Shown piece by piece: positions 1 to 64,000 of a stretch of 64,000 nt of DNA (its first letter is position 1; every line of letters starts with the position of its first letter). Location: assembly GCA_905221615.1 (NCBI GenBank), contig CAJNDT010005867.1, forward strand, positions 450,673 to 514,672. The letters are read 5' to 3'. Under the pieces are notes generated by a model. It had not been told where the DNA came from, did no database searches, and saw only the letters and a program-made list of their open reading frames with translations. A program made the translations under genes and the position numbers. The stretch comes from Symbiodinium sp. CCMP2592. Taxonomy: Eukaryota; Sar; Dinophyceae; Suessiales; Symbiodiniaceae.

Positions 1-51
1 GAAGACAACTTCGATGTATCAGAGAAGAAGAATGGCGCATCGCTAGTTTGA

Positions 52-1623
52 ATGGATTTCAAATTCACTGGAACTCGAGACGAAGAGAACACAAAGGACA
101 ACAAAGATGCATTGACAATCGGACTTGTGATGGTTGATGAAGCAACAAAGTTCGTTCATGTGATTCCTGTAGCAACAAAGGAAGCAACGGCATATGTTGT
201 TGAAGAAGTTTGCAGAGTGCTTATGCTGTTGAATTCGAAGGTCATTTTGAGAACCGACACAGAGCCAGCGATGATATCGCTGAGGAAGAAGGTGCAAGGA
301 ATAAGGAAGATGAAGAATTTTGATACGGAGATACAAGATGTAGCACCAGACGAGCATCAAGGATTGCAAGTTGAAAGATGGGTTCAAACAGTTCGGAACT
401 TGTCTAAGACACTAGTGTACGGCGTTGAATTGCAAGCGAAAGTGAAGATTACGTCGGAAAGTACACTATATCCATGGTCAGCTAGACATGCAGCATTCCT
501 GCTGAATAGGTTTGTTGCAAGAAAAGGATCAACACCTTTTGAAGTGCTATTCGACAGAGAGTACAAAGGAACAATAGCACCATGGGGAAGTGTCGTTTTA
601 GCAAAGCCGGTTCCAAAAGTCAAAGAGAAGGGTGAAGCATGGAGAAAAGGAATCTTCGTTGGAAAGGATTCAGTGAGCAACTTGAATTTGGTTAGCACAA
701 GACAAGGAATCATCAAGTGTAGAACGATGAGACAGTGCACACCGTTGTACGATGTTGAAGTGCTAGCAGAAGCTACAGGAACACTGTGGAACTACATACA
801 GGATACGTTGGTAGGAAGGAAATCCACGAAGAGATTGCCACCACACAGTGGAATCGAAATGGCAATTGGCGACAAGCCAGAAATTGTTCCAAGGAAAGAG
901 AGAAGCCAAGAGCAGGAAGATGAATTGAAGGATTATAGTCCAAGCCAAGAAGCGGCATCAGATTCGCCAAGTGAGACTGAACAAGACATGGATGAAGATC
1001 CAGGCGAAGGACATGTTGGATCACCAAGCAGTAGTTCAAGCAGTCGAGGAAAAGGAGTTACAAGGAGAAGAAGCGAGAGAAGTGATGAATCTGACGAGTT
1101 GATTACAGGAGAGAATCCTCCGCCAGCATCGCCCAAGAGGAACCTGGAAAAGGGCGAGCAACCCGAGGCGGTTAGGCCAAGAATTGATGAAGGAACGACG
1201 GAAGTTGAAGAGAGACCAGAGAAGTTTATTGCCGTCGGAGAAGCATCAAGCACAGTAAGAAGAGTGATTGAAGTGAGAAGTGTGAAGAAGATAGAACCAT
1301 TCCTGAGAAAGGAACTTCCACAATATCATGATGATGAAGAAGTGGAGTTGGAAGAGTTTGAAGAAGTGGAAGCTGAGTTTGAAGAAGAAGAATGGCAAGA
1401 ATCAGATGGTGAAGAAGAGATACCAGAAGACATGCCAACATGGTCAAATGACTTTGAAAACGGACCACCAAAGTTAGCTGATGAAGAAATGGAGAAGGTT
1501 GAAGGTGTGTCCAAGAAGCATGAGTTGGAAAGATTGGAGAAAATGAAAGTGCTGAACAAGTTGCCAAAAGGAGCAGACATCTCAAAGTACAAGTCTCTAT
1601 CGACGAAGATAGTGTATGACTAG
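52..1623 (+). pseudogene. Copia integrase core and acidic linker (element A)
   Basis: The 523-aa open stretch begins inside the rve integrase core. The catalytic triad is visible as Asp2 (DFKFTG), Asp69 (RTDTEPAM) and Glu108 (QVERWV), with spacings of 66 and 38 residues, normal for copia integrases. A C-terminal integrase segment follows (GSVVLAKPVPKVKEKGEAW), then a long acidic and Ser-rich linker before reverse transcriptase. The ATG at 52 is preceded directly by an in-frame TGA, and Asp2 is too close to it for this to be a natural start, so the true protein began upstream. The stretch ends at TAG 1621-1623, after which the same frame continues into reverse transcriptase (RLVAREFKW). Confidence 0.85.
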
Positions 1624-2232
1624 AGACACAGGGACAAAGAGTGGAGAAGACGAGGAAGACTGGTAGCAAGAGAGTTCAAGTGGTTAGGTGATACAGATAT
1701 TGCAAGTTTGTTTTCGCCAACCGGTGTAGCAAGCACAGTGAAGCTACTATCAGCCCTATTTGCGTCTTCAGAAGGATATACACTGGGAAGTATCGATGTT
1801 GGAGATGCTTACCTAATGGTGGAACAAGAAGAACCAACAGTGGTTGAAGTCGATGGAGAGTACTACGAACTGGGATACACGTTGCCCGGTCAGCGAATCG
1901 GGAGTGCAGCTTGGTTTGGAAAGTTGAAAAGCTACCTGGAAGAGTACGGGTTAGCAAGCGACAGTGGACTCCCGGCATTATTCTCAAGGATGCCAGATGA
2001 AGATGGATTTGGCATTATTGTTTTGAGTCACGTAGATGACATGGAACTTTACGCATCAAGAGAAGAGTTCAAGAAGTTGGTTGAATTCTTGAGAAGCAAA
2101 GGATTGAAGATCAAAGTGGAAGGACCACTAGATGAGAAAGAAGGATCAATGAGTTTCCTGAAGAGAAGTGTCAAGTCGATGAACAATGGAAACGTGGAGA
2201 TCACAATGAATTCAAAGTATGTTGAATCTTGA
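1624..2232 (+). pseudogene. Copia reverse transcriptase fragment (element A)
   Basis: The frame continues from the integrase after one stop codon. The start RLVAREF and the block GSIDVGDAYLM match the first catalytic-aspartate region of copia reverse transcriptase. SHVDDMELYA stands in the place of the usual YVDD box, with His instead of Tyr. The frame closes at TGA 2230-2232 and homology resumes one base over at 2219, which indicates a single-base indel. The missing ATG between 1624 and 1707 is expected for an internal polyprotein segment. Confidence 0.8.
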
Positions 2233-3079
2233 AGGACTGGTAGAAGTGTTGAAACTTGAAGGAGCATATCCGAAGAAACTACCGTGTCCAGCAGACACTG
2301 GAAGAGCATTTCAAGCGAAGAAAGGTGGAATGGAACCGCTGAGTGCAGAAGATCACCACACGTTCAGAAAAGGAGTAGGGATATTACTGTATCTTGCGCC
2401 TGAGAGGCCAGATATCATGTATGTCCTGAAGAAGCTGTCGACAAAGCCAGCATCACCCGTTGAAGCAGACATGGAACTGCTAAGGCTAAGGTACGTTGGA
2501 AAGTATCTCAAAGGAACGCCAGAACTTGCGTTGGTACATCAAAGAAGTTACCCTGGAAAGAGTTTCCTGGAAGTGAAGAACAGCAATGAAGGAAACGACG
2601 AAAGGGACAACTACAAAGTGCCAGCACTGATAGAGGTGATAAGCGACAGTGATTGGGCAGCAGACCGAGAGTCAAGGCAAAGCGTTTCGTGTGGAGTGAT
2701 AATGGTGAATGGAAACCTGGTTCATTTCCAAAGCAAGAGACAAAAGAGCGTGGCATTATCATCTTGCGAAGCTGAGACAATCGCAGCGACGTCAATCTTA
2801 AGCGAAGGTGTATTCCTGAAAGGATTACTGACAAGAATCCTAGGAGTAGAACCAAGACTGATGTTATACAGTGATTCGTCAAGCTCAAGGCAGTTGATTT
2901 CAAGAAAAGGTTTAGGAGGAGCACGCCATTTGCAAGTGGACCTTTTATGGATCCAAAGAATCCCGAAGCTTGTTATAAAGGCAATAGCAGGCAAGGATAA
3001 ATCCGTCAGACAAAGGGAACAAATCCCTGACAAGGGAGAAGATGCGCAAATACATGCTAAGTCTCGGATATACAGGTGA
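2219..3079 (+). pseudogene. Copia RT thumb/connection and RNase H (element A)
   Basis: This frame holds the end of reverse transcriptase (LYLAPERPDIMYVLKKL) and a copia RNase H with SDSDWAAD (first Asp), SSCEAETIA (Glu) and YSDSSSS (second Asp). The final ~25 codons are out of frame. The conserved C-terminal block (NPSDKG..., then MRKYMLSLGYTGEYL) is in the next frame from about 3000, a second frameshift. A catalytically dead, non-autonomous copy is the natural reading. Confidence 0.82.
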
Positions 3080-3413
3080 ATATTTGACACAAGATTCTCA
3101 AGAAGTTCAAGAAGAAGCTGAAGTCCGAAGATCAAGAAGTGTTACAAGATTTGATGAAAGGATGATCACAAGGATTATTCAAGCGGTCACGACATCAGTG
3201 TTGTTATCGTTGACTGAAGCAAGAAGATTTGGTGAAGAAGGTGACCAAGGACTGGGAAGAGCGAGAGCAGTGATGTACATGTTGTTGTGCATGTGTACGG
3301 CTCTGGTAATGTGCAGAATTGTTCCGCCGCCGTTTTGCTCAAGAGCTTCAAGCAAGTCCTCGGAAAAGAAGAAAAGGAAGAAAAGGAGGAGGAAGCTTCA
3401 AGAAGACAGCTGA
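3000..3413 (+). pseudogene. Post-RNase H tail with transmembrane segment (element A)
   Basis: Read from about 3000, this frame continues the RNase H tail (MRKYMLSLGYTGEYL) into ~110 further residues. It contains one hydrophobic stretch (AVMYMLLCMCTALVMC) that would span a membrane once, then a basic tail (KKKRKKRRRKLQ). Copia polyproteins normally stop soon after RNase H. The other two copia elements here with a 3' end (41.3-50.4 kb and 58.0-59.6 kb) also carry a single hydrophobic segment after RNase H, so it seems to be a lineage feature. Confidence 0.55.
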
Positions 3414-5262
3414 GGAGTTGGAAAAGGAGCACGAAGAGCTCAAGAATGCAAAGAAAGAGAAGTTGGAAGCCTTGGAAAGTGAGAAGATAGTCCTGTCAGA
3501 GGAAGTCAAGGCTGGAGTAAAGGAGCAAGGAAGGCTCATGGATGTAAGACTACAGCAGCTCGAAGAGTTGAAGGCAGCAGCCAAAGAAAGAAGACAGCAA
3601 GTTGTATCAGCGGCAAATGAAGTTGCAGATGAAGCAGAAGAGAAGAAAGCAGAAGAAAAGAAGGAAGAGAAAGAAGAGGAAGAAAATCTTGAAGAAGAAA
3701 AGATTGAAGAGGAGAAAAAGGAAGAGCAAGAGGTCAAGGAGGATAAACCAGACCCAGAGCGAGAGATGGTCGAATCCTCAGGCGAAGAGGACAGACAAGC
3801 AAGAAAAGCGCTCAAAGAACAGTTTGATGTGGAGAAGATGTCGATCTTTTATACGGTAATGGAGGACACTAACGTGCAGAGTGTTCAGAAGAGCTTACCG
3901 ACCCAAAGCTTGGAGAAAGAGTTTACCGCATGGCAGGAAGCCATTCGGAGACCGGTAGCTCGGTTACCGACAGGATTCGGTCTGAGAACAAATGACCTAC
4001 TCTCAAGAATTGATGGTGAAATTGGAGAATATGTTGAGAGTATATCAATCATGGCAGAAGATGAGAAGAATGCTGAACAAGAGTATAAGCAAGCCAAGAA
4101 GGACCTTGAAAGGTTCGAGAAAGAGCTTAAGAAAGAGATGGAGCAACGAATGGAGGAAAAGGTGAAGATTTTCAGAGAAAAAGAAGAAGCAGTCGTGAGT
4201 GCGCGTGCAGATGTTCAAAAGACAGTGCATGCACGAGAAGCATTGGAGAAGTTCGGAAAGATTGTCCAAACTGCGGACAGACTGCTAAAGACGATGAACG
4301 AAGAGTTTCCAGAAGTGCGAGATCTTTATACAAGACCGGAGGAAGATCAAGAAAAGGAGCGAAAAGCTCTAGCTCAGTTGATGGCAAGCATCAAAAGAAA
4401 GCGGGACACGAGCAGCCCAGCAACGCCATCTACCAAGGCAAAGCCAATGCCAAAGAAGTTGCCAGATAAGTTCAAGCACCTCAAGGAAGGAATTTCTGAA
4501 GAAGAAAGAAAGGCAGCTAATACAAAAGAGAAGCAGTTAGCTTTGAAAGAAAAGCTGAAGCAGACGTTCAAAGAAGCTTCTGATGAAGTGATTGATAAGG
4601 CAGCGCAAGCAAAGTTGGATCACAGCAAGGCGAAGCCAAGCGAACCCGAAGGAGAACCGTCAAGCAAGATCAATTCGCAATGGCTCAAGAAGGAAGCATA
4701 TCAAGGTACAAAGTATCTACATTGCTTCTATTGCAAAGGCACGGACGGGCATAAGGCTACGGAATGCCCAGAAATGGAGAGGGTAGTCAAGAAGTACTGT
4801 GAAGGCTTACCAAGACCTGCCGAGGACAATGACTCGCGGAGAATATTTTGTAAACTCTGCTGGTTGAAATTCACGCACATCAACTTTCGGAATTACCAGT
4901 ACAAGGGATGGGGTACTCACACCCCGGATATTTGCCACTACAAGGCAAACGTCCAAGAGTACTTGAAGAGCAACGAGTACAAATTCCCCGACGAGATCAA
5001 GGAGATGAAAGAAGAAGAGAAGTACACCAAAGGTTATGCACCAAAGAGCAGTTGGGGCAAAGAAGAAGTGAAACCAAAGAGGACGAGTGATGAAAAGAAG
5101 AAGGACGATACAGAGGAAAAGAAGAAAAAGAAGACCGACAAGCCCAAGGAGAACAAGGACAAGGAAAAGAAAAGTGACAACAAGAAAAAGAGAAAGAGCG
5201 ACTCAAGCTTTGATCAAGAGAAAGCCGAGAAAAGGCAACGAGGAGAAGAAGAACTGACCTAG
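3319..5262 (+). CDS. Coiled-coil, zinc-knuckle gag-like protein
   Basis: This 647-aa open frame overlaps the end of element A in another frame. Roughly residues 20-170 and 240-400 are Lys/Glu-rich with heptad-like spacing, predicted coiled coil. A C-x2-C-x5-H-x4-C knuckle (CFYCKGTDGHKATEC) lies near residue 470, followed by a second Cys/His cluster (FCKLCW ... HTPDICHY) and a Lys-rich tail. This layout suits a nucleic-acid-binding Gag. It sits downstream of pol, so it is either an extra 3' ORF of element A or the gag of a second element inserted behind it. The T-poor A/G-rich sequence has few stop codons by composition, so openness alone is weak evidence. The zinc motifs are the stronger support. 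Confidence 0.55.
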   Translation: MFRRRFAQELQASPRKRRKGRKGGGSFKKTAEELEKEHEELKNAKKEKLEALESEKIVLSEEVKAGVKEQGRLMDVRLQQLEELKAAAKERRQQVVSAANEVADEAEEKKAEEKKEEKEEEENLEEEKIEEEKKEEQEVKEDKPDPEREMVESSGEEDRQARKALKEQFDVEKMSIFYTVMEDTNVQSVQKSLPTQSLEKEFTAWQEAIRRPVARLPTGFGLRTNDLLSRIDGEIGEYVESISIMAEDEKNAEQEYKQAKKDLERFEKELKKEMEQRMEEKVKIFREKEEAVVSARADVQKTVHAREALEKFGKIVQTADRLLKTMNEEFPEVRDLYTRPEEDQEKERKALAQLMASIKRKRDTSSPATPSTKAKPMPKKLPDKFKHLKEGISEEERKAANTKEKQLALKEKLKQTFKEASDEVIDKAAQAKLDHSKAKPSEPEGEPSSKINSQWLKKEAYQGTKYLHCFYCKGTDGHKATECPEMERVVKKYCEGLPRPAEDNDSRRIFCKLCWLKFTHINFRNYQYKGWGTHTPDICHYKANVQEYLKSNEYKFPDEIKEMKEEEKYTKGYAPKSSWGKEEVKPKRTSDEKKKDDTEEKKKKKTDKPKENKDKEKKSDNKKKRKSDSSFDQEKAEKRQRGEEELT

Positions 5263-6046
5263 AACAAGGTTGCGGTTTAAAGACCAAAAGAAAGTGAGGG
5301 CGGAAAGCAGCCCAAGACAGCGTGAGGGCGGAAATACGCCCAGGCAAAATGTTTCGAAGTGCGAGAAGAGTGAGGACAAAAGTCCAAAGCAAAGTGGCAA
5401 ATGCCACAGACAATGCTAAAAGGACGCCGCGTAAAAGGCTCCTAAGCACACGACAAAAGGCACTACGAGCACTACGAAAGAAGCCAAGGCTTAAAAGGCC
5501 AAAAGTTTCTCAAAAGCCAAAAGTGGCGAGACCAAAAGGAGTTGCGGACTACAGCAACGGCCGCGACGTGGAGAAAAAGTGAGTGCGCCCGAGTTTTCAA
5601 TAGGAGAGTGGAAGCCATGCCAGCAGAGTGTGGATTTCACGCATTTGATTTCTAGGACACCTACAAAGCCAAAGAAGAAGGAAGGAAGAAGACAAAGGCC
5701 ATCTTTGGCACACGCGGTTAAAAGTGCTGAAAAGCTTGCGAGAAGTGAAGATTAAGGCTCATAGGAGCATGCGAGAACTGTGGTGGATGTAGGAAAAGTT
5801 TCACAAGGATCGCATTACACGACAAAGCTGTGTATGCGATGAGGGCGTAACAGATAGTTCAATTTTCCCTCATGTACAGTTACATACAGGAATCCAGTGT
5901 TTCACCGAAGGTCAAACCTAGGCTCAAGCACAACCCAACAGCGGAGCTCAGAGTGAGAAAAGAATCCAGAGCTCGCGCCGTGATTACAAGAAGTATACTG
6001 GTATAAGGGTTTAAACTTTCAGAATCGCACCATCAATCGCGAGCTC
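5263..6046. other. Non-coding, A/G-rich tail after the gag-like ORF
   Basis: No convincing gene. A GTGAGGGCGGAAA direct repeat occurs at about 5296-5308 and 5321-5333 and the motif AAAAGG recurs. It may be the 3' untranslated part or a degraded LTR of the preceding element. No matching second terminal copy was found. Confidence 0.4.
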
Positions 6047-6469
6047 ATGCACTTCTTGAACGGCAGGAACATCACACATTTCATTAGCCGTGACCTGCAC
6101 CAACCACGTCCTAATCAATTACTACAAGGAGAACCCTGCCCTCGCATGCGTGGTCCTTTTCTACCTCCTCGTTCACTTCCTCTTGGATCCGCCTTCGTGG
6201 ACGTGGTGAGATTCTCGGACGCTATCCTCGCTTTGATGGTGCCACATGAACTTCGGACTTGGGAGGCTATAGGGAACTCCTCCAGACACAGATTCGTTGT
6301 TTGCGTATCAGCTCCTACTTGGAACTGGGTCACCGATATACCCACGGCTTCTACCCGCTCACAACTCTATCGCGAACGGGGCTTCTCAGAACGTTCGTTG
6401 GAAGATGCTGCACGTGCGGTTCTTCGCCGCTTTGGACTGCGATGGCGACAAGTGAACCCCGCCCCCTGA
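6047..6469 (+). CDS. Unrecognised 140-aa ORF
   Basis: Open frame with protein-like composition (PHELRTWEAIGNSSRHRFV and SLEDAARAVLRRFGLRWRQ, the latter amphipathic). It ends at TGA 6467-6469. GTAAAAG follows at 6472 and CGCCGCAG|G near 6523, which could form a short intron joining it to the Ser-rich ORF downstream, but the stop codon lies before that donor. No family is recognised. Confidence 0.3.
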   Translation: MHFLNGRNITHFISRDLHQPRPNQLLQGEPCPRMRGPFLPPRSLPLGSAFVDVVRFSDAILALMVPHELRTWEAIGNSSRHRFVVCVSAPTWNWVTDIPTASTRSQLYRERGFSERSLEDAARAVLRRFGLRWRQVNPAP

Positions 6470-6503
6470 AGTAAAAGTTGTGCTTTCATGGGTATAGGGT
6501 ACG

Positions 6504-7541
6504 TTGGAGTCTTTTTCGCCGCAGGTTTTAGGTCAAGCAGAATCAAGCAAGATCATGACTGGAGCCTCTTCAGATTCTTTCCTTCTTGATGACACAACAT
6601 GGCGCTCCTGTTCCTGTTCCAGTTCAGAACACGCTGCGTTGAACGATGAGAAGGTGAACCAGTCTGATGATTCCGACCTCGATCAACTGGCTATGCCCTT
6701 CACACCACCTCATTCTCTATCGCTTCCACATACACCTTCTCCAAGCCGGGCTACTACTTCCCTTTCCCCCAGGAGCCACCGGTCTCGGGGCCGAACACAG
6801 CACAGTGCGCTCAAACGTCGCCGCCACCGTCACCGGTCCTCTTCTTCGTCATCCTCACGCTCCACTGCCAATTCCTCTACGACATCGTCCTCGTCGTCGA
6901 CTTCGACATCATCTTCATCGTCGACTACACCACCAACTGTCACGCCTGCCACCGCTGACCGTTCGGCCAAACCTACTGCGCCACCCCGGAAGAAGAACCG
7001 AGTGCAGACGTTACAAACTCCTTCACGTCCAACACCGACAAGTTCCTCTTCCTCTACCTCTTCTACTTCTTCTACCTCTTTGAATCCCTCGTCCTCTCGC
7101 CGGGCGTCTGCACCTTCCAAAGGCGCCACGACTCAACCACGCCCGGGGAACCGCAATGATACCCGACCCTCCGCGCCTCGTGTTCGGGTACCTCCACGGG
7201 GACAAGGATTCACGTTACATCAAGTTAGCAGGACGAAGTCACGATGCCTACATACTCGGGTATCATTTCATGGGGACTCAGCTGAATGTCGACGACAAGC
7301 ATGGCTTCGGGAATGGCGTCGTTGCTTGCCAGCATCTCCTTACTACCAAGGATGTTCAGAACTGCATTCGTCATCGAGCCCGCATCATGCTGGACATCAT
7401 TGCGCATCAGAGGGGCGGCCCCACTGCCATTGCACAAAATTCTCGCATCCGGCGCCGACATCACCTGCCCGAAGACCAACAATCTTCCGGGAGACCGCAC
7501 ATCGTCGACGACAAAGCATTCGAGAACGTCTCCCTCTGTGA
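6504..7541 (+). CDS. Ser/Arg-rich protein, unrecognised
   Basis: 345-aa open frame. Residues ~1-60 are acidic and Ser-rich, ~60-240 consist of runs of Ser, Thr, Pro and Arg (including a long serine run), and the remainder is His/Arg/Cys-rich. The last third overlaps a second open frame (7156-8214) and is probably not the true frame there. The composition suggests a disordered nucleic-acid-binding protein, perhaps ORF1 of an unrecognised element. No catalytic motif is visible. Confidence 0.3.
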   Translation: MESFSPQVLGQAESSKIMTGASSDSFLLDDTTWRSCSCSSSEHAALNDEKVNQSDDSDLDQLAMPFTPPHSLSLPHTPSPSRATTSLSPRSHRSRGRTQHSALKRRRHRHRSSSSSSSRSTANSSTTSSSSSTSTSSSSSTTPPTVTPATADRSAKPTAPPRKKNRVQTLQTPSRPTPTSSSSSTSSTSSTSLNPSSSRRASAPSKGATTQPRPGNRNDTRPSAPRVRVPPRGQGFTLHQVSRTKSRCLHTRVSFHGDSAECRRQAWLREWRRCLPASPYYQGCSELHSSSSPHHAGHHCASEGRPHCHCTKFSHPAPTSPARRPTIFRETAHRRRQSIRERLPL

Positions 7542-8214
7542 CGACACGATTCTTGATCCTGCCGAGACCAGAAAACATGTCCGTGCCTCACCGCTCCGGG
7601 TTGCTGGCTTCTTTTGTCCTCGCCGCAGCCATTTCTTTGCTCACTTCACCTCAGCAACCATGGCCACGTTCGTCGACGTCCTCCCCACGATCCTCTCCTG
7701 CTTTGAGATGCACACCATCATACAACTCGATCCTCGCCAGTGTCAACGTCCTCAATCAGATGATCATCAGACTACGCGCTCGGCTTTTGATCTTCTTGCA
7801 CTCCATCGACGGGACTGCGCATGGCATCAATATGGAGTCTGGCAACAGTTCCTTGCAGCATTACAGGACTGCAAGATGAGCGCGCACAACTTCTTTGGCT
7901 TCCATCACGACGACACCGTGTTCACCATCTTCCACTACCAGCCCTCTGTCATCGTCAATTGTAGTCAGCTTTGTTGGCGCGCACAGATACAATTACGTCC
8001 TGCCGCACGACTATCCCTGCGGGTTCGCATCAGCAACGCACGACTTGCACAATGGCGACCCACACCATCGGGACCATGGATCACTACGTGCTGGTGCTCG
8101 GCACACTGCTTGACCTTTTCCAAATGGACACCGACCCTTTCCCCGATCTTACATCGCCCTCCCTCCCTCGACAACAACCCGTACTGGCTTCACAATCCAG
8201 CTCTCGCATCGTGA
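7156..8214 (+). CDS. Unrecognised 352-aa ORF
   Basis: Open frame overlapping the Ser-rich ORF by ~385 nt in a different frame. Its N-terminal third looks more protein-like (PPRLVFGYLHGDKDSRYIKL, GFGNGVVACQHLL) than the overlapping frame. The rest is His/Arg/Gln-rich. The nucleotide sequence from 7600 to 8850 is C-rich with recurring CATCAC/TACGTC words, which opens several frames by chance. No family or motif is recognised. Confidence 0.3.
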   Translation: MIPDPPRLVFGYLHGDKDSRYIKLAGRSHDAYILGYHFMGTQLNVDDKHGFGNGVVACQHLLTTKDVQNCIRHRARIMLDIIAHQRGGPTAIAQNSRIRRRHHLPEDQQSSGRPHIVDDKAFENVSLCDDTILDPAETRKHVRASPLRVAGFFCPRRSHFFAHFTSATMATFVDVLPTILSCFEMHTIIQLDPRQCQRPQSDDHQTTRSAFDLLALHRRDCAWHQYGVWQQFLAALQDCKMSAHNFFGFHHDDTVFTIFHYQPSVIVNCSQLCWRAQIQLRPAARLSLRVRISNARLAQWRPTPSGPWITTCWCSAHCLTFSKWTPTLSPILHRPPSLDNNPYWLHNPALAS

Positions 8215-8952
8215 CTGACGCCACTGTGACGCAAACAACCTTGCTGCTTTAACCGTTTCGTACGTTCCTTGGCCTTCCGCAGCCGTTTCCGAGTTTTCAC
8301 ATTCCTCATCCTCCGAACACCTCCGTATCACTCCCTATCTCTCCGCGCCACATGCCGCCGCACCTACTCGACGTGGAGCTTGATTGGTGGCTGTGCTACT
8401 TCGTGGAGATCCGTTTTTGGCAAGTGGTTCAGATGACAACGCTTCCAGCCCTGAGAATGCCGAGCATCCTCATCAATAACCAATTTGTGGCATCACAACA
8501 GCGCTTCACCACGTCGCAGAACCGGTTCTACCTGGACGCTCTTCATGGACTTCGTCAGCCTTTTCATGACGACACCACCACCCTACGTTCTCCAGCAACT
8601 TCTGCTTACGAGCCGACGACTACATCACGCACTACGTCAGCTGATCCTTTACTCGCGATGGCAACCATGCCTCAGCCTCTTGTCACCATCCACATACGCT
8701 CAACATGTGGCTCGACGACACTATCAACGGGAAGAGCTCCCACCACGTCTACTTCTTCCCACGCGGCCTGGTAATCCCAAGTCCAGCGAAGCGCCTACAT
8801 TACATCGTTTGATGCAACGGCCGTTGTGTCACGGCGTGGCACGTATGCCCTAGCAAAAGAGAGCCATTGAGCGCCGTGTAAGTGGGCGCGACCCGTCTGT
8901 ACAGAGTCATGGCATGTATAAAAAGTTGCTGTGCTACTACCTCCTGTTGGAT
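8215..8952. other. C-rich DNA between unknown ORFs and LINE end
   Basis: Several overlapping short frames are open on the + strand but none is recognisable. In one frame a run ends ...SSHHVYFFPRGLVIPSPAKR before a stop near 8811. The right part (about 8753-8952) is probably the 3' untranslated region of the - strand LINE. No poly(A) or tandem tail was seen. Confidence 0.3.
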
Positions 8953-11900
8953 TCAAGCGTCCTTACGGGCTCCACCTCGAAAGAAGGCAGCGATACTCGG
9001 CTGCTGTTGTGTGGGCAGCTTGACCATCCGAGTCGATGGCTTTGGTAGCGGAGCATTCAATCGTCCAGAGAATGTAAGTCGATCTGTTGACGACGTTCTC
9101 GAAACTTGTTGTGAAATCCTTTCGGCGCTCGATCCCGTGACAGCTGATTGCAGAATCTCATCAGGAGGGACATCTCGTCCTGCAACTTGTTGTGTCTCTG
9201 TTGCAGGATATTCATGTCCTGGCACAATTTGTGCAGGTGGATCTCCTGAAGATACAGTTGGCTGGCTATCCACTCCTCCCCGTGAAGATCCATGTATCGG
9301 AGCCATAGCGATGCCATGAGAATCGGTGGGGACTACGTCGGGTTGGGACCTATTATCAGGGGAGGATCGGGAGGCAGTAGGCTTCAATGTTGCTGTGTCG
9401 AGCGTGAGGACCACGACATACATGTCACGCTGAGCTTTCTGCATGGCACTCGAAGTTAGGTCTAATGCACGCGGACTTTTGTCATCGTCCAAGATGAGAA
9501 ATCCCCCGGCAGTCGGCGCCAGCACCGTGTAGTGTCCTGCGCTGGGGCTTGCACCGTGGTGCTGAATGACAGCTGCAAGGCGGTACGGTATCCACTGAAT
9601 CGACGTGCTGTCGAGATCGTGGAAAACAGGCAGTCTGACTGTTGTGGGGATTTCGTATGCTTGTCGAGTTTTAGTGACTCGACCATCGCTGTATGTAAAT
9701 CTCGGCAGTTGCACGAACAGCCAATCGTTGGTACTGACCAAGGCTTGTCGATATTCTTGCGCGGACCAGTTGTTAATCAAGTGTTGCAGGCAGGGTTTAT
9801 GCTTAGGGGGAGTAGGGAGACTAAGACATTTCGCAAGCGATGTGGACGGGGTCCTCCGGAGAGGCTCGCTGAGAAGCTTGCGCCGTCCTTGCCACACACC
9901 CCTGAAGGACCTGGGTAAGAGGCGAGGATGGAGAAAGTCGATGAGCTCAGGAATATCGTGTTGTCGCTGAGGTTCAGACCACCCCAAGAAGAGAAACCCC
10001 AGAATGTCAAAAGGGCCGGCATTGAGCTGACCTTTGAGCTGCTGCAGCACTTGAGGCAATGCATGCTCGAGGTGAGCTTGTCGCGCTGCAATAGTGAGCG
10101 AGTACAAGAACGCTATTGCATAACACTGGTTACCACGATTCCGGAAACGGTATAAATCATGGGCGGGTGAGGTTGATGATGACATGGCTGGTGTGGGGTC
10201 ATATGTGCCGGGGCTCAGACAGTCGTTGCTGGCAGTCATTGCCGAGCTCATTGTCCGTAGGCCAGTTTGGCCAACTGCTGTGCAATCGGCGACCTCTGAA
10301 GAGTTTCCTGACGCATGTTGATACCCACCAATTGCCATGCGGAGGAGCCCACCAGGCTCGTGAGAGCTTCGTGAACTTCGTGTGCTCGTTCGCCTCTTAA
10401 AGAAATGTCCAATTTGAACCTGGCCATGGGGATGGTGCGTGGTGCTGCTTCCAGTTTGTCCAGCTTCACCGTGCTGTGGAAAGCATGCACGATCTCTCCC
10501 TTGGTGTGCTCGAGAAGAAACGTCAAGATTCGAATGAGCTCCGTGTGGGTCATGCTGGCCTTGTTTTGGTTGAGTATCATCTTCTTGTCCTTGTGACAAT
10601 AGCGAAGGAAGGTCCAGGCATTCTCCGAGTCCATCCAATTTGCTACTTTCAACTTCTCCTTGGGAGGGTCTGTAGCCGTCATCCGCTGTATGCGGGCCAT
10701 CATTTCCTTGAGGAGGCAAGCAAATAGCACGGTGCGTAGTGGAGATTGCAGTGCAGGCTCCCCACTCTCTCGTTTGGTGTTCCAGTCTTTGGAGATCTGA
10801 TGAAGTTGCGGGATCACGCTCCACTGGTCCTGGCGTACGAAGAGAATGAAGGATTTGTCCATGCGCTGCGCCGCCAACTGATCTTCGTGTTGAAGGAGGG
10901 CCTTTGCTATCAGTCGTACCGACTCCGGCTGTGGAGCTGGGGTGGAGGGCTTGGGTCCCCGGTGGAAAGGACGCTGATCCCGGCGACGAGCGCCGTGGGG
11001 AGTTGTTGTCGTCGCAGGCTCCGGCTCCGGTCGGGGTCGTTTCGTGGGATTGGCGTCCTCCTTTGGGGTCTCGGAGTCCTCTGGCTCCGTTTTGGGCTCC
11101 GACTTGCTGTGTTGTCCTAGCAGGTTGGGACAACAGAAGGCGAAGATGTCGGCCTCCGGATTGAGTCCCTCGAGCTGCGTGCTCATCGTGCCTCCAGAAG
11201 TGGCGAGTATACGCGATGCTAAGCTGATAAAGGACAGTGCATTGTTGCGAGTGTCGGCCTGGGGCCCACACCTTTCTTTTGCACCAGGGGCAGCTATGAT
11301 CACGAACCAGTTGGCTTTTGAAGCTATAGCAGAGGTCCAGGGCTTTCTTGTTAAGGCCGGGGTATTCAGGCTCATGGGTGCGTAAAATATGCTGCTTAAC
11401 ATGTTTGTGATCGGCACACCACATGTGACACAGCACACAATGAGCCTGCAGATCCGAGTGAAGGCGGGAATCTCGCAGCAGGCTTTCCCAGCGGCACAAG
11501 TTGGCAACAAAGCTGGGTCGCTCAATCAGTGGTGCATTTTGGGCTATACCAGTAGCTTCGTCCGTGGTCTGCCGGGCAGAGGGCGACGAGGCCTGCACCT
11601 GATCGACAACATGGTCATCGATGTGGGCATCAGCTTGGCGGACAGGGTGTTTGGTCAAGCTTTCGCCACCTAGCTTGTCACAGGCACCGGACTCGATATG
11701 CTGCTTAAGGTTTTGCCACTTATGGAACGTGCGCAGGCATAATCGGCACTGCGGTAAACCCCCTTTCGCGTGTTGACTAGGGACGAAGGTGGTTGGGGTA
11801 GAGGTGCTGTGTGTGGGTAGGATAGAGTGTGCAAGTTTGCAGTGAATACGCATGGCATTTTCGGTGGGGAAAAGTCGATCACACTGTGGACAGGCAATTT

Positions 11901-14900
11901 GCGGCTCCACGGCTGAGGCAAGCACTGTCGCCTCATCCTGCTGACGGAGCAGGCTGCTCATGGAATCCTCCAATGACTGCAGATGCCGCAGGATAGCATC
12001 ACCGGTAGTGATGTCCGGATCACTTTGTGCCTTGGCCTGAAGGCGTGCCCGAAAGCAGCGAAGCATCCGAAGAATGGCATCGCCTGGCATGCTCAGCTGA
12101 GTCTGCTGCCATACGCTACGGTTGTCGGTGTGGGTAAGGTGCGCCGGTTGGCGGAGAATGGCACGTATATGACGTGTGGTGGTTTTAGTGAGCCGATCCA
12201 ACCCATCTTTAGTGAACCCAGTGGCTGGCAGGGAATAGTACATGCTGGTGGAAACACAGGCGGCCCAGAGCCGAAGGCGATAGCGAACATGCAGGGCATG
12301 GTGTCCATTTAAGGTTTTTCGAAGTGCCTGATATTTGGACTGTCCCGCCTGCAGTCGATGGGTGGTGTTAGCATCAAGGCGGTGACGATATGTGACCTTT
12401 GTACCGAGATACTCATGTGCCACCTTGATGGGTATGAGCTGCTCGTGATCATGAACTCGAATGCACAAGTGCAACTCGTTGTTCTTCTTCTGTGTGTATT
12501 CTCGCAAGATGGCCTTCGCCTGTTTGCCTTCAAGTCTAAGAAGAATGGCTGTTTTCTTAAAATTGATAGACATGCGAAAAGCAATCAAGGTTTCTAATAC
12601 GACAGTGAGCTGCTGCAATGCACTCTCGAAGTCTGCGCGGCTACGAATTGTCCAGTGACACCAATTATCATCTGCAAAGAGCACAAGTACTTGCTGCAAC
12701 CATTGTGGGTCGAGACGATCCTGCAATTCCTGCATGAGGGCTACTGTGTAGAACGACCAAAGGTAAGGGGCAATGGAGCACCCTTGCTTTAAACCATTGG
12801 TAGTCTTTTGACCCCCCACACAGATGCCGGAGCGAAAGATATATTCCGCATCCTTGTGCAATTGCTGAATGACTTGAATGGTGTCCTGGGCAACACCATG
12901 CTTGGCCAGTGTGCTGTATATGATGGGTCGACTTGCAAGATCGAATGCTTTAGTTAAGTCGAGTGATAAGGCTAATCCCCCGTAACAAGCAAGTGGTCGC
13001 ATGCCGCGGTATTGCTGAAAACGGTTGACTTGATTGTTGCGAATCACTCTACTAACCTCATCAAAGTGCATGTGTACTCTGAGGAGAGCATCGAACGTGC
13101 CGCGAGAGCGAGTGTAAGCGTACTGCGGCAGAAACCGAGTCAGTGGAAGAAGAATGTCAAGGAGTTGTTGCTTGATGAGGCAGGCTATCGTCTTGGCACT
13201 AGGGCACTGCAATCCTATGGGTCGCAAATTACCAATCTCAGTTGCGGCTTTGTGTGGTTTGGGGATTAGGGAGATGTGTGCATCATGAAGATGACCACGC
13301 AGCCGACTGCGACTGCCCGCCTTGAAATGTTCGTTCAAAGCCGGAGTCAAGACCTGGCTGATATCAGGGGCGCACAACCTCCAAAGGGCTGCTGGAGCTG
13401 TGTCCTTGGGAACAGCCTTGGCAAGGCCAAGGCTGCCCAGGATGTCAGCCACATCTTTATCTTCAAAGTGAAGACCGTCCTGCAATGGAGAAAGGCTGTC
13501 AGTGTCCGGGTGCATTGCAAAAGTGTCCTGGGCATAGCGAAGCAGGGCTTGTAGTTCCTCCTCAGAGGACATGAGTCGTCCCTGCGGGGTTCTTAGGCGT
13601 GAGGCTGTCTGAAAGCAACGCGGAGCAAAGCTCCGGACAATCTGGTGCAGTACACGTTGGTTGCCGGCCTGAGCTGCTTGCTCAGCTTCGGCTAGCTTGC
13701 ACAGGGCAGTGTCACGCTTGAGCTGCCGGCTCTGCACTCGAAGGGCCTTGGAGGCACATTGGAAAGCCGCAGCCAGACGCCACTGTTGCAGGATGTTTCG
13801 GAGCGTGGCAACTCGGGGTGCCTTGAACTCCCGATAGAGTCTCCACGTCTGACGGGCGCTGGCTCGGAAGCCTGCATTGGCACTTATGCGAAGATCGGGC
13901 TTGGGCGCCAGAGGAAAGAAGATGGCGGCACTGTCCAGCAGAAGCTGGTTTATGTATCGTCTGGTCTCATGGAGGTCAGGATTAGTGTATGATGCAAGCT
14001 TTTCACTCACGGTAGCCTGAAAAGCCCGAGCACTATCACTGCCACCTCGAACTGCTTCAACGAGTGCGACTTTATCATAGCTGATGATACTGCCCGTCTG
14101 ATGAGGGAGCTTCGGCCTACAATGAAAGGGCACAATTCGCAGTTGGGCCTCCAAGGGCCAATGTCCCGCTTGTCGCCAGGCAGCGACTGGAAAGGTATGG
14201 ATGGGGCATGCATATTTGGCCGGACCAGTGGCATCCGTCCGCTTGGTCAGTACAAAATCTATTCGTGTCTTAGTTTGGGGGGTCTCATAAGTGTGACCTC
14301 TACGTGCATGCCAACTGTTGAGGACACACAGGTCCTGGGCAATGAGCAACTTATGCAGAGGTTTATCGTGGGAATGGCCTGCATTGTCTGTCGCGAAGTC
14401 CGTCCCAACATGGGGTCGAGCCGCCCCCAAGGTAGAGTTGAAGTCACCTCCGATTAGCAGGGGGTTGCGTTGTGGGAGGGCTGCAAGGGTCTTTGTGAGG
14501 TTCGCCCACACAATCTCCCTGAACTGTCGATTTTCCTCGGCTGAGAGATGCGTGCGATGCACATGCTGGTACAGCCCAATGAAGTCAACATTAAGATTGC
14601 TGGGTTTGTGTGTGGCTCTAACGTGTAGCAGACGTCCTGGGAGGACATCGTGCACGACCGGGTTTTTGAAGACAGCTTGGTTAAGCATTATCAAGATACC
14701 CCCATGTTTATCATATGAAACCTCTGAAGCATGCCCCGTCGAGTGCACACAGAACCAAGCTCCACTTCGAAAGTCGGAGCTGGTAGCCCAATGTGTTTCT
14801 TGCAGAATCACGGCCTCGAAGCGATTCTCCATGTCCAGCCACGCACAGAATTCCTGGTACACGTGCGAGCTTAAGCCGCTAGCATTCCAGCTGAGAAGTC

Positions 14901-16143
14901 TTAGGGTGGGGAGTCGGGAGATGGTCTGAGGTCGTCTGCGGGAAACCTTGGTGGGGCCTAAGGCAAGGGGACTACTGGTTAGGGCTTGGAGCTGTTCTCG
15001 TGTGTGCCAGCGTCCTCTGTATGTCGTGCCGCCGTCGATTGAGGCTTGCGCTCGCAGCCTGGCTCGGCGGAATGCTCGTTTGGTAGCAACAGTGTGTGGG
15101 GTTTGGCCTCTTGCTTGCGCTATGCCACATTGCTTCCCTGTCCCGTGAGAGACAGGTCCCCCACCTGGCGTGGCTCCAGGTGGAACCCGCGCTCCATTCA
15201 CAGCTACAGTGGGAAACGAAAACCAAAGGAGCCTGTGAACGACGGACTTGGGACCGCCGCAGCCTACATGAGCATACTTGTAGGAGTGAGTTGTAGGATG
15301 TTTATGTTGTGGTCGTCCCTTTATGGTGCCTGATCCTCGAAAGCATCCTATCAGCGACCGCCAGCGGCTAGCATCGCGGCCAGCCCGGCCAACACATCGC
15401 CTGTGTCGTGCTGAGGTCGGAGAGGAGGCGGGATGAGGTCTATTAGGGACGGTCAGGGAGGTGAAGGATCTACGGGGTCGCATGGTGTTACGTCTAGAGG
15501 ACCTAGTAGGTATGGGCCTCTGAAAGGAAGCTGCACGTAGATTGCGCGGCCGATAGAAGACCAGTGGCTTGGAGGCAATAAGGTGGAAGTCACCCTCGTC
15601 GCTCGTCTCTGGGTGCGTGTCCTTCTTCTCGCACAAACTCCAGCCAATCGTGCAGTCGCGTGTTGGTAAGCAGGCGGCTGGCCGTCCACTTGGTCGAGTT
15701 CCAATCACGCTTGGCCAGGTCTTTCTTGGCCCATCCCAGTCGTGCCCCGTGAGAGCGGGAGCTGTCGTTGGGCCTGGTGGCATGTAGCTCACGTCGGTAA
15801 AGGTCAAGCACGTATGACTGGGCTCGTTCCAGAGGAGGCCCGACCAGCTCCAAGGAGACAATGCTAGGCAGTTCAGTGGATGCTGACGTGTTGCGAGAGG
15901 TCTCGCTCGCACTGCTACTGGTGCAGCTCTCGATGTCATCGGATTCAATGTCGGGAACGGGGCCGGAGAAACCCTGCTTGCCGTGCAATCTGTAGGGCTG
16001 CGCGCTTGCCACTGGTGTGGGTGGGGGAGGTCCCCTTGGTCGCACGTTCCTATCAGGAGCCACAGCATCGGCAGTGACAGCAGCAACATCAGGAGGATTA
16101 GCTGCAAGAGCCGGTTGCGAGGCTGCCGGCCGACGAACACCAT
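8953..16143 (-). CDS. LINE polyprotein: EN-RT-ZnF ... USP-PIP (2396-aa frame)
   Basis: One frame is open for 2396 codons. Residues ~408-640 form an endonuclease/exonuclease/phosphatase-fold nuclease (LRLLSWNASGL, ILQETHW, GGDFNST, RIDFVLT). Reverse transcriptase follows (NLRPIGLQ; LSLDLTKAFD; FADD at 12667-12678, residues 1156-1159). Zinc-binding segments lie at about 11830-11905, 11680-11755, 11345-11440 and 11240-11300. From residue ~1653 to 1964 this frame is low-complexity, and another frame there looks like the real protein. Residues ~1990-2230 are a USP/UCH-type cysteine protease: Cys2007 in NRGNQCYAIAF and His2204 in AGHYTVL, followed by LDDD. Residues 2381-2388, QPSIAAFF, form a canonical PIP box eight residues from the end. 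The first ~130 residues overlap a better-looking frame (15590-16153). Confidence 0.75.
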   Translation of the reverse strand: MVFVGRQPRNRLLQLILLMLLLSLPMLWLLIGTCDQGDLPHPHQWQARSPTDCTASRVSPAPFPTLNPMTSRAAPVAVRARPLATRQHPLNCLALSPWSWSGLLWNEPSHTCLTFTDVSYMPPGPTTAPALTGHDWDGPRKTWPSVIGTRPSGRPAACLPTRDCTIGWSLCEKKDTHPETSDEGDFHLIASKPLVFYRPRNLRAASFQRPIPTRSSRRNTMRPRRSFTSLTVPNRPHPASSPTSARHRRCVGRAGRDASRWRSLIGCFRGSGTIKGRPQHKHPTTHSYKYAHVGCGGPKSVVHRLLWFSFPTVAVNGARVPPGATPGGGPVSHGTGKQCGIAQARGQTPHTVATKRAFRRARLRAQASIDGGTTYRGRWHTREQLQALTSSPLALGPTKVSRRRPQTISRLPTLRLLSWNASGLSSHVYQEFCAWLDMENRFEAVILQETHWATSSDFRSGAWFCVHSTGHASEVSYDKHGGILIMLNQAVFKNPVVHDVLPGRLLHVRATHKPSNLNVDFIGLYQHVHRTHLSAEENRQFREIVWANLTKTLAALPQRNPLLIGGDFNSTLGAARPHVGTDFATDNAGHSHDKPLHKLLIAQDLCVLNSWHARRGHTYETPQTKTRIDFVLTKRTDATGPAKYACPIHTFPVAAWRQAGHWPLEAQLRIVPFHCRPKLPHQTGSIISYDKVALVEAVRGGSDSARAFQATVSEKLASYTNPDLHETRRYINQLLLDSAAIFFPLAPKPDLRISANAGFRASARQTWRLYREFKAPRVATLRNILQQWRLAAAFQCASKALRVQSRQLKRDTALCKLAEAEQAAQAGNQRVLHQIVRSFAPRCFQTASRLRTPQGRLMSSEEELQALLRYAQDTFAMHPDTDSLSPLQDGLHFEDKDVADILGSLGLAKAVPKDTAPAALWRLCAPDISQVLTPALNEHFKAGSRSRLRGHLHDAHISLIPKPHKAATEIGNLRPIGLQCPSAKTIACLIKQQLLDILLPLTRFLPQYAYTRSRGTFDALLRVHMHFDEVSRVIRNNQVNRFQQYRGMRPLACYGGLALSLDLTKAFDLASRPIIYSTLAKHGVAQDTIQVIQQLHKDAEYIFRSGICVGGQKTTNGLKQGCSIAPYLWSFYTVALMQELQDRLDPQWLQQVLVLFADDNWCHWTIRSRADFESALQQLTVVLETLIAFRMSINFKKTAILLRLEGKQAKAILREYTQKKNNELHLCIRVHDHEQLIPIKVAHEYLGTKVTYRHRLDANTTHRLQAGQSKYQALRKTLNGHHALHVRYRLRLWAACVSTSMYYSLPATGFTKDGLDRLTKTTTRHIRAILRQPAHLTHTDNRSVWQQTQLSMPGDAILRMLRCFRARLQAKAQSDPDITTGDAILRHLQSLEDSMSSLLRQQDEATVLASAVEPQIACPQCDRLFPTENAMRIHCKLAHSILPTHSTSTPTTFVPSQHAKGGLPQCRLCLRTFHKWQNLKQHIESGACDKLGGESLTKHPVRQADAHIDDHVVDQVQASSPSARQTTDEATGIAQNAPLIERPSFVANLCRWESLLRDSRLHSDLQAHCVLCHMWCADHKHVKQHILRTHEPEYPGLNKKALDLCYSFKSQLVRDHSCPWCKRKVWAPGRHSQQCTVLYQLSIAYTRHFWRHDEHAARGTQSGGRHLRLLLSQPARTTQQVGAQNGARGLRDPKGGRQSHETTPTGAGACDDNNSPRRSSPGSASFPPGTQALHPSSTAGVGTTDSKGPPSTRRSVGGAAHGQILHSLRTPGPVERDPATSSDLQRLEHQTREWGACTAISTTHRAICLPPQGNDGPHTADDGYRPSQGEVESSKLDGLGECLDLPSLLSQGQEDDTQPKQGQHDPHGAHSNLDVSSRAHQGRDRACFPQHGEAGQTGSSTTHHPHGQVQIGHFFKRRTSTRSSRSSHEPGGLLRMAIGGYQHASGNSSEVADCTAVGQTGLRTMSSAMTASNDCLSPGTYDPTPAMSSSTSPAHDLYRFRNRGNQCYAIAFLYSLTIAARQAHLEHALPQVLQQLKGQLNAGPFDILGFLFLGWSEPQRQHDIPELIDFLHPRLLPRSFRGVWQGRRKLLSEPLRRTPSTSLAKCLSLPTPPKHKPCLQHLINNWSAQEYRQALVSTNDWLFVQLPRFTYSDGRVTKTRQAYEIPTTVRLPVFHDLDSTSIQWIPYRLAAVIQHHGASPSAGHYTVLAPTAGGFLILDDDKSPRALDLTSSAMQKAQRDMYVVVLTLDTATLKPTASRSSPDNRSQPDVVPTDSHGIAMAPIHGSSRGGVDSQPTVSSGDPPAQIVPGHEYPATETQQVAGRDVPPDEILQSAVTGSSAERISQQVSRTSSTDRLTFSGRLNAPLPKPSTRMVKLPTQQQPSIAAFFRGGARKDA
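10248..11186 (-). CDS. LINE middle-domain ORF in second frame (312 aa)
   Basis: Starting at ATG 11186 this frame encodes a basic Pro/Glu-rich linker and then a compact, clearly protein-like domain (VRLIAKALLQHEDQLAAQRM, SFILFVRQDQWSVIP, PLRTVLFACLLKEMMARIQ). I recall comparable domains from other dinoflagellate retroelement ORFs but cannot name a function. It ends in TGA at 10248-10250, which overlaps an ATG (10249-10251) of the 2396-aa frame just before the USP domain, an ATGA junction. The 2396-aa frame is also open over these 313 codons. Either expression uses frameshifting/reinitiation, or indels have displaced this segment. Confidence 0.6.
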   Translation of the reverse strand: MSTQLEGLNPEADIFAFCCPNLLGQHSKSEPKTEPEDSETPKEDANPTKRPRPEPEPATTTTPHGARRRDQRPFHRGPKPSTPAPQPESVRLIAKALLQHEDQLAAQRMDKSFILFVRQDQWSVIPQLHQISKDWNTKRESGEPALQSPLRTVLFACLLKEMMARIQRMTATDPPKEKLKVANWMDSENAWTFLRYCHKDKKMILNQNKASMTHTELIRILTFLLEHTKGEIVHAFHSTVKLDKLEAAPRTIPMARFKLDISLRGERAHEVHEALTSLVGSSAWQLVGINMRQETLQRSPIAQQLAKLAYGQ

Positions 16144-16153
16144 GGCGCCGCAT
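15590..16153 (-). CDS. LINE ORF1-like, 187 aa
   Basis: This frame begins at ATG 16153 (MRRHGVRRPAA) and ends in a TGA that overlaps the EN-RT frame. It holds a Pro-rich stretch, a Ser/Asp-rich stretch (IESDDIESCTSSSASETS) and a helical C-terminal half with Lys/Trp residues (LGWAKKDLAKRDWNSTKW). This frame is more protein-like than the 2396-aa frame over the same bases. An ORF1 or N-terminal extension of a LINE is the simplest reading. No RRM or CCHC motif is visible. Confidence 0.5.
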   Translation of the reverse strand: MRRHGVRRPAASQPALAANPPDVAAVTADAVAPDRNVRPRGPPPPTPVASAQPYRLHGKQGFSGPVPDIESDDIESCTSSSASETSRNTSASTELPSIVSLELVGPPLERAQSYVLDLYRRELHATRPNDSSRSHGARLGWAKKDLAKRDWNSTKWTASRLLTNTRLHDWLEFVREEGHAPRDERRG

Positions 16154-16328
16154 CTACTCCTTCAGATACTCACTCAAAAATCGCTCGGGCCGTGGAGCTT
16201 CCCACCACGTCTACAGCAGGTACTACGTCATCACGCCCTACATTGCTGCCAAATCATCCAAGTTCGCCCAGCAGCCCTACCTGCACTACATGCACAGCGA
16301 TTTTACTTGATGAATCCGCGTCAACCTT

Positions 16329-16348
16329 CACCCCGCTTCGGCGGGGTG
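16329..16348 (+). other. Perfect 8-bp hairpin with TTCG tetraloop
   Basis: CACCCCGC, TTCG, GCGGGGTG: a fully paired 8-bp GC-rich stem closed by the exceptionally stable C(UUCG)G tetraloop if transcribed. It lies just outside the 5' side of the LINE and is followed by a GT-rich run. Role unknown. Confidence 0.8.
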
Positions 16349-19300
16349 TGTGTGTGACAACCCTGTGTCCAAGGGCATTCACTTCACGTTCTGCACTGAT
16401 TTATGTTTTTAATGGACATGCAGAAGGGGCACCAGGGGTGTGTGGCTCGGCCTGGTGCAACGAAGCTCCAGCCACACATCAGGATATGGTCGGGGGACGC
16501 CTTGACCACGTACCTGCACTCTGCTTGTGACGCAGTACATGGACTTTCGCTGTGCATTGGTTATTCTTCGCTTTGCTTATTGCTGCTGTTTTTGGATATG
16601 GCGCGGGCTAAGCCGAGAACCCCACCCAGTCGTTCTCCTGCGGCTGTGGTACCACTTCAGAGACAGTCAGTGCGTGAGTCCATCTTTTTTCCGTCGCCCT
16701 CGGTGTCCTTGCAGGTAGTCAGGCCTTGTTGGGGTTTAGGCAGGCTAGGCGGGGTTACTTCTCGCTGTGCTTCTTCAACGTTCTTGACCATGAGCTGACA
16801 TGTCGAAAGTCTCGGATGTGTGGTCGCGTGAGACCTGGGCATCAGGTGGTTCGTCGCATAAAGAAGCCTCACTTGACATTCCGCGTGTGTTGTACACGCT
16901 TGAACATGGTGTCAGAGTGAGATTATCCATCCGCAACTTGCCAATGAGATTTTCAGGCAGGGGAAGCTACGGAATCTGATGGGAAGCAAAGGCTGATCAC
17001 CCTTGTGTACCTGCGCAAAGGCCAGCCCAAACTACCCCAAAGACGTTGTTGTTTTTACACTTGGCCTCCGGTGAAACTGTACGGTTACTGCAATCAGTCC
17101 TGTTTTGTCTGGTCCTGTCTGTCTTTCGCAGCATCAGTACGTGCCGAGTGTTGTTGGCTTGCCGCGCTGCTGGTGTGTTTGCAGGTCTACTGCGTCAGGC
17201 GGCCGGTGTTGGGTCGGAGCGAAGGAACAAAGCATAGAGGGGACGCAGGAGACGTGACGCTTTCTCGGAGGCCGATGACTTCGATGCTTGAACTGCGAGC
17301 TTCGAGGTCGAAAGCAAGGAGCTCAAAGACGGGTTCGAGCGGAGCTTTGGCGGCGTGATCAACGGCGAGGCCTCTTTCTGGAGCTTGCTGCGAAAGCGGA
17401 GTCGGCGCCGGCAAAGTCCTCGGGAAACGCCCGGAAGGCCAGGCGGGCTCCTGGCCTCAGGCTTTGGGCACGGCATCCCACGGCGTCCTCTGCCAGGTCA
17501 GCTTTCCCGCTGGTGATCATGAGGCGACAGCGCAGCACATCAGAGCGAGAAAGAGAGAGCGCAAGACAGGTAAGAGTTTCAAAGACGCTGTTGGTAGATG
17601 CGGATATGTCTTCGAGACGGAACGGCTGGAAGGGCTTTCCCAACCCCAATATCTTCACGATCATTAGCAATGGCAATGCGATGCTGTACTTCTCTTCCAT
17701 TTGCTCCTGGCAGAGGACATCTGCAGCTCGATGGCCATGCTGTGCAATGGTGAACGTGGCAATGATACAACAACTGTTCTGAATGTGGGTCGATGAGTTT
17801 CTACAACACGCACTTTCCGTAGCAGCCACGGAGCTTGCGCACAATGCGAACGCGGTCAATGGGGCAATATGCATGGTGAAACCTTGCATTTGCGAATCGC
17901 ACGAGCGAAGCACAGCGGCCCGCGCAGAGGGAAAGAGAGGGAGAGAGGCAGGCCGGAGTAGAGCAGAACTAGAAGAACTGCGTGTTTTCTCTTGTCTCCA
18001 GGCATGTGCGAATCCGGACACCCTTGGACTTCCTCGCCGGGCCCTACTTGAGCCGCACCGCTGTGCATCGATACAGCACTCGGCTGAGGATGATGCCGCG
18101 CGCCTCGCCCTGGCCTCAGAGCAGCGACAGCAAAGCCATTGAGTGTGGGTTTGGTCTTGTCAGGACCCGTACCAAGTGCTGAACATCTCCTTCCTCTCCG
18201 GGACGGGGAAACTTTCAGCATGCTTTTCGTCAGATCATTGATTTCAGATTTGTGTCTGCGTGTAAGTACTCGCTCCTGTTTGCGTCCGGGTCTCGCTTGG
18301 AGACACGACCCCGGGCTCTCCCGCGCGGCCCTCTTGAAGGCCGAGTCTCTGCTTAAAGTCGAGAGGCTGAGGCTGAGGCTGCTCAGGCCTGGGCCCACTG
18401 GTCCGGGGCCTGTCTTGGTGCGGTGCTGTGCATCCCCCCACTCCCTTTGCCTCGTTCTGAGAAAGGAATCTGCCGCCGAAGGCCGTGATCATCACAAGAC
18501 AGCTGCCGCAAGCGCACCGCCATCGGCGCATGTTTGGGTCTGGCTCGTCCTCCGTCCTGCCGTAGCCTTTGAAAGAGACTCCGCAAAGTGGGGTCATCGC
18601 CAGGTCTTTCTGAAAAAGTCGGAAGGAGCTGATCCAAAAAATGTGGGGTCATGCTTGCTTTCGCAGTACTTCAGCATGCTGCTTCTCCGGGTGTCTATTT
18701 CCTAGATTGATGCTCAGACATGCTCAGACTCGCGTTCCGACTCGCGTTCCGATGCACGTTGTGCCCGTTCATGCCTTGCCTTCGAGGGACTACTAGGGAG
18801 CTCAAGTTCCGTCTCCACTGGAGCGGCGGGACGAGCGGACTCTGAGTACCAGAGACGGAACTCCTATTCCGATTTCCGGAAGCTTGGGATCTTGATGGGA
18901 CCTGCCCCAGAAATCTCAGGCCACTTGGGGTCTCAGACAGGGTCGAGAGTCGGTGGGTGCCCCCTGCGGCTGGCAGAGACTTCCGACTGAAATGAGAGGC
19001 CGTATGGTCGCCTGTAGACGGGAGGTCCGTCCGCAGCAGAGTAGTGTCAAGCGTGCGTGGAGAGTGTGTCTGATTAGGCTTAGGCTTTCATGTCCTTTTT
19101 TTTCTCTCATGTTCTTTTTTTGGAGCCGCTTCTTGGTTGCTGCTTTGCGGCCTTGCCGCGGTGCCGCGGTGCCGCAGGCGCCGGAGCATCCGCCAAGCTG
19201 AGCACTCAGAGAGGTCCAGGTCCCGCTCGCGTCGCGGGCCGTCTTTTCGACTCGGAGTCTGGAGGTTCCGAGGTTCTCGTCTCCCGCCTCTCCCTGTGAT

Positions 19301-19626
19301 TTCTGCGTCCTGCGTCCGGCTCTGCTCAGTCTTCCTGCAGACGCTGTCAAATGCGACTCTCCAGCATCACGCTGCTAGCTGCTAGGAGCGGAAGACAGAA
19401 ACCATGAAGCTACATTGAGCATCACGCCTCAGGCGGCACCCTTTCTTTGCGCATGACCGCATCTGCAGCTCTCCTCAGCCTCTTTGTTCGTCTCTTTCTA
19501 CTGATACTCGGCTGTCTGGTCGTCGGCCTCTCTGCGTTGCCTCTGCCTCTCTCTCTCTCTCTCTCTCTTTTTCTCTTTCTTCTCTCACTCTCTCTTGGTT
19601 CTCTCTATTTTCTCTACCTGACGCAG
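16349..19626. other. Intron-like/intergenic DNA with possible host exons
   Basis: No complete gene could be assembled. Several pyrimidine-tract/AG acceptors occur. A protein-like open segment at about 17295-17400 (+) reads FEVESKELKDGFERSFGG in the frame of GTCGAAAGC, but a TGA lies close upstream. An 11-bp inverted repeat (AGTTCCGTCTC at 18805-18815, GAGACGGAACT at 18852-18862) can form a hairpin. The C/T-rich run at 19550-19620 forms the polypyrimidine tract of the next acceptor. Confidence 0.4.
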
Positions 19627-19926
19627 TCCCTCCCAGTGCCTGATCTCTCGTTCGTTGAGTCGTATGAGGCCTACGCCCGGCTGTGCAAGCAGCACCATCC
19701 AGACTTGAACGGAGGGTGCCGACCCCGGTGCAGTGTCACCAAACTCGCAATGCCGACGCGTCCGAGGCAAGAAAGCCTCGTCGGCCGCTCAGACATCCGG
19801 CGGCCGCCGGCCCTTCTGTCAGCATCCCAACATCATGAAACTAAGGACTGGATGATGATTCGACGCGCCTACCGGATCCTCACAGATCCCGAAGAACGGA
19901 TCGCCTATGACTCCGCCGCAAGCTGA
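19627..19926 (+). CDS. C-terminal J-domain of a DnaJ-like protein (exons)
   Basis: After a long CT tract and a GCAG acceptor (exon start 19627), the frame encodes J-domain helix II with the HPD motif (YARLCKQHHPDLNGG) and, after an insertion, helices III/IV (DWMMIRRAYRILTDPEER), then a stop. Removing a GC-AG intron at 19718-19822 (105 nt, frame-preserving) joins the two halves at the normal J-domain length. Unspliced, the loop would be ~35 residues too long. J-domains stimulate Hsp70 ATPase through HPD. The J-domain lies at the extreme C-terminus and upstream exons were not identified, so the rest of the protein is unknown. Confidence 0.75.
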   Translation, partial: SLPVPDLSFVESYEAYARLCKQHHPDLNGGCRPRCSVTKLAMPTRPRQESLVGRSDIRRPPALLSASQHHETKDWMMIRRAYRILTDPEERIAYDSAAS

Positions 19927-20112
19927 GCATGCAGTGAAAAGGGATCCGTATGGACATCGTCGCAAGGCCATTTGAAGGAAGCACATTGAAGACACATCGC
20001 GAGTAGATAGAGTACTACTGTAGATTCTAGTTACTGAAACAGCTCTCCATTTCCTTCGCCAAACTCTGGCTCGTTCACCGTTTGCTTGGGTGCAGAGCGC
20101 GACTTTGATAGA
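19927..20112. other. Downstream flank of J-domain gene
   Basis: Short AT-richer stretch with no gene-like feature; probably 3' untranslated and intergenic DNA. Confidence 0.4.
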
Positions 20113-20116
20113 GAGT

Positions 20117-20176
<60 letters not shown>

Positions 20177-20181
20177 GAGAG
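20113..20181 (+). repeat. (GA)n microsatellite
   Basis: About 70 bases of nearly pure GA repeat with one GC interruption, directly before the spliced-leader relic. The RERERE-type frames over it are artefacts of the repeat. Confidence 0.95.
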
Positions 20182-20182
20182 C

Positions 20183-20196
20183 AGCCATTTTGGCTC
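20183..20196 (+). other. Relic of dinoflagellate spliced leader (DinoSL)
   Basis: AGCCATTTTGGCTC matches positions 5-18 of the conserved 22-nt dinoflagellate spliced leader exactly, and the next bases (CAG against AAG) differ by one. Leader sequence in genomic DNA is known in dinoflagellates as the mark of trans-spliced mRNAs that were reverse-transcribed and reinserted. No recognisable retrogene follows on the + strand, so the inserted message is decayed or non-coding. Confidence 0.75.
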
Positions 20197-20199
20197 CAG

Positions 20200-21171
20200 T
20201 GCTGCACCCTTTGCTCGGGGGCCTGTGACGCCCTCTTGTATCGGGGCGGGAGCCGGGGGGTTAACCTGGACTGTTACTCCAGGTGAGCCTCGGTTAACCC
20301 AGTGCTTGAGTGTTCCGTCCGCAGCCTGGCCCCTGTGTCCTTTTCGCGCCACCTGACCCCTGACCGCGGTTCTCCTCGGGGAGTGGCCCGCCAGTAGGGG
20401 GGACATACAACCTCACTGTGGAACTCGAGGGCATCTTCCTGGCAACGTGGAGGGGGGGATGGCAAGCAACGAATGCCGCTGTGTCGACAAGCAGGGGAAT
20501 ATGTATCCCAGGCTTTCGGAAAGCACATGTCCGAACGGACCCAGTTTGCAGACTGCATGGGATAAAGGAGAACATGACGGTCTCACAGTCTTGCAGCGAC
20601 GCCAAGGAAGAGGAGGAGGAGGAGGAGGAGGAGGGGAGGAGTAGGAGGAGGTGCACGCAGCCGACTCTGCGCAAAGCATGTTTTCCAAACACTGCCGCCG
20701 CAAACTCGAGGCAGTCACTACCAACCGCTACAACTCAGTGCAAAAACATCGCCACACTGCGATGTCTACTCCGATCGCTGCCGTAAATTCAGTGCTCTGT
20801 TACCAATCAGATTCAACCCAAAAGAGGAATAATTCAACCAGCAGTCTTACTTCGCGCAAGGGGGACTTCCGCCCTGTACTAGTGACTGCACCGTGTGGTT
20901 GTTTTGTGCTTTTTCTGTTCGAAAATGGGGAGAAACCAGGCCTGATTCACTAACCCCCGTGGCAATGCACTTTACTCCATAATGTACTGGGCTCAGCTGT
21001 TGCTTGCGGGTCCTTGCAGGGGGTAAGATGATCAGTCCGTAGGATCTACTGGGGGAATGCGTCTGTCGAGGGGCTTAGGACTTGCCATAGAGGGCGCGGA
21101 GATGAGGCCGGGATGCGCGCTAAAGTTCAGGGTTGGGGAGTTTTCCGACAGACGCACTCTACCAGCTTCAC
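20200..21171. other. No recognisable gene; GGA repeat and small inverted repeat
   Basis: Contains a (GGA)n run at about 20606-20650 and an 11-bp inverted repeat (TGCGTCTGTCG at 21058-21068, CGACAGACGCA at 21146-21156) just outside the truncated end of copia element B. A 100-codon open frame at 20651-20953 has no recognisable feature. Confidence 0.5.
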
Positions 21172-21912
21172 CTACCAAGGGACGCAAACCTTGGGAATCT
21201 TCATCTTCCTGCTGATAGGCAATTTTGCATTAATCCACTCACCAAACATGCACAATGATCCGCCGCATTCACGCGACCACCTTCGGCTATAGGCAGCCTT
21301 GCCGTCAGATCCAATCAGGTAACGATTGATCAACCGTTGAGCATGTTTCCCGCACCAAGTGAACATTGGAGATTCAGATGTCAACTTCAAGCCAGTCGAC
21401 TCTTGCACTTGCACCAACAGAGTTCGCAGTTGACCATACAAAGTCCGTCGCGCATTGCAGACACTTCCGTGACTTTGGGAGTGTCCAGTCGGTGCTGCAC
21501 GCGTCGACAATCCTCCGATAGTTCGGCACAGGTCCTTGGCAATCGCCTTCAGTGAATTCTCCTTGTCATATTGAACAATCCCGAAGGTCCTACCAATCTC
21601 AAACACAAAACGATGCAGTTCAGCTACGGCGTATTTCTCAATGCTGCCTTTCGCAAGCAACACAATCGCCATTGCATAGCCAGTCTGCACATCGGTTGCA
21701 TTCAAGATCGTCCGCTTCGGAAGGTCATTCTCCGTAGGCAGAAAGGAGAAGTCAATCTGACTCACCGGTTGTCGGTCATTCTTCTTCACTGCGGGACTCT
21801 GTCGTCGTCCCTTCGATTTGACACAGTGCTCGCACCAGTCACGATAAGGGAGGTGGGTCAGCTCACGCAGTCTTCTGTCACTCTCCGATGATTCACCTGG
21901 AATCTTCAACAT
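21172..21912 (-). pseudogene. Copia integrase N-terminal and core fragment (element B)
   Basis: Begins with an HHCC-like gag-pre-integrase segment (HLPYRDWCEHCVKSKGRR), then the integrase core with first Asp in QIDFSFLP and the second-Asp region as VQYDKENSLK. Later core sequence is degenerate. The reading frame runs out at 21172 and no reverse transcriptase follows, so the element was truncated or deleted here. Confidence 0.8.
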
Positions 21913-22185
21913 TTATGGCTTCAAGGCACTCTTGTCGTCTGCTCGGCAGTCTCGCCAGCAGTAGGCCGATCAAGAGGAACAAACAATGAGACCACTCGGG
22001 TCCTCGCATTTCTTGACAGTCTCGATGTCTGCCCAGTCGTTTTGATGGCCAGTGTCAATCTGCGACGGATCACTCGAATCGAAAAACATTGTACAGGTGA
22101 AGGAGCATCATCTGGGTGGCAGTAACAATCTCTCCACTCATGATGCATTCGTCGTATCCAATGACGAGGAAGCAGTATCCACCGG

Positions 22186-22758
22186 TCAGCAGTCCAGGGT
22201 GCTGCAGTCTCTGGATCCTTGCAACAACAACTCCTTCATTCTGCTGCAATGTTGCGGCAGTGACCGAAGGGCATTCTCCAACTCATGCTCCTCAACATTC
22301 CGACTCAGTCTCATTTGACGATCAAGCACTTCTGGCTCAACATCGGCCTTTCCAACGACCTCAGTCGGGTTATCGGACTTGCGGAATTCAGCAATTTCGT
22401 CATTCACAGCCTCAGACTTGTCACGTCCGATCAGTGGATCATATGGACGCGGTGCAGTCTTCTGCGCATGTCTCAGTTGTGGCTTGTGCTTCAAGCCGAA
22501 TTCCACTCGTCCTCGTCATTCCTTGGGGTCTTTCGGTCTCGTGTTCTTCATTGCCAGGAAATTCTCATCCCTGACAGTGACAGACGAGCCGTCCTTGTAC
22601 TGCTTGTACGTCACTCGTTCACCAGTCAGTCTTGACCATTGACCAGTGATGGGCACTCGCGACTTGTTTGCCGGTTTGATTCTTGGATCCAACATTTCGT
22701 TATGCCACACTCGAACATGCCGAATCAATTCCAATTCAGACTCATTCACTTCCCACAT
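22186..22758 (-). pseudogene. Copia protease-integrase spacer (element B)
   Basis: Two stretches in the same frame (22516-22758 and 22186-22506) separated by one stop. They are charged and rich in Glu/Arg (LELIRHVRVWHNEMLDPRIK, ARPYDPLIG-like). This matches the variable region between protease and integrase in long copia polyproteins. No catalytic motif. Confidence 0.5.
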
Positions 22759-23380
22759 GTCCGAGAGCGGTAGCCTTCTTTGGCCTTCATTCCTTGAGCA
22801 GCTGCAATCAGCGCTCCAATCTGGAACAAGTGGTCAGTCGAGCCGTCGTGCGTATCCGACACTCCACGCAACTTAACGGATCCAAGCTCATGCTCAGTCC
22901 CAGAAGTGGTTGGAAGACAACTCGCTGCCATCCTTGCCGCATCTGCCAAGGCATAGGGTATGACAGTCGGTGTCATATACACCAGTGTAGCTTGACGCGC
23001 AATCAGCACAGTGGTGTTGCCAGTTGGATCAATCAAGGCCAGGTAGTCCTTGGCCATTACCGTCCAGAAATCTTGCAACAACAGTCGGGAGACACTCAGC
23101 AACGGGAACGGTGTCCCAGTGCACACGTAACACTGCACGCTCAACGAGTGACCGTTGCCACAATCAAGCTGCACAATCTTACGACCCTGAACATCCAATG
23201 TCTTTCCAGACAAGCTCCACAGTGAGGGGGCATTCTCATTCAACGGTAACACCGGGTAGTCTGGAGCAAGCCATTCCGGACAGCAGTTCGCGCAAGCTCC
23301 ACTGTCGAGCAGTATTCAAGACTTGCCTGCCTGCATGTGAAACTCGACCAGTCTGTCTTCACAACTCAGGTGATCAGTCT
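22746..23380 (-). pseudogene. Copia aspartic protease (element B)
   Basis: The active-site triplet DSGA is encoded at 23295-23306 (ILLDSGAC). The frame continues for ~185 residues with typical protease/spacer sequence (LPLLSVSRLLLQDF). An in-frame TGA at 23316-23318 interrupts the strand just before the active site, where a Trp codon would fit. Confidence 0.75.
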
Positions 23381-23419
23381 CAGACACATGTCGGCTAGGC
23401 ACCGGAGGCACTCCAGCAC

Positions 23420-24673
23420 TCACAGCATGCAAGCTCCAAGGAACAGGTTCGTCATTAGTCCAGGTCTCGCGCCCCGAACAGTCCTGGATGAGCTTGCTGC
23501 AATCTGATCCTGAGCCTCGACAGTCACAGCCGCAACATTCTGTGATGGCTCACTCTTGGTGGGATCCTGCGGGACATTCGCAGTGCCTTGCGAATCTGAA
23601 GATGCACTAGCGCTCGGCTGCTCTGCACTCCAGCGGTCCTGAGAACCCCAAGACCAGTCATCGGACCAGTAACTCCAGTCATCTTCGGACCAAGACCAGT
23701 CACCAAACCAATCATCGAGAGAACCAATCCATTCCTGACTCCAGTCATTCATCACCATACCATCAGCATCATGGTTCCATTCCTCTTGATTTCCTTCCTG
23801 CTGTCCGTCTTCCTCAGTCAAAGCTGACATTCGTCTTTTACCTTTTAGGCATTCCTTGCTCCAGTGGCCTGGATCTCCACACAGAAAACATCCTTGTCCT
23901 TTTGCTTGTCCTTTCATTCCTTTTCCTTTCTTTCCTTTGTATCCTTTGCTCTTTCCTTTGCCCTTTCCTTTGTACATTCCTTTTCCTTTGAACCCTTTCC
24001 CGTGGCCTTTGTACATTTTCTTTTTCCTTTTCCTTTGTATCCTTTCCTTCCGTTCAGTGCTCCAATATCCATATCGACCGGACCGTCATTCCTGCTTGGC
24101 AAACGTCATCAGCAAATCACTGTCCAGGGGCACTCAAGTCGTCTTCTCATGTCTGTTCTTCAATATGACGAAATCACTCAAGTCACTCTCAAGATGATCA
24201 CTCCGCAATCGAAAGGCAATGATCTCATTCAAGACATTCGTTGCACGAGCTCTGCTAGGCAGTGAGAACTGGTTGAACAGTCGACGCCAAATCTCAAAGC
24301 CATTCTCCGAGTCTTCACCCCTGACACTCGCTCTCGCAGCTCCATCAGTGATCTGTGCCAACATGTATGCCAGTTGTTTAGCAAACAGTGACAATTGACA
24401 ATTCTGTGTTCGTGTATGTTGTACATCGTAGGCCTCACACCGTCCATCAGTGACGATCTTTTGTGCGTTTGACTCAATCTCATCCATCAACATCTTGGCC
24501 AGTGATTTGTACAGTCCTGTCCAATTCACCGTGGTAAATCGGTGGAGGGAACAGTTTGATTTCACCACCAATTCCTCTATCTCCGTTTCATTCTTTCTCA
24601 CTCCTTCCCTATTCCCTGGTTCCAGAGCCGAAGCTCCGCTACCATGCAAAATTCCACTATACAATCTCAACAC
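23420..24673 (-). pseudogene. Copia gag with CCHC knuckle (element B)
   Basis: The upstream part (24673-24134) resembles copia Gag of the UBN2/retrotransposon-gag type (GFEIWRRLFNQFSLPSRAR, LESDLSDFV). After a stop and frame changes a Lys/Gly-rich repeat region (repeats of KGKGK) leads into one zinc knuckle, CFLCGDPGHWSKEC (C-x2-C-x4-H-x4-C), then an acidic Trp-rich tail. Gag would coat element RNA. This copy is interrupted and not functional. Confidence 0.8.
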
Positions 24674-25420
24674 TTACGAGCAACCAATCGAGATCAATCA
24701 CTTTCCACAGTCACACAACACTTTTAATTCTTTTGTGCAACCAAGCAGTCGTCCAGTCTTGAGCCAATGCCATTCGGCACCGTTGCATTCACAAATGCAT
24801 CGTGAACGTTAGGGGTGCGTTGGGCTCGTGTCATTCAACAGAGGGAGAGAGGGAGAGGGAGAAAGGGAGAGAGGGAGAGAGGGAGAGGCAGTTTCACACT
24901 CCTCCAAAGCCCCATCCAGCAAAGGGAGGGGGCCCCGGTGGACGGGCGGCTTTGCAGAACCTTATGCCCTGAATAAGAAGAAGGGAGAGAGGGAGAGAGG
25001 GAGACAGAGAGAGATAGAGCGGAAAAGAAAGGGAGAGAGGCCAATCCGCGTTTTGTAGTGAGCTTGCCAAACAGGGGGAACCGTCAACAATATACTACTC
25101 TATACTCCGCTTGCTCATGGTGATCTGGTGCTCAAAGAAGGTGTAGTACCCCTGGTAAGTGATTGCCTTTCGGACTGTGAAGCATTGTACTCGCACATAG
25201 TATACTCTATTCTGCAAAACAGGGGGTGCGCAGTCGTCCTTTCACACTCCTCCAAAGCCACCAACAAATATCTGGGGGGCCTCTGCGGCCGGGGGGCTTC
25301 GAACACCCCTCATGCCCAGGGGATCATGGGAGAGAGGGAGAGGGGCAACACAGAGCAAGAATCAACAGAAGAAGAGAAGGCAACTCCCCCAGTCTATTGC
25401 GGGCTGCGGCTCGAAGTGCG
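24674..25420. repeat. GGGAGA repeats with duplicated flank
   Basis: GA/GGGAGA-rich runs at 24840-24890, 24980-25040 and 25328-25345. The sequence TCACACTCCTCCAAAGCC occurs twice, near 24894 and 25242, each next to GC-rich DNA and a GGGAGA run, which suggests an old segmental duplication. No gene. Confidence 0.6.
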
Positions 25421-27023
25421 GCGCTAAAAGGCACGGATCACCCGCAATGCTCTGAGCGCGACGGAGGCAGGGTCGGGCCAGAGGCTGCCATTCCGTCGCT
25501 TGTCACGTCGTCTTTCCTTTTGCCCTCCGCCCTTTGGCTTGTTCGTGCAGGGTGTGGTGGCCTTCTCCGTGGCAGCGGCGCAGCAGCTGGGCTCTGTCGT
25601 CTCGGACGTGGCCCAGGCGCCAAATGTCGCCGTTCACCCTGACACTTTCTGCAAGTTCGAAGGCGGCCGGAAGCTTCACCAGCAAGCTGATGGGCCTTGG
25701 CGTCTTCCTCGCTCAGGAGTCTCAGGCCGGGGTCAAGCTAAGGAGTGCAGGGAAGAATTTCCGGGCTCTGCTCAGGTTTGGGCCGAGAGGGGCTCGGGCC
25801 TCGGTGCTCCGGTGCTCCGGCGCTCCGGCACTGAGTCTCGAAGCTTTTCAGCTCAGGAAGCCAGGGCCTGGAAACCTTGAAGGCCAGGGCGGCCAGGGCT
25901 TCAAGCCGAAAAAAGGGGTGAGTTTGGAGCGTCTCAGGCCTTCGTCGATGATGGCGGAGGCCGCCGCGGCTGTGGCGGCAGCAGTGGTGGCGTAGGGTCG
26001 TCACGTCGTCTAATCGTGTAGCTACGGTCTCGAAGGCGAAGGCGAAGAGAAGAGCGTGAAGGACTTCAAGCAGGCGAGGGGAACGTTTGAAGCCGCGACC
26101 GGGCTGGGCTGTGTGTTCCTGTGCAGTGTGTCTATACTGCTGTCCCAGGCGTGGGCCGAGAAGCGTGCGGCTGCCTAGAGTTTAGCGAACTGTGTCATGC
26201 TTCCGGCCGTTGAAGTGGCGACTGTGTACGCCTTGGTCCTTCTGAGGTGCCCTGGCCACCAAGAGCTTGGAGGAGCTGAGACAGGCCGGCATCTGTGAAA
26301 GGAAGGGGAGGGAGGGCGGGGCGCGATTCAATGCAGCACGATGCCTGCGCTATGCTTTGTGCATAGACGGTGCTTCTGTGCCAGGCCAGGAAGGACCTCG
26401 AGGAGGCCTTGGCGAAGGAGCGTGAGGAGCAGGAGCTCGAGGACTCGGAGAACTGAGGCCGAGGGCCGCACTCTCCGCTCTGCGCTGAAGAGAGCGCATC
26501 TCACCGAGCCAGCCGAGCCGAGCCGCGAGCGCACGCGGTGCGGCTTCGGTGGCAGCAATTTTTCAGCGCCGTTACGGCGCTCCACCGGTCAGAAACAGGG
26601 AGCAAGAAAACGGGGAAGCCTGGAAGCCTTCTCGAAGCTTCGCATTCAGTTTCTGCCTGCAGCCTGCATGCTCCGCCCTGTGGAATTCCTTCTTCGACTC
26701 TCAACTTAGAGTTGGAGTCTACGCAGAGCTCAGCTTCCTGCGGCATGACATCCCTCCGCGTCGAAACGCGAGCGCACGCCGCGAGCGGAGCGGAGTGGCG
26801 AGCACGCACCATCCCACCAAAGTGCCCGCGGGCAACTGGAACTGAGCCTTCCTTGACTATTGTAGCCGTACTGCCGTACTGCCGTACTGGCAGTGGCGAT
26901 CGGAAAGGCAGCTGACTATGCTATGGCGAATGCAAATTGAATCTTGCACATCAGCCGGAAAGGTTGCGCTTCAGCGGAAGCGACTAAAGAGTTCCAGTGG
27001 TACATGTCAAACGCAAACCTTCT
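25421..27023 (+). other. Intron/exon-like host DNA, gene not identified
   Basis: Acceptor-like GTGCAG|G at about 25550 precedes an open stretch GVVAFSVAAAQQLGSVVSDV on the + strand. Near 26380, CTTCTGTGCCAG|G precedes a short terminal-exon candidate, ARKDLEEALAKEREEQELED followed by SEN and a stop at 26453-26455. These look like small exons of a coiled-coil host gene but could not be joined with confidence. Confidence 0.35.
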
Positions 27024-27312
27024 TGTGATTTGTCACGTACATGTGAACATGTGCTTCTGTGTCCTGGTTAGGGTTCACGCCAACTTTGTCTCACTTACGC
27101 AGCTTGACAGCTCAAGACCGACCTTGCATCAGGTCCAGCAAAAGGTCCGCTAGCGCCTGGGGGTTCTAGTGTTGCCTTTCCGCTGAGCGTCAAACTAACG
27201 GCATTAATCTCTGATCGTTCTTGCTCTGCTTGCTTGCTTGCTTGCTACGATCTACGATTGGTTGCCCCGAGCTTTGTGACCGAGAGTTAAGTGGATTCCT
27301 TTGCTTTTCACA
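27024..27312 (+). repeat. Solo copy of the ~0.3-kb repeat ending in a splice-acceptor-like tract
   Basis: Nearly identical to 35737-36023 and clearly related to 35242-35525. It ends TTTGCTTTTCACAG, a good 3' splice site. The gag-like frame of the next element is open directly after it. Confidence 0.85.
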
Positions 27313-27313
27313 G

Positions 27314-27790
27314 GTTGAGGCTAGCGGAAGTCTCGCTCCCCCGTGGACCCTGGTGCTATCCTACGAGAACGCTATCCGGAAGCAGGCCTACAAGCAGATG
27401 GTCCTCAAGGGGATAGCCTTCGCGGACGCGCTAGTCCAGTCCTGGAAGGACGCGGCTACCAAGGAGCGGCACTTCACGACTCCGTTGTCCCTCTGTGCTA
27501 AGAGGCCGCAGCCCTGGAACTGGGATAGCACCAGCGCCCAGCCGGCTAAGCCCAAGAAGGGCAAGGGCAGAGGCAAGGGCAAGGACGGCAAGGATAGCAA
27601 CAAGAAGGCTAAGACCGGCACCTTCCATCGCACCGAGGATGATAAGCCGATTTGTTTTCGGTTTAATTTGAAAGGTGGCTGCAAGAAGGGGGATAAGTGC
27701 CACTTCGTGCATGTCTGCACGAAGTGTCGGGGACCGCATTCGGCTATCAACTGCCCCGGCGCGGCTACGCCGTCGACAGCGGCTAACTGA
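27314..27790 (+). CDS. CCCH/CCHC zinc-finger gag-like ORF
   Basis: In-frame from 27314, right after a CACAG acceptor. An ATG at 27221 is also in frame but lies in the upstream repeat. Residues follow a helical N-terminus (AIRKQAYKQMVLKGIAFADA), a Lys/Gly-rich linker, a C-x8-C-x5-C-x3-H finger (CFRFNLKGGCKKGDKCHFVH) and a C-x2-C-x3-H-x4-C knuckle (CTKCRGPHSAINC). Both bind RNA or single-stranded nucleic acid in known families, so a Gag role is likely. It ends at TGA 27788-27790, after which the same frame stays open into the pol ORF. Confidence 0.7.
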   Translation, partial: VEASGSLAPPWTLVLSYENAIRKQAYKQMVLKGIAFADALVQSWKDAATKERHFTTPLSLCAKRPQPWNWDSTSAQPAKPKKGKGRGKGKDGKDSNKKAKTGTFHRTEDDKPICFRFNLKGGCKKGDKCHFVHVCTKCRGPHSAINCPGAATPSTAAN

Positions 27791-30700
27791 CTCCCGGACC
27801 CAGCGCCGGCTACTTCGGCTACACCTGAGGCGGCACCTCCACACCGGCGGCTACAAGCTCTCTACCTCTTCTCGGGAAGAGAAAGGCTAGGTAGCTTCCA
27901 AAGCCACCTCCGCCGGCTAGTCTCTTCCTACGGGCTCGATATAGATATATGTTGTGTGGATCTGGCGAGGAGTCCGCCCATCGACCTGGCTACTTCCAAG
28001 GAGAGGGCGAGGTACCTCCACAAGGTTCAATCGGGCCACTACGACATCGTGGCGATTTCTCCCCCTGTGGCGACGTTCTCTAGGGCGAGCTCGGCCAACC
28101 GCAAAGGTCCCCGGCCAGTCCGAAGCTTTGACGAGCCCAGAGGATTGGCTACACTCACGGCCAAGGAGAGAGACCGGGCTATTCTTGGCAACATTTTTGC
28201 TGACTTTTCTTTTGAAGTAGCTAGTGCAGCGCTTTCCTCGGCTACCTTCTTCGTCCTGGAGCAGCCAGAAGACCTGGGGGCTATGACGGCGGGCCCCCAC
28301 AAAGGCCGGCGACCGGCCAGCATGTGGCAATGGGAGGCTCATGCACGGCTAGTTGGCCTCGGGCTACGTTCGGTGGCCCTGCACCTGGATAACTTCGGGG
28401 CTCCCTCGGCGAAACCGACACGACTGCTACTCAAGTCGCCTCTGGAAATGCCGGCTACCGTGCACGAGGGCCTCCCCGCTTTCGACAATGATGGCTACTA
28501 TCTGGGCCCCTTGCCGACGGCGGCTACTTCCTCGACGCCGCACAGCCCCATGCTGGCTAAGGAGACGCTTGGCGAGTGGCCCTCGAACTTCTGCCGCTGG
28601 CTAGCACAGTTGGCCCTGGCAACCTGCACGGCTACTGCTCCGACTGCCTCCGGAGAGGGGGTACCGACTGTGCAGGATAAGGTGAATTCCGGCGACCTCG
28701 ACTATGTTACAAACCAACCAGAGGGCCCACGGCTACATGGTGGCACGGGACCCCCCCGCCGATGCCACCAAAACGACGGGATAAAGGAGTTCCACGACGG
28801 TGGCGGGCTATGCTCTCCTGGGCGCTGGCCCCGACACTCTCGTGGACATGCCGCGGGCGAGTCCTGGGACTGGCTGAGGGCTAAGATCCGGGAGATGGTA
28901 ACCAAGCGAGTGGGATCCGAGAACGAGCTGGAGAAGGAGGCCTTCCGAATGGCTATGGGAGGCGAGTCGGCCTGCAAGCTCGTCCGGGATAGCCAACTAC
29001 ACGAGGAGCTATTGCAACTCCTGCAAGTTTGGATAGAAGGTCAGGATCTCAGCGAACCAGGCCTACTGGATATTCCGCCTGGGCAGCCCCTTCGTCTACG
29101 GCTACTTCGTGCGATCCTCGAGGCGGCAGGCGATCCGGATAGGGACTTCCTCCGTCGGGCCGAGGAGGGACTCCCACTTGGGATATTGGAGGGGCTACCC
29201 AGAACACCGCACGTGTTCGAGGAGCAATCCTCCTGGAGGCTAGACAACGCCCCTTGGGAGCCGGCGCTAGCATGGGTCCCGAATTATTCCTCGGTTAGCG
29301 ACCACAGGGATTTTGTGCGGGCTAAGTTCGACGAGGACGTCGAGGAAGGCCTCATGGAGAGGATGACCCTCGGCGAGTTCAAGGCGAGGTTCGGCGAGGA
29401 CCGGGCTATCGCCTCCCTGGCCGTGATAGTCGAGGACGAGGAGAAGGACAAGAAGCGGATAATCCACGACGCGACCCACGGCGTCCGGGTGAACCACCGG
29501 ATACGCTGCCGGGATAAGATCCGGGCGCCAGGGGCTAGAGAAAAGAAGCAGATCCTCCGAGAGCTGATACGCTGTGGCGAGATTGCCTTTTCGGTCGTGG
29601 GGGATATCTCGAAGGCCCATCGGAGATACAAACACCAGGCTAGCGAGCACGGCTTCATGGGCTGCCAGATAGACACCGAGGAGACGATCCCCGGGGACCC
29701 GGATAGCCAGATCGTCTACGTCAACAAAGTGGGCACGTTCGGACTCTCGCCGGCTAGCTACTGGTGGACCCGGATAGCCGCATGTGGGCTACGGGCAACC
29801 CATCATCTGTTGGGCCCTGGCTATCCCATCGACCTCCTTCTATATGCCGATGACCTCGAGGCCCTGGGGATAGGAACGGAGGGGAGGAAGGGTATCCCGT
29901 TGAGCTACCTTTTCCTCTCTGTTCTGGGATATCCTTTCAAATGGGCGAAGACTCGGGGTGGCTATAGGGTGGAGTGGCTGGGAATGGAGACGGAGTACTC
30001 CTCCTACAGGCTAGGGATGTCCAAGAAGCGGGCGTCCTGGCTATCGGCTTGGCTAAACGACAGGGTGACCTTCGGCAAGGTCACGGCCAAGGAGATGCAG
30101 CAAGGGCTAGGTCGGCTAGGCTTCGCTGCGATAGCCTTAGATTGGCAGAGGCCCTTCTTGGGGCCGCTCCACGCGTGGAGCGCAGCCATTCAAGGGAAGT
30201 CCGGCTACCTCATCATCCCGACGATGCTCCGGGTGCTGATGCGGTGGCTAGCCGACAAGCTTGACCAAGGAGAGAGGCTACAGCGTCCCGTGACCCTCTA
30301 CGCCGGGCTACCTCCACTGAGCTTTTTCACGGATGCTAAAGCTGAGTCCGATAGGGCCTGGATAGGTGGCTTCCTGGAGATTTCCGGAGGGAAGCCAGGT
30401 CCCTGGTTTTCCTTAGAAGTGGATAGGGCCTGGGCTCCGTGGGCCTTTGCTAAAGGCGACCCCAAGAAAGTGATAGCTGCGCTAAAACTGCTAGCGACCC
30501 TCGTGGGGATACGTCTCTGGGTCCCCGAGGGCGAGGATAGGAAGACCTCGCGAGTGGCCATCCGCGGCTATACGGATAACAAGTCCAATGAGGCACTTGT
30601 GAAGAAGGCTATGACGACCAAGTATCCCTCCATGCTAGTTTTAATGGAGATAGCAGAAGAGCTATCCCAGAAAAAATGTGAGCTACAGCTCCAGTGGATA

Positions 30701-30928
30701 CGGAGAGACATCAACCAGCTAGCGGATGACCTCACGAACGAGGAGTTCAAGGAATTCGATCCCTCTCAGAGGATAGATCTGAAAGGAGAGGAATTCCAGT
30801 GGCGTGTTCTGGGCCGGCTACTCGCGCATGCAGATAGCTTCTACCAGGAGCTAGGCACGCGAAAGCGAGGGACCCCGGATAGGGTGTCCAAGTTTAGCCG
30901 TAAGGCCAGAAAGCTAGATCCCTGGTAG
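27791..30928 (+). CDS. Methyltransferase-like domain + reverse transcriptase + RNase H
   Basis: The frame is open from the TGA at 27788 to 30928 (first ATG 27956). The N-terminal ~200 residues look like a C5-cytosine methyltransferase fold: LYLFSGRERLGSF (motif I place), SPPVATFS at about 28058-28081 (motif IV, but Val replaces the catalytic Cys) and LEQPEDLG (motif VI place). A helical linker follows, then reverse transcriptase (IIHDATHGVRVNHRIR; VVGDISKAHRRYKH; YADD at 29843-29854), then a DIRS-type RNase H (FFTDAKAE, GYTDNKSNEAL, NQLADDLTN). The methyltransferase part is predicted inactive as a C5 enzyme. RT and RNase H residues look intact. Confidence 0.8.
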   Translation, partial: LPDPAPATSATPEAAPPHRRLQALYLFSGRERLGSFQSHLRRLVSSYGLDIDICCVDLARSPPIDLATSKERARYLHKVQSGHYDIVAISPPVATFSRASSANRKGPRPVRSFDEPRGLATLTAKERDRAILGNIFADFSFEVASAALSSATFFVLEQPEDLGAMTAGPHKGRRPASMWQWEAHARLVGLGLRSVALHLDNFGAPSAKPTRLLLKSPLEMPATVHEGLPAFDNDGYYLGPLPTAATSSTPHSPMLAKETLGEWPSNFCRWLAQLALATCTATAPTASGEGVPTVQDKVNSGDLDYVTNQPEGPRLHGGTGPPRRCHQNDGIKEFHDGGGLCSPGRWPRHSRGHAAGESWDWLRAKIREMVTKRVGSENELEKEAFRMAMGGESACKLVRDSQLHEELLQLLQVWIEGQDLSEPGLLDIPPGQPLRLRLLRAILEAAGDPDRDFLRRAEEGLPLGILEGLPRTPHVFEEQSSWRLDNAPWEPALAWVPNYSSVSDHRDFVRAKFDEDVEEGLMERMTLGEFKARFGEDRAIASLAVIVEDEEKDKKRIIHDATHGVRVNHRIRCRDKIRAPGAREKKQILRELIRCGEIAFSVVGDISKAHRRYKHQASEHGFMGCQIDTEETIPGDPDSQIVYVNKVGTFGLSPASYWWTRIAACGLRATHHLLGPGYPIDLLLYADDLEALGIGTEGRKGIPLSYLFLSVLGYPFKWAKTRGGYRVEWLGMETEYSSYRLGMSKKRASWLSAWLNDRVTFGKVTAKEMQQGLGRLGFAAIALDWQRPFLGPLHAWSAAIQGKSGYLIIPTMLRVLMRWLADKLDQGERLQRPVTLYAGLPPLSFFTDAKAESDRAWIGGFLEISGGKPGPWFSLEVDRAWAPWAFAKGDPKKVIAALKLLATLVGIRLWVPEGEDRKTSRVAIRGYTDNKSNEALVKKAMTTKYPSMLVLMEIAEELSQKKCELQLQWIRRDINQLADDLTNEEFKEFDPSQRIDLKGEEFQWRVLGRLLAHADSFYQELGTRKRGTPDRVSKFSRKARKLDPW

Positions 30929-30944
30929 CCTGAGTGGCGATGCG

Positions 30945-31146
30945 TGGGGATAGATGGCCGAAGGCTATCAGTTATCTCCAGGCAACCTGGGATAGTTGCC
31001 ACTCCAGACAAAAGAACGTCCGTGCTAGCTGTGTTGCTTGTTCGTCTGGTCGTCGCTCGGCTAGCTCGCTAGCTATCTACTTTTGTACTACTATCGTCCT
31101 GGTGGAGATCCGGGGATGGTGGTGGGATATAGGAGCTAGTGCACGT
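30945..31146 (+). repeat. 202-bp direct repeat, copy 1
   Basis: Matches 31394-31595 with one base difference seen (ATGGCC against ATAGCC). Rich in CTAG/GCTAG words like the rest of the element. Non-coding, directly after the pol stop. Confidence 0.9.
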
Positions 31147-31393
31147 ACCTCGTGACGAGGAACGAGTTACGACTATGTGTGCTAGCTTACCTATTACTAC
31201 TCGAAGCTATCGAAGGTAGCTTCGCTAGAAACGAAGTTTCGTTCGCTATCGTCGCTCGCAGGAGAGTTGCCTCTGACATGCGAAGACAGGATAGCTGTGA
31301 CTTGGAATGGCTACGACGGTGTGTGACCGTTGCCATTCTGGATAAAGTCCCCCATCAGGGGGGGTAATTTTGAAGTACCCACCCTGCCCACCC
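31147..31393 (+). other. Unique spacer with nested hairpins between 202-bp repeats
   Basis: Begins with the palindromic CCTCGTGACGAGG motif that recurs at 54522-54540, then short self-complementary words (GAAGCTATC...GGTAGCTTC with one mismatch; GAAAC GAA GTTTC). No coding sequence. Confidence 0.6.
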
Positions 31394-31595
31394 TGGGGAT
31401 AGATAGCCGAAGGCTATCAGTTATCTCCAGGCAACCTGGGATAGTTGCCACTCCAGACAAAAGAACGTCCGTGCTAGCTGTGTTGCTTGTTCGTCTGGTC
31501 GTCGCTCGGCTAGCTCGCTAGCTATCTACTTTTGTACTACTATCGTCCTGGTGGAGATCCGGGGATGGTGGTGGGATATAGGAGCTAGTGCACGT
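31394..31595 (+). repeat. 202-bp direct repeat, copy 2
   Basis: Ends exactly where the open frame of the following unknown protein begins; TTGAG follows directly. Confidence 0.9.
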
Positions 31596-34500
31596 TTGAG
31601 TTCTTCTACTCGACGATCGACAACGATGGAAGTCCTCAATTTGTTGGCATCCGAGCCACCTACGGTTTCGATCCTGATAACTTCAACCGATTCCGACTGC
31701 TGACCAAGTGCCAGCACGGGCCATTTATTCAGCTCGCTCAGGACCATTACGTCGGTGGCGAGAGGAAAAGAAATGTGGACCGATACCATCCTCAGTACGG
31801 ATGGGGATGCGCAACGATTCGCGAATTCTTCGGGTACATGAGCGATTGCAAGATCAATCCTCCGAAAGGACGGCTGTTCCTCACTCTGCTCCCGTATGCT
31901 CCCGGGTCTGGGCACAACAATGAGTGGGAGGAGGTGTGCATGAACGTCCGAATGAACCCGGGGCGTGAGACGCTTTCGAACACCGCGTCATCACAATCCA
32001 TGCTTCCTGAAGGGATGGGATCCAACCGCATGATCGTGTTTGCGATTGATTTGCACATGATTGCGGCGGGAATCAATCCGATTGTATTCCACCCGAGGGG
32101 ATATTATGCGATCAAAGACAGTATCCCTCTCGCCTGTATGCCCATTGCATACTTCATGGACACGGGATCCCTAGTGTTCAACACGGCCTTCAAATACACT
32201 GGAGGTCCGAAGTTCGGCACTGGCCCCAAGAGAGGAGACCACAAACGAGAAACGTGGCCACTCGCTAGTTTCGACTGCCCCATGTGTGGAGCATCATTCC
32301 CGGTGGGTCTCCACATGTGCCACTCTTGCACCAAGCCGATTCACTATCCTGATGGGATGTTCTACGCCGATCCTGTGAACCCCTTTCAGGTCGAGTACTA
32401 TGGAAGTCATGCCGAATGGCTCAACGAGCTCATTGAGCGAAACGAGCTTAAAGAATTCCGACTTCACGAGTACCCTGCGATCAAGCAGCTGAGGAATTTC
32501 CCGGTGTCTAGGTCCCTCGCTGAGGATCACAGGCAAACCGCGTTCTTCGGGGTGCCACCGATCAAATGCACTGCAGCTGATACATCGCCGAAAGAAGTGG
32601 AGTTGTTCAAGAAGAGCGTGCGCGGAACGATTCAAGGCGCTATTCGATTGGACATATCCATTGAGAGGCTTGTTGCCGGTATCACTGGCAAGGAAGCTCG
32701 GTGCGGTGTGGAAGAGTTCCTCAACTCGCAATCGATCGCCTGTGCAATCACGATAGTCAAGCACTTCGGCGCGGTCTTCGCCACATGCCGCGAAAAGCCA
32801 CTGTGCTACTATGCACGATGGTCGATTCACTGTCAACGCGCATACCGAGTCTGCCTGTCGCGCGGCTATCTCTCCCCCTTTTACACAGGGGGAACGATCG
32901 ATTATACCGTCGATTCAGACATGGTCGAGAAAATCCGGCTTGCGCATCTGCCATTGCAGAACGCCAATCTGGCGATGAGACGGCAAATTCGACTTTCCAC
33001 CGAGTTTGGAACGTTGGATGAGTTCCGCGCCACTATCACGGACACGCAGAAGTATCAGCGATACATGCGTGTCGATAGTGAAAGCCTTTCCGCGCTCCTT
33101 GCCAAGGTTACCCTTACAACGTGCTACGGCATTCCGATGAAAGGTGAACCTGGCTACATCTCCGACGATGAAGCAGAGGAGATCGAAGGAACTGCAGCGG
33201 CAACTGAGAAGCCCAAAGGGAAAGGCAAAGGGGAAGAAGAACCCGACGTCCAAGCCACCGATTGGCGTGATTTGGACCCTTTGGGGCGGAAGTTCATCCC
33301 GCACCATACTGATCCCCGATTCACGATTATCGCTGACGGGAATACGGCACTCCTTGATGCCCCTGAAACGCCTGATGAGAAGCGTAAGGAATTCAAGGAG
33401 TTCGTTCGCGATCACTCTGTCAAGATTAAGGAATGGTTCGACGATGATCGCGCGACTGAGAAGACGTTCTTCAATCTTGTTGAAGGCGTAAAGGATCAGC
33501 TCCCCGATACTAAGAGAACTGACCCTGTTCTTATGAAAAAGAACGAAGATGTCTTCGAGGCTCTACCCGATGAACTGGAAGAGCCTCAAGAACTGTTTGA
33601 CGTCGCAGCTCGGCAGGCACGACGGCGTGATGATACGCCTCAGCGCAGAGTGCAGGCCACCGAGCAACGGCACGCGTCGATTCCCGAGGCTCACGCCGTC
33701 CCCGTTCCTCCGGATGACGAGGACGAGGATGATGCTGAGCTTGAACGGGCGATCCGACCCGGTCCGAAGTCACAACGCACTGGGCGAGAGCATCTCGGAG
33801 GTGTCGCTCCTGAGACGAATCCGCCCCCGCCTCGCGAGATGCCGCCTCCGTCAAATCCACCGAGTCGGAAGACGTCGAGGCAATCGGGCTACAATGTTCC
33901 CCACGCTGATGGGGAGACACTGATGGTCTCAGGAAGGGCACCCTACTCCGATCAAATGGGTCTACCCTTGGTACTGCGAATGAAGACCCGGGTTCCGGAA
34001 CCTGATTTGGACAACCCGACGATTGAAGATATTATTCGCATGTATCACGCACCGAACACGCTGCCTGTTGTCAGGAAGAAAGTCGCCAATGTCATCATTT
34101 CGATGAATGCAAATCCCGATGACCCTATCAATATGAAGGCGGCTGGCGTGATTGTTCCCTCTGCCGAGGAAACAGGAGCGGGAAGAACCGCCTCGCCTGG
34201 AGGCACGTCCGCTACTACGCAGGAGCGGATCAACCCCAAGTTCCCTGCACCAAATACTCGCACTGCTTCGAACCCACCTTCGAAATCAGCCCGCGACGAG
34301 AAATGGGCTCCTTCGATTGTGCGGCCAACCCCTGGTCGGGTGATTACTAGTGCAGAGGCGCGGGGGCGTCCACAACAGCGTGTTGTTGAGACTGCGGATC
34401 CCGCACCTCCAGCCCCATCCGATTCCGCTTCGACTGAGCCACGATCTCGCACGATGGGCCCGGCCAAAGAAACAACGGCCAAAGGCAAATCCCGCACTGG

Positions 34501-34696
34501 CTCAAACGTGGCAGGCCTCATCGATGAAGCTGATGACACGAGGCAGCCGACGAAGGGCAAAGGAAGAGGGAAAGCCGAGAAAGGAAAAGGAAAGCAGGAG
34601 AAAGGCCGAGGGAAGGGTGATAAGGGAAGCAAAGGAAGGGGCGGTTCCGGACGAGGAAACAAGGACCGTACCCGTAGCCCCACAACTCGTAGGTAA
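31589..34696 (+). CDS. Unknown protein with zinc ribbon and basic tail, 5' end cut by insertion
   Basis: Open for over 1030 codons from 31589 (first ATG 31775, 973 aa). Protein-like sequence begins at the repeat boundary (EFFYSTIDNDGSPQFVGIRA), so the gene's real start was probably separated by the insertion. It holds a C-x2-C-x10-C-x2-C zinc-ribbon pattern (CPMCG...MCHSC, about 32277-32330), a mixed helical middle, an acidic and Pro-rich disordered region, and a Lys/Gly/Arg-rich tail (KGKGRGKAEKGKGKQEKGRG). A faint resemblance to RNA 2'-phosphotransferases around 32030-32160 is too weak to assign. The tail suggests RNA/DNA binding. Possibly Gag of an outer element. Confidence 0.5.
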   Translation, partial: CTFEFFYSTIDNDGSPQFVGIRATYGFDPDNFNRFRLLTKCQHGPFIQLAQDHYVGGERKRNVDRYHPQYGWGCATIREFFGYMSDCKINPPKGRLFLTLLPYAPGSGHNNEWEEVCMNVRMNPGRETLSNTASSQSMLPEGMGSNRMIVFAIDLHMIAAGINPIVFHPRGYYAIKDSIPLACMPIAYFMDTGSLVFNTAFKYTGGPKFGTGPKRGDHKRETWPLASFDCPMCGASFPVGLHMCHSCTKPIHYPDGMFYADPVNPFQVEYYGSHAEWLNELIERNELKEFRLHEYPAIKQLRNFPVSRSLAEDHRQTAFFGVPPIKCTAADTSPKEVELFKKSVRGTIQGAIRLDISIERLVAGITGKEARCGVEEFLNSQSIACAITIVKHFGAVFATCREKPLCYYARWSIHCQRAYRVCLSRGYLSPFYTGGTIDYTVDSDMVEKIRLAHLPLQNANLAMRRQIRLSTEFGTLDEFRATITDTQKYQRYMRVDSESLSALLAKVTLTTCYGIPMKGEPGYISDDEAEEIEGTAAATEKPKGKGKGEEEPDVQATDWRDLDPLGRKFIPHHTDPRFTIIADGNTALLDAPETPDEKRKEFKEFVRDHSVKIKEWFDDDRATEKTFFNLVEGVKDQLPDTKRTDPVLMKKNEDVFEALPDELEEPQELFDVAARQARRRDDTPQRRVQATEQRHASIPEAHAVPVPPDDEDEDDAELERAIRPGPKSQRTGREHLGGVAPETNPPPPREMPPPSNPPSRKTSRQSGYNVPHADGETLMVSGRAPYSDQMGLPLVLRMKTRVPEPDLDNPTIEDIIRMYHAPNTLPVVRKKVANVIISMNANPDDPINMKAAGVIVPSAEETGAGRTASPGGTSATTQERINPKFPAPNTRTASNPPSKSARDEKWAPSIVRPTPGRVITSAEARGRPQQRVVETADPAPPAPSDSASTEPRSRTMGPAKETTAKGKSRTGSNVAGLIDEADDTRQPTKGKGRGKAEKGKGKQEKGRGKGDKGSKGRGGSGRGNKDRTRSPTTRR

Positions 34697-35025
34697 CGAC
34701 CATCGACCTACGTGGCGACGCATTGTGTCACTGCCAGGTGAAACCGGTTGAGTCTTCCTGACCCATGTTCCACACGTCAATCGGGTCAGGCGGATTCTGA
34801 TGGTGAAACCCGGCTATGATACAATTTCCGCTACTTCCTCAGCCTTCCTTGCCTGCGCCGCGCTGAGAAGACCCACAGGGGTGCAATGGCTAGCCATGGT
34901 ATTGTCCTCGTGTGTCCCTCTCTTTTCACGGACACTCGATGCTGCCGAGTTCTCACTCTGAGCGCATTGAGTCTAACATGTAAACCCCGCATAGATCCGA
35001 TGGAACGTCCGATTGCCAACGATCA
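34697..35025. other. 3' flank of the unknown ORF
   Basis: No gene. Joins the stop codon of the upstream ORF to the start of the ~500-bp tandem duplication. Confidence 0.5.
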
Positions 35026-36024
35026 CACGGCAATTCGCTATGCGCCTGACGATCACAAAAGGCTGCGTTTGTACAGAAGTGAAACATAGGTATGATCCAG
35101 ATGCAGAGACCGACCCACATCTAATGGTTCTTAATTGCTTCAAGCTTAGCTGACCGGAAGAGGTGTGGCTCGGTGCACAATCAGTGGATGTGACTCTCCT
35201 AAACTCCGCTCTTCTCACGCGTGAGCTCGCGTCGAGGGGGGTGTGATTTGTCACTGACATGCGTATATGTGCTTCTGCCTTCTGGTTAGGAATCAGACCA
35301 ACTTTGTCTCACTACGCAGCTTGACTGCTCAAGGACCGCATGCGCGAGTCCCAGCAAAAGATCCGCTAGAGCCTGGGGGTTCTGGTGTTGTCTTTCCGCT
35401 GAGCGTCAATCTTACGGTTTTAATCTCTGATTGTCCTGCTTTGCACCGCTTGCTTTGCTTTGATCTGCGATCGGCTGCCTTGGGCTTTGTGACCGAGAGT
35501 TGAGTGGAATCCTCAGCTTTTCACACAATGGCAGTTCGCTATGCGCCTAACCATCAAAAGGCTGCGTATGTACAGAAGTGATACATAGGTGCGATCCAGA
35601 CGCAGAGGCCGCCCCACATCTAAAGGTTGTTGCTTTAAGCTTTGCTGGCCGGAAGAGATGTGGCTCGGTGCACAATCAGTGTGCGTGACTTTCCTAAACT
35701 CCGCTCTTCTCACGTGTGAGCTCGCGTCGAGGGGGGTGTGATTTGTCACGTACATGTGAAAGTGTGTTTCTGTGTCCTGGTTAGGGTTCACGCCAACTTT
35801 GTCTCACTTACGCAGCTTGACAGCTCAAGACCGACTTTGCGTCAGGTCCAGCAAAAGGTCCGCTAGCGCCTGGGGGTTCTAGTGTTGCCTTTCCGCTGAG
35901 CGTCAAACTAACGGCATTAATCTCTGATCGTTCTTGCTCTGCTTGCCTTGGTTTGCTACGATCTACGGTTGGTTGCCCCGAGCTTTGTGACCGAGAGTTA
36001 AGTGGATTCCTCTGCTTTTCACAC
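35026..36024 (+). repeat. ~500-bp unit in two tandem copies
   Basis: Units 35026-35526 and 35527-36024 align throughout with scattered differences and small indels (for example GGCTCGGTGCACAATCAGTG in both). The last ~290 bases of the unit recur at 27024-27312. The layout looks like terminal or long subterminal repeats of an outer element, with the copy at 27.0 kb as its left partner. Confidence 0.8.
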
Positions 36025-37455
36025 TTTTCTCTTGTCCTTGCACGCGGCTTTCTCGAAGTTCGCGAAGAAGGGGAGAGTTAACGGTGCAGATCGCAGGGCG
36101 GCTCAGAGCATCTTTGTGCGCCAGTGCTCCAGACTGTGCTCTGGTCCTGACCACGCTGCATGCAGGATGTAGGCCAGCATCCCCCGGAAGGTCTGCAATT
36201 GTCGTTGGGATTGGACCCGGTGTCGGCTTCCGACGCTCGGGCCAGCTTCGCATCCTCGAACATGGGGGCAGTCGTGATCTGCTTGACATGTGTTTTGTGT
36301 GAGGGCAGGTTGCGGTTCTGCAGAGAACCGAGAACGGAGTTGTCCTTGCCGAGAAGCGTGGGCTCGAGCGGAGGGCTCGGAGCGTCCTGTCATGGGGGAA
36401 ATCGATGGCGAACGAAAACGCCCGGAAGCCAAGCTGCCACGAGCGCAACTGCTCTGCGCGTTTGTCGTGCCAGTGTGCAGTGTGCGAGATTGTGCGAGAT
36501 TGTGCGAGTGATCTCAGGCCCTGCAGAGGATGCACAGGCCGGCGGGCCTTTCCGGGCCCCTTCGAGAGAGTCTCGCGAAGGGAGAGTGCAGCGAGTGCAG
36601 CGCGCGGCGCGGCGAGTCGCGAGTTGCCGGGCGCGGCGGCCGAGAGGCCGATGCGGATGCGGCCGTGGAGACGGCGCAGTCCAAGCCGGCCGAGAGACCG
36701 CGGAAGCGCAGGCCACGGTGGCAGTGCCAGCATTGAAGCAGAATTGCAGCATCAGCGGCGGCCATTTTTTCTGATGCGTCGTTTCCGCCGACCGCCCCAC
36801 CACACGGGTCGCCTCGCCAGGAGCGGCTGGGACGACGTCGGCGACGGTTCGCAGGCGGGAAGATGCGCTGCCGTCTCTCTCTCTCTCTCTCTCTCCCTCC
36901 CTCCCTCCATCCCTCCCTCCATAAGAAGCGCCTCTCCTCGTCTCCCCGTCTCGAGCTCGAGCTTTCGGAGGCGCTGCCCGCGGCGCCGCCCAGCATCCCT
37001 ATGTCTGTCTGGCTCCTATTGTGACACAGTGCTGCACATCTGCACATCATCTCCACTCCGGAGAGCCCCAACTAACGCCCTCCAGTAAACCGCAGACTGG
37101 AAAGACAGTAAGAGGACAGAGACGTCGATGGCAGATGATGGCAGATGATGGCAGATGCAGAAGAAATTCGGCGCCGACAAATTGAAAGACGTTAAAGCCG
37201 CCTCACATGGCCAACGTGGCCAAGCTGTGAGCCAAGTCGTGCGCATCGCCGATCGTGCGCACAGAGGTGCCGCCTGGAGCTGCCGTGGTCGAGTTCAAGG
37301 CATTTCCATGTGGGGCCTAACGGCCTAACCGGGCCTAACCGCATCCTTCCGCATCGTGTGTGCTCATGAGGTCGATCAAGGTGTGGTGGGTGGCGGCCCC
37401 GGTCCGGTGGGCCATGGCAACTTCAGCCTGTTCTCCTGCTCTTGTATCATCTGAG
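36025..37455. other. Region upstream of KH gene; possible 5' exons
   Basis: GC-rich with a C/T repeat at 36872-36927. Candidate coding bits on the + strand (for example VETAQSKPAERPRKRRPRW near 36668) could not be tied to the KH gene. TGGCAGATGA occurs in tandem at about 37128-37158. The segment near 37282 (AAVVEFKAF) could be the first KH strand. Confidence 0.35.
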
Positions 37456-37935
37456 GATTTCTGATTGGCAAGGGCGGCGAGACCTTGCGCAGCATGGAAG
37501 TCAGCAGCACAGCCACCATCAAGATCGACCAGACCTCCAAGGTACTTATTTCATTTGCAAGCGAGACGACCAGGGCAGGGCATCGGTCCTTTTCGACAGG
37601 AGATGGGCTACAGCATGGTCCGCATCACTGGCTCTGAGCAGGAGAGCGGGCAGGCCTGCCAAGCCTGGAGCATTGCGTCTCTCCGTGGAGGCCGTGGCCG
37701 TGGCCAAGGCGCTGCTAGACGGTCGCATTAGCGAAAAGCGACAAAACGCATCCGGCATGCACCGGAACCGCACGGAGGCGAGGCGGCCAGGCAGAAAGGC
37801 AGAGTCTGTCCCGACCCTCTCATTTCTGCAACCACAGGTGCAGCAAGGGCAAGAGGCCGGGGGAAGCGGGGCCGTTGGCTGGGAGACGCAGATCGAGCAG
37901 CCCTGGTCTGAGACTCTTACGTAATCTTATACATA

Positions 37936-37974
<39 letters not shown>

Positions 37975-38505
37975 AGTGGAGTCTGCTTCAGAAAGCTGTG
38001 GTCGCTAGCAGACTCCCCTCTCGACTCGAGGTCTGCCGTGGGCTTCTTCATTGGGAAGCAGGGGGAGTACATCAAGAGAATACAGGCGCAGAGAGCACTG
38101 AGACAGGGCCAGGCAGTCACACATTACACATTCTTATTTCTTTTCGCTTCCTTTCCGCAGGCACAGACGGGTGCCACCGTGGCCGTGAACCCAAACGCTG
38201 CGGAGGCAAAGGTGGCATGCATGCCATTGGCCCATGGCGGCCAGGTCATCGACCAAGAGACGAAGGACTACGGGTACGCCTCCCGTCGATTCCGCAGATG
38301 TCTCAACGGCCGAAGACTCCACTGAGGTATAGCATGATCCGCATCATGGATGGGCGTGGAGCCTTCAGAGAGAGCGAGAGAGTCAGAATGAGAACCCAGC
38401 CCTCCAAGGCCAGGATTGCGAGAAGCCTCCGAGATGGTGAAGTACAGGCCGCCAGTGAGGGCAGCAGCGGCCTCCTGGCCTCCTTCCTGCACTCTCTCTC
38501 TCTCC

Positions 38506-38536
<31 letters not shown>

Positions 38537-38564
38537 CCTCCCTCCCTCCCTCCCTCCCTCCCTC

Positions 38565-38598
<34 letters not shown>

Positions 38599-39767
38599 CT
38601 GGGAGGCTGGACCAAGTGAAGGAGGCGCGCCGCCACTCCGACTTCCCACCTCCACCCTCAACATCTCTCTTGGACCCTCGCGAATCAGGCAGCTGTCCAG
38701 CGTGCACCCGCAGGCGCGGCAAAGCAGAAGAAGGCGGAGGGTAGTGAGTAGGGGTTTGGAGTGGATTTGGCCCGAGGCGAGTACGAGGAGCTCTCGGTTC
38801 CTCAAGGCCACCTTCGACTGTTGCCTTGCAAACACATGCACGCGTGCGCTTTGCAGGCCAAGTCGGGGCGATCATCGGCCGTGGTGGCGACACGTTGCGG
38901 CAGATCAAAGCAGAGAGTGGTGCAATTATCGTTCTCAGCCAGGAGACCAAAGGACAGGGATTCAGCACAGTGCGCTTTGCTGGAAGTCAAGATGCGGTTC
39001 TGAAAGCCAAAGACCTTGTCCAGCAGAGACTAGCCGAGCGAGAGTGGGCAGCACAGGGTGCCTACGGGGGTGGCGGTGGCAATTGGAGTGGAAGCTGGCA
39101 GTATGGCAAAGGAGATTTCGGTGGTGGCATTAACCCACCGCCGCCGCCACATGGCAAGGGCAAAGGAGATTGGGGCGGCGGGGGTCTGGGACTGAGCGAC
39201 GATTGGGGCTCTGCAGGGTTTGGAGATGGCTTGGGCCACCCCGGCAATGACTTGGGGCAAGGCCAAGGCTTGCCTGATGCACTGCCGCCCATCGGTGGTC
39301 CAATAGGCGGTCCTCCTCCTCTGGCAGCGCCACAGGGTCTAGGTCAGCCCATGCCTCAGCCCATGGGCCTGGGGGGCCCCTTGCCCGGCCCGCCTGGCCC
39401 CTTGCAAAGTTCACCCTGCATGGGGGCTCCTTTGGGTCCTTTGAATGCACCACCTTTAGGTCAGCCGCTGCAGTCCCTGCAACCTCTGCAGCAATCCATG
39501 CCCCTTCAGGCGCAACCTCTCCAGTCATTACACTACCCACTACAACCACCCCCACCACCCCCAATGCAGCCGCTTCCAATTCAACAGCAATTGGTACTTC
39601 AGCCTTTGCCCCTCCAAACACAACCACAACTCCAACTCGGTGCTTACCAAATGCCCGGACCTCAGCCAGCCTGCGTCCACTGCGCGCCCAGCCACTCAGC
39701 GACCCGAGGCCAGGCTTCGCATGAGGCCTCTGCGGCTGAGCCCTGGGGGAAGTCTTTCGCGGAATGA
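37456..39767 (+). CDS. Three-KH-domain RNA-binding protein with Gly/Pro/Gln-rich tail
   Basis: Exons read: 37456-37541 (KH1: FLIGKGGETLRSM), 37600-37641 (SMVRITGSEQ), from 37691 (AVAVAKALLDGRI), an exon ending 38085 (KH2: VGFFIGKQGEYIKRIQ), 38161-38205 (AQTGATVAVNPNAAE), from 38298 (YSMIRIMDG), 38689-38740, and 38857-39767 (KH3: GAIIGRGGDTLRQI). Each KH has its GxxG loop (GKGG, GKQG, GRGG), so all three should bind single-stranded RNA or DNA. The last exon ends in a Gly/Trp-rich then Pro/Gln-rich low-complexity tail, as in hnRNP K/PCBP or FUBP-like regulators. KH1 and KH3 are both preceded by a phase-1 intron at the same place. The first exon is not identified. Confidence 0.8.
37642..37690 (+). 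other. 49-nt GA-AG intron in KH1
   Basis: Begins GAGAGC and ends GTGGAG. Its removal joins GSEQ to AVAVAKALLDGRI, restoring the last KH helix. GA donors are known in dinoflagellates. The upstream intron is 37542-37599 (GT-AG). Confidence 0.6.
37930..37972 (+). repeat. (TA)n microsatellite in intron
   Basis: About 40 bases of TA repeat before the KH2 exon. YIYIYI reading frames over it are artefacts. Confidence 0.9.
38086..38160 (+). other. 75-nt GC-AG intron in KH2
   Basis: Begins GCGCAG and ends CTTTCCGCAG. Removal joins KRIQ to AQTGATVAV in phase 0. A second GC-AG intron is likely at 38206-38297. Confidence 0.65.
38488..38597 (+). repeat. (CT)n/(CCCT)n tract in intron
   Basis: Long pyrimidine repeat inside the intron preceding the 38689 exon. 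It probably contributes to the polypyrimidine tract. Short RERERE-type ORFs on the opposite strand are artefacts. Confidence 0.9.
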
Positions 39768-40290
39768 CACGCGTGGGACGACGCTCTCCCCAGGCTTTTG
39801 CGCGAAGAAAGGTATGGGCACGTGTTTGCCGTGCAGAGCGCCCTCAATCCGATTGGAGCTGCAGCCAATTTTTGGTGCCGGTTGGGGCTCGAGCTCGCAT
39901 CAGCGAGGCAAATGCAATGTTACAAAGCTGGTTACGACACTGTACTTCCAAGCAGCAAGCTGAAAGCCACAGCACAGAGTTTTCCAGGAGCTTAGAGCTT
40001 AGAGCTTAGCCCAGAGACTAGCAAGGCTGCTGCAGACCGTAGAGACGTAGAGCAGAGACCGTCGTAAAGCGGCAACATGGACAGAGAGAGGCGCGTATCG
40101 AAGCCAATGCATTCAGCTGGTTGTGGTTCTGTTTAGCTGTGCTCTGTTGTTCGGCCTTTGCTCCCTGGTGTGTGGCGGGAAGGAAGTAAGGATCAAAACA
40201 CGAAAGACGACGCATTCCAGGCACATCGACCCACCAAGACCACCCTCAGCACCAGCACTCACCACCACCACCACCACCACCACCACCACC

Positions 40291-40321
<31 letters not shown>

Positions 40322-40429
40322 CCACCACCACCACCACCACCACCACCACCACCACCACCACCACAACAAGAAAAAGACGGCAATGACAACGACGACAACC
40401 GCTACTGCTCCTGCTCCTGCTCCCAGGGT
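39768..40429. other. 3' flank of KH gene with (CCA)n microsatellite
   Basis: Contains a ~105-base CCA/CAC repeat at about 40256-40365, open in all frames as poly-Thr, poly-His, poly-Val or poly-Trp. Otherwise nothing gene-like. Confidence 0.7.
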
Positions 40430-40879
40430 CGTTCTAAACACGTTTTGGTTTAAACGGTTTAACCTTAAACGTGTGTAAACATGTTTAGCCCGTGGGTCGA
40501 TTTAAGTTTATTTGTTTAAACATAGTCGTCGCATTGAGATGTTGAAACCATGGTTTAAACATGTGAAGAACGGCATTTAAATGTCTCAATACACTTGTGC
40601 CAACACCCGCTGTTCAATCACATTCGGAATGTGTGTCACGGAGATCGGCTTCCAGCCTGCTTAGACACATGCAGCATGTGCGGCGGTCATGGAACTGCTT
40701 AAACATGTGTTGAAACATGGTTTCAGCACGTTCGGGATGTGTGTCATGCAGGGAACTGTTTAAACATGTGTTGAAACATGGTTTCAACACGTTCGGGATG
40801 TGTGTCATGCAGGGAACTGTTTAGCATGTGTTTAAACATGGGTTTAACCACATTCGGCATGTGCGACACTCACAGAACT
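40430..40879 (+). repeat. ~61-bp GTTTAAAC satellite, left block
   Basis: GGAACTG marks successive units at 40691, 40752 and 40813 (61-bp period). Units contain GTTTAAACATGTGTT-type words, an ACATTCGG block and end CACAGAACT. Units upstream of 40600 are degenerate. Confidence 0.85.
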
Positions 40880-41214
40880 TGTTGAAGGTGTTCACCCTGG
40901 GTGGCCATACCCTGCAGCGAAGCTCACGCAGAATGTTTTCTATGGCTGGGCGCAGAGGCGACTCACGATCTCAACGAAGCAACAAGAGAACCGACAAACC
41001 AACAAACGACCTGTACAGCTTTACAAGTTGTTGGTTACAGTACACATGGCTCAAGAGGCTTTCCTACGCAGCCTTCCCCTAAGCCAAAGGATACAGGAAA
41101 CACACATGTACAAGCCTACCTGAAGGAAACTATACAAGTGCCGGCAATCCCTTCAAGCAGACTACACACCTGTCTAACCTGATACCTGGGCATGCAGTGA
41201 GAAGCATTTCAACA
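40880..41214 (-). repeat. 3' LTR of copia element C
   Basis: 335 bp, identical by eye to 50372-50706 at an offset of 9492. Short inverted ends TGTTGAA/TTCAACA. The 93-codon frame inside both LTRs is incidental. Confidence 0.95.
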
Positions 41215-41223
41215 CTCCTCCTT
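41215..41223 (-). promoter_or_regulatory. Polypurine tract (AAGGAGGAG)
   Basis: Purine run abutting the 3' LTR on the coding strand, the expected primer site for plus-strand DNA synthesis. Confidence 0.75.
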
Positions 41224-41310
41224 GCTAGAGCCGACAGGCAACTAGCACACGCTGCACTATTTACAGCATGCCCGTTCCTGGGACCTCTAGCCTTGAACCT
41301 TGGCTTGCCT

Positions 41311-44300
41311 TTAGAGACCTGTGCGGTGGCGGTCTCTGCAAACACGGCACAAGTTGCGGGTAGTTAAGGGTGTATTACGCCTTAAACCCCAACAATTAGA
41401 ATCTAGATGAACACAATCCCCGTGCGCAGTGAAGTAAAAGGGACCTTGGGGAAGTTCATACTGCGTGCGGATTTCGATCCTGGCAGGCATCGGATCTGGT
41501 GGGACTCCTGTGACTGGTTGGAAAGCAGGCTCACGATCCGTTTGAGTAGACTGCTCACGCGCTGCAGGGCGGCGACGAGACTGTGTGGCCTTGGGCCGTG
41601 GTGCAGCAGGCAACTCGTGGGAGGACTGCGAAGGCAGTGGTGCCCTCTCGTTGTGAGCTGTGGACTCACCTGCTGGTGGTCTGGAAGACACGTCCTCAAG
41701 ACTCATGCCCTGCAGTTGGGCAGCAAGCTCGTCCTCAACAGCTCTCTGCATACGCCTCAAACGCCGGGCTCGACGAGACGACGCATGCGAACCAGCCCAC
41801 CACGCATCAAGCCGATCCCACAATCTCTTCAACCACTCCCACACAACAAGGACACAAACCAATGCCATGCCAAGAACGAAGTACAGCTCCAGGGATCCAT
41901 CAAGCTGCAAGCCAGGATACTCGGATTCACGGCTTGAGCTTCGTGCAGGTTGGATTTGAAGCAAACACAACAAGGCACTCAACGCGACTGGGTCGACAGC
42001 TGCTGACGAGCTCGGCCTGACCTCTCGGTCGGCTGTATCACCCGCAAAGTCACGCATGCCCCATAACCTGACAAGCTCTTCAATCCTTGCAGACGGAAGA
42101 GGTTTGGTCAGTAGATCTGCAAGCTGTTCCACACCCGGGCAGAAGGCAAGCCTCAGCTTCCCAGAGCGAGTCTGCTCACGAAGGTACTCAGCTCTTACCC
42201 GTAGGTGTCGCGTTCTCCATGATCCATGACCGTCAGAAATCGCAAGTGACGCTTGGGAATCAACGTGCAAAACCCTTTCTTCCGCAACGTCAAAACCAAC
42301 CGTGTGAAGCAACGCCTCAATTGATTCAAGCGCGATTGCACACTCAATCGAAGCAGTGAGTTCACTTTCAGCAGTAGAAAGTGTCACAAAAGCTTGACGC
42401 GCCGACCTCCAAGCAACTGGACATCCATGCACACACACGCACCAGCCTCCATGTGAGCGAAGGCCTTCTGGCGAGAAGCTTGCGTCACTCCAACCGTGAA
42501 GTTGGGTTCCGTCCGCCTCAAACACCAGCGACGCTGTCTTGGTTCGCTGCAAGTAAGCCAAGGCACGGTCAGCAATGCGTAGAGCACGACAAGGCGCCTT
42601 CGTAGACAAACTAGCAAGCAAGCTGGCAGTGAACGCCAGGTCCGGGCGAGTACGTTGAGACAACCACAGCAGTTCACCAGTCACCTGTTGCGCGCGGTGA
42701 ACGGCCTCCCCGTCAGGGGGGCTGGAGTCTCCTTCGCCAACTTCAAACGACGCTAGCTCCCGAGGACAAGGGATTCTACCCCTCACGTGGCAAGGTACCT
42801 CATGAAGCCGCAAGACTTCTTCTGCGTACGACTGCTGTGAGAGAACAAACCCACGAGGAATGACAATGATGTCCACGCCAAGGAACTTGATCGGCTGCTC
42901 TGGGGTAGCTACCACAAACGGTGTTGTGGCCCACTTTTCTTGCAGAGCCTTTGCCAAACTTTGAAGGACACCTAGCGACCCACACAACAAGAAGTCATCA
43001 ACGTACACCAACAATGCGCCCTCAACGCGACCACCTTCAACCCTGACGACTTTCCACCAGTTCGGGTCTAGGGTCGAAGGCTCAAGCCGGTAGGTCACGC
43101 CGTCAAGGTCCCACACCAACGCTGCCAAACAAGCATCTCGATACTGTCCCCACAAGCGCGGGGCCTCTCGAAGGCCGTAAACCGCGTGGGATAGTATCCA
43201 CAGCTCATGTGCAACTGCAAGACCAAGCTTGACCAACAAGCGGGGCGGGGTCAACGCAAAGATGGGGAAACCTTCAAGACAAGGAATAGGCGTTTTGAGG
43301 AACGCGCTGGTGATATCCAACACTCCCAACAACCAACCAAAGAAGCTTGCCAGGGCAATCACTGTTCTCAAGCTCTCAGCCTGAGCACCTCCAGCATACA
43401 CATCCAAGCCTGTATTTGGCGCCACATTTCCGCAAGCAACAAGTCTCGCTTTCCGACGGTACAAACTTTGGCCTTGCGACGAAGCCTTTGGAGCGCCCTG
43501 AAGGGCCTCTGTACTGTTGTCGGGCTGAGTGAGCGCAAGCTTTCCAGTGTCACCAACAGCTGCTGCCCCTTGGTCGGGCGGTTTCACTGTGAACACAAAC
43601 TTGGAAGGTACCACCTGCAGTCGAGGATCACTCAAGTACTCGGCCTGCCTGGGGTCTGAAGGGCGCAGTCTGAGCACCGCATGCTCAATGGCCTTTACTT
43701 CTTTCTCAATGGACGGAATCCAAGGGATTGGATTGAGTGCGACTTCTGCGGGGTCTACAGTGTGAACGATTTGCAGAGGTGAGCTTAGATTGCTTAGAAG
43801 GTGTTCTATGTTCTTCGTGAACGTCGGTTCGGCTTTGCACAGGCGGTAGGGGATTACGGGTCTACCTTCGCTTACGAAACCCTCCTCCTCTAACGAGCTC
43901 CGCGAACCACTTTCTACAACCTTAAGCACCCTCAAACTGCAGTTGCTGGCGTTTGCGGCATCGCTCATGGGCTCCTGCGGAACATACATGTCCCAAGACA
44001 CAGTAACCGGCCAGGCCTCATCAATCTCAACGGGTCTTTGGTTCTGCTCTGGTCCGGCCTCCTCTTTAGAGGGGCTGCATACAGGGGCAACTGGCCGATA
44101 CGAACACGACCAGTTCACAGCGAAGTCTACAAACCCATCTGCAACTGGAAAGACCTCTTGCCAACCACCACCTTTGTTGACGGGTTGGCTCTCCGGGAAG
44201 CTAGGGTGTTGATGGATAGGGATCTCATGAGCCTCAGTGGCCTCCTCCTCCTCCTGTACTTGAGACAGACGCGGGGCCTGGAGATAGGCGGAGTCTGGGA

Positions 44301-47300
44301 GAGGAAATCCCAAATCTGCTAAGCCGTCAAGGTCATCTTTTTCGGCCTTTCCAAGCACGTCGGAAGTGTAGCCTATAACAACGACGCGGGTGCCCTTGAA
44401 GGGAGTTACGAAATGATGCCGCTTAGGATCAAACTCGAAAACTTCATCCTCTTCAAGTCTGTGCACCACACCGTGACGCTTGCGACCTCGTGCATCAGTG
44501 TGCTCTACAATAGACCCCCTAACAACATCCCCACTACCTAACTCAACCCAAAGATCGCCCCCACGCTTAGGAAGACACACTGGTAGGATGAGGTTTGTAG
44601 TTCCCGGAAGGTTGGAAGAATCAGTGTGAATGTCCTTTTGACACGAGTTGGACAGACACACCGACGTGAAGGTAGCATCAGGTGCGTGATGCTGCAACAG
44701 GCGCGCGCACAGTGAGGCAAGCCACGGCCTACTCCAAGTCGATCGCATACAGCCTACTATCCCTCCCCTACGGAACATTCCAGCTTGATACTGCTCTTCG
44801 GGATAGGCTTGGCAAACCTGCATGAGGAGATTCTTGGCAGCCTCAGGATCCCATTCCTGCAGCAAAGTCTTTGCGCCAGCTTCAAGCTCAGACCACGTCC
44901 ATGAGCCGAGCTGGGCAGCTCTCAGCTCTGCTTCTGGCGGGGACTTTCCTACAACGCGACGCCTTACAGGGACAGACTCGCCCTCAAACTGCTCAGGGCT
45001 CTCAGGAGGCTCAACAACCTTAGTTCTCACGTGCAGCGACTGTGTGAACCCATTGCCTTTGCCATCATCCCTGTACACCAAATGACCTTCATTAACCGTT
45101 GGAGATAAACCCGCATACCGACCTGAAATCCACCGTTCGGCAATCTCGCCCTTAGCAGCTGCAACAGACGTGTAGGCCTTCACGCGCACCAGGCACTTAG
45201 CACCAAAAGGCGCTGCAAGCTTCGTGGCCATACCTAGTACCTCAGACCTCTGCTGTGCTGCAGCAGCTCGCATTGCACATGCCCACAGGGGCGGCGGGAA
45301 ATCAGCAGCTCGCAGTAGAGTTCGTGCCCGAGTCTTAAGCCACCTGATGGTGCGCTCTGCTGAGCCGTTTTGGGCTGGCGCATCACCCTCAGTTGTGGTG
45401 ACCCTCACGAGCTGATTTGCAAACCACTTGCGAGTGGCCTTATTCATGAACTCACGCGACCTATCGGTATGCAAACGCAAGACTGGAAGATTGAGTGCCC
45501 GCAAGTAGAGGTAAATTTCTTGAAGGGCTTCAAGGACGGAAGGCGACTTATTGTCAAACAGCGGAACGCAGAACATGAGCCTGTCAGACTGCACTGGCTC
45601 TTTGAGATCTGAGTACTCAAACTCCCAATCCCCTTCTTGAGGACCGCGATTCGGGAGTGCCTCCTCCTCGTCGTCAGCTTCCTCCTCCTGAGCCTCTTTT
45701 CCATCTTCCTCCTCCTCTGCTTCTTGGCTCTCGGCCTCCTCTTTAGAGGGGCTGTAACTGTCGTCCGGAGCATGTGGTGGAGGCGGAAGAGGTGGGGCAT
45801 CATCTTCACTAAGATTCTCTAAGATATCCCTCGCTTCTTCTTCAGTTAGCCCTGTACCTGCACCCTCAAGGAAATCGTCCAGCGGCTCCTCCTTGGAGAG
45901 ATCTACCTCATCTAAGGGGTCTGGAATTTCGGGCATGCCGTGCAAACGAGGAAAGCGATACGAAGCAGCTAGAAAATACTTGAACTTCTTCGGCGCCTTT
46001 GACCTACCTTCCGGGTCAGCACCTGGCACCTTCAGAGGTCCACAGACATCCGCAGACAGAGTGAACTGTGAGGGGTGAGTCACACCAACGTGGCGGCGTC
46101 CTGAGGCGGCAGTTCTGATGCACACACTACAGTCTTTCCGAAACGGTTGGTGATTATTCTTCACATGATCCCTCCAAGCCTGTTCGTCTGCCTTTGTTTT
46201 GGCAATGCGGAACCACCTAGACCAGTTTTGGATGCTCATGCTCACGGCTTGGGCAAAACCAGGGGCCCATCGAGCTGAATCATGGGACTTGCGGTGCAGA
46301 TGAGGCATGCCACTGCTCTCACTCTCAGGCTCTGCAGCGGCTGCCTGCACAGTGACACCACGCAAACCCTTGTCAAGGCTTAGGGTCTCTAGGTACTGCA
46401 AATCACCATAGTTCGTGCCTAAGGTCGTAGGCCTACTTATCACATGCTCTAAATCCCCCTTGTAGACATGAACTTCAAACAACCCTGCTTCATCGGCATA
46501 GGAATTCCAAAGTCCAGTATTCCAAAAACTAGGGACCTGACCAAACAAGGCATGCGAAGGAGGCACGTAGCGATCAATAAGCATCGGGTGCTCAAGCAGA
46601 AAGCCAACCTCAAGCCTAGTAACTCCAGCTGGCGGCCTAACCTTGCGACCTGCCGTCGCCACAGCATGCAACCAAATCTGTCGGCAAAGCAAAGCCGTTT
46701 CACGATCAACCTTCGACCGTTGTGCTGCTGACAAATCTGGAAGGCCATATAAGTCCAATGGCCCGCGCACAGGTGGGACAACGCTACTCCCATGAGCATG
46801 TGTGTCAAACGTACCACGCGGTGGAGCACCAAGAAGATGCGACACTTTGCCATGCACGGCACCCCAAACTAGAGCGCGCCAAGCAGGAGTGCGTAGCACA
46901 TCTTGGTCTGAGCCTCTGGTAATGTCCAATTCCAGGACAGCCACATTCTTGGACTCAAGGTGCGAAAAGGGTTTAGGGCCTGGGGCTCCAGCGTACAGAT
47001 GAACAATCCACTCTGGGGCATTGAGCAATGCACGACGGCGACGCCGATTGAGATGCGTCAAACCCTTTAGGAGCTCCCATCCTGAAACCTGAGCAACATC
47101 CTCAACAAGTCCCTGCAAAGCTGCTTGGGGAACATCTGCCAAGAAAGGCGCGGCCTGCAACGCTAGTTGGGCTGAATTGGTAGATCCAAGGCTCACATAG
47201 TCCTGCATGTGATCCCACCAGCTCTTTGACATCAAGGCTTTGACAGCTCGGATGCGAGAGGTACCTTCGGCCACATTCGCCTCCAGAGACTTCAAGTCCT

Positions 47301-50300
47301 CTAGCCGCTTTTCTTCTAGCTTGCTGATTAGCACCAAGGCTTCTGATTCCATGATCTCTGGACACCCACCTTTAACCCTCAAGCGAAAGGCACGACCCGA
47401 AGGAGCAATCAAACGGCATCGCGAGGCAGTCCAATCCAAACGATACCCCAGCTGCTGGATGACAGAACCCAGCGGCACGATGGTTTGGGCACTAGATGTG
47501 GGAGGCAACAGAAGAGTACCAGCAGCAGACAAACGCATAGCCGAAGTCTCCTTTCCAGCCAGTGACACGACAACGGGTTGCGCACTAGCCCATTCAGCTT
47601 CGGAACTTGCAGCGCGAAGGGCATGAGTGGCCCCACTGTCTACCAAAGCCAAAAAACTAGGACTACCATCTACTTCCAAAACCTGCCCAGGCTCAATGGC
47701 TGTGAGATGGATGGTCTTAATGCTCGGCTTAGGCTCCTCCTGCGCTGCAGGTTTGTCTTCAATCGCCGGAGGCTGCGCGGGAGCGGCTGGGGTGGATGCA
47801 GGAGGAAAGGCTTCGGAAGAACTGGCAGCTGCAAACATCATGCGCATAAACGCTGTGAAGTCCTCCGCTCGGCCTGGGCTCGCGCCCGGCTGGATTGCAG
47901 TAGACGCCTGATCAGCCGTTGTAGGCCTGTGGCCTGCAGCATTGTTGGTGTTTCCTCCACCTGGCTGTCCTTTCCCCTTTGGGCTTCCTCCAGCTACCGG
48001 GCAGTCCTTTTGGCGGTGTGCCTCAGAGCCACATGCTAAGCACTTCTTGCTGCGCTCCTGACGAGAAAGTCCTGACATGTCGTGGCTAAACGTGCACTTA
48101 GGACCCCGCCTACACCCCGAAGTACCCATGAAAAACTTGCAGGGCTTTGAAGCCTGCGGCTGCCCACTGGCCTTTGGAGATGTTCCCGGACTGGGCGTGC
48201 CTACAGCTCGAACCTTAGGGGCACTCACACCTGTGGCCTTAGAGACTGCAAGGGCTTCCATCTCTGCAAGCAAGTGCTTGTGATACTCCAGGACTGCAGA
48301 CGAAGTTGGTTGAGCATCTATTTTTAACATGGAACGAAGCATAAACGTTCGAAACTTCGCTTCTTCATGCTGCGCCAAAACTTGGCTAGTGATGGTAGTG
48401 AGGCTCTTGGACAAAATGGTCGAGTCCGGAGGTGACATGTTGCAACTTTCACAGCGATTGTACCAACGAATCCACTCACGCAAAGACTTCACGGCTGAGG
48501 AGGGATCAGATGCTGGAGTGGGCTGCATGAGATTCTTCTGAATAACCTCCTTTTCTGAACCTCCACCTGGTTGGTACGTGGTGTGCAAACGGAAAAGGAT
48601 GGAAGGAGCTGATTGATTGCATTTGCGGGCCACAATGTCTGCTTTGATAGACTCGGGAACTGCCGCCATAAGCATACTACAGATCCTAAAGTTGACACGC
48701 GCCCATCGCCCTTGAAGCAACTCAGCCGGTACAACGGGCTCAACCTTTAGCCTATCCAAGGGTGATGACGAAATCCAAACCCCATAGGCCGTATCAACCA
48801 CACCCAAAACCTGACGCCACCACTCTGCTGCTGTGTCCGAAACATCACCGACCAAACCCCCAATCACAACTAACCAATCTTGGTACAGAAGAGACCCTTC
48901 ATCCGAAGTGAGCTCTGCCAAAGCTGGGAAACTCGAGATGCCTGGCTTAACAGCTTCAGGGTTGGTGGGAGAATTACCGCCATCGCGTTCGGCGCGAGAT
49001 CCCTTGAGCATCTCTGACATGGCATCTTGAAGTTGATGCATCCCAGCAATCAGTATCTCACGATCTGTGGGTCCTGATGCACTCGCGGCTCCTGCTGGCA
49101 GTGTGCCTCTGGGTTCTGCTTGTGGCCTCTGCGGTGCAGGGCTGGAAGACCGCGCACCGGAACCAAGGAGCCCTGAGAACAAACCAGCGAAGCCCTGAGG
49201 CTCGGGAGCGGAAGGAGGCGGAGGAGGAGGCGGTGAGGATGAAGAAGGGGCAAATCCAACCCCAGTGTTGGCGACAGGATGCGAACCGAACCCACTATCA
49301 CCAAACCCACTAAAGCCAACCTCCCTAGTACCCACCTGCTGCAACGCCGTAGCCTCAACTTCACCAGCCTGCTGAGACCGAATCCTCGAGAGTTCGGCCT
49401 CAGCACGACCAGCTCTCTCTTGCTCAGCTCGCAGTTGCTGCTTCAACCCATCAAGCTGTCGCGCGACTTCTGCCTGAATCGCATCATGCGGAATAGATGA
49501 GGACTCGGTGTGCGGAGGCCTGTCCGGAGACCCGGACCCGTAGAGCAAGGGAGCTCTTTGCTCCATGGCAGCAAGCTGCTGCGCGTTGGCACCAGTGAAC
49601 AACGGCATCGGCACTTGACACTCATCTTGCAGGACGCGGCCTCCTCTCTCGAGGGGCTGTAGTGGTCGCGACGGCCTTGGAGGAGAAGTCAGTGGACTGG
49701 GAGCCCACCCTTGCGGCAGTGGCTGTACGTTCGCCGCGCCACCAAACAGAGACTGCACTCTTCCTAGCAACTGACTAGCAAAAGCCTGAGCCCCAGTCTG
49801 CATGACCGCTGACGCCCCGTACGCCGTTGATCTGGGCGTTTCAAAGCCCTCAGCACTACTTCCAGGATTCGCTGCAGATGGGTTGTACCCTGAGACGCCT
49901 GCGGCAACATTGATCTGAGCGCTAGCCATTCCACTTTCGGTGGCCACACTGAAACCCTGAGTCACTGCAGTTGCATCTCCATGTACCCCACTCGCATCAG
50001 CGACCTCCGTGGTAGATACTGCTTCATACGTAACGCCAGCTGTGCCCAAGCCTCCAACCTGGCCTAGTGTTCCATCGCCTCCTGTCCTACCGACTGCTGA
50101 AACTCTCGGTTGACCGGCTGTTCCAACAGTTTCTTGTGGCAGCTGAGGGGATAGCACTGGACCAGCTGTGGAAGTCGATGGCCCCGACGACGCATCCATC
50201 ATAGTTTGCTGGATTCCATCCCCAATAGGCTGCGCAAGCCCAGAGGGCGATGGCACTCCAACTCCGTTCACTGTAGTCTGCGGTGCATCCCCGCCTCCCC

Positions 50301-50400
50301 GCACTCCAGGCAGAGAGGCCGGAGAAGCCACCGCTCCGGTTGCTTCTGGCCCAGGCGTTGGGCTCATCACCTGTTGAAGGTGTTCACCCTGGGTGGCCAT
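41311..50400 (-). CDS. Copia Gag-Pol polyprotein with embedded dioxygenase-like domain
   Basis: 3029 aa. Residues 1-450 low complexity; Gag ~490-740; C-x8-C-x5-C-x3-H finger 754-773 and CCHC knuckle 787-800; protease Asp921 (VDSGATH); HHCC-like zinc segment (HVKNNHQPFRKDCSVC) and integrase core with Asp1451, Asp1646 and Glu1682. An acidic insert of ~130 residues lies between the two Asp. A TET/JBP-like 2OG-Fe(II) domain follows (His1925-x-Asp1927, His1995/1996, Arg2005); RT with YVDD from residue 2466 (42994-43005); RNase H (SDASF, AESEL, HVDSQAS); then a transmembrane segment (YFVLGMALVCVLVVWEW) and a Cys/His tail (CVHLDSNC ... CRVC). The start codon lies inside the 5' LTR (50372-50706), so the first nine codons are LTR sequence. 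A protease presumably cleaves the product. Confidence 0.92.
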   Translation of the reverse strand: MATQGEHLQQVMSPTPGPEATGAVASPASLPGVRGGGDAPQTTVNGVGVPSPSGLAQPIGDGIQQTMMDASSGPSTSTAGPVLSPQLPQETVGTAGQPRVSAVGRTGGDGTLGQVGGLGTAGVTYEAVSTTEVADASGVHGDATAVTQGFSVATESGMASAQINVAAGVSGYNPSAANPGSSAEGFETPRSTAYGASAVMQTGAQAFASQLLGRVQSLFGGAANVQPLPQGWAPSPLTSPPRPSRPLQPLERGGRVLQDECQVPMPLFTGANAQQLAAMEQRAPLLYGSGSPDRPPHTESSSIPHDAIQAEVARQLDGLKQQLRAEQERAGRAEAELSRIRSQQAGEVEATALQQVGTREVGFSGFGDSGFGSHPVANTGVGFAPSSSSPPPPPPPSAPEPQGFAGLFSGLLGSGARSSSPAPQRPQAEPRGTLPAGAASASGPTDREILIAGMHQLQDAMSEMLKGSRAERDGGNSPTNPEAVKPGISSFPALAELTSDEGSLLYQDWLVVIGGLVGDVSDTAAEWWRQVLGVVDTAYGVWISSSPLDRLKVEPVVPAELLQGRWARVNFRICSMLMAAVPESIKADIVARKCNQSAPSILFRLHTTYQPGGGSEKEVIQKNLMQPTPASDPSSAVKSLREWIRWYNRCESCNMSPPDSTILSKSLTTITSQVLAQHEEAKFRTFMLRSMLKIDAQPTSSAVLEYHKHLLAEMEALAVSKATGVSAPKVRAVGTPSPGTSPKASGQPQASKPCKFFMGTSGCRRGPKCTFSHDMSGLSRQERSKKCLACGSEAHRQKDCPVAGGSPKGKGQPGGGNTNNAAGHRPTTADQASTAIQPGASPGRAEDFTAFMRMMFAAASSSEAFPPASTPAAPAQPPAIEDKPAAQEEPKPSIKTIHLTAIEPGQVLEVDGSPSFLALVDSGATHALRAASSEAEWASAQPVVVSLAGKETSAMRLSAAGTLLLPPTSSAQTIVPLGSVIQQLGYRLDWTASRCRLIAPSGRAFRLRVKGGCPEIMESEALVLISKLEEKRLEDLKSLEANVAEGTSRIRAVKALMSKSWWDHMQDYVSLGSTNSAQLALQAAPFLADVPQAALQGLVEDVAQVSGWELLKGLTHLNRRRRRALLNAPEWIVHLYAGAPGPKPFSHLESKNVAVLELDITRGSDQDVLRTPAWRALVWGAVHGKVSHLLGAPPRGTFDTHAHGSSVVPPVRGPLDLYGLPDLSAAQRSKVDRETALLCRQIWLHAVATAGRKVRPPAGVTRLEVGFLLEHPMLIDRYVPPSHALFGQVPSFWNTGLWNSYADEAGLFEVHVYKGDLEHVISRPTTLGTNYGDLQYLETLSLDKGLRGVTVQAAAAEPESESSGMPHLHRKSHDSARWAPGFAQAVSMSIQNWSRWFRIAKTKADEQAWRDHVKNNHQPFRKDCSVCIRTAASGRRHVGVTHPSQFTLSADVCGPLKVPGADPEGRSKAPKKFKYFLAASYRFPRLHGMPEIPDPLDEVDLSKEEPLDDFLEGAGTGLTEEEARDILENLSEDDAPPLPPPPHAPDDSYSPSKEEAESQEAEEEEDGKEAQEEEADDEEEALPNRGPQEGDWEFEYSDLKEPVQSDRLMFCVPLFDNKSPSVLEALQEIYLYLRALNLPVLRLHTDRSREFMNKATRKWFANQLVRVTTTEGDAPAQNGSAERTIRWLKTRARTLLRAADFPPPLWACAMRAAAAQQRSEVLGMATKLAAPFGAKCLVRVKAYTSVAAAKGEIAERWISGRYAGLSPTVNEGHLVYRDDGKGNGFTQSLHVRTKVVEPPESPEQFEGESVPVRRRVVGKSPPEAELRAAQLGSWTWSELEAGAKTLLQEWDPEAAKNLLMQVCQAYPEEQYQAGMFRRGGIVGCMRSTWSRPWLASLCARLLQHHAPDATFTSVCLSNSCQKDIHTDSSNLPGTTNLILPVCLPKRGGDLWVELGSGDVVRGSIVEHTDARGRKRHGVVHRLEEDEVFEFDPKRHHFVTPFKGTRVVVIGYTSDVLGKAEKDDLDGLADLGFPLPDSAYLQAPRLSQVQEEEEATEAHEIPIHQHPSFPESQPVNKGGGWQEVFPVADGFVDFAVNWSCSYRPVAPVCSPSKEEAGPEQNQRPVEIDEAWPVTVSWDMYVPQEPMSDAANASNCSLRVLKVVESGSRSSLEEEGFVSEGRPVIPYRLCKAEPTFTKNIEHLLSNLSSPLQIVHTVDPAEVALNPIPWIPSIEKEVKAIEHAVLRLRPSDPRQAEYLSDPRLQVVPSKFVFTVKPPDQGAAAVGDTGKLALTQPDNSTEALQGAPKASSQGQSLYRRKARLVACGNVAPNTGLDVYAGGAQAESLRTVIALASFFGWLLGVLDITSAFLKTPIPCLEGFPIFALTPPRLLVKLGLAVAHELWILSHAVYGLREAPRLWGQYRDACLAALVWDLDGVTYRLEPSTLDPNWWKVVRVEGGRVEGALLVYVDDFLLCGSLGVLQSLAKALQEKWATTPFVVATPEQPIKFLGVDIIVIPRGFVLSQQSYAEEVLRLHEVPCHVRGRIPCPRELASFEVGEGDSSPPDGEAVHRAQQVTGELLWLSQRTRPDLAFTASLLASLSTKAPCRALRIADRALAYLQRTKTASLVFEADGTQLHGWSDASFSPEGLRSHGGWCVCVHGCPVAWRSARQAFVTLSTAESELTASIECAIALESIEALLHTVGFDVAEERVLHVDSQASLAISDGHGSWRTRHLRVRAEYLREQTRSGKLRLAFCPGVEQLADLLTKPLPSARIEELVRLWGMRDFAGDTADREVRPSSSAAVDPVALSALLCLLQIQPARSSSRESEYPGLQLDGSLELYFVLGMALVCVLVVWEWLKRLWDRLDAWWAGSHASSRRARRLRRMQRAVEDELAAQLQGMSLEDVSSRPPAGESTAHNERAPLPSQSSHELPAAPRPKATQSRRRPAAREQSTQTDREPAFQPVTGVPPDPMPARIEIRTQYELPQGPFYFTAHGDCVHLDSNCWGLRRNTPLTTRNLCRVCRDRHRTGL
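44325..44790 (-). other. TET/JBP-like 2OG-Fe(II) dioxygenase domain in element C
   Basis: Residues ~1870-2025 of the polyprotein, between integrase and RT. His (44626-44628) and Asp (44620-44622) form HTDSSN, an HxDxxN iron motif. A GG-DLWVEL turn follows. A distal His pair (44413-44418) sits in RHHFVTPFKGTR, and Arg (44386-44388) is positioned to bind 2-oxoglutarate; RVVVIGYT gives the closing strand. This order and spacing fit a double-stranded beta-helix dioxygenase. The HxDxxN and H-x2-TP-...-R details recall TET/JBP DNA base oxidases. Function is inferred from motif only. Confidence 0.6.
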
Positions 50401-50706
50401 ACCCTGCAGCGAAGCTCACGCAGAATGTTTTCTATGGCTGGGCGCAGAGGCGACTCACGATCTCAACGAAGCAACAAGAGAACCGACAAACCAACAAACG
50501 ACCTGTACAGCTTTACAAGTTGTTGGTTACAGTACACATGGCTCAAGAGGCTTTCCTACGCAGCCTTCCCCTAAGCCAAAGGATACAGGAAACACACATG
50601 TACAAGCCTACCTGAAGGAAACTATACAAGTGCCGGCAATCCCTTCAAGCAGACTACACACCTGTCTAACCTGATACCTGGGCATGCAGTGAGAAGCATT
50701 TCAACA
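50372..50706 (-). repeat. 5' LTR of copia element C
   Basis: 335 bp; contains the polyprotein ATG (50398-50400) 29 bases before its inner end. Right after the LTR the sequence reads GGTGATGAGCCC, with no TGG-initial primer-binding site that I can recognise. Confidence 0.95.
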
Positions 50707-51010
50707 GAACTGTTTAAAAATGTGTGTAAACATGGGTTTAAACACATTCGGGTGCAGGGAACTGTTTAAGCATGCGTTTACACATGGGTTTAAACACAGT
50801 CGGCATGTGCGACACTCACAGAACTGTTTAAACATGTGTTTAAACTTGGGTGAAAACACATTCGGCACGTGCGGCATTCAGGCAGGTGTTTAACCATGTG
50901 TTTAAGCATGGGTCTAAGTACATTCGCCGAATGTGTAAACCCATGTTTCAGCACGTGTTCATGTGTCGTTTCAATCATTTACACATGTTGGCACGCATGT
51001 TTCAACTTGG
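50707..51010 (+). repeat. ~61-bp GTTTAAAC satellite, right block
   Basis: Continuation of the left block after the GAACT duplication; unit starts (GAACTG) at 50707, 50759 and 50821, with further degenerate units to about 51010. Confidence 0.85.
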
Positions 51011-51039
51011 TGCCCGGCGCCGCTCTCCAAAAACGGACC

Positions 51040-53120
51040 CAGGAGTCTAGCTTGCGCAGGTTACTGGCGAGGCTCTCCGGTGTGCTCCGCCGTGAGCGCC
51101 AAGAAGCGTACCCTGCAGGGCGAAGCTGCAGAGGCGGCGCAGCGTCGTCACGATGGAGGGCAGTAGCAGCACGGCCGTGCGAGGAGGACCAAGTGCGGGA
51201 GCCGTGCAAGGGCAGGTCATGGCTATATGATCACTTTCATCACCGAGCCGGTGATCAAAGCCAGTACTACTGCAACAAATGCTGCAGTGGCTTTGCACGC
51301 ACGGTTGACAACAAAGATGGTGTGCTGAGGCTTAAATCACTGGAGATGAAAACGACTTGTCCAAGCACCACGGCATCAGTAAAGATGACCCTGCTGAGAA
51401 AGTCCGCCCAAGCGGGCAAAGGAGTTTGCAGCGGTTTGCCTCGTACCCGAAGGCTGAGAACCAGGAGCTCCTGAACCTCTTTGCCACGGAGCTCCACATC
51501 CATGGCCTCTGCGAGCTCACGATGGTCGAATGTCCTGGTGTTCAAGCTTTTCTCGAGAGGCCAGACCTTAGGTTGAAGCTTTGCAGTCGGAAAAGATGAC
51601 CGAGAAGGTTTTGGTCCGTTGTCTCGACGAGTCGGAGCACTACCTGTTGAGGCTGCTGTGCGAGGCTTTGGAGGACAAGTCTTGTGTCATGCACTATCGC
51701 GGAGACTTGTGGACTGCTGCTTGGACCGGGCAGCAGCACCTTTGTCACTGCTTGCAGTTCGTCACTTCTTCGTTTGAGCTGCGGGCGGTCTGCGCCAGCC
51801 ACCAACCGTTCGACCAGAACAAGACGGCAGTCAATCAGAAGGCTGCCATCCACGGCAATTTCGAAGATTCGAGGTTCCGATCCAGCAAGGGTGCCTTACT
51901 ACAGATTCTGAAGCCGCTCTCGAAAAGGCCAGTCCCAGCTCCCAAGGTTACTGAGTTAAGGCTTTTTTACGGTTAGTTTAAGCTTTCGGCCTTAGGGTTG
52001 AGAACAGGTCAAGGGTTCAAGGTTTGCAAGCCCCATGTACATGTTCCCAGCTAAATTTTGCGGAAGTTGGGGATATATAGGGTCTAGATCAGGACTTTTG
52101 GGACCTAGGGTTTTGGGGCCCCTTCTTTGGGTGTGAGGCAGCAGAAGACTACTGTCAGCAGTGCACCCGCGGAAGACACGAGTACTTGCGAGTGCGAATA
52201 ATTTGTGGGGCGCATCGCCTTCAACTCCCCCCGAAGCATCAGTTGCTGACACGAGGATCCGGAGAAGAGACAGGCTCGCTTCGCTCACCAGAACGTCTAC
52301 GACCTTGTCAGGGATGCAGGACCACAGTCGGTTATTTCGCGAGGTCGTGCAAGCAGACACAAGTGTTGCAGCAGTTCAGCAATGAGTTGGGAGAGCCAGA
52401 GAGCAAGTTTGTCACGCGCTGCGAGACTCGCTGGAACTCCACTTTGGACATGCTTCGCTCTCTGTGGTCCCTCGTGTGGTCGTAGACCCGCAGCTCTTGT
52501 ACCTTATGCCACCATTTTAAGTTTTGGTATTCAAACCCCAGGCAGCGGCGGCAAAGCTTGTGCAAGTACAGCGTGCAGAGCCCGGGCTGGACCGAGAGGC
52601 ACATGCTTGAAATCCGGGTTACGACCGGGGTGTTGTCGCCCGTCGCCATGGGCACCGACATATTACAAGGGGCAAAGTATGCCACTGCGAGCTACTTCAT
52701 GCCGAGATTGCAAACCATTCTGCAAAGTCTGCACCCGCAGACTCCTGTGTACGTTTGCTCCCACACCAAGGACTGTGGCAAGCCTTTAAAAGCAGCTTAA
52801 GAGCCCTAAGCCCTCCGTTTTAGCACTTCGAAGTCTTCAGTCTTGAGCCCTGACCCTCGAACATGTCTCCACTTGTCGCCAGGACGAGATCGCCGTTGCG
52901 CAGTCGGACCTGATGCCTGTCGCGGCTACACTGCGGCAAAGATTGCGGGAAGAGTATGTGCAGTGCGAAGAACAGCTGACCCCCCGAAGCGAGGGGGATG
53001 CTGTACGTGGCGGCGATGTGCGATCCGAAGTTCAATGGCTTGGAGTGGCTTCCAGGGTGCTCCGCGCAGGAGCTGAAAAGGGAGCAGCATGCGGCTTTCA
53101 ATGTGAGGCTCGCTGCAGTT
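51040..53120 (+). pseudogene. hAT-family transposase, decayed
   Basis: Pieces in order on the + strand: a BED-like zinc finger (SWLYDHFHHR ... YYCNKC, near 51215-51300); the hAT N-terminal helix (FATELHIHGLCELTMVECPG); the first catalytic-Asp block (GDLWTAAWTG, near 51705-51735); TRWNSTLDML (near 52426-52455), the hallmark hAT motif; LQGAKYATASYFMPRL near 52650-52700; and AAMCDPKFNGLEWLPG near 53010-53060. The pieces lie in different frames with stops between, so the gene is dead. The C-terminal hATC dimerisation domain and terminal inverted repeats were not found. Confidence 0.75.
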
Positions 53121-53984
53121 GCAAAAGCCCCAACTTTAAGCAACTTTAAGCAGTAGTTGTAGCACGTCAGATTTTGTGTGCCCTGCAACAAGTCAGATGT
53201 TTTTATCCCTTGTAACAGTACTGCTACGGCTAAGCAGATCAGGCGCCTGCAGTCTGGCGGACACGTCGACATAATCACTGATGCATTGCCGCTTCTATAC
53301 ATAAGGTACATATGTCGCAACACCCCCAGCCCTCAGGCTTCTTTTCCAGAAGGCCCTACCAAACAATCACAAGTTTCTGAGAACCAAGCCGAATGCTGGC
53401 AAGGACTAGGAATGGCTGAGATGCCTGGCCTGCGAAGCGTTCGTCCGGCCAAGATGTGCACGTAGCAGCCAACCGATCTGAAGTTTTGTCGCTCTGCAAA
53501 CAAGTCCCCCTTGAACCCTCGATCCACGGTCCACGGAAGTTTGGTTGCTTCTCAGAAAACATACGTTTTTCGAGGGGAAAGGTGCAGATGTCCGAGTTAC
53601 GGAAAGCGTGTGGCTGATCTTTCGTTCTGAAACGCTCGACCTTAAACTCGTCGTGCAAGTTGTTTTTCGATTTGGATATGAAGCGTGATGCGCAGGGCTT
53701 TATGCCGGGTTGCTGTTAAAGCTTGTTGTTAATGTCTTGCTGTTCAGTGTGAGGGCCACGGCTTTGGCGAGTTGGCGACAAAGGACTAACCCTACTCAGC
53801 TGGCTAACAATGTTGGGGACAGAGAAAATTCGGTCCTGGTCATGTGGCTCGGAAAGGAGCACTACTGCAGCGCTACAAGCGCGCGCTCAGGCAAACACAA
53901 AACACCCACACACACACAGACAAATATGCAAGTACCCACCAACGCACAATAGAAATTACACGATCCAACCTGTTACATACGGTT
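53121..53984. other. No recognisable gene
   Basis: Non-repetitive DNA with short frames only. A (CA)n-like run lies near 53900-53930. Confidence 0.5.
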
Positions 53985-54488
53985 TCAGCTTCCATACTTT
54001 GTTTCTTCTGCGTCCCGTGTGGTACCCGCCGTCGCCTGCCCCACACCCCCTCCCCCCGACTCCCCCCAACACCGAAGCCGTCCAACACCGCTCGCACCCT
54101 CATGCTTGCAGCCAGTTGTCTCCATGCGACATAACGATCGGCGATACACGAACAGATGGAGCATGGTGTCATCATGGTGTACTTCTTCTCGTCCCACGAA
54201 CCCCCAGGACTTTAGTTCCCGAACGAGAAGACGAGGGGTTACAGCGAGATGTTCCAGTCTCTCTGCACACGCTGTGGAAGTGGCCACCTTGCGTGCCTCC
54301 CGGGTGAGTTTCTGCAATGCTGCGCCCTGAGCCATGAAACGACTGTAAACGAAGGAGTCAGTCTGTATGCTAGACAGGCCATCGCTGTGCGTGCCCGACT
54401 CAAGATGCCTTGCTATGTACTGATCCAGTAGATCTTGACGTCGACCGTGCTGATGCACGGAGTACTGCTGGAGTGCTGGAAAATCCAC
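53985..54488 (-). CDS. Unrecognised 167-aa ORF
   Basis: Begins MDFPALQQYSVHQHGRRQDL and has a protein-like N-terminal half with alternating charged and hydrophobic residues, then a Gly-rich C-terminus (GESGGGGVGQATAG). It lies next to the palindromic motif at 54522-54540. No family recognised. Confidence 0.3.
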   Translation of the reverse strand: MDFPALQQYSVHQHGRRQDLLDQYIARHLESGTHSDGLSSIQTDSFVYSRFMAQGAALQKLTREARKVATSTACAERLEHLAVTPRLLVRELKSWGFVGREEVHHDDTMLHLFVYRRSLCRMETTGCKHEGASGVGRLRCWGESGGGGVGQATAGTTRDAEETKYGS

Positions 54489-54521
54489 AGTCTCAGACAG
54501 AATTGATTGCGTGGTGCGGCG

Positions 54522-54561
54522 GTACCTCGTGACGAGGTACGAGTTAGGACTATGTGTGCTC
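54522..54561 (+). repeat. Dispersed 40-bp palindromic motif
   Basis: GTACCTCGTGACGAGGTAC is a 9-bp-arm palindrome around one central base. The whole 40 bp matches 31145-31184 with two differences. Probably a terminal motif of the 27-31 kb element family. Confidence 0.75.
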
Positions 54562-54954
54562 TAGCCCGTCCATCTTTCCTATACCGAAATCATCGTAGGT
54601 GTTTCGGTGTGGCGAGGAAGAACCTTTCTCTCCCAGCCGAGGTGCGATGGCGCAACATTTCAGTTCTCTTGCCTTTGGATGACACCAGGCAGCCGAGAAG
54701 AGCATCGACTTTCTGATAAAGATATTGCGTCGCCTGCCGTGTGTTGGGCGTGGAGGCATGCGCGGTACATATGAGCTGATCGTATTACTCTGCAATGTCA
54801 CTCACAACACCCCGCTGGAAAGATTGCCGTCAGAATGATACCAGTGCGGATCCCTTTCTAGATCCTCAGTGAACGTTCTTGAGATCATGGATCACCTGTA
54901 AGCATTCCTTGCGCGAGTTCTAGCGGAAGAACAGTGTGACTGGGTGCGAGAGAA
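54562..54954. other. No recognisable gene
   Basis: Short frames only; no repeat or motif seen beyond the adjacent palindrome. Confidence 0.5.
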
Positions 54955-56542
54955 TTGCGGAATGAAGCGGTGTATCCCCTGCGCATGGTTTACCTTGTCG
55001 TCCTCCATTATTGTGAGTGTGGCCGCCTTGCCCATGATAAGGCAGACGACACGCTGCTTCAATTGATCATAAGGTTTTTCTTGTCACGACATTACTCTAT
55101 TGTGGGGATGTTCTCGAATTTCAACTCCTGCATCTCCCTGGCGTTCCCGAAACTCCGCCTGCTCGTGAAATCGTAGTTCACACAGCTTTCGCCGACGATG
55201 AACCTGTTCCAGACGTCTGCGACGAAGTGCCCACTGTGCTCCATCTCCTGAATCCGTCCATTGGCGGCATTCCGGGCCAGCTCCCCACTTCCGAAACTCA
55301 CAGCGGTCTAGGAAAACGCCGCAATCAAGCGTAGCGGAAGCGAGACCCCCGAACTGCCCTTTCCATCGCCGCCCTGGGAGACCTGGAACCAGATCTTGCC
55401 GGTACATTGCTTGAATGCCGCATGAATTAAGCACATATTCAATTGGAACCAGTGTGCATTGTCGAAGTGGAAAGATTCGAGAAATGTGCGCAGGCGATTG
55501 CGAGCGAAGTTGATGCCCAAATCGGGATACGACTCCATGACGTTCTCATAGAAAGAGACACAATCAAGCTTCGGATAGCAGTTAGCCTGCGGAGACTTGG
55601 GCACAACTTCCCAGTTGTCGTTGAAATTTACTCAGATAGACGTCTTTGAAGTTTGACGGCGTGGGCATGTCGCACTTAGTCAAAAAGAGCTTGGACAGTT
55701 TGTTTCCACGCTGTGCATTTTCCGAATTTCTCGAAGTTGGAGCCAACATATCTGCTCTGCGTGGCCAGTGTGTGCGCCAGACTTTATTGCCTGTTGTGAG
55801 ACGAACATGATTGCTATGTTGCTTAGCAGCATCCGCGAGACGTGCTCGAACACGATCATCTGCTTCAGTCATTCGCCTAGGATCTCTGCAATGTAGGTGC
55901 CTGCCTCTACACAGAACCATCTGATCTCTGGCTGTACATCCTCCACGTAGACAGCCAGACTGCTTCAGAGACCCTCTGCAGCCATCAGAGTGGACCAAGC
56001 CTTGACCTCCAGCGAAGCTGCCCGAACCCATGCACAGCCCTCGTACGCAAAGTGGAGAGCATGTATTCGGCAGAGTCGATGTACTTACACAAGCCCACAA
56101 TGTCTTGGACTTCGAACCCGGCCGTCTGGAAAGCTTGCCTACTCCATTGGCGGTAGTCATTTACCAGCCTTAGCGTAGCAGGTTCTGCTGGTGACCGAGG
56201 AGCTGGCTGTTGCGGTGGCTCCACTGCACGACTTTCAACTTGTATCTGCTCGAAAACACGAAACCTGAGGCCGACATAGAAACAAACAGGTCGAAAAAGT
56301 GGTTTTATGCTGTAGCAATTAAGAGCGGCACATATCTGGACCTCCCAATCTCTTTGCTGGTGGTTGAGATCCGTCCCCATCGCCAACCATTTCCTCCATG
56401 ACTGTTTCGAGTTCATTTTCCAGCGTATCTGGAACGAGAGCTGAAGACATGCTTCGGATGCGGTCAAAGCGTAAACAGATACCTGCGAGATCGTGGTAAG
56501 CTGAACGGCAGCAGAACCCGAGCAAGATTGCAGCGAGTGCAA
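54955..56542 (-). pseudogene. Decayed D5-like (SF3-type) helicase/primase ORF
   Basis: On the - strand, pieces in at least three frames follow one another. The N-terminal part contains NDYRQWSRQAFQTAGFEVQD. A middle part has a P-loop-like run (KIWFQVSQGGDGKGSSG, 55308-55604). Then come LDCGVFLDRCEFRKWG in the next frame, ADVWNRFIVGESCVNYDF (55092-55301), and YDQLKQRVVCLIMGKA near 55050. The order suits a large mobile-element or virus-derived ATPase family that I recall from dinoflagellate genomes, but exact assignment is uncertain. Several frameshifts make it inactive. Confidence 0.4.
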
Positions 56543-56559
56543 TCAAATCGCTTCAAAAC

Positions 56560-57200
56560 ATGACGGCCATGGCCGCCGAACCCTGTGTTACGCCCACCGC
56601 CGCCTCCTACAGCTCCCGAGGCTGGGCCCGAGGAGCTCACCGCTGGTCCCTTCTGTGCCCAGCCCTTTTTGCAGATGCCATGCTGAAGCAGAGTCAGGCG
56701 CTGGGGCACGTCTCGTGGCCCAAGAAAAAACTGCGGGCGATGCGGCCCTCAGTGGAACGATCGGGGCGCTACTACTGGGAACCCGGAATGCCTCAAAGCA
56801 AAAGCGGCTCCAGGCAGCTGGCCGCCGGGAGTGGAGGCTTCTTCTTGCAGGTCAGCCAACAAGCTCTGCGCCGGCTGGCTGCTTCCGAGCAAGCCCCTGC
56901 CACACGGCGGGAAGATCTGATGAGTCGAGGCCCCCTTTTCACTTCGTATGCCGAATGCTTCGATGGGAACCAGAGGTCGCTGGGCATTGTGTTCTGGCTG
57001 CTTTCCAACATGACATAGCAGACACAATGATTACGGGCGACTATGTGGGGGCCGAAGAGTTGGTGGCTCTCAGCTTGACAGCGGTGGAGCAAGCTGCTCA
57101 AGGCAATGGTGCCTGGGACATTGGCTATTTGCTCAGCCTTCACAAAGCCTGGGACTTCTTAAGCCTGTTTTTTTTGGGTTTAGGAGGTTCCCTAACCTCC
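56560..57200 (+). pseudogene. Retroelement upstream-ORF fragment
   Basis: An open stretch (56560-57018) and, in another frame, VGAEELVALSLTAVEQAA and NGAWDIGYLLSLHKAW (57040-57165). The second resembles the helical region upstream of zinc fingers in dinoflagellate retroelements as I remember them. The function is not known. It is broken by a frame change near 57010. Confidence 0.3.
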
Positions 57201-57201
57201 T
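57182..57201 (+). other. 8-bp stem, 4-nt loop hairpin
   Basis: AGGAGGTT, CCCT, AACCTCCT. It follows a T8 run at about 57167-57174. Role unknown. Confidence 0.7.
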
Positions 57202-58023
57202 GGGAAGTAGGGGACCTCACCCGGCAATCGCAGCACACACCTGAGAAGCCAATAGCAGGCAGCGGCTTACCCACTGGCGTCGGCCCGGCAGAGGGACGGC
57301 CCTCTTGCACCAGGAGGAAGGCTGAGGCATTGAATTGGCGAGATCCGCTGACAGTGGGTTGGTGGTGCCGCCTCCAAGCCGCCGGGCTTCCTGGTGCAAA
57401 GCCTGTGCCTGGGTCCCTTCGCTTCCTATAGAACGTTGAAGTTCTAGTCGCGAATTGAACAACGGCTCGAAGGGCTCACTGGTCTTAAGTCCCCAATCAG
57501 AGAAAGCCAGCAACCATGAACGAAGCGCCGATGCGTAAGCTCTTTTTGCACTAGACCAAATGCTCGGGACGGTGATGATAGGCGCTTGCCTTCTTTACAC
57601 TATACAAATGCGTACCGGCTCTGGCGCTAGGTCTTGCCGTGCCATGAAGCTTAAACCACACGGCCATAAAAACACATCATGCCACACAGGGAGGGCACAT
57701 GTTTCTGCACTCCTCCTTGATGATGCCGTTAGGCTATGCATCACCCCTCATTTTCTGCCCGACATGGATGAAGTCCTGTGACTCACCTATTGTAGATGCT
57801 GCGTCCACCATTCTCAACGCAACACCTGCAGAGTCGAAGAGCTTGGGCCCTGCCAGTGTTTCGCAATCCCCAGCAATTTCCATGAATGTGAAGAGCATCT
57901 GTTCCCGGTACATGGTGATATGGGCCCGCAAAGGTCTCGACTCTGACTTCCGGGATTGGTTCCGGTCGCAGTTGATAGTCCTTTTGGACTCCTTGATCCC
58001 GGGTTGGTGGTTTATCCCTTCTA
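57202..58023. other. No recognisable gene
   Basis: Short frames on both strands. A 65-codon - strand frame (57734-57931, IAGDCETLAGPKLFDSAG) is protein-like but unassigned. Confidence 0.4.
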
Positions 58024-58608
58024 TTAGATGACGAAAAAGCCTGCGGTGTCAGGCACTGTAGGAACCGGAGAGGTATTGGAGGGCATTGTAGTCTCGAACA
58101 GGTCCCGAAGGTAGAGGAGTCTTACGCCCTGAGCGTCCGTTGGGTCGCTCGGGTCAAGAGCTAGGAGCCGTTGAAGCTCTTTAAGCTCACTCCTTGATAT
58201 CTTGCCATAGCCAGCTCTCGCCCTCAAAGCCCGCAGTCTCACATCACTTCCCCGAATACATTTCTTCGAAGTCTCCCAGAGGAAGATGACCACAATTGCA
58301 ATCACCAACACAACCACGTATAGATCCCAGGGAATCTCAGTCTGCAACTGACCGGTTTCTGAGCGAGCTCCGCAAACTTGGCAAAGCATCAACAACTTCA
58401 TCAACCAGGAATTATTCGTTGTAACCGCCCGGATCGTAGGTTGCATATCTGGTCGGCGACCAACAACATTCCAAAGTCGCAAAAGCTGTGACAACCGCTC
58501 TTTAGGGAGTGGCTTTGTCCCTAAGTCTGCCCTTTGGGTGATTCCAGGCTCAAAAACAACTTGGAGCTCCTTCTGGTGGATCTTCTCCTTCACAAAGTTA
58601 GATCGCAA
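58024..58608 (-). pseudogene. RNase H end and transmembrane tail (element D)
   Basis: Starts within the RNase H C-terminus (VFEPGITQRADLGTKPLP). About 90 residues later a strongly hydrophobic stretch (LYVVVLVIAIVVIFLW) appears, then a basic, helical tail. The same post-RNase H membrane segment occurs in elements A and C. Confidence 0.75.
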
Positions 58609-58708
58609 GTGGCGTGTACGCCATGAACCCGAGGAACCTTATAGCAGCATCACAGCCGATTGGTTGTCAATGTGAAGGTAAAGAGATAAAGGCTTGCCAC
58701 TCAACTCC

Positions 58709-59551
58709 TCAAGGAGAGTCTTGGTAGAGCAACCCAGTATGGTACCGTCCACCCTCAAGCAACTCTGACTCTGCGGTTGACAGAGTGACTAAGCTCTGTC
58801 TGGAAGACCTCCACGCTATCGGATTGTTGTTGTAGAACACGGCGGCTGCTCCATGGCTACGGCCTGAACTGGGAGCGAAGCTGGAATCGGTGAAGCCGTG
58901 GATGGCATCCAGGGATTCTTCATTGTTGGAAAACCGGATCCTGTAATGGAGGGTCTCGTGAAGGTAGTTTAGGACTCGGTTCGCAACCTGGTTGACAATC
59001 TCTGGGCATCTGGTAATGCTCGACGAAAGCAATGCCGTAATATATTGAAGATCAGGACGTGTGCGGCCTGTCAACCAGAGAAGCTCCCCGACGACCCTTT
59101 GGGCCGCCTTAACTTGATCTTCTTTTCCGCTCAAGTCCACGGGCTGCGCCAGGATCATCGCCTCCTCCTCCCCAAGGGTTAACACCATAGTTTCCTTGGT
59201 ACCTGGAGTCTTTGACTTAGAGCCATCATGTCCGTGGGATCGTAGTAGTTCACGTACAAACCCTTCCTGAGCAAGCTCCACCCCATTGACAACGAGATGA
59301 AACTCCATGCCCAAGAACCTGATGGGGTGGTCCTCTTCCAAGACGTCCAAACTATCACATTCCCATCTGGAAGCTACCCAACCGCAGAACGTGTCCATCA
59401 CGGTGGGCACGGCATTTATCAACAGGTCATCAATGTAGACCATTAGGTAACCAAGAGGTTCTTGATCACCATTAACTCTAACGATCTTCCAGACCTGGTC
59501 AGTCCGGAATTTGGAAGGGGCCTTCCGAGGAACCGTCAAAGCTCGCAGCAA
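58709..59551 (-). pseudogene. Copia RT C-terminal half and RNase H (element D)
   Basis: YIDD active site (MVYIDDLLINAV), thumb region with PIRFLGMEFHL and TRPDLQYITALL, then RNase H with FTDSSF (Asp) and LSTAESELLE (Glu). The frame departs from homology at ~58730. The next catalytic block (HIDNQSAV) continues in another frame, ending at a TAA near 58641. Confidence 0.85.
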
Positions 59552-60071
59552 CTGACCAAGTCGTTGAGGGATATTACCGGGCCCTTTTGCCTGGAATTTT
59601 TCGCGGGAGCATCTCGCATCACTTCATCACTTCTGCACTCATTGAACGATCCATTAAATGCGTTCCGATTGATATCTGCATTTCCTCTTCTCACAACGTA
59701 TGCATTCGGATGTTGAGCATCGTCTTCTCAATTGGGGTCGTTCTGGCAGAGTCAAGTTCGTTTGGATTGGTATGCCTAGTACATCTTTTTCGGCGATTAG
59801 AAGTGATGGTGATGCAAGGCCCGACGCGCTCCGCTTGTACGACGAGCCTTTTGGCGTGTCAGGGCTGTCCGCTTATGGATCCTCCAAAGTCAAACTGGGT
59901 AATGCAATCTTGTACTTCAGCATCAGACTCATGCGAGTGTGTCAGGCCATGCAAGTTCCCTTCGCCTTTGAAAACCCTCGATTCAGCCGCTTGGACGATG
60001 CCGCCTATGAGAAAATTCATTTGGGAGGTACAGCCTTGCTCGGTAGAGTTGGATTACTGTCAGTACAATGA
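59552..60071 (+). pseudogene. C5-methyltransferase-like domain fragment
   Basis: Motif I place CLEFFAGASRIT (from 59591), an acidic second-strand end SIKCVPIDI in the next frame, then FVWIGMPSTSFS (motif IV place, Ser instead of the catalytic Cys), KLGNAILYFSIRLMRVCQAM and PFAFENPRFSRL (motif VI, ENP) in a third frame to 60071. At least two frameshifts break it. Related in fold, but not closely in sequence, to the methyltransferase-like domain at 27.9 kb. It may come from another class of dinoflagellate retroelement. Confidence 0.55.
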
Positions 60072-61194
60072 ACCTTATGGAAGCGACCTACTACCGTCAT
60101 GTACAAATTCACTGACCTTCACGGCGTTGCAGTGCAGTGTAACAGCACCTACGGCTGCTGCTCGAAATCCCACCGGCCTCATGTCCCCCTCACAGGACTC
60201 GCGGATGATGGCATCTTCATGACCCTCAAGGCTCAGCCGTATCCTGTGAAACTCTGTGAGAAAGTTCCGGACATTGTGGCCACAGCCCTGTAGGGATATG
60301 GGAGCGAAAAGTTGGGCTTCGTTTGCTTCGCATGCCTCAGCTCTTTTGTCATACCTCCATCGAGCTCCTGTTGTCATCAACTGGGGAGCCCGCTTCGAGA
60401 TGATTTCAAACAAACCACTGAGCTACTGCTCGCGTCTGGCCAAAAGTGAGACATTCATCTAAGTCATATCTCCTGCTTTGCAGGTTCTTGACGGCGCGTT
60501 CAGATGCATCCGCCGTTTGGCCGTCTGTGTCAAGCCTTTTAAGTGTGCACCTCCGCCGCCCCACCTCCTCCAAGGGGAGCAAAAAGTTGGGCTACGTTTG
60601 CTTCGCATGCCTCAGCTCTTTTGTCATACCTCCATCGAGCTCCTGTTGTCATCAACTGGGGAGCCCGCTTCGAGATGATTTCAAGCAAACCGCTGAGCTA
60701 CTGCTGGCATCTGGCCAAAAGTGAGAGCGATGCATTCAGCTCAGTCATAATATTGTTTCTTCGAGTCTTGCTCTTCGGCCTCGTCTGCAGGTTTGTTGCT
60801 GTAGAGCTTGATGCAAAGCCTGGTGTGGATGGTGTCGACTGCCGGACTCCTGGTATCGAAAAAGATTCATGTGATTTTTTGTCCCACATCTACATCGATC
60901 TGCTCCCCTAGCTCCACATCCCTTACGCGCCATCACGCAGGACGCACTCATATCTAAATCGAGGTTGCGTTGATGGGAACTGTGCTCGAAAACGATGTAT
61001 GGCGACACAATAGCTCAAGAATGAATGCAAGATCCACGAGTTGTGGTAGTCAGAAGCCCCCACCCCCGCCCCGGCGGGGGAGAGGGGGCGGGGACCCCTT
61101 ATAGCCTCAGTAAGTGGGATTCTGTTGTCTGCAACAGATCCTGCGTTTATATCTTTTAAGTGCGTGAAAAGTATATGTACATATGTTAATGTAG
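60072..61194. repeat. ~150-bp direct duplication and G/C-rich run
   Basis: 60300-60450 and 60575-60725 are near-identical copies (period 275 bp). The fully shared core includes CAACTGGGGAGCCCGCTTCG. Open frames over both are short. A C/G-homopolymer region at about 61050-61085 could form a G-quadruplex or hairpin. No gene recognised. Confidence 0.75.
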
Positions 61195-61289
61195 GAACCT
61201 GATTAAGAAACCTTGCGCCTTTATCAGGGTTCCTTTTTGTGAATCCTACTATTCTGGGGTTTTAGGCCCAAGGTTTCTTAATCAGGTTC
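61195..61289. repeat. 95-bp foldback with 21-bp perfect inverted arms
   Basis: Arms 61195-61215 and 61269-61289 are perfectly complementary (begin GAACCTGATT, end AATCAGGTTC), with a 53-nt centre. AT-rich flanks add imperfect complementarity. MITE-like or a stable RNA hairpin. Confidence 0.85.
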
Positions 61290-61594
61290 ATACGCTACAT
61301 ATGCATACATGTTTTATTGATCTGACATGTGGATGTCGGCATGTTTTAGTTCTACTTCATCACTATTTAAGCAACCCTACATCCAACTAACATTTGACGA
61401 CGCCGCATGGAAGAAGTTCGGACGCCACCAAGGTTTCATGTTCTGTAAGGCTTTCCGTGCACGGGCTCTTGGAATAACTTGCTTCTTGGGAAGGATGTGT
61501 TGCCCCGAAGCCAGGCCGCAGATCATCTATGCCCTCATCATCCGAGGTGTGGGACGGGAAGCCCCAAGAATTGCCGGCGTGTTGCACTGAAGAG
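61290..61594. other. Upstream of R-SNARE gene; first exon not found
   Basis: No exon encoding the N-terminal Met-containing longin strand was recognised. Confidence 0.4.
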
Positions 61595-62784
61595 GCCAGC
61601 GGGTCGTTCTGGCCGAGTACACGGCCCTCGCCGGCAACTTTCAGCAGGCCGCTGCCCCTGAATCGCGCCGCGGCTCCGTAGCGGTATGCTAAAGGCGACC
61701 ATTCAGATCCTCCAGAAGCTGGAGAGCACTTCAGAGTGGAAGAGCTACATTTACGGTTCTCGGCTCGGCTCCAGTAGACCGGAAGGCGGAAGGAGGGCTG
61801 ACTGATGTGAGGCGAGTATGCCTTCCACTACATCGTGGATCAGACCCTGAACCTCTGGCCCGGAGCCGGGGAGGGGTTTAGAGCGGCTTTTTTTCTCGCA
61901 TCCTGGGCGCAGAGGGGTCCCCCGGCTGCAGGTTCGTGTGCATGGCTGAGCGGCTCCTGGGCCGGCGCATCCCCTTCGGCTTCCTGCAAGCGGTCCAGGA
62001 GCCGAGAGAGCCGAGAGAGTCTGTGCGCTGCAAACCGCGGTGACCGTCAGGACAGCTTCTGCGGGTGCTACGGACATGAGCAGGTGGAGAGCGCCATCGC
62101 CTATGGCATGCAAGGGGACTTCCGGGAGCAGCTGAAGACCCTCATGGAGAAGTACAACTCTCCGGAAGTGGACCGCGTGGCCTCGATGATGGCCAAGGCC
62201 AGGAAGCACGTGGCTGCGGGTGGCGGTGCGAGCGGCCTGCGGCGAGGTGCAGCACATCAATGACCACCTCATGGACAGCATCGACAAGATCCTCGAGCGG
62301 CAGGTGAGACAGATCTCAAACTTGCGCGAGAAAGAGCCGTGCGCTGCACATGGCAGTGTGCATCTGTGCATCTATTCAGGAGAAGATCGACTTGCTGGTG
62401 CACCGCAGCGAGGTTCTCTCTGCGTCTGGGCCCCGCCTTGCAGTCTGCCACTGCGCAGACTGCACTGCGCTGCGGGCGTCTTCTCTCAGGTCCGCCAGCA
62501 GCTTTCGGCGGGATGCAGAGCACCTGCGGCGCCGAGTCTGGTGGCAGAACGCCAGGACGATGGCCGTGATGGCCTGCGTGCTGGTCTTCGTCATCCTGGT
62601 CGGAAGCTCAAAGAAGAACCGCAGGGCTCAGAGCTCAGAGCTCTCTAAGACGCTAAGAGCAGCGGTCCGGTTTGCGACGGTTTTTTTCATGGAGTGGCGG
62701 AGCGGCGCAAACCGCGCGGCACGGCCTCCCTCTCTGCAGGTGGTGGTGCTGTCCTCCTGTGGCTTCTCCCTCTCGCACTGCTGA
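61595..62784 (+). CDS. VAMP7/VAMP72-like longin R-SNARE
   Basis: Nine exons: 61595-61647, 61707-61755, 61812-61842, 61932-61998, 62051-62197, 62247-62303, 62380-62423, 62490-62598 and 62740-62784. They give the longin domain (VVLAEYTALAGNF, GEYAFHYIVD, MAERLLGRRIPFGFLQ), an R-SNARE motif (VQHINDHLMDSIDKILERQ then EKIDLLVHRSEVL, Arg of LERQ at the zero layer), a basic-aromatic juxtamembrane segment (RRRVWWQNARTM) and a C-terminal anchor (AVMACVLVFVIL, VVVLSSCGF) ending in TGA 62782-62784. The protein would drive vesicle fusion with vacuole/endosome or plasma membrane. Phases match at every junction. Only the first exon is missing. Confidence 0.85.
61843..61931 (+). other. GA-AG intron in R-SNARE gene
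   Basis: Starts GACCCTG and ends CGGCTGCAG. Removal gives VDQFVCMAE in frame. A second GA-AG intron is 61999-62050 (GAGCCG...CGTCAG). Confidence 0.7.
62198..62246 (+). other. GC-AG intron in R-SNARE gene
   Basis: Starts GCCAGG and ends GGCGAG. Removal joins SMMAK to VQHIND. 61648-61706 is also GC-AG. 61756-61811, 62304-62379, 62424-62489 and 62599-62739 are GT-AG. Confidence 0.7.
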
Positions 62785-63095
62785 GCCGACAGACAAAAAA
62801 AGATGCGCGCGGCCCCTGCGGCCCGGTCCCTGCGGCCCGGCCCCTGGCCCCTGCCCTGCTTAGAGTGACGTGACATGACTGCTTTGATGCTTCACGCTTT
62901 CGCAGCGTTGGCTTAAGATCACACATAGAGTGTGGGCGGACGGCGGAGACATCTCTTCGCCGGCCACTCGGTCGCAGTCCTGGGAATGAAGAATTGAAGG
63001 CTTCTGCCAAAACTTGGCACGATAAGCAGTGCTTGGCAATGGAACCTTGGCCCAATGTTTCATGAAAGCGCCTATACTGCCTATCGCGTTCGCAG
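62785..63095. other. 3' flank of R-SNARE gene
   Basis: No gene-like feature. Direct GCGGCCC repeats near 62806-62845. Confidence 0.5.
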
Positions 63096-63230
63096 CTGAG
63101 GTCCGAGATTCTGGCTCATGGACGTGGTGTCGCCACTTGGGGAAGATTTCTCCGTCTCGCCACGGCCCTTTTTGGGTGTCCCCTCGCTGGCCGTCGCTGT
63201 GCTCGTCTCCAGACTCACATTGACGTCCAG
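63096..63230 (+). CDS. Candidate internal exon, gene unknown
   Basis: 135 nt between CGTTCGCAG and a strong donor CAG|GTGAGT, open in one frame (LRSEILAHGRGVATWGRFLR). A length divisible by three and good splice signals support a real exon, but no family is recognised. Confidence 0.35.
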
Positions 63231-64000
63231 GTGAGTTCTCTGAGTGAGTCTCTCACGTTGGAGCGAGACATAGAACCGGAGATCGGGATTCTGGCATCAC
63301 CGCTTCTCTCCGAGTGGATGTGGAAGAACTGCACGCTGCAACAGAACCACCACGCACAACTGCGAGCTGACAGAGCAAGTGCAAGCAGTGTTTCCAGCTG
63401 ATTGCGTGCAGCGTGACCACTCTCCTGGTTCTCGCACCGCAAATCCCAGAGCCCTCTAAGTCTCAGAGTCGCCAGTGTTCGCAGAAGTCACAGAGTCAGC
63501 TACGGTCTGAGCCAGGAATACCTCAGGCAGTTAATTTCAGACCCGTCTTTCGTGAGTTGAAATGCAAGTTGGGAGTATGAGAAGTTTGAGATTGAAGAAC
63601 AGACAAGGCGCCTGGTGAGGCTCAAGCGCCTTTGTCTGAGAGCCAGGCAAGTCTCGCCGCACGCTCCGCACGGTGCCGCTGTGTGCCTTCCTGAAGCAGA
63701 GCTCCCGTGCACGCCCGCCTGCCCTGCCTGCGCCGCGCCAGAGGCTGCAATAGAAGTGCCTTGGCCCAGGGACTCCCCGCTGCTCGGAGCCCTTGGCCTC
63801 CTTGGCCTCCTTGGCCTCCGGCCTGAGCGACGGCTTGCCTAAGGGCGGGGTGACGGCCTTGCCTTGGGCCCCTTCTTGGACCCCTGAGCCTCAGCAGCAG
63901 AAGGGCACTTAAGGGTGCTTTAGTGCTTTGCAGGCTTTGCAGGCTTGGCTGCTTTGCTCCTCGGTGTGAAGCGGAGGCGGGTCCGTTGCAAGGCTCTTTG
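63231..64000. other. Intron-like DNA, nothing identified
   Basis: Several acceptor-like sites and short frames; TTGGCCTCC occurs in tandem near 63791-63818. No gene assigned. Confidence 0.5.

Follow-up and report, generated by a model that had tools for sequence, protein, structure and literature searches.

What is a block of oxygenase-like motifs doing between the integrase (IN) and the reverse transcriptase (RT) of a dinoflagellate Ty1/copia retrotransposon? A preliminary description of the window (the whole 64-kb stretch of DNA that was analysed) placed a TET/JBP-like dioxygenase there, inside an intact polyprotein. The best-supported reading is a 2OG-Fe(II) oxygenase that is probably active and likely to act on a nucleobase.

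The host element

The element is located on the minus strand and comprises the following features:

50707..50711, minus strand: target-site duplication AGTTC on the 5' side, 5 bp
50372..50706, minus strand: 5' LTR, 335 nt, TG...CA, identical to the 3' LTR
41311..50400, minus strand: Ty1/copia polyprotein ORF, 3029 aa, one open frame with its first ATG within the 5' LTR
45031..46197, minus strand: integrase region (aa 1402-1790), which precedes the oxygenase domain, matched by a profile that includes the window sequence, so that the match exists by construction
42802..43464, minus strand: reverse transcriptase, aa 2313-2533, Pfam RVT_2, E 3.6e-14
40880..41214, minus strand: 3' LTR, 335 nt, TG...CA, with 0 differences from the 5' LTR
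40875..40879, minus strand: target-site duplication AGTTC on the 3' side, 5 bp

Translation of the ORF shows no internal stop over 3029 codons. The polyprotein contains gag with CCCH and CCHC-like fingers (the CCCH fingers at aa 752-774, Pfam), PR, IN, the 2OG domain, RT, RNase H, and a C-terminal extension. The Pfam match to the integrase core, rve, is weak (aa 1607-1670, E 0.15, below cut-off). The RVT_2-type RT, the order of IN before RT, the direct TG...CA repeats, and the 5-bp target duplication are those of Ty1/copia elements. The identical LTRs, their TG...CA ends, and the AGTTC duplication indicate that this copia element was inserted recently and has kept its reading frame intact, and in this the preliminary description, which had called the copy young and intact, was right.

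The element is inserted in a 61/62-bp minisatellite, with array sequence on either side (40665-40865 and 50760-50926). The first ATG of the polyprotein is within the 5' LTR (50372-50400), 29 bases from the LTR end, so that use of this ATG would make any primer-binding site overlap with coding sequence. The C-terminal extension (aa about 2824-3029; 41311-41931, minus strand) combines a hydrophobic stretch that looks membrane-like with a terminus rich in H and C (HLDSNCWGL...CRVC). The related protein P0004 ends in a similar way, as does the sequence at 57819-58031, which is part of a decayed relic of another copia element (57819-59623, minus strand; RT profile E 1.4e-58) near which no oxygenase domain was detected. 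A further copia relic at 1624-3076 on the plus strand has two open stretches with RT profile E-values of 5.2e-6 and 5.4e-11. A profile search of the 932 open stretches of at least 40 aa in the window found no second copy of the domain below E 0.77.

Another region of the polyprotein, between PR and IN (aa about 1101-1362; 46315-47100, minus strand), is conserved in the window element, P0001, P0002, P0004, and P0032. Its blocks VVHLYAG, LELD, GGPP(C/R/Q)xTF, and LLExP recall C5-methyltransferase motifs, with the Cys kept only in P0001. A C5-methyltransferase relic was considered and is not claimed, as the region has no support from Pfam, PHROG, or PDB.

Fold, active site, and distribution of the domain

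Between the IN and RT matches, the motifs HTDSSN (aa 1925-1930), RHHFVTPFKGTR (aa 1994-2005), and RVVVIGYT (from aa 2005) are all in frame, at the place given for them in the preliminary description. The domain and its predicted active-site residues, with their states in 22 polyproteins including that of the window, are as follows:

44329..44850, minus strand: core of the 2OG-Fe(II) oxygenase (TET/JBP-like), aa 1851-2024, from the AlphaFold2 model and VIA-align
44626..44628, minus strand: His1925, predicted first Fe(II) ligand of HxD, His in 22/22
44620..44622, minus strand: Asp1927, predicted carboxylate Fe(II) ligand, Asp in 22/22
44611..44613, minus strand: Asn1930, position H+5, Asn in 22/22
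44413..44415, minus strand: His1996, predicted distal Fe(II) ligand, His in 22/22
44386..44388, minus strand: Arg2005, predicted 2-oxoglutarate carboxylate anchor, Arg in 20/22 and Lys in 1, the remaining row being truncated with a gap here

AlphaFold2, given a 21-row alignment, predicts a double-stranded beta-helix of the 2OG-Fe(II) oxygenase type, not another fold (pLDDT 92.7, pTM 0.88), and the structural matches listed by VIA-align and Foldseek are mainly 2OG-Fe(II) enzymes. On this model the fold assignment is close to certain. The limits first proposed, 44325..44790, are too short on the N-terminal side, where the modelled core extends further.

Relatives were collected with aa 1780-2060 as query, which gave 5 matches among polyprotein-sized proteins (E 6.5e-55 to 2.1e-7) and 11 fragments among short proteins. 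A search from P0005, the most distant of the first 5 matches, gave 17 matches, 16 of them new. The named sources are Symbiodinium strains KB8, CCMP2456, and CCMP2592, while P0032 is from EukProt. One fragment, P0012 from Symbiodinium sp. CCMP2456, covers 37% of the query at 97% identity, which points to a Symbiodinium relative as host. The domain profile matches 22/22 polyproteins, the window's included, which is partly by construction.

All of these polyproteins have the HxD...H triad, and a downstream Arg or Lys follows in every row that reaches the position; the relatives were retrieved by similarity to the domain, and words shared around HxD may have aided their retrieval. Neither of the refuting outcomes set out in the preliminary description, a different predicted fold or loss of His/Asp/His in related intact elements, occurred. 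After removal of 1 duplicate and 1 near-duplicate, pairwise identity among the 20 domain sequences left ranges over 16-87%, with a median of 28%, and 10 positions of 211 are invariant: G1879, G1883, H1925, D1927, N1930, G1948, W1951, G1977, H1996, and G2003. The spacing is 65-71 residues from His to His and 9-10 from His to Arg. The presence of all three predicted metal ligands in this set has a chance of about 8e-5 for three named positions, which, together with homology across the 22 polyproteins, rules out a chance motif. Short fragments are not all intact: of those spanning the site, 4/5 keep the first His (P0009 does not) and 7/8 the distal His (P0013 does not), as expected of a mixture of live and dead copies.

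The preliminary description had left two explanations for the intact domain, recent selection or too little time to decay. The survival of the catalytic residues through deep divergence means that the second does not suffice, and conservation in deep relatives argues against a recent insertion without constraint; the sequence comparison supports constraint more strongly than the preliminary description could. The active site is very probably functional.

The domain is spread over two distant copia clades. In 6 proteins (the window's, P0001-P0004, and P0032), the domain lies beyond the end of the IN match and ahead of RT. Among the other 16, an integrase-type HHCC motif is found after the domain in 15 and not in P0022, by a loose scan that also gives stray matches elsewhere. 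P0028 and P0030 have gag_pre-integrs and rve matches after the domain in Pfam, weak and below cut-off. In the RT/RH tree (21 rows, with P0022 left out because it has no RT match), a very long branch with 100/100 support separates the two architecture sets, with a long-branch warning for P0030, P0004, P0032, and others. The domain tree groups the window copy with P0001, P0002, and P0003 (99/98), which P0032 joins weakly (90/88). P0004 belongs to the window's set by its RT and falls among the other set in the domain tree, on a branch that is not starred (90/88). Relocation within Pol, repeated capture, or exchange between clades may have given rise to the two positions.

Family affiliation and candidate role

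The label assigned is 2OG-Fe(II) oxygenase, TET/JBP-like, and not a firm TET/JBP name. No single family is a better guess than TET/JBP, but the assignment is not decisive; that the domain is TET/JBP-like in the strict sense has slightly better than an even chance. The TET/JBP identity proposed at the outset is favoured by one of two structural rankings. With VIA-align, NgTET1 (PDB 4lt5) ranks first with both the deep and the weaker model, and its residues 116-309 align to model residues 22-195, with an rmsd in the deep model of 2.9 over 151 residues. In the weaker model its rmsd is 4.9, worse than that of several lower-ranked matches. Against the same identity, no TET chain is among the best 50 Foldseek matches listed, which include Vaccinia C16, WelO5, IDO, PHD2, and ABH2 at query TM-scores of 0.23-0.41.

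Profile searches also point in the TET/JBP direction, below their cut-offs. Tet_JBP (PF12851) is the Pfam family touched by most members, 7/21 rows: P0004 (E 5e-4), P0018 (7.6e-4), P0017 (1.7e-3), P0005 (2.3e-3), P0021 (5.1e-3), P0027 (0.015), and P0030 (0.089). All are below the curated cut-off of 34.9 bits, the best at 19.8, and fall within profile positions 55-162 of 164. The prolyl hydroxylase type 2OG-FeII_Oxy_3 (PF13640) matches 2/21 rows, P0031 (E 4.6e-4) and P0004 (3.1e-3), with at best 21.5 bits against 27. The window copy alone matches neither of these families, nor any other oxygenase, in Pfam. Ntox17, which is not known to have the 2OG oxygenase fold, serves as a gauge of noise: it is matched at E 0.0027 in P0005 and 0.016 in P0021, similar to Tet_JBP in the same rows, so that single matches at this level can be due to chance. 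Among PDB sequences, no oxygenase was found by phmmer with the window copy, nor with the profile of the 21-row alignment or with P0004 or P0018 singly. In PHROGs and NCBIfam the matches were weak and to other families, the best at E 0.003 (phrog_6059, 4/21 rows) and 0.068, respectively. A viral or phage source was dropped, as IMG/VR and phage records contain no relative within the reach of these searches, which extends to close relatives only.

The HxDxxN pattern is not specific to TET/JBP and occurs in prolyl hydroxylases too. The invariant Asn1930 is at H+5, and D234 of NgTET is presumably at H+5 likewise. D234A serves as an inactive control for NgTET (PMC11404850, available text). In CcTET the same offset is occupied by Gly331, a substrate-recognition position five residues after His326, the first metal ligand (PMC12730594, available text).

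It is rather probable that the domain is a 2OG/Fe(II) oxygenase with a predicted intact site, most like TET/JBP and other nucleobase-oxidising members, and a lasting extra Pol domain of dinoflagellate copia. A nucleic-acid substrate, taken by itself, is likely. A protein-acting 2OG-Fe(II) oxygenase of the prolyl or lysyl hydroxylase type, which would modify Gag, integrase, or a host chromatin protein, is unlikely, since with either model VIA-align places all prolyl and lysyl hydroxylases below NgTET1, the deep-model rmsd of NgTET1 is below that of PHD2 (3.5 or more), and Tet_JBP matches more members than 2OG-FeII_Oxy_3. The site beside IN and RT would likewise favour a nucleic-acid substrate. 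In the weaker model the rmsd is worse for NgTET1 than for PHD2.

Somewhat less likely still is an AlkB-type RNA/DNA demethylase that removes methyl groups from element RNA, like the Gypsy-encoded enzyme of Phalaenopsis. Oxygenase-like folds can also be degenerate, and the domain might be a structural or DNA-binding Pol module that happens to keep its residues. The loss of a ligand in some short copies is consistent with such a module, but a structural role does not need the metal residues to be among the few invariant positions at so low a median identity, and this alternative is very improbable.

For a nucleobase oxygenase, the following course can be proposed. The domain may be released with IN and RT in the particle, or may act as part of Pol. 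It would hydroxylate thymine or a methylated base in element cDNA, RNA, or newly integrated chromatin, and the new copy would thereby carry or escape the pattern of base modification that the host uses to mark and silence repeats. Action on the element's own DNA is doubtful, if possible. Judged by its title, a paper by Li C. et al. (2024, PNAS e2400906121) deals with an enzyme that produces 5hmU and takes part in the silencing of transposable elements, and from that role the enzyme is taken for a host gene. If 5hmU silences elements, it is more likely that an element-borne oxidase over-oxidises or displaces the mark, or acts on 5mC, than that the element writes 5hmU on itself.

Between 12% (Symbiodinium microadriaticum) and 68% of thymine is reported to be 5hmU in dinoflagellates, and in Breviolum 5hmU is enriched over most repeat classes, with Copia LTRs among the least accessible repeats (PMC11071213, available text). 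CG methylation covers most of the Symbiodinium genome (PMC5890265, available text). Both substrates are thus at hand. The fullest form of the proposal is tentative: dinoflagellate copia elements may encode a DNA-base oxidase as a Pol domain and may write or edit thymine or 5mC oxidation (5hmU/5hmC) on new copies, with two Pol positions in two deeply separated clades that would reflect relocation or more than one capture. If true, this would be a retrotransposon-borne counterpart to host 5hmU marking of repeats.

Comparison with known systems

The preliminary description knew of no copia element with such an enzyme, and the titles and abstract openings listed from the open-licence literature likewise gave no dinoflagellate copia with a TET-like or other 2OG oxygenase, which is no proof of absence. 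The element is a recent insertion in a superfamily reported to be the most abundant in Symbiodinium, and one without any DNMT domain according to the authors (PMC5890265, available text). The words TET and dioxygenase do not occur in the main text of that paper. A 2025 paper that cites it places DNMT3 in LTR Copia and DIRS of streptophytes and dinoflagellates (PMC12344493, available text).

SymbioLINE-Dnmt and SymbioDIRS-Dnmt3: These are likewise Symbiodinium retrotransposons with a captured DNA-base-modifying enzyme, and in SymbioDIRS the order of Pol domains varies between related elements, as in the present copia family. Their enzymes are methyltransferases in LINE and DIRS elements, unlike the copia oxygenase (PMC5890265, available text).

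Phalaenopsis Ty3/Gypsy: This LTR retrotransposon also carries an additional 2OG-Fe(II) oxygenase, which was assayed for m6A demethylation. The enzyme is of the AlkB family and is encoded by a separate ORF in an orchid, whereas the present enzyme is a domain within a copia polyprotein. In a screen of 121 angiosperm genomes, all 15 extra domains left after filtering belonged to Gypsy-type elements and none to Copia-type (PMC9289625).

NgTET1 of Naegleria: The structure ranked first by VIA-align (PDB 4lt5) is outside any polyprotein and has 11% identity to the present domain.

Fungal TET/JBP: Fungal DNA transposons are likewise mobile elements with a TET-like 2OG-Fe(II) oxygenase and an HxD...H site. 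The carriers are DNA transposons and some Helitrons, and the 2025 survey of fungi states that TET/JBP was encoded by none of the retrotransposons (PMC12730594). In contrast, the present enzyme forms part of Pol in a dinoflagellate LTR retrotransposon.

The kind is already known from DNMTs in Symbiodinium LINE and DIRS elements, AlkB in orchid Gypsy, and TET/JBP in fungal DNA transposons. A TET-like oxygenase in a recently inserted copia element allows a direct test of how mobile elements tolerate 5hmU or turn it to their use.
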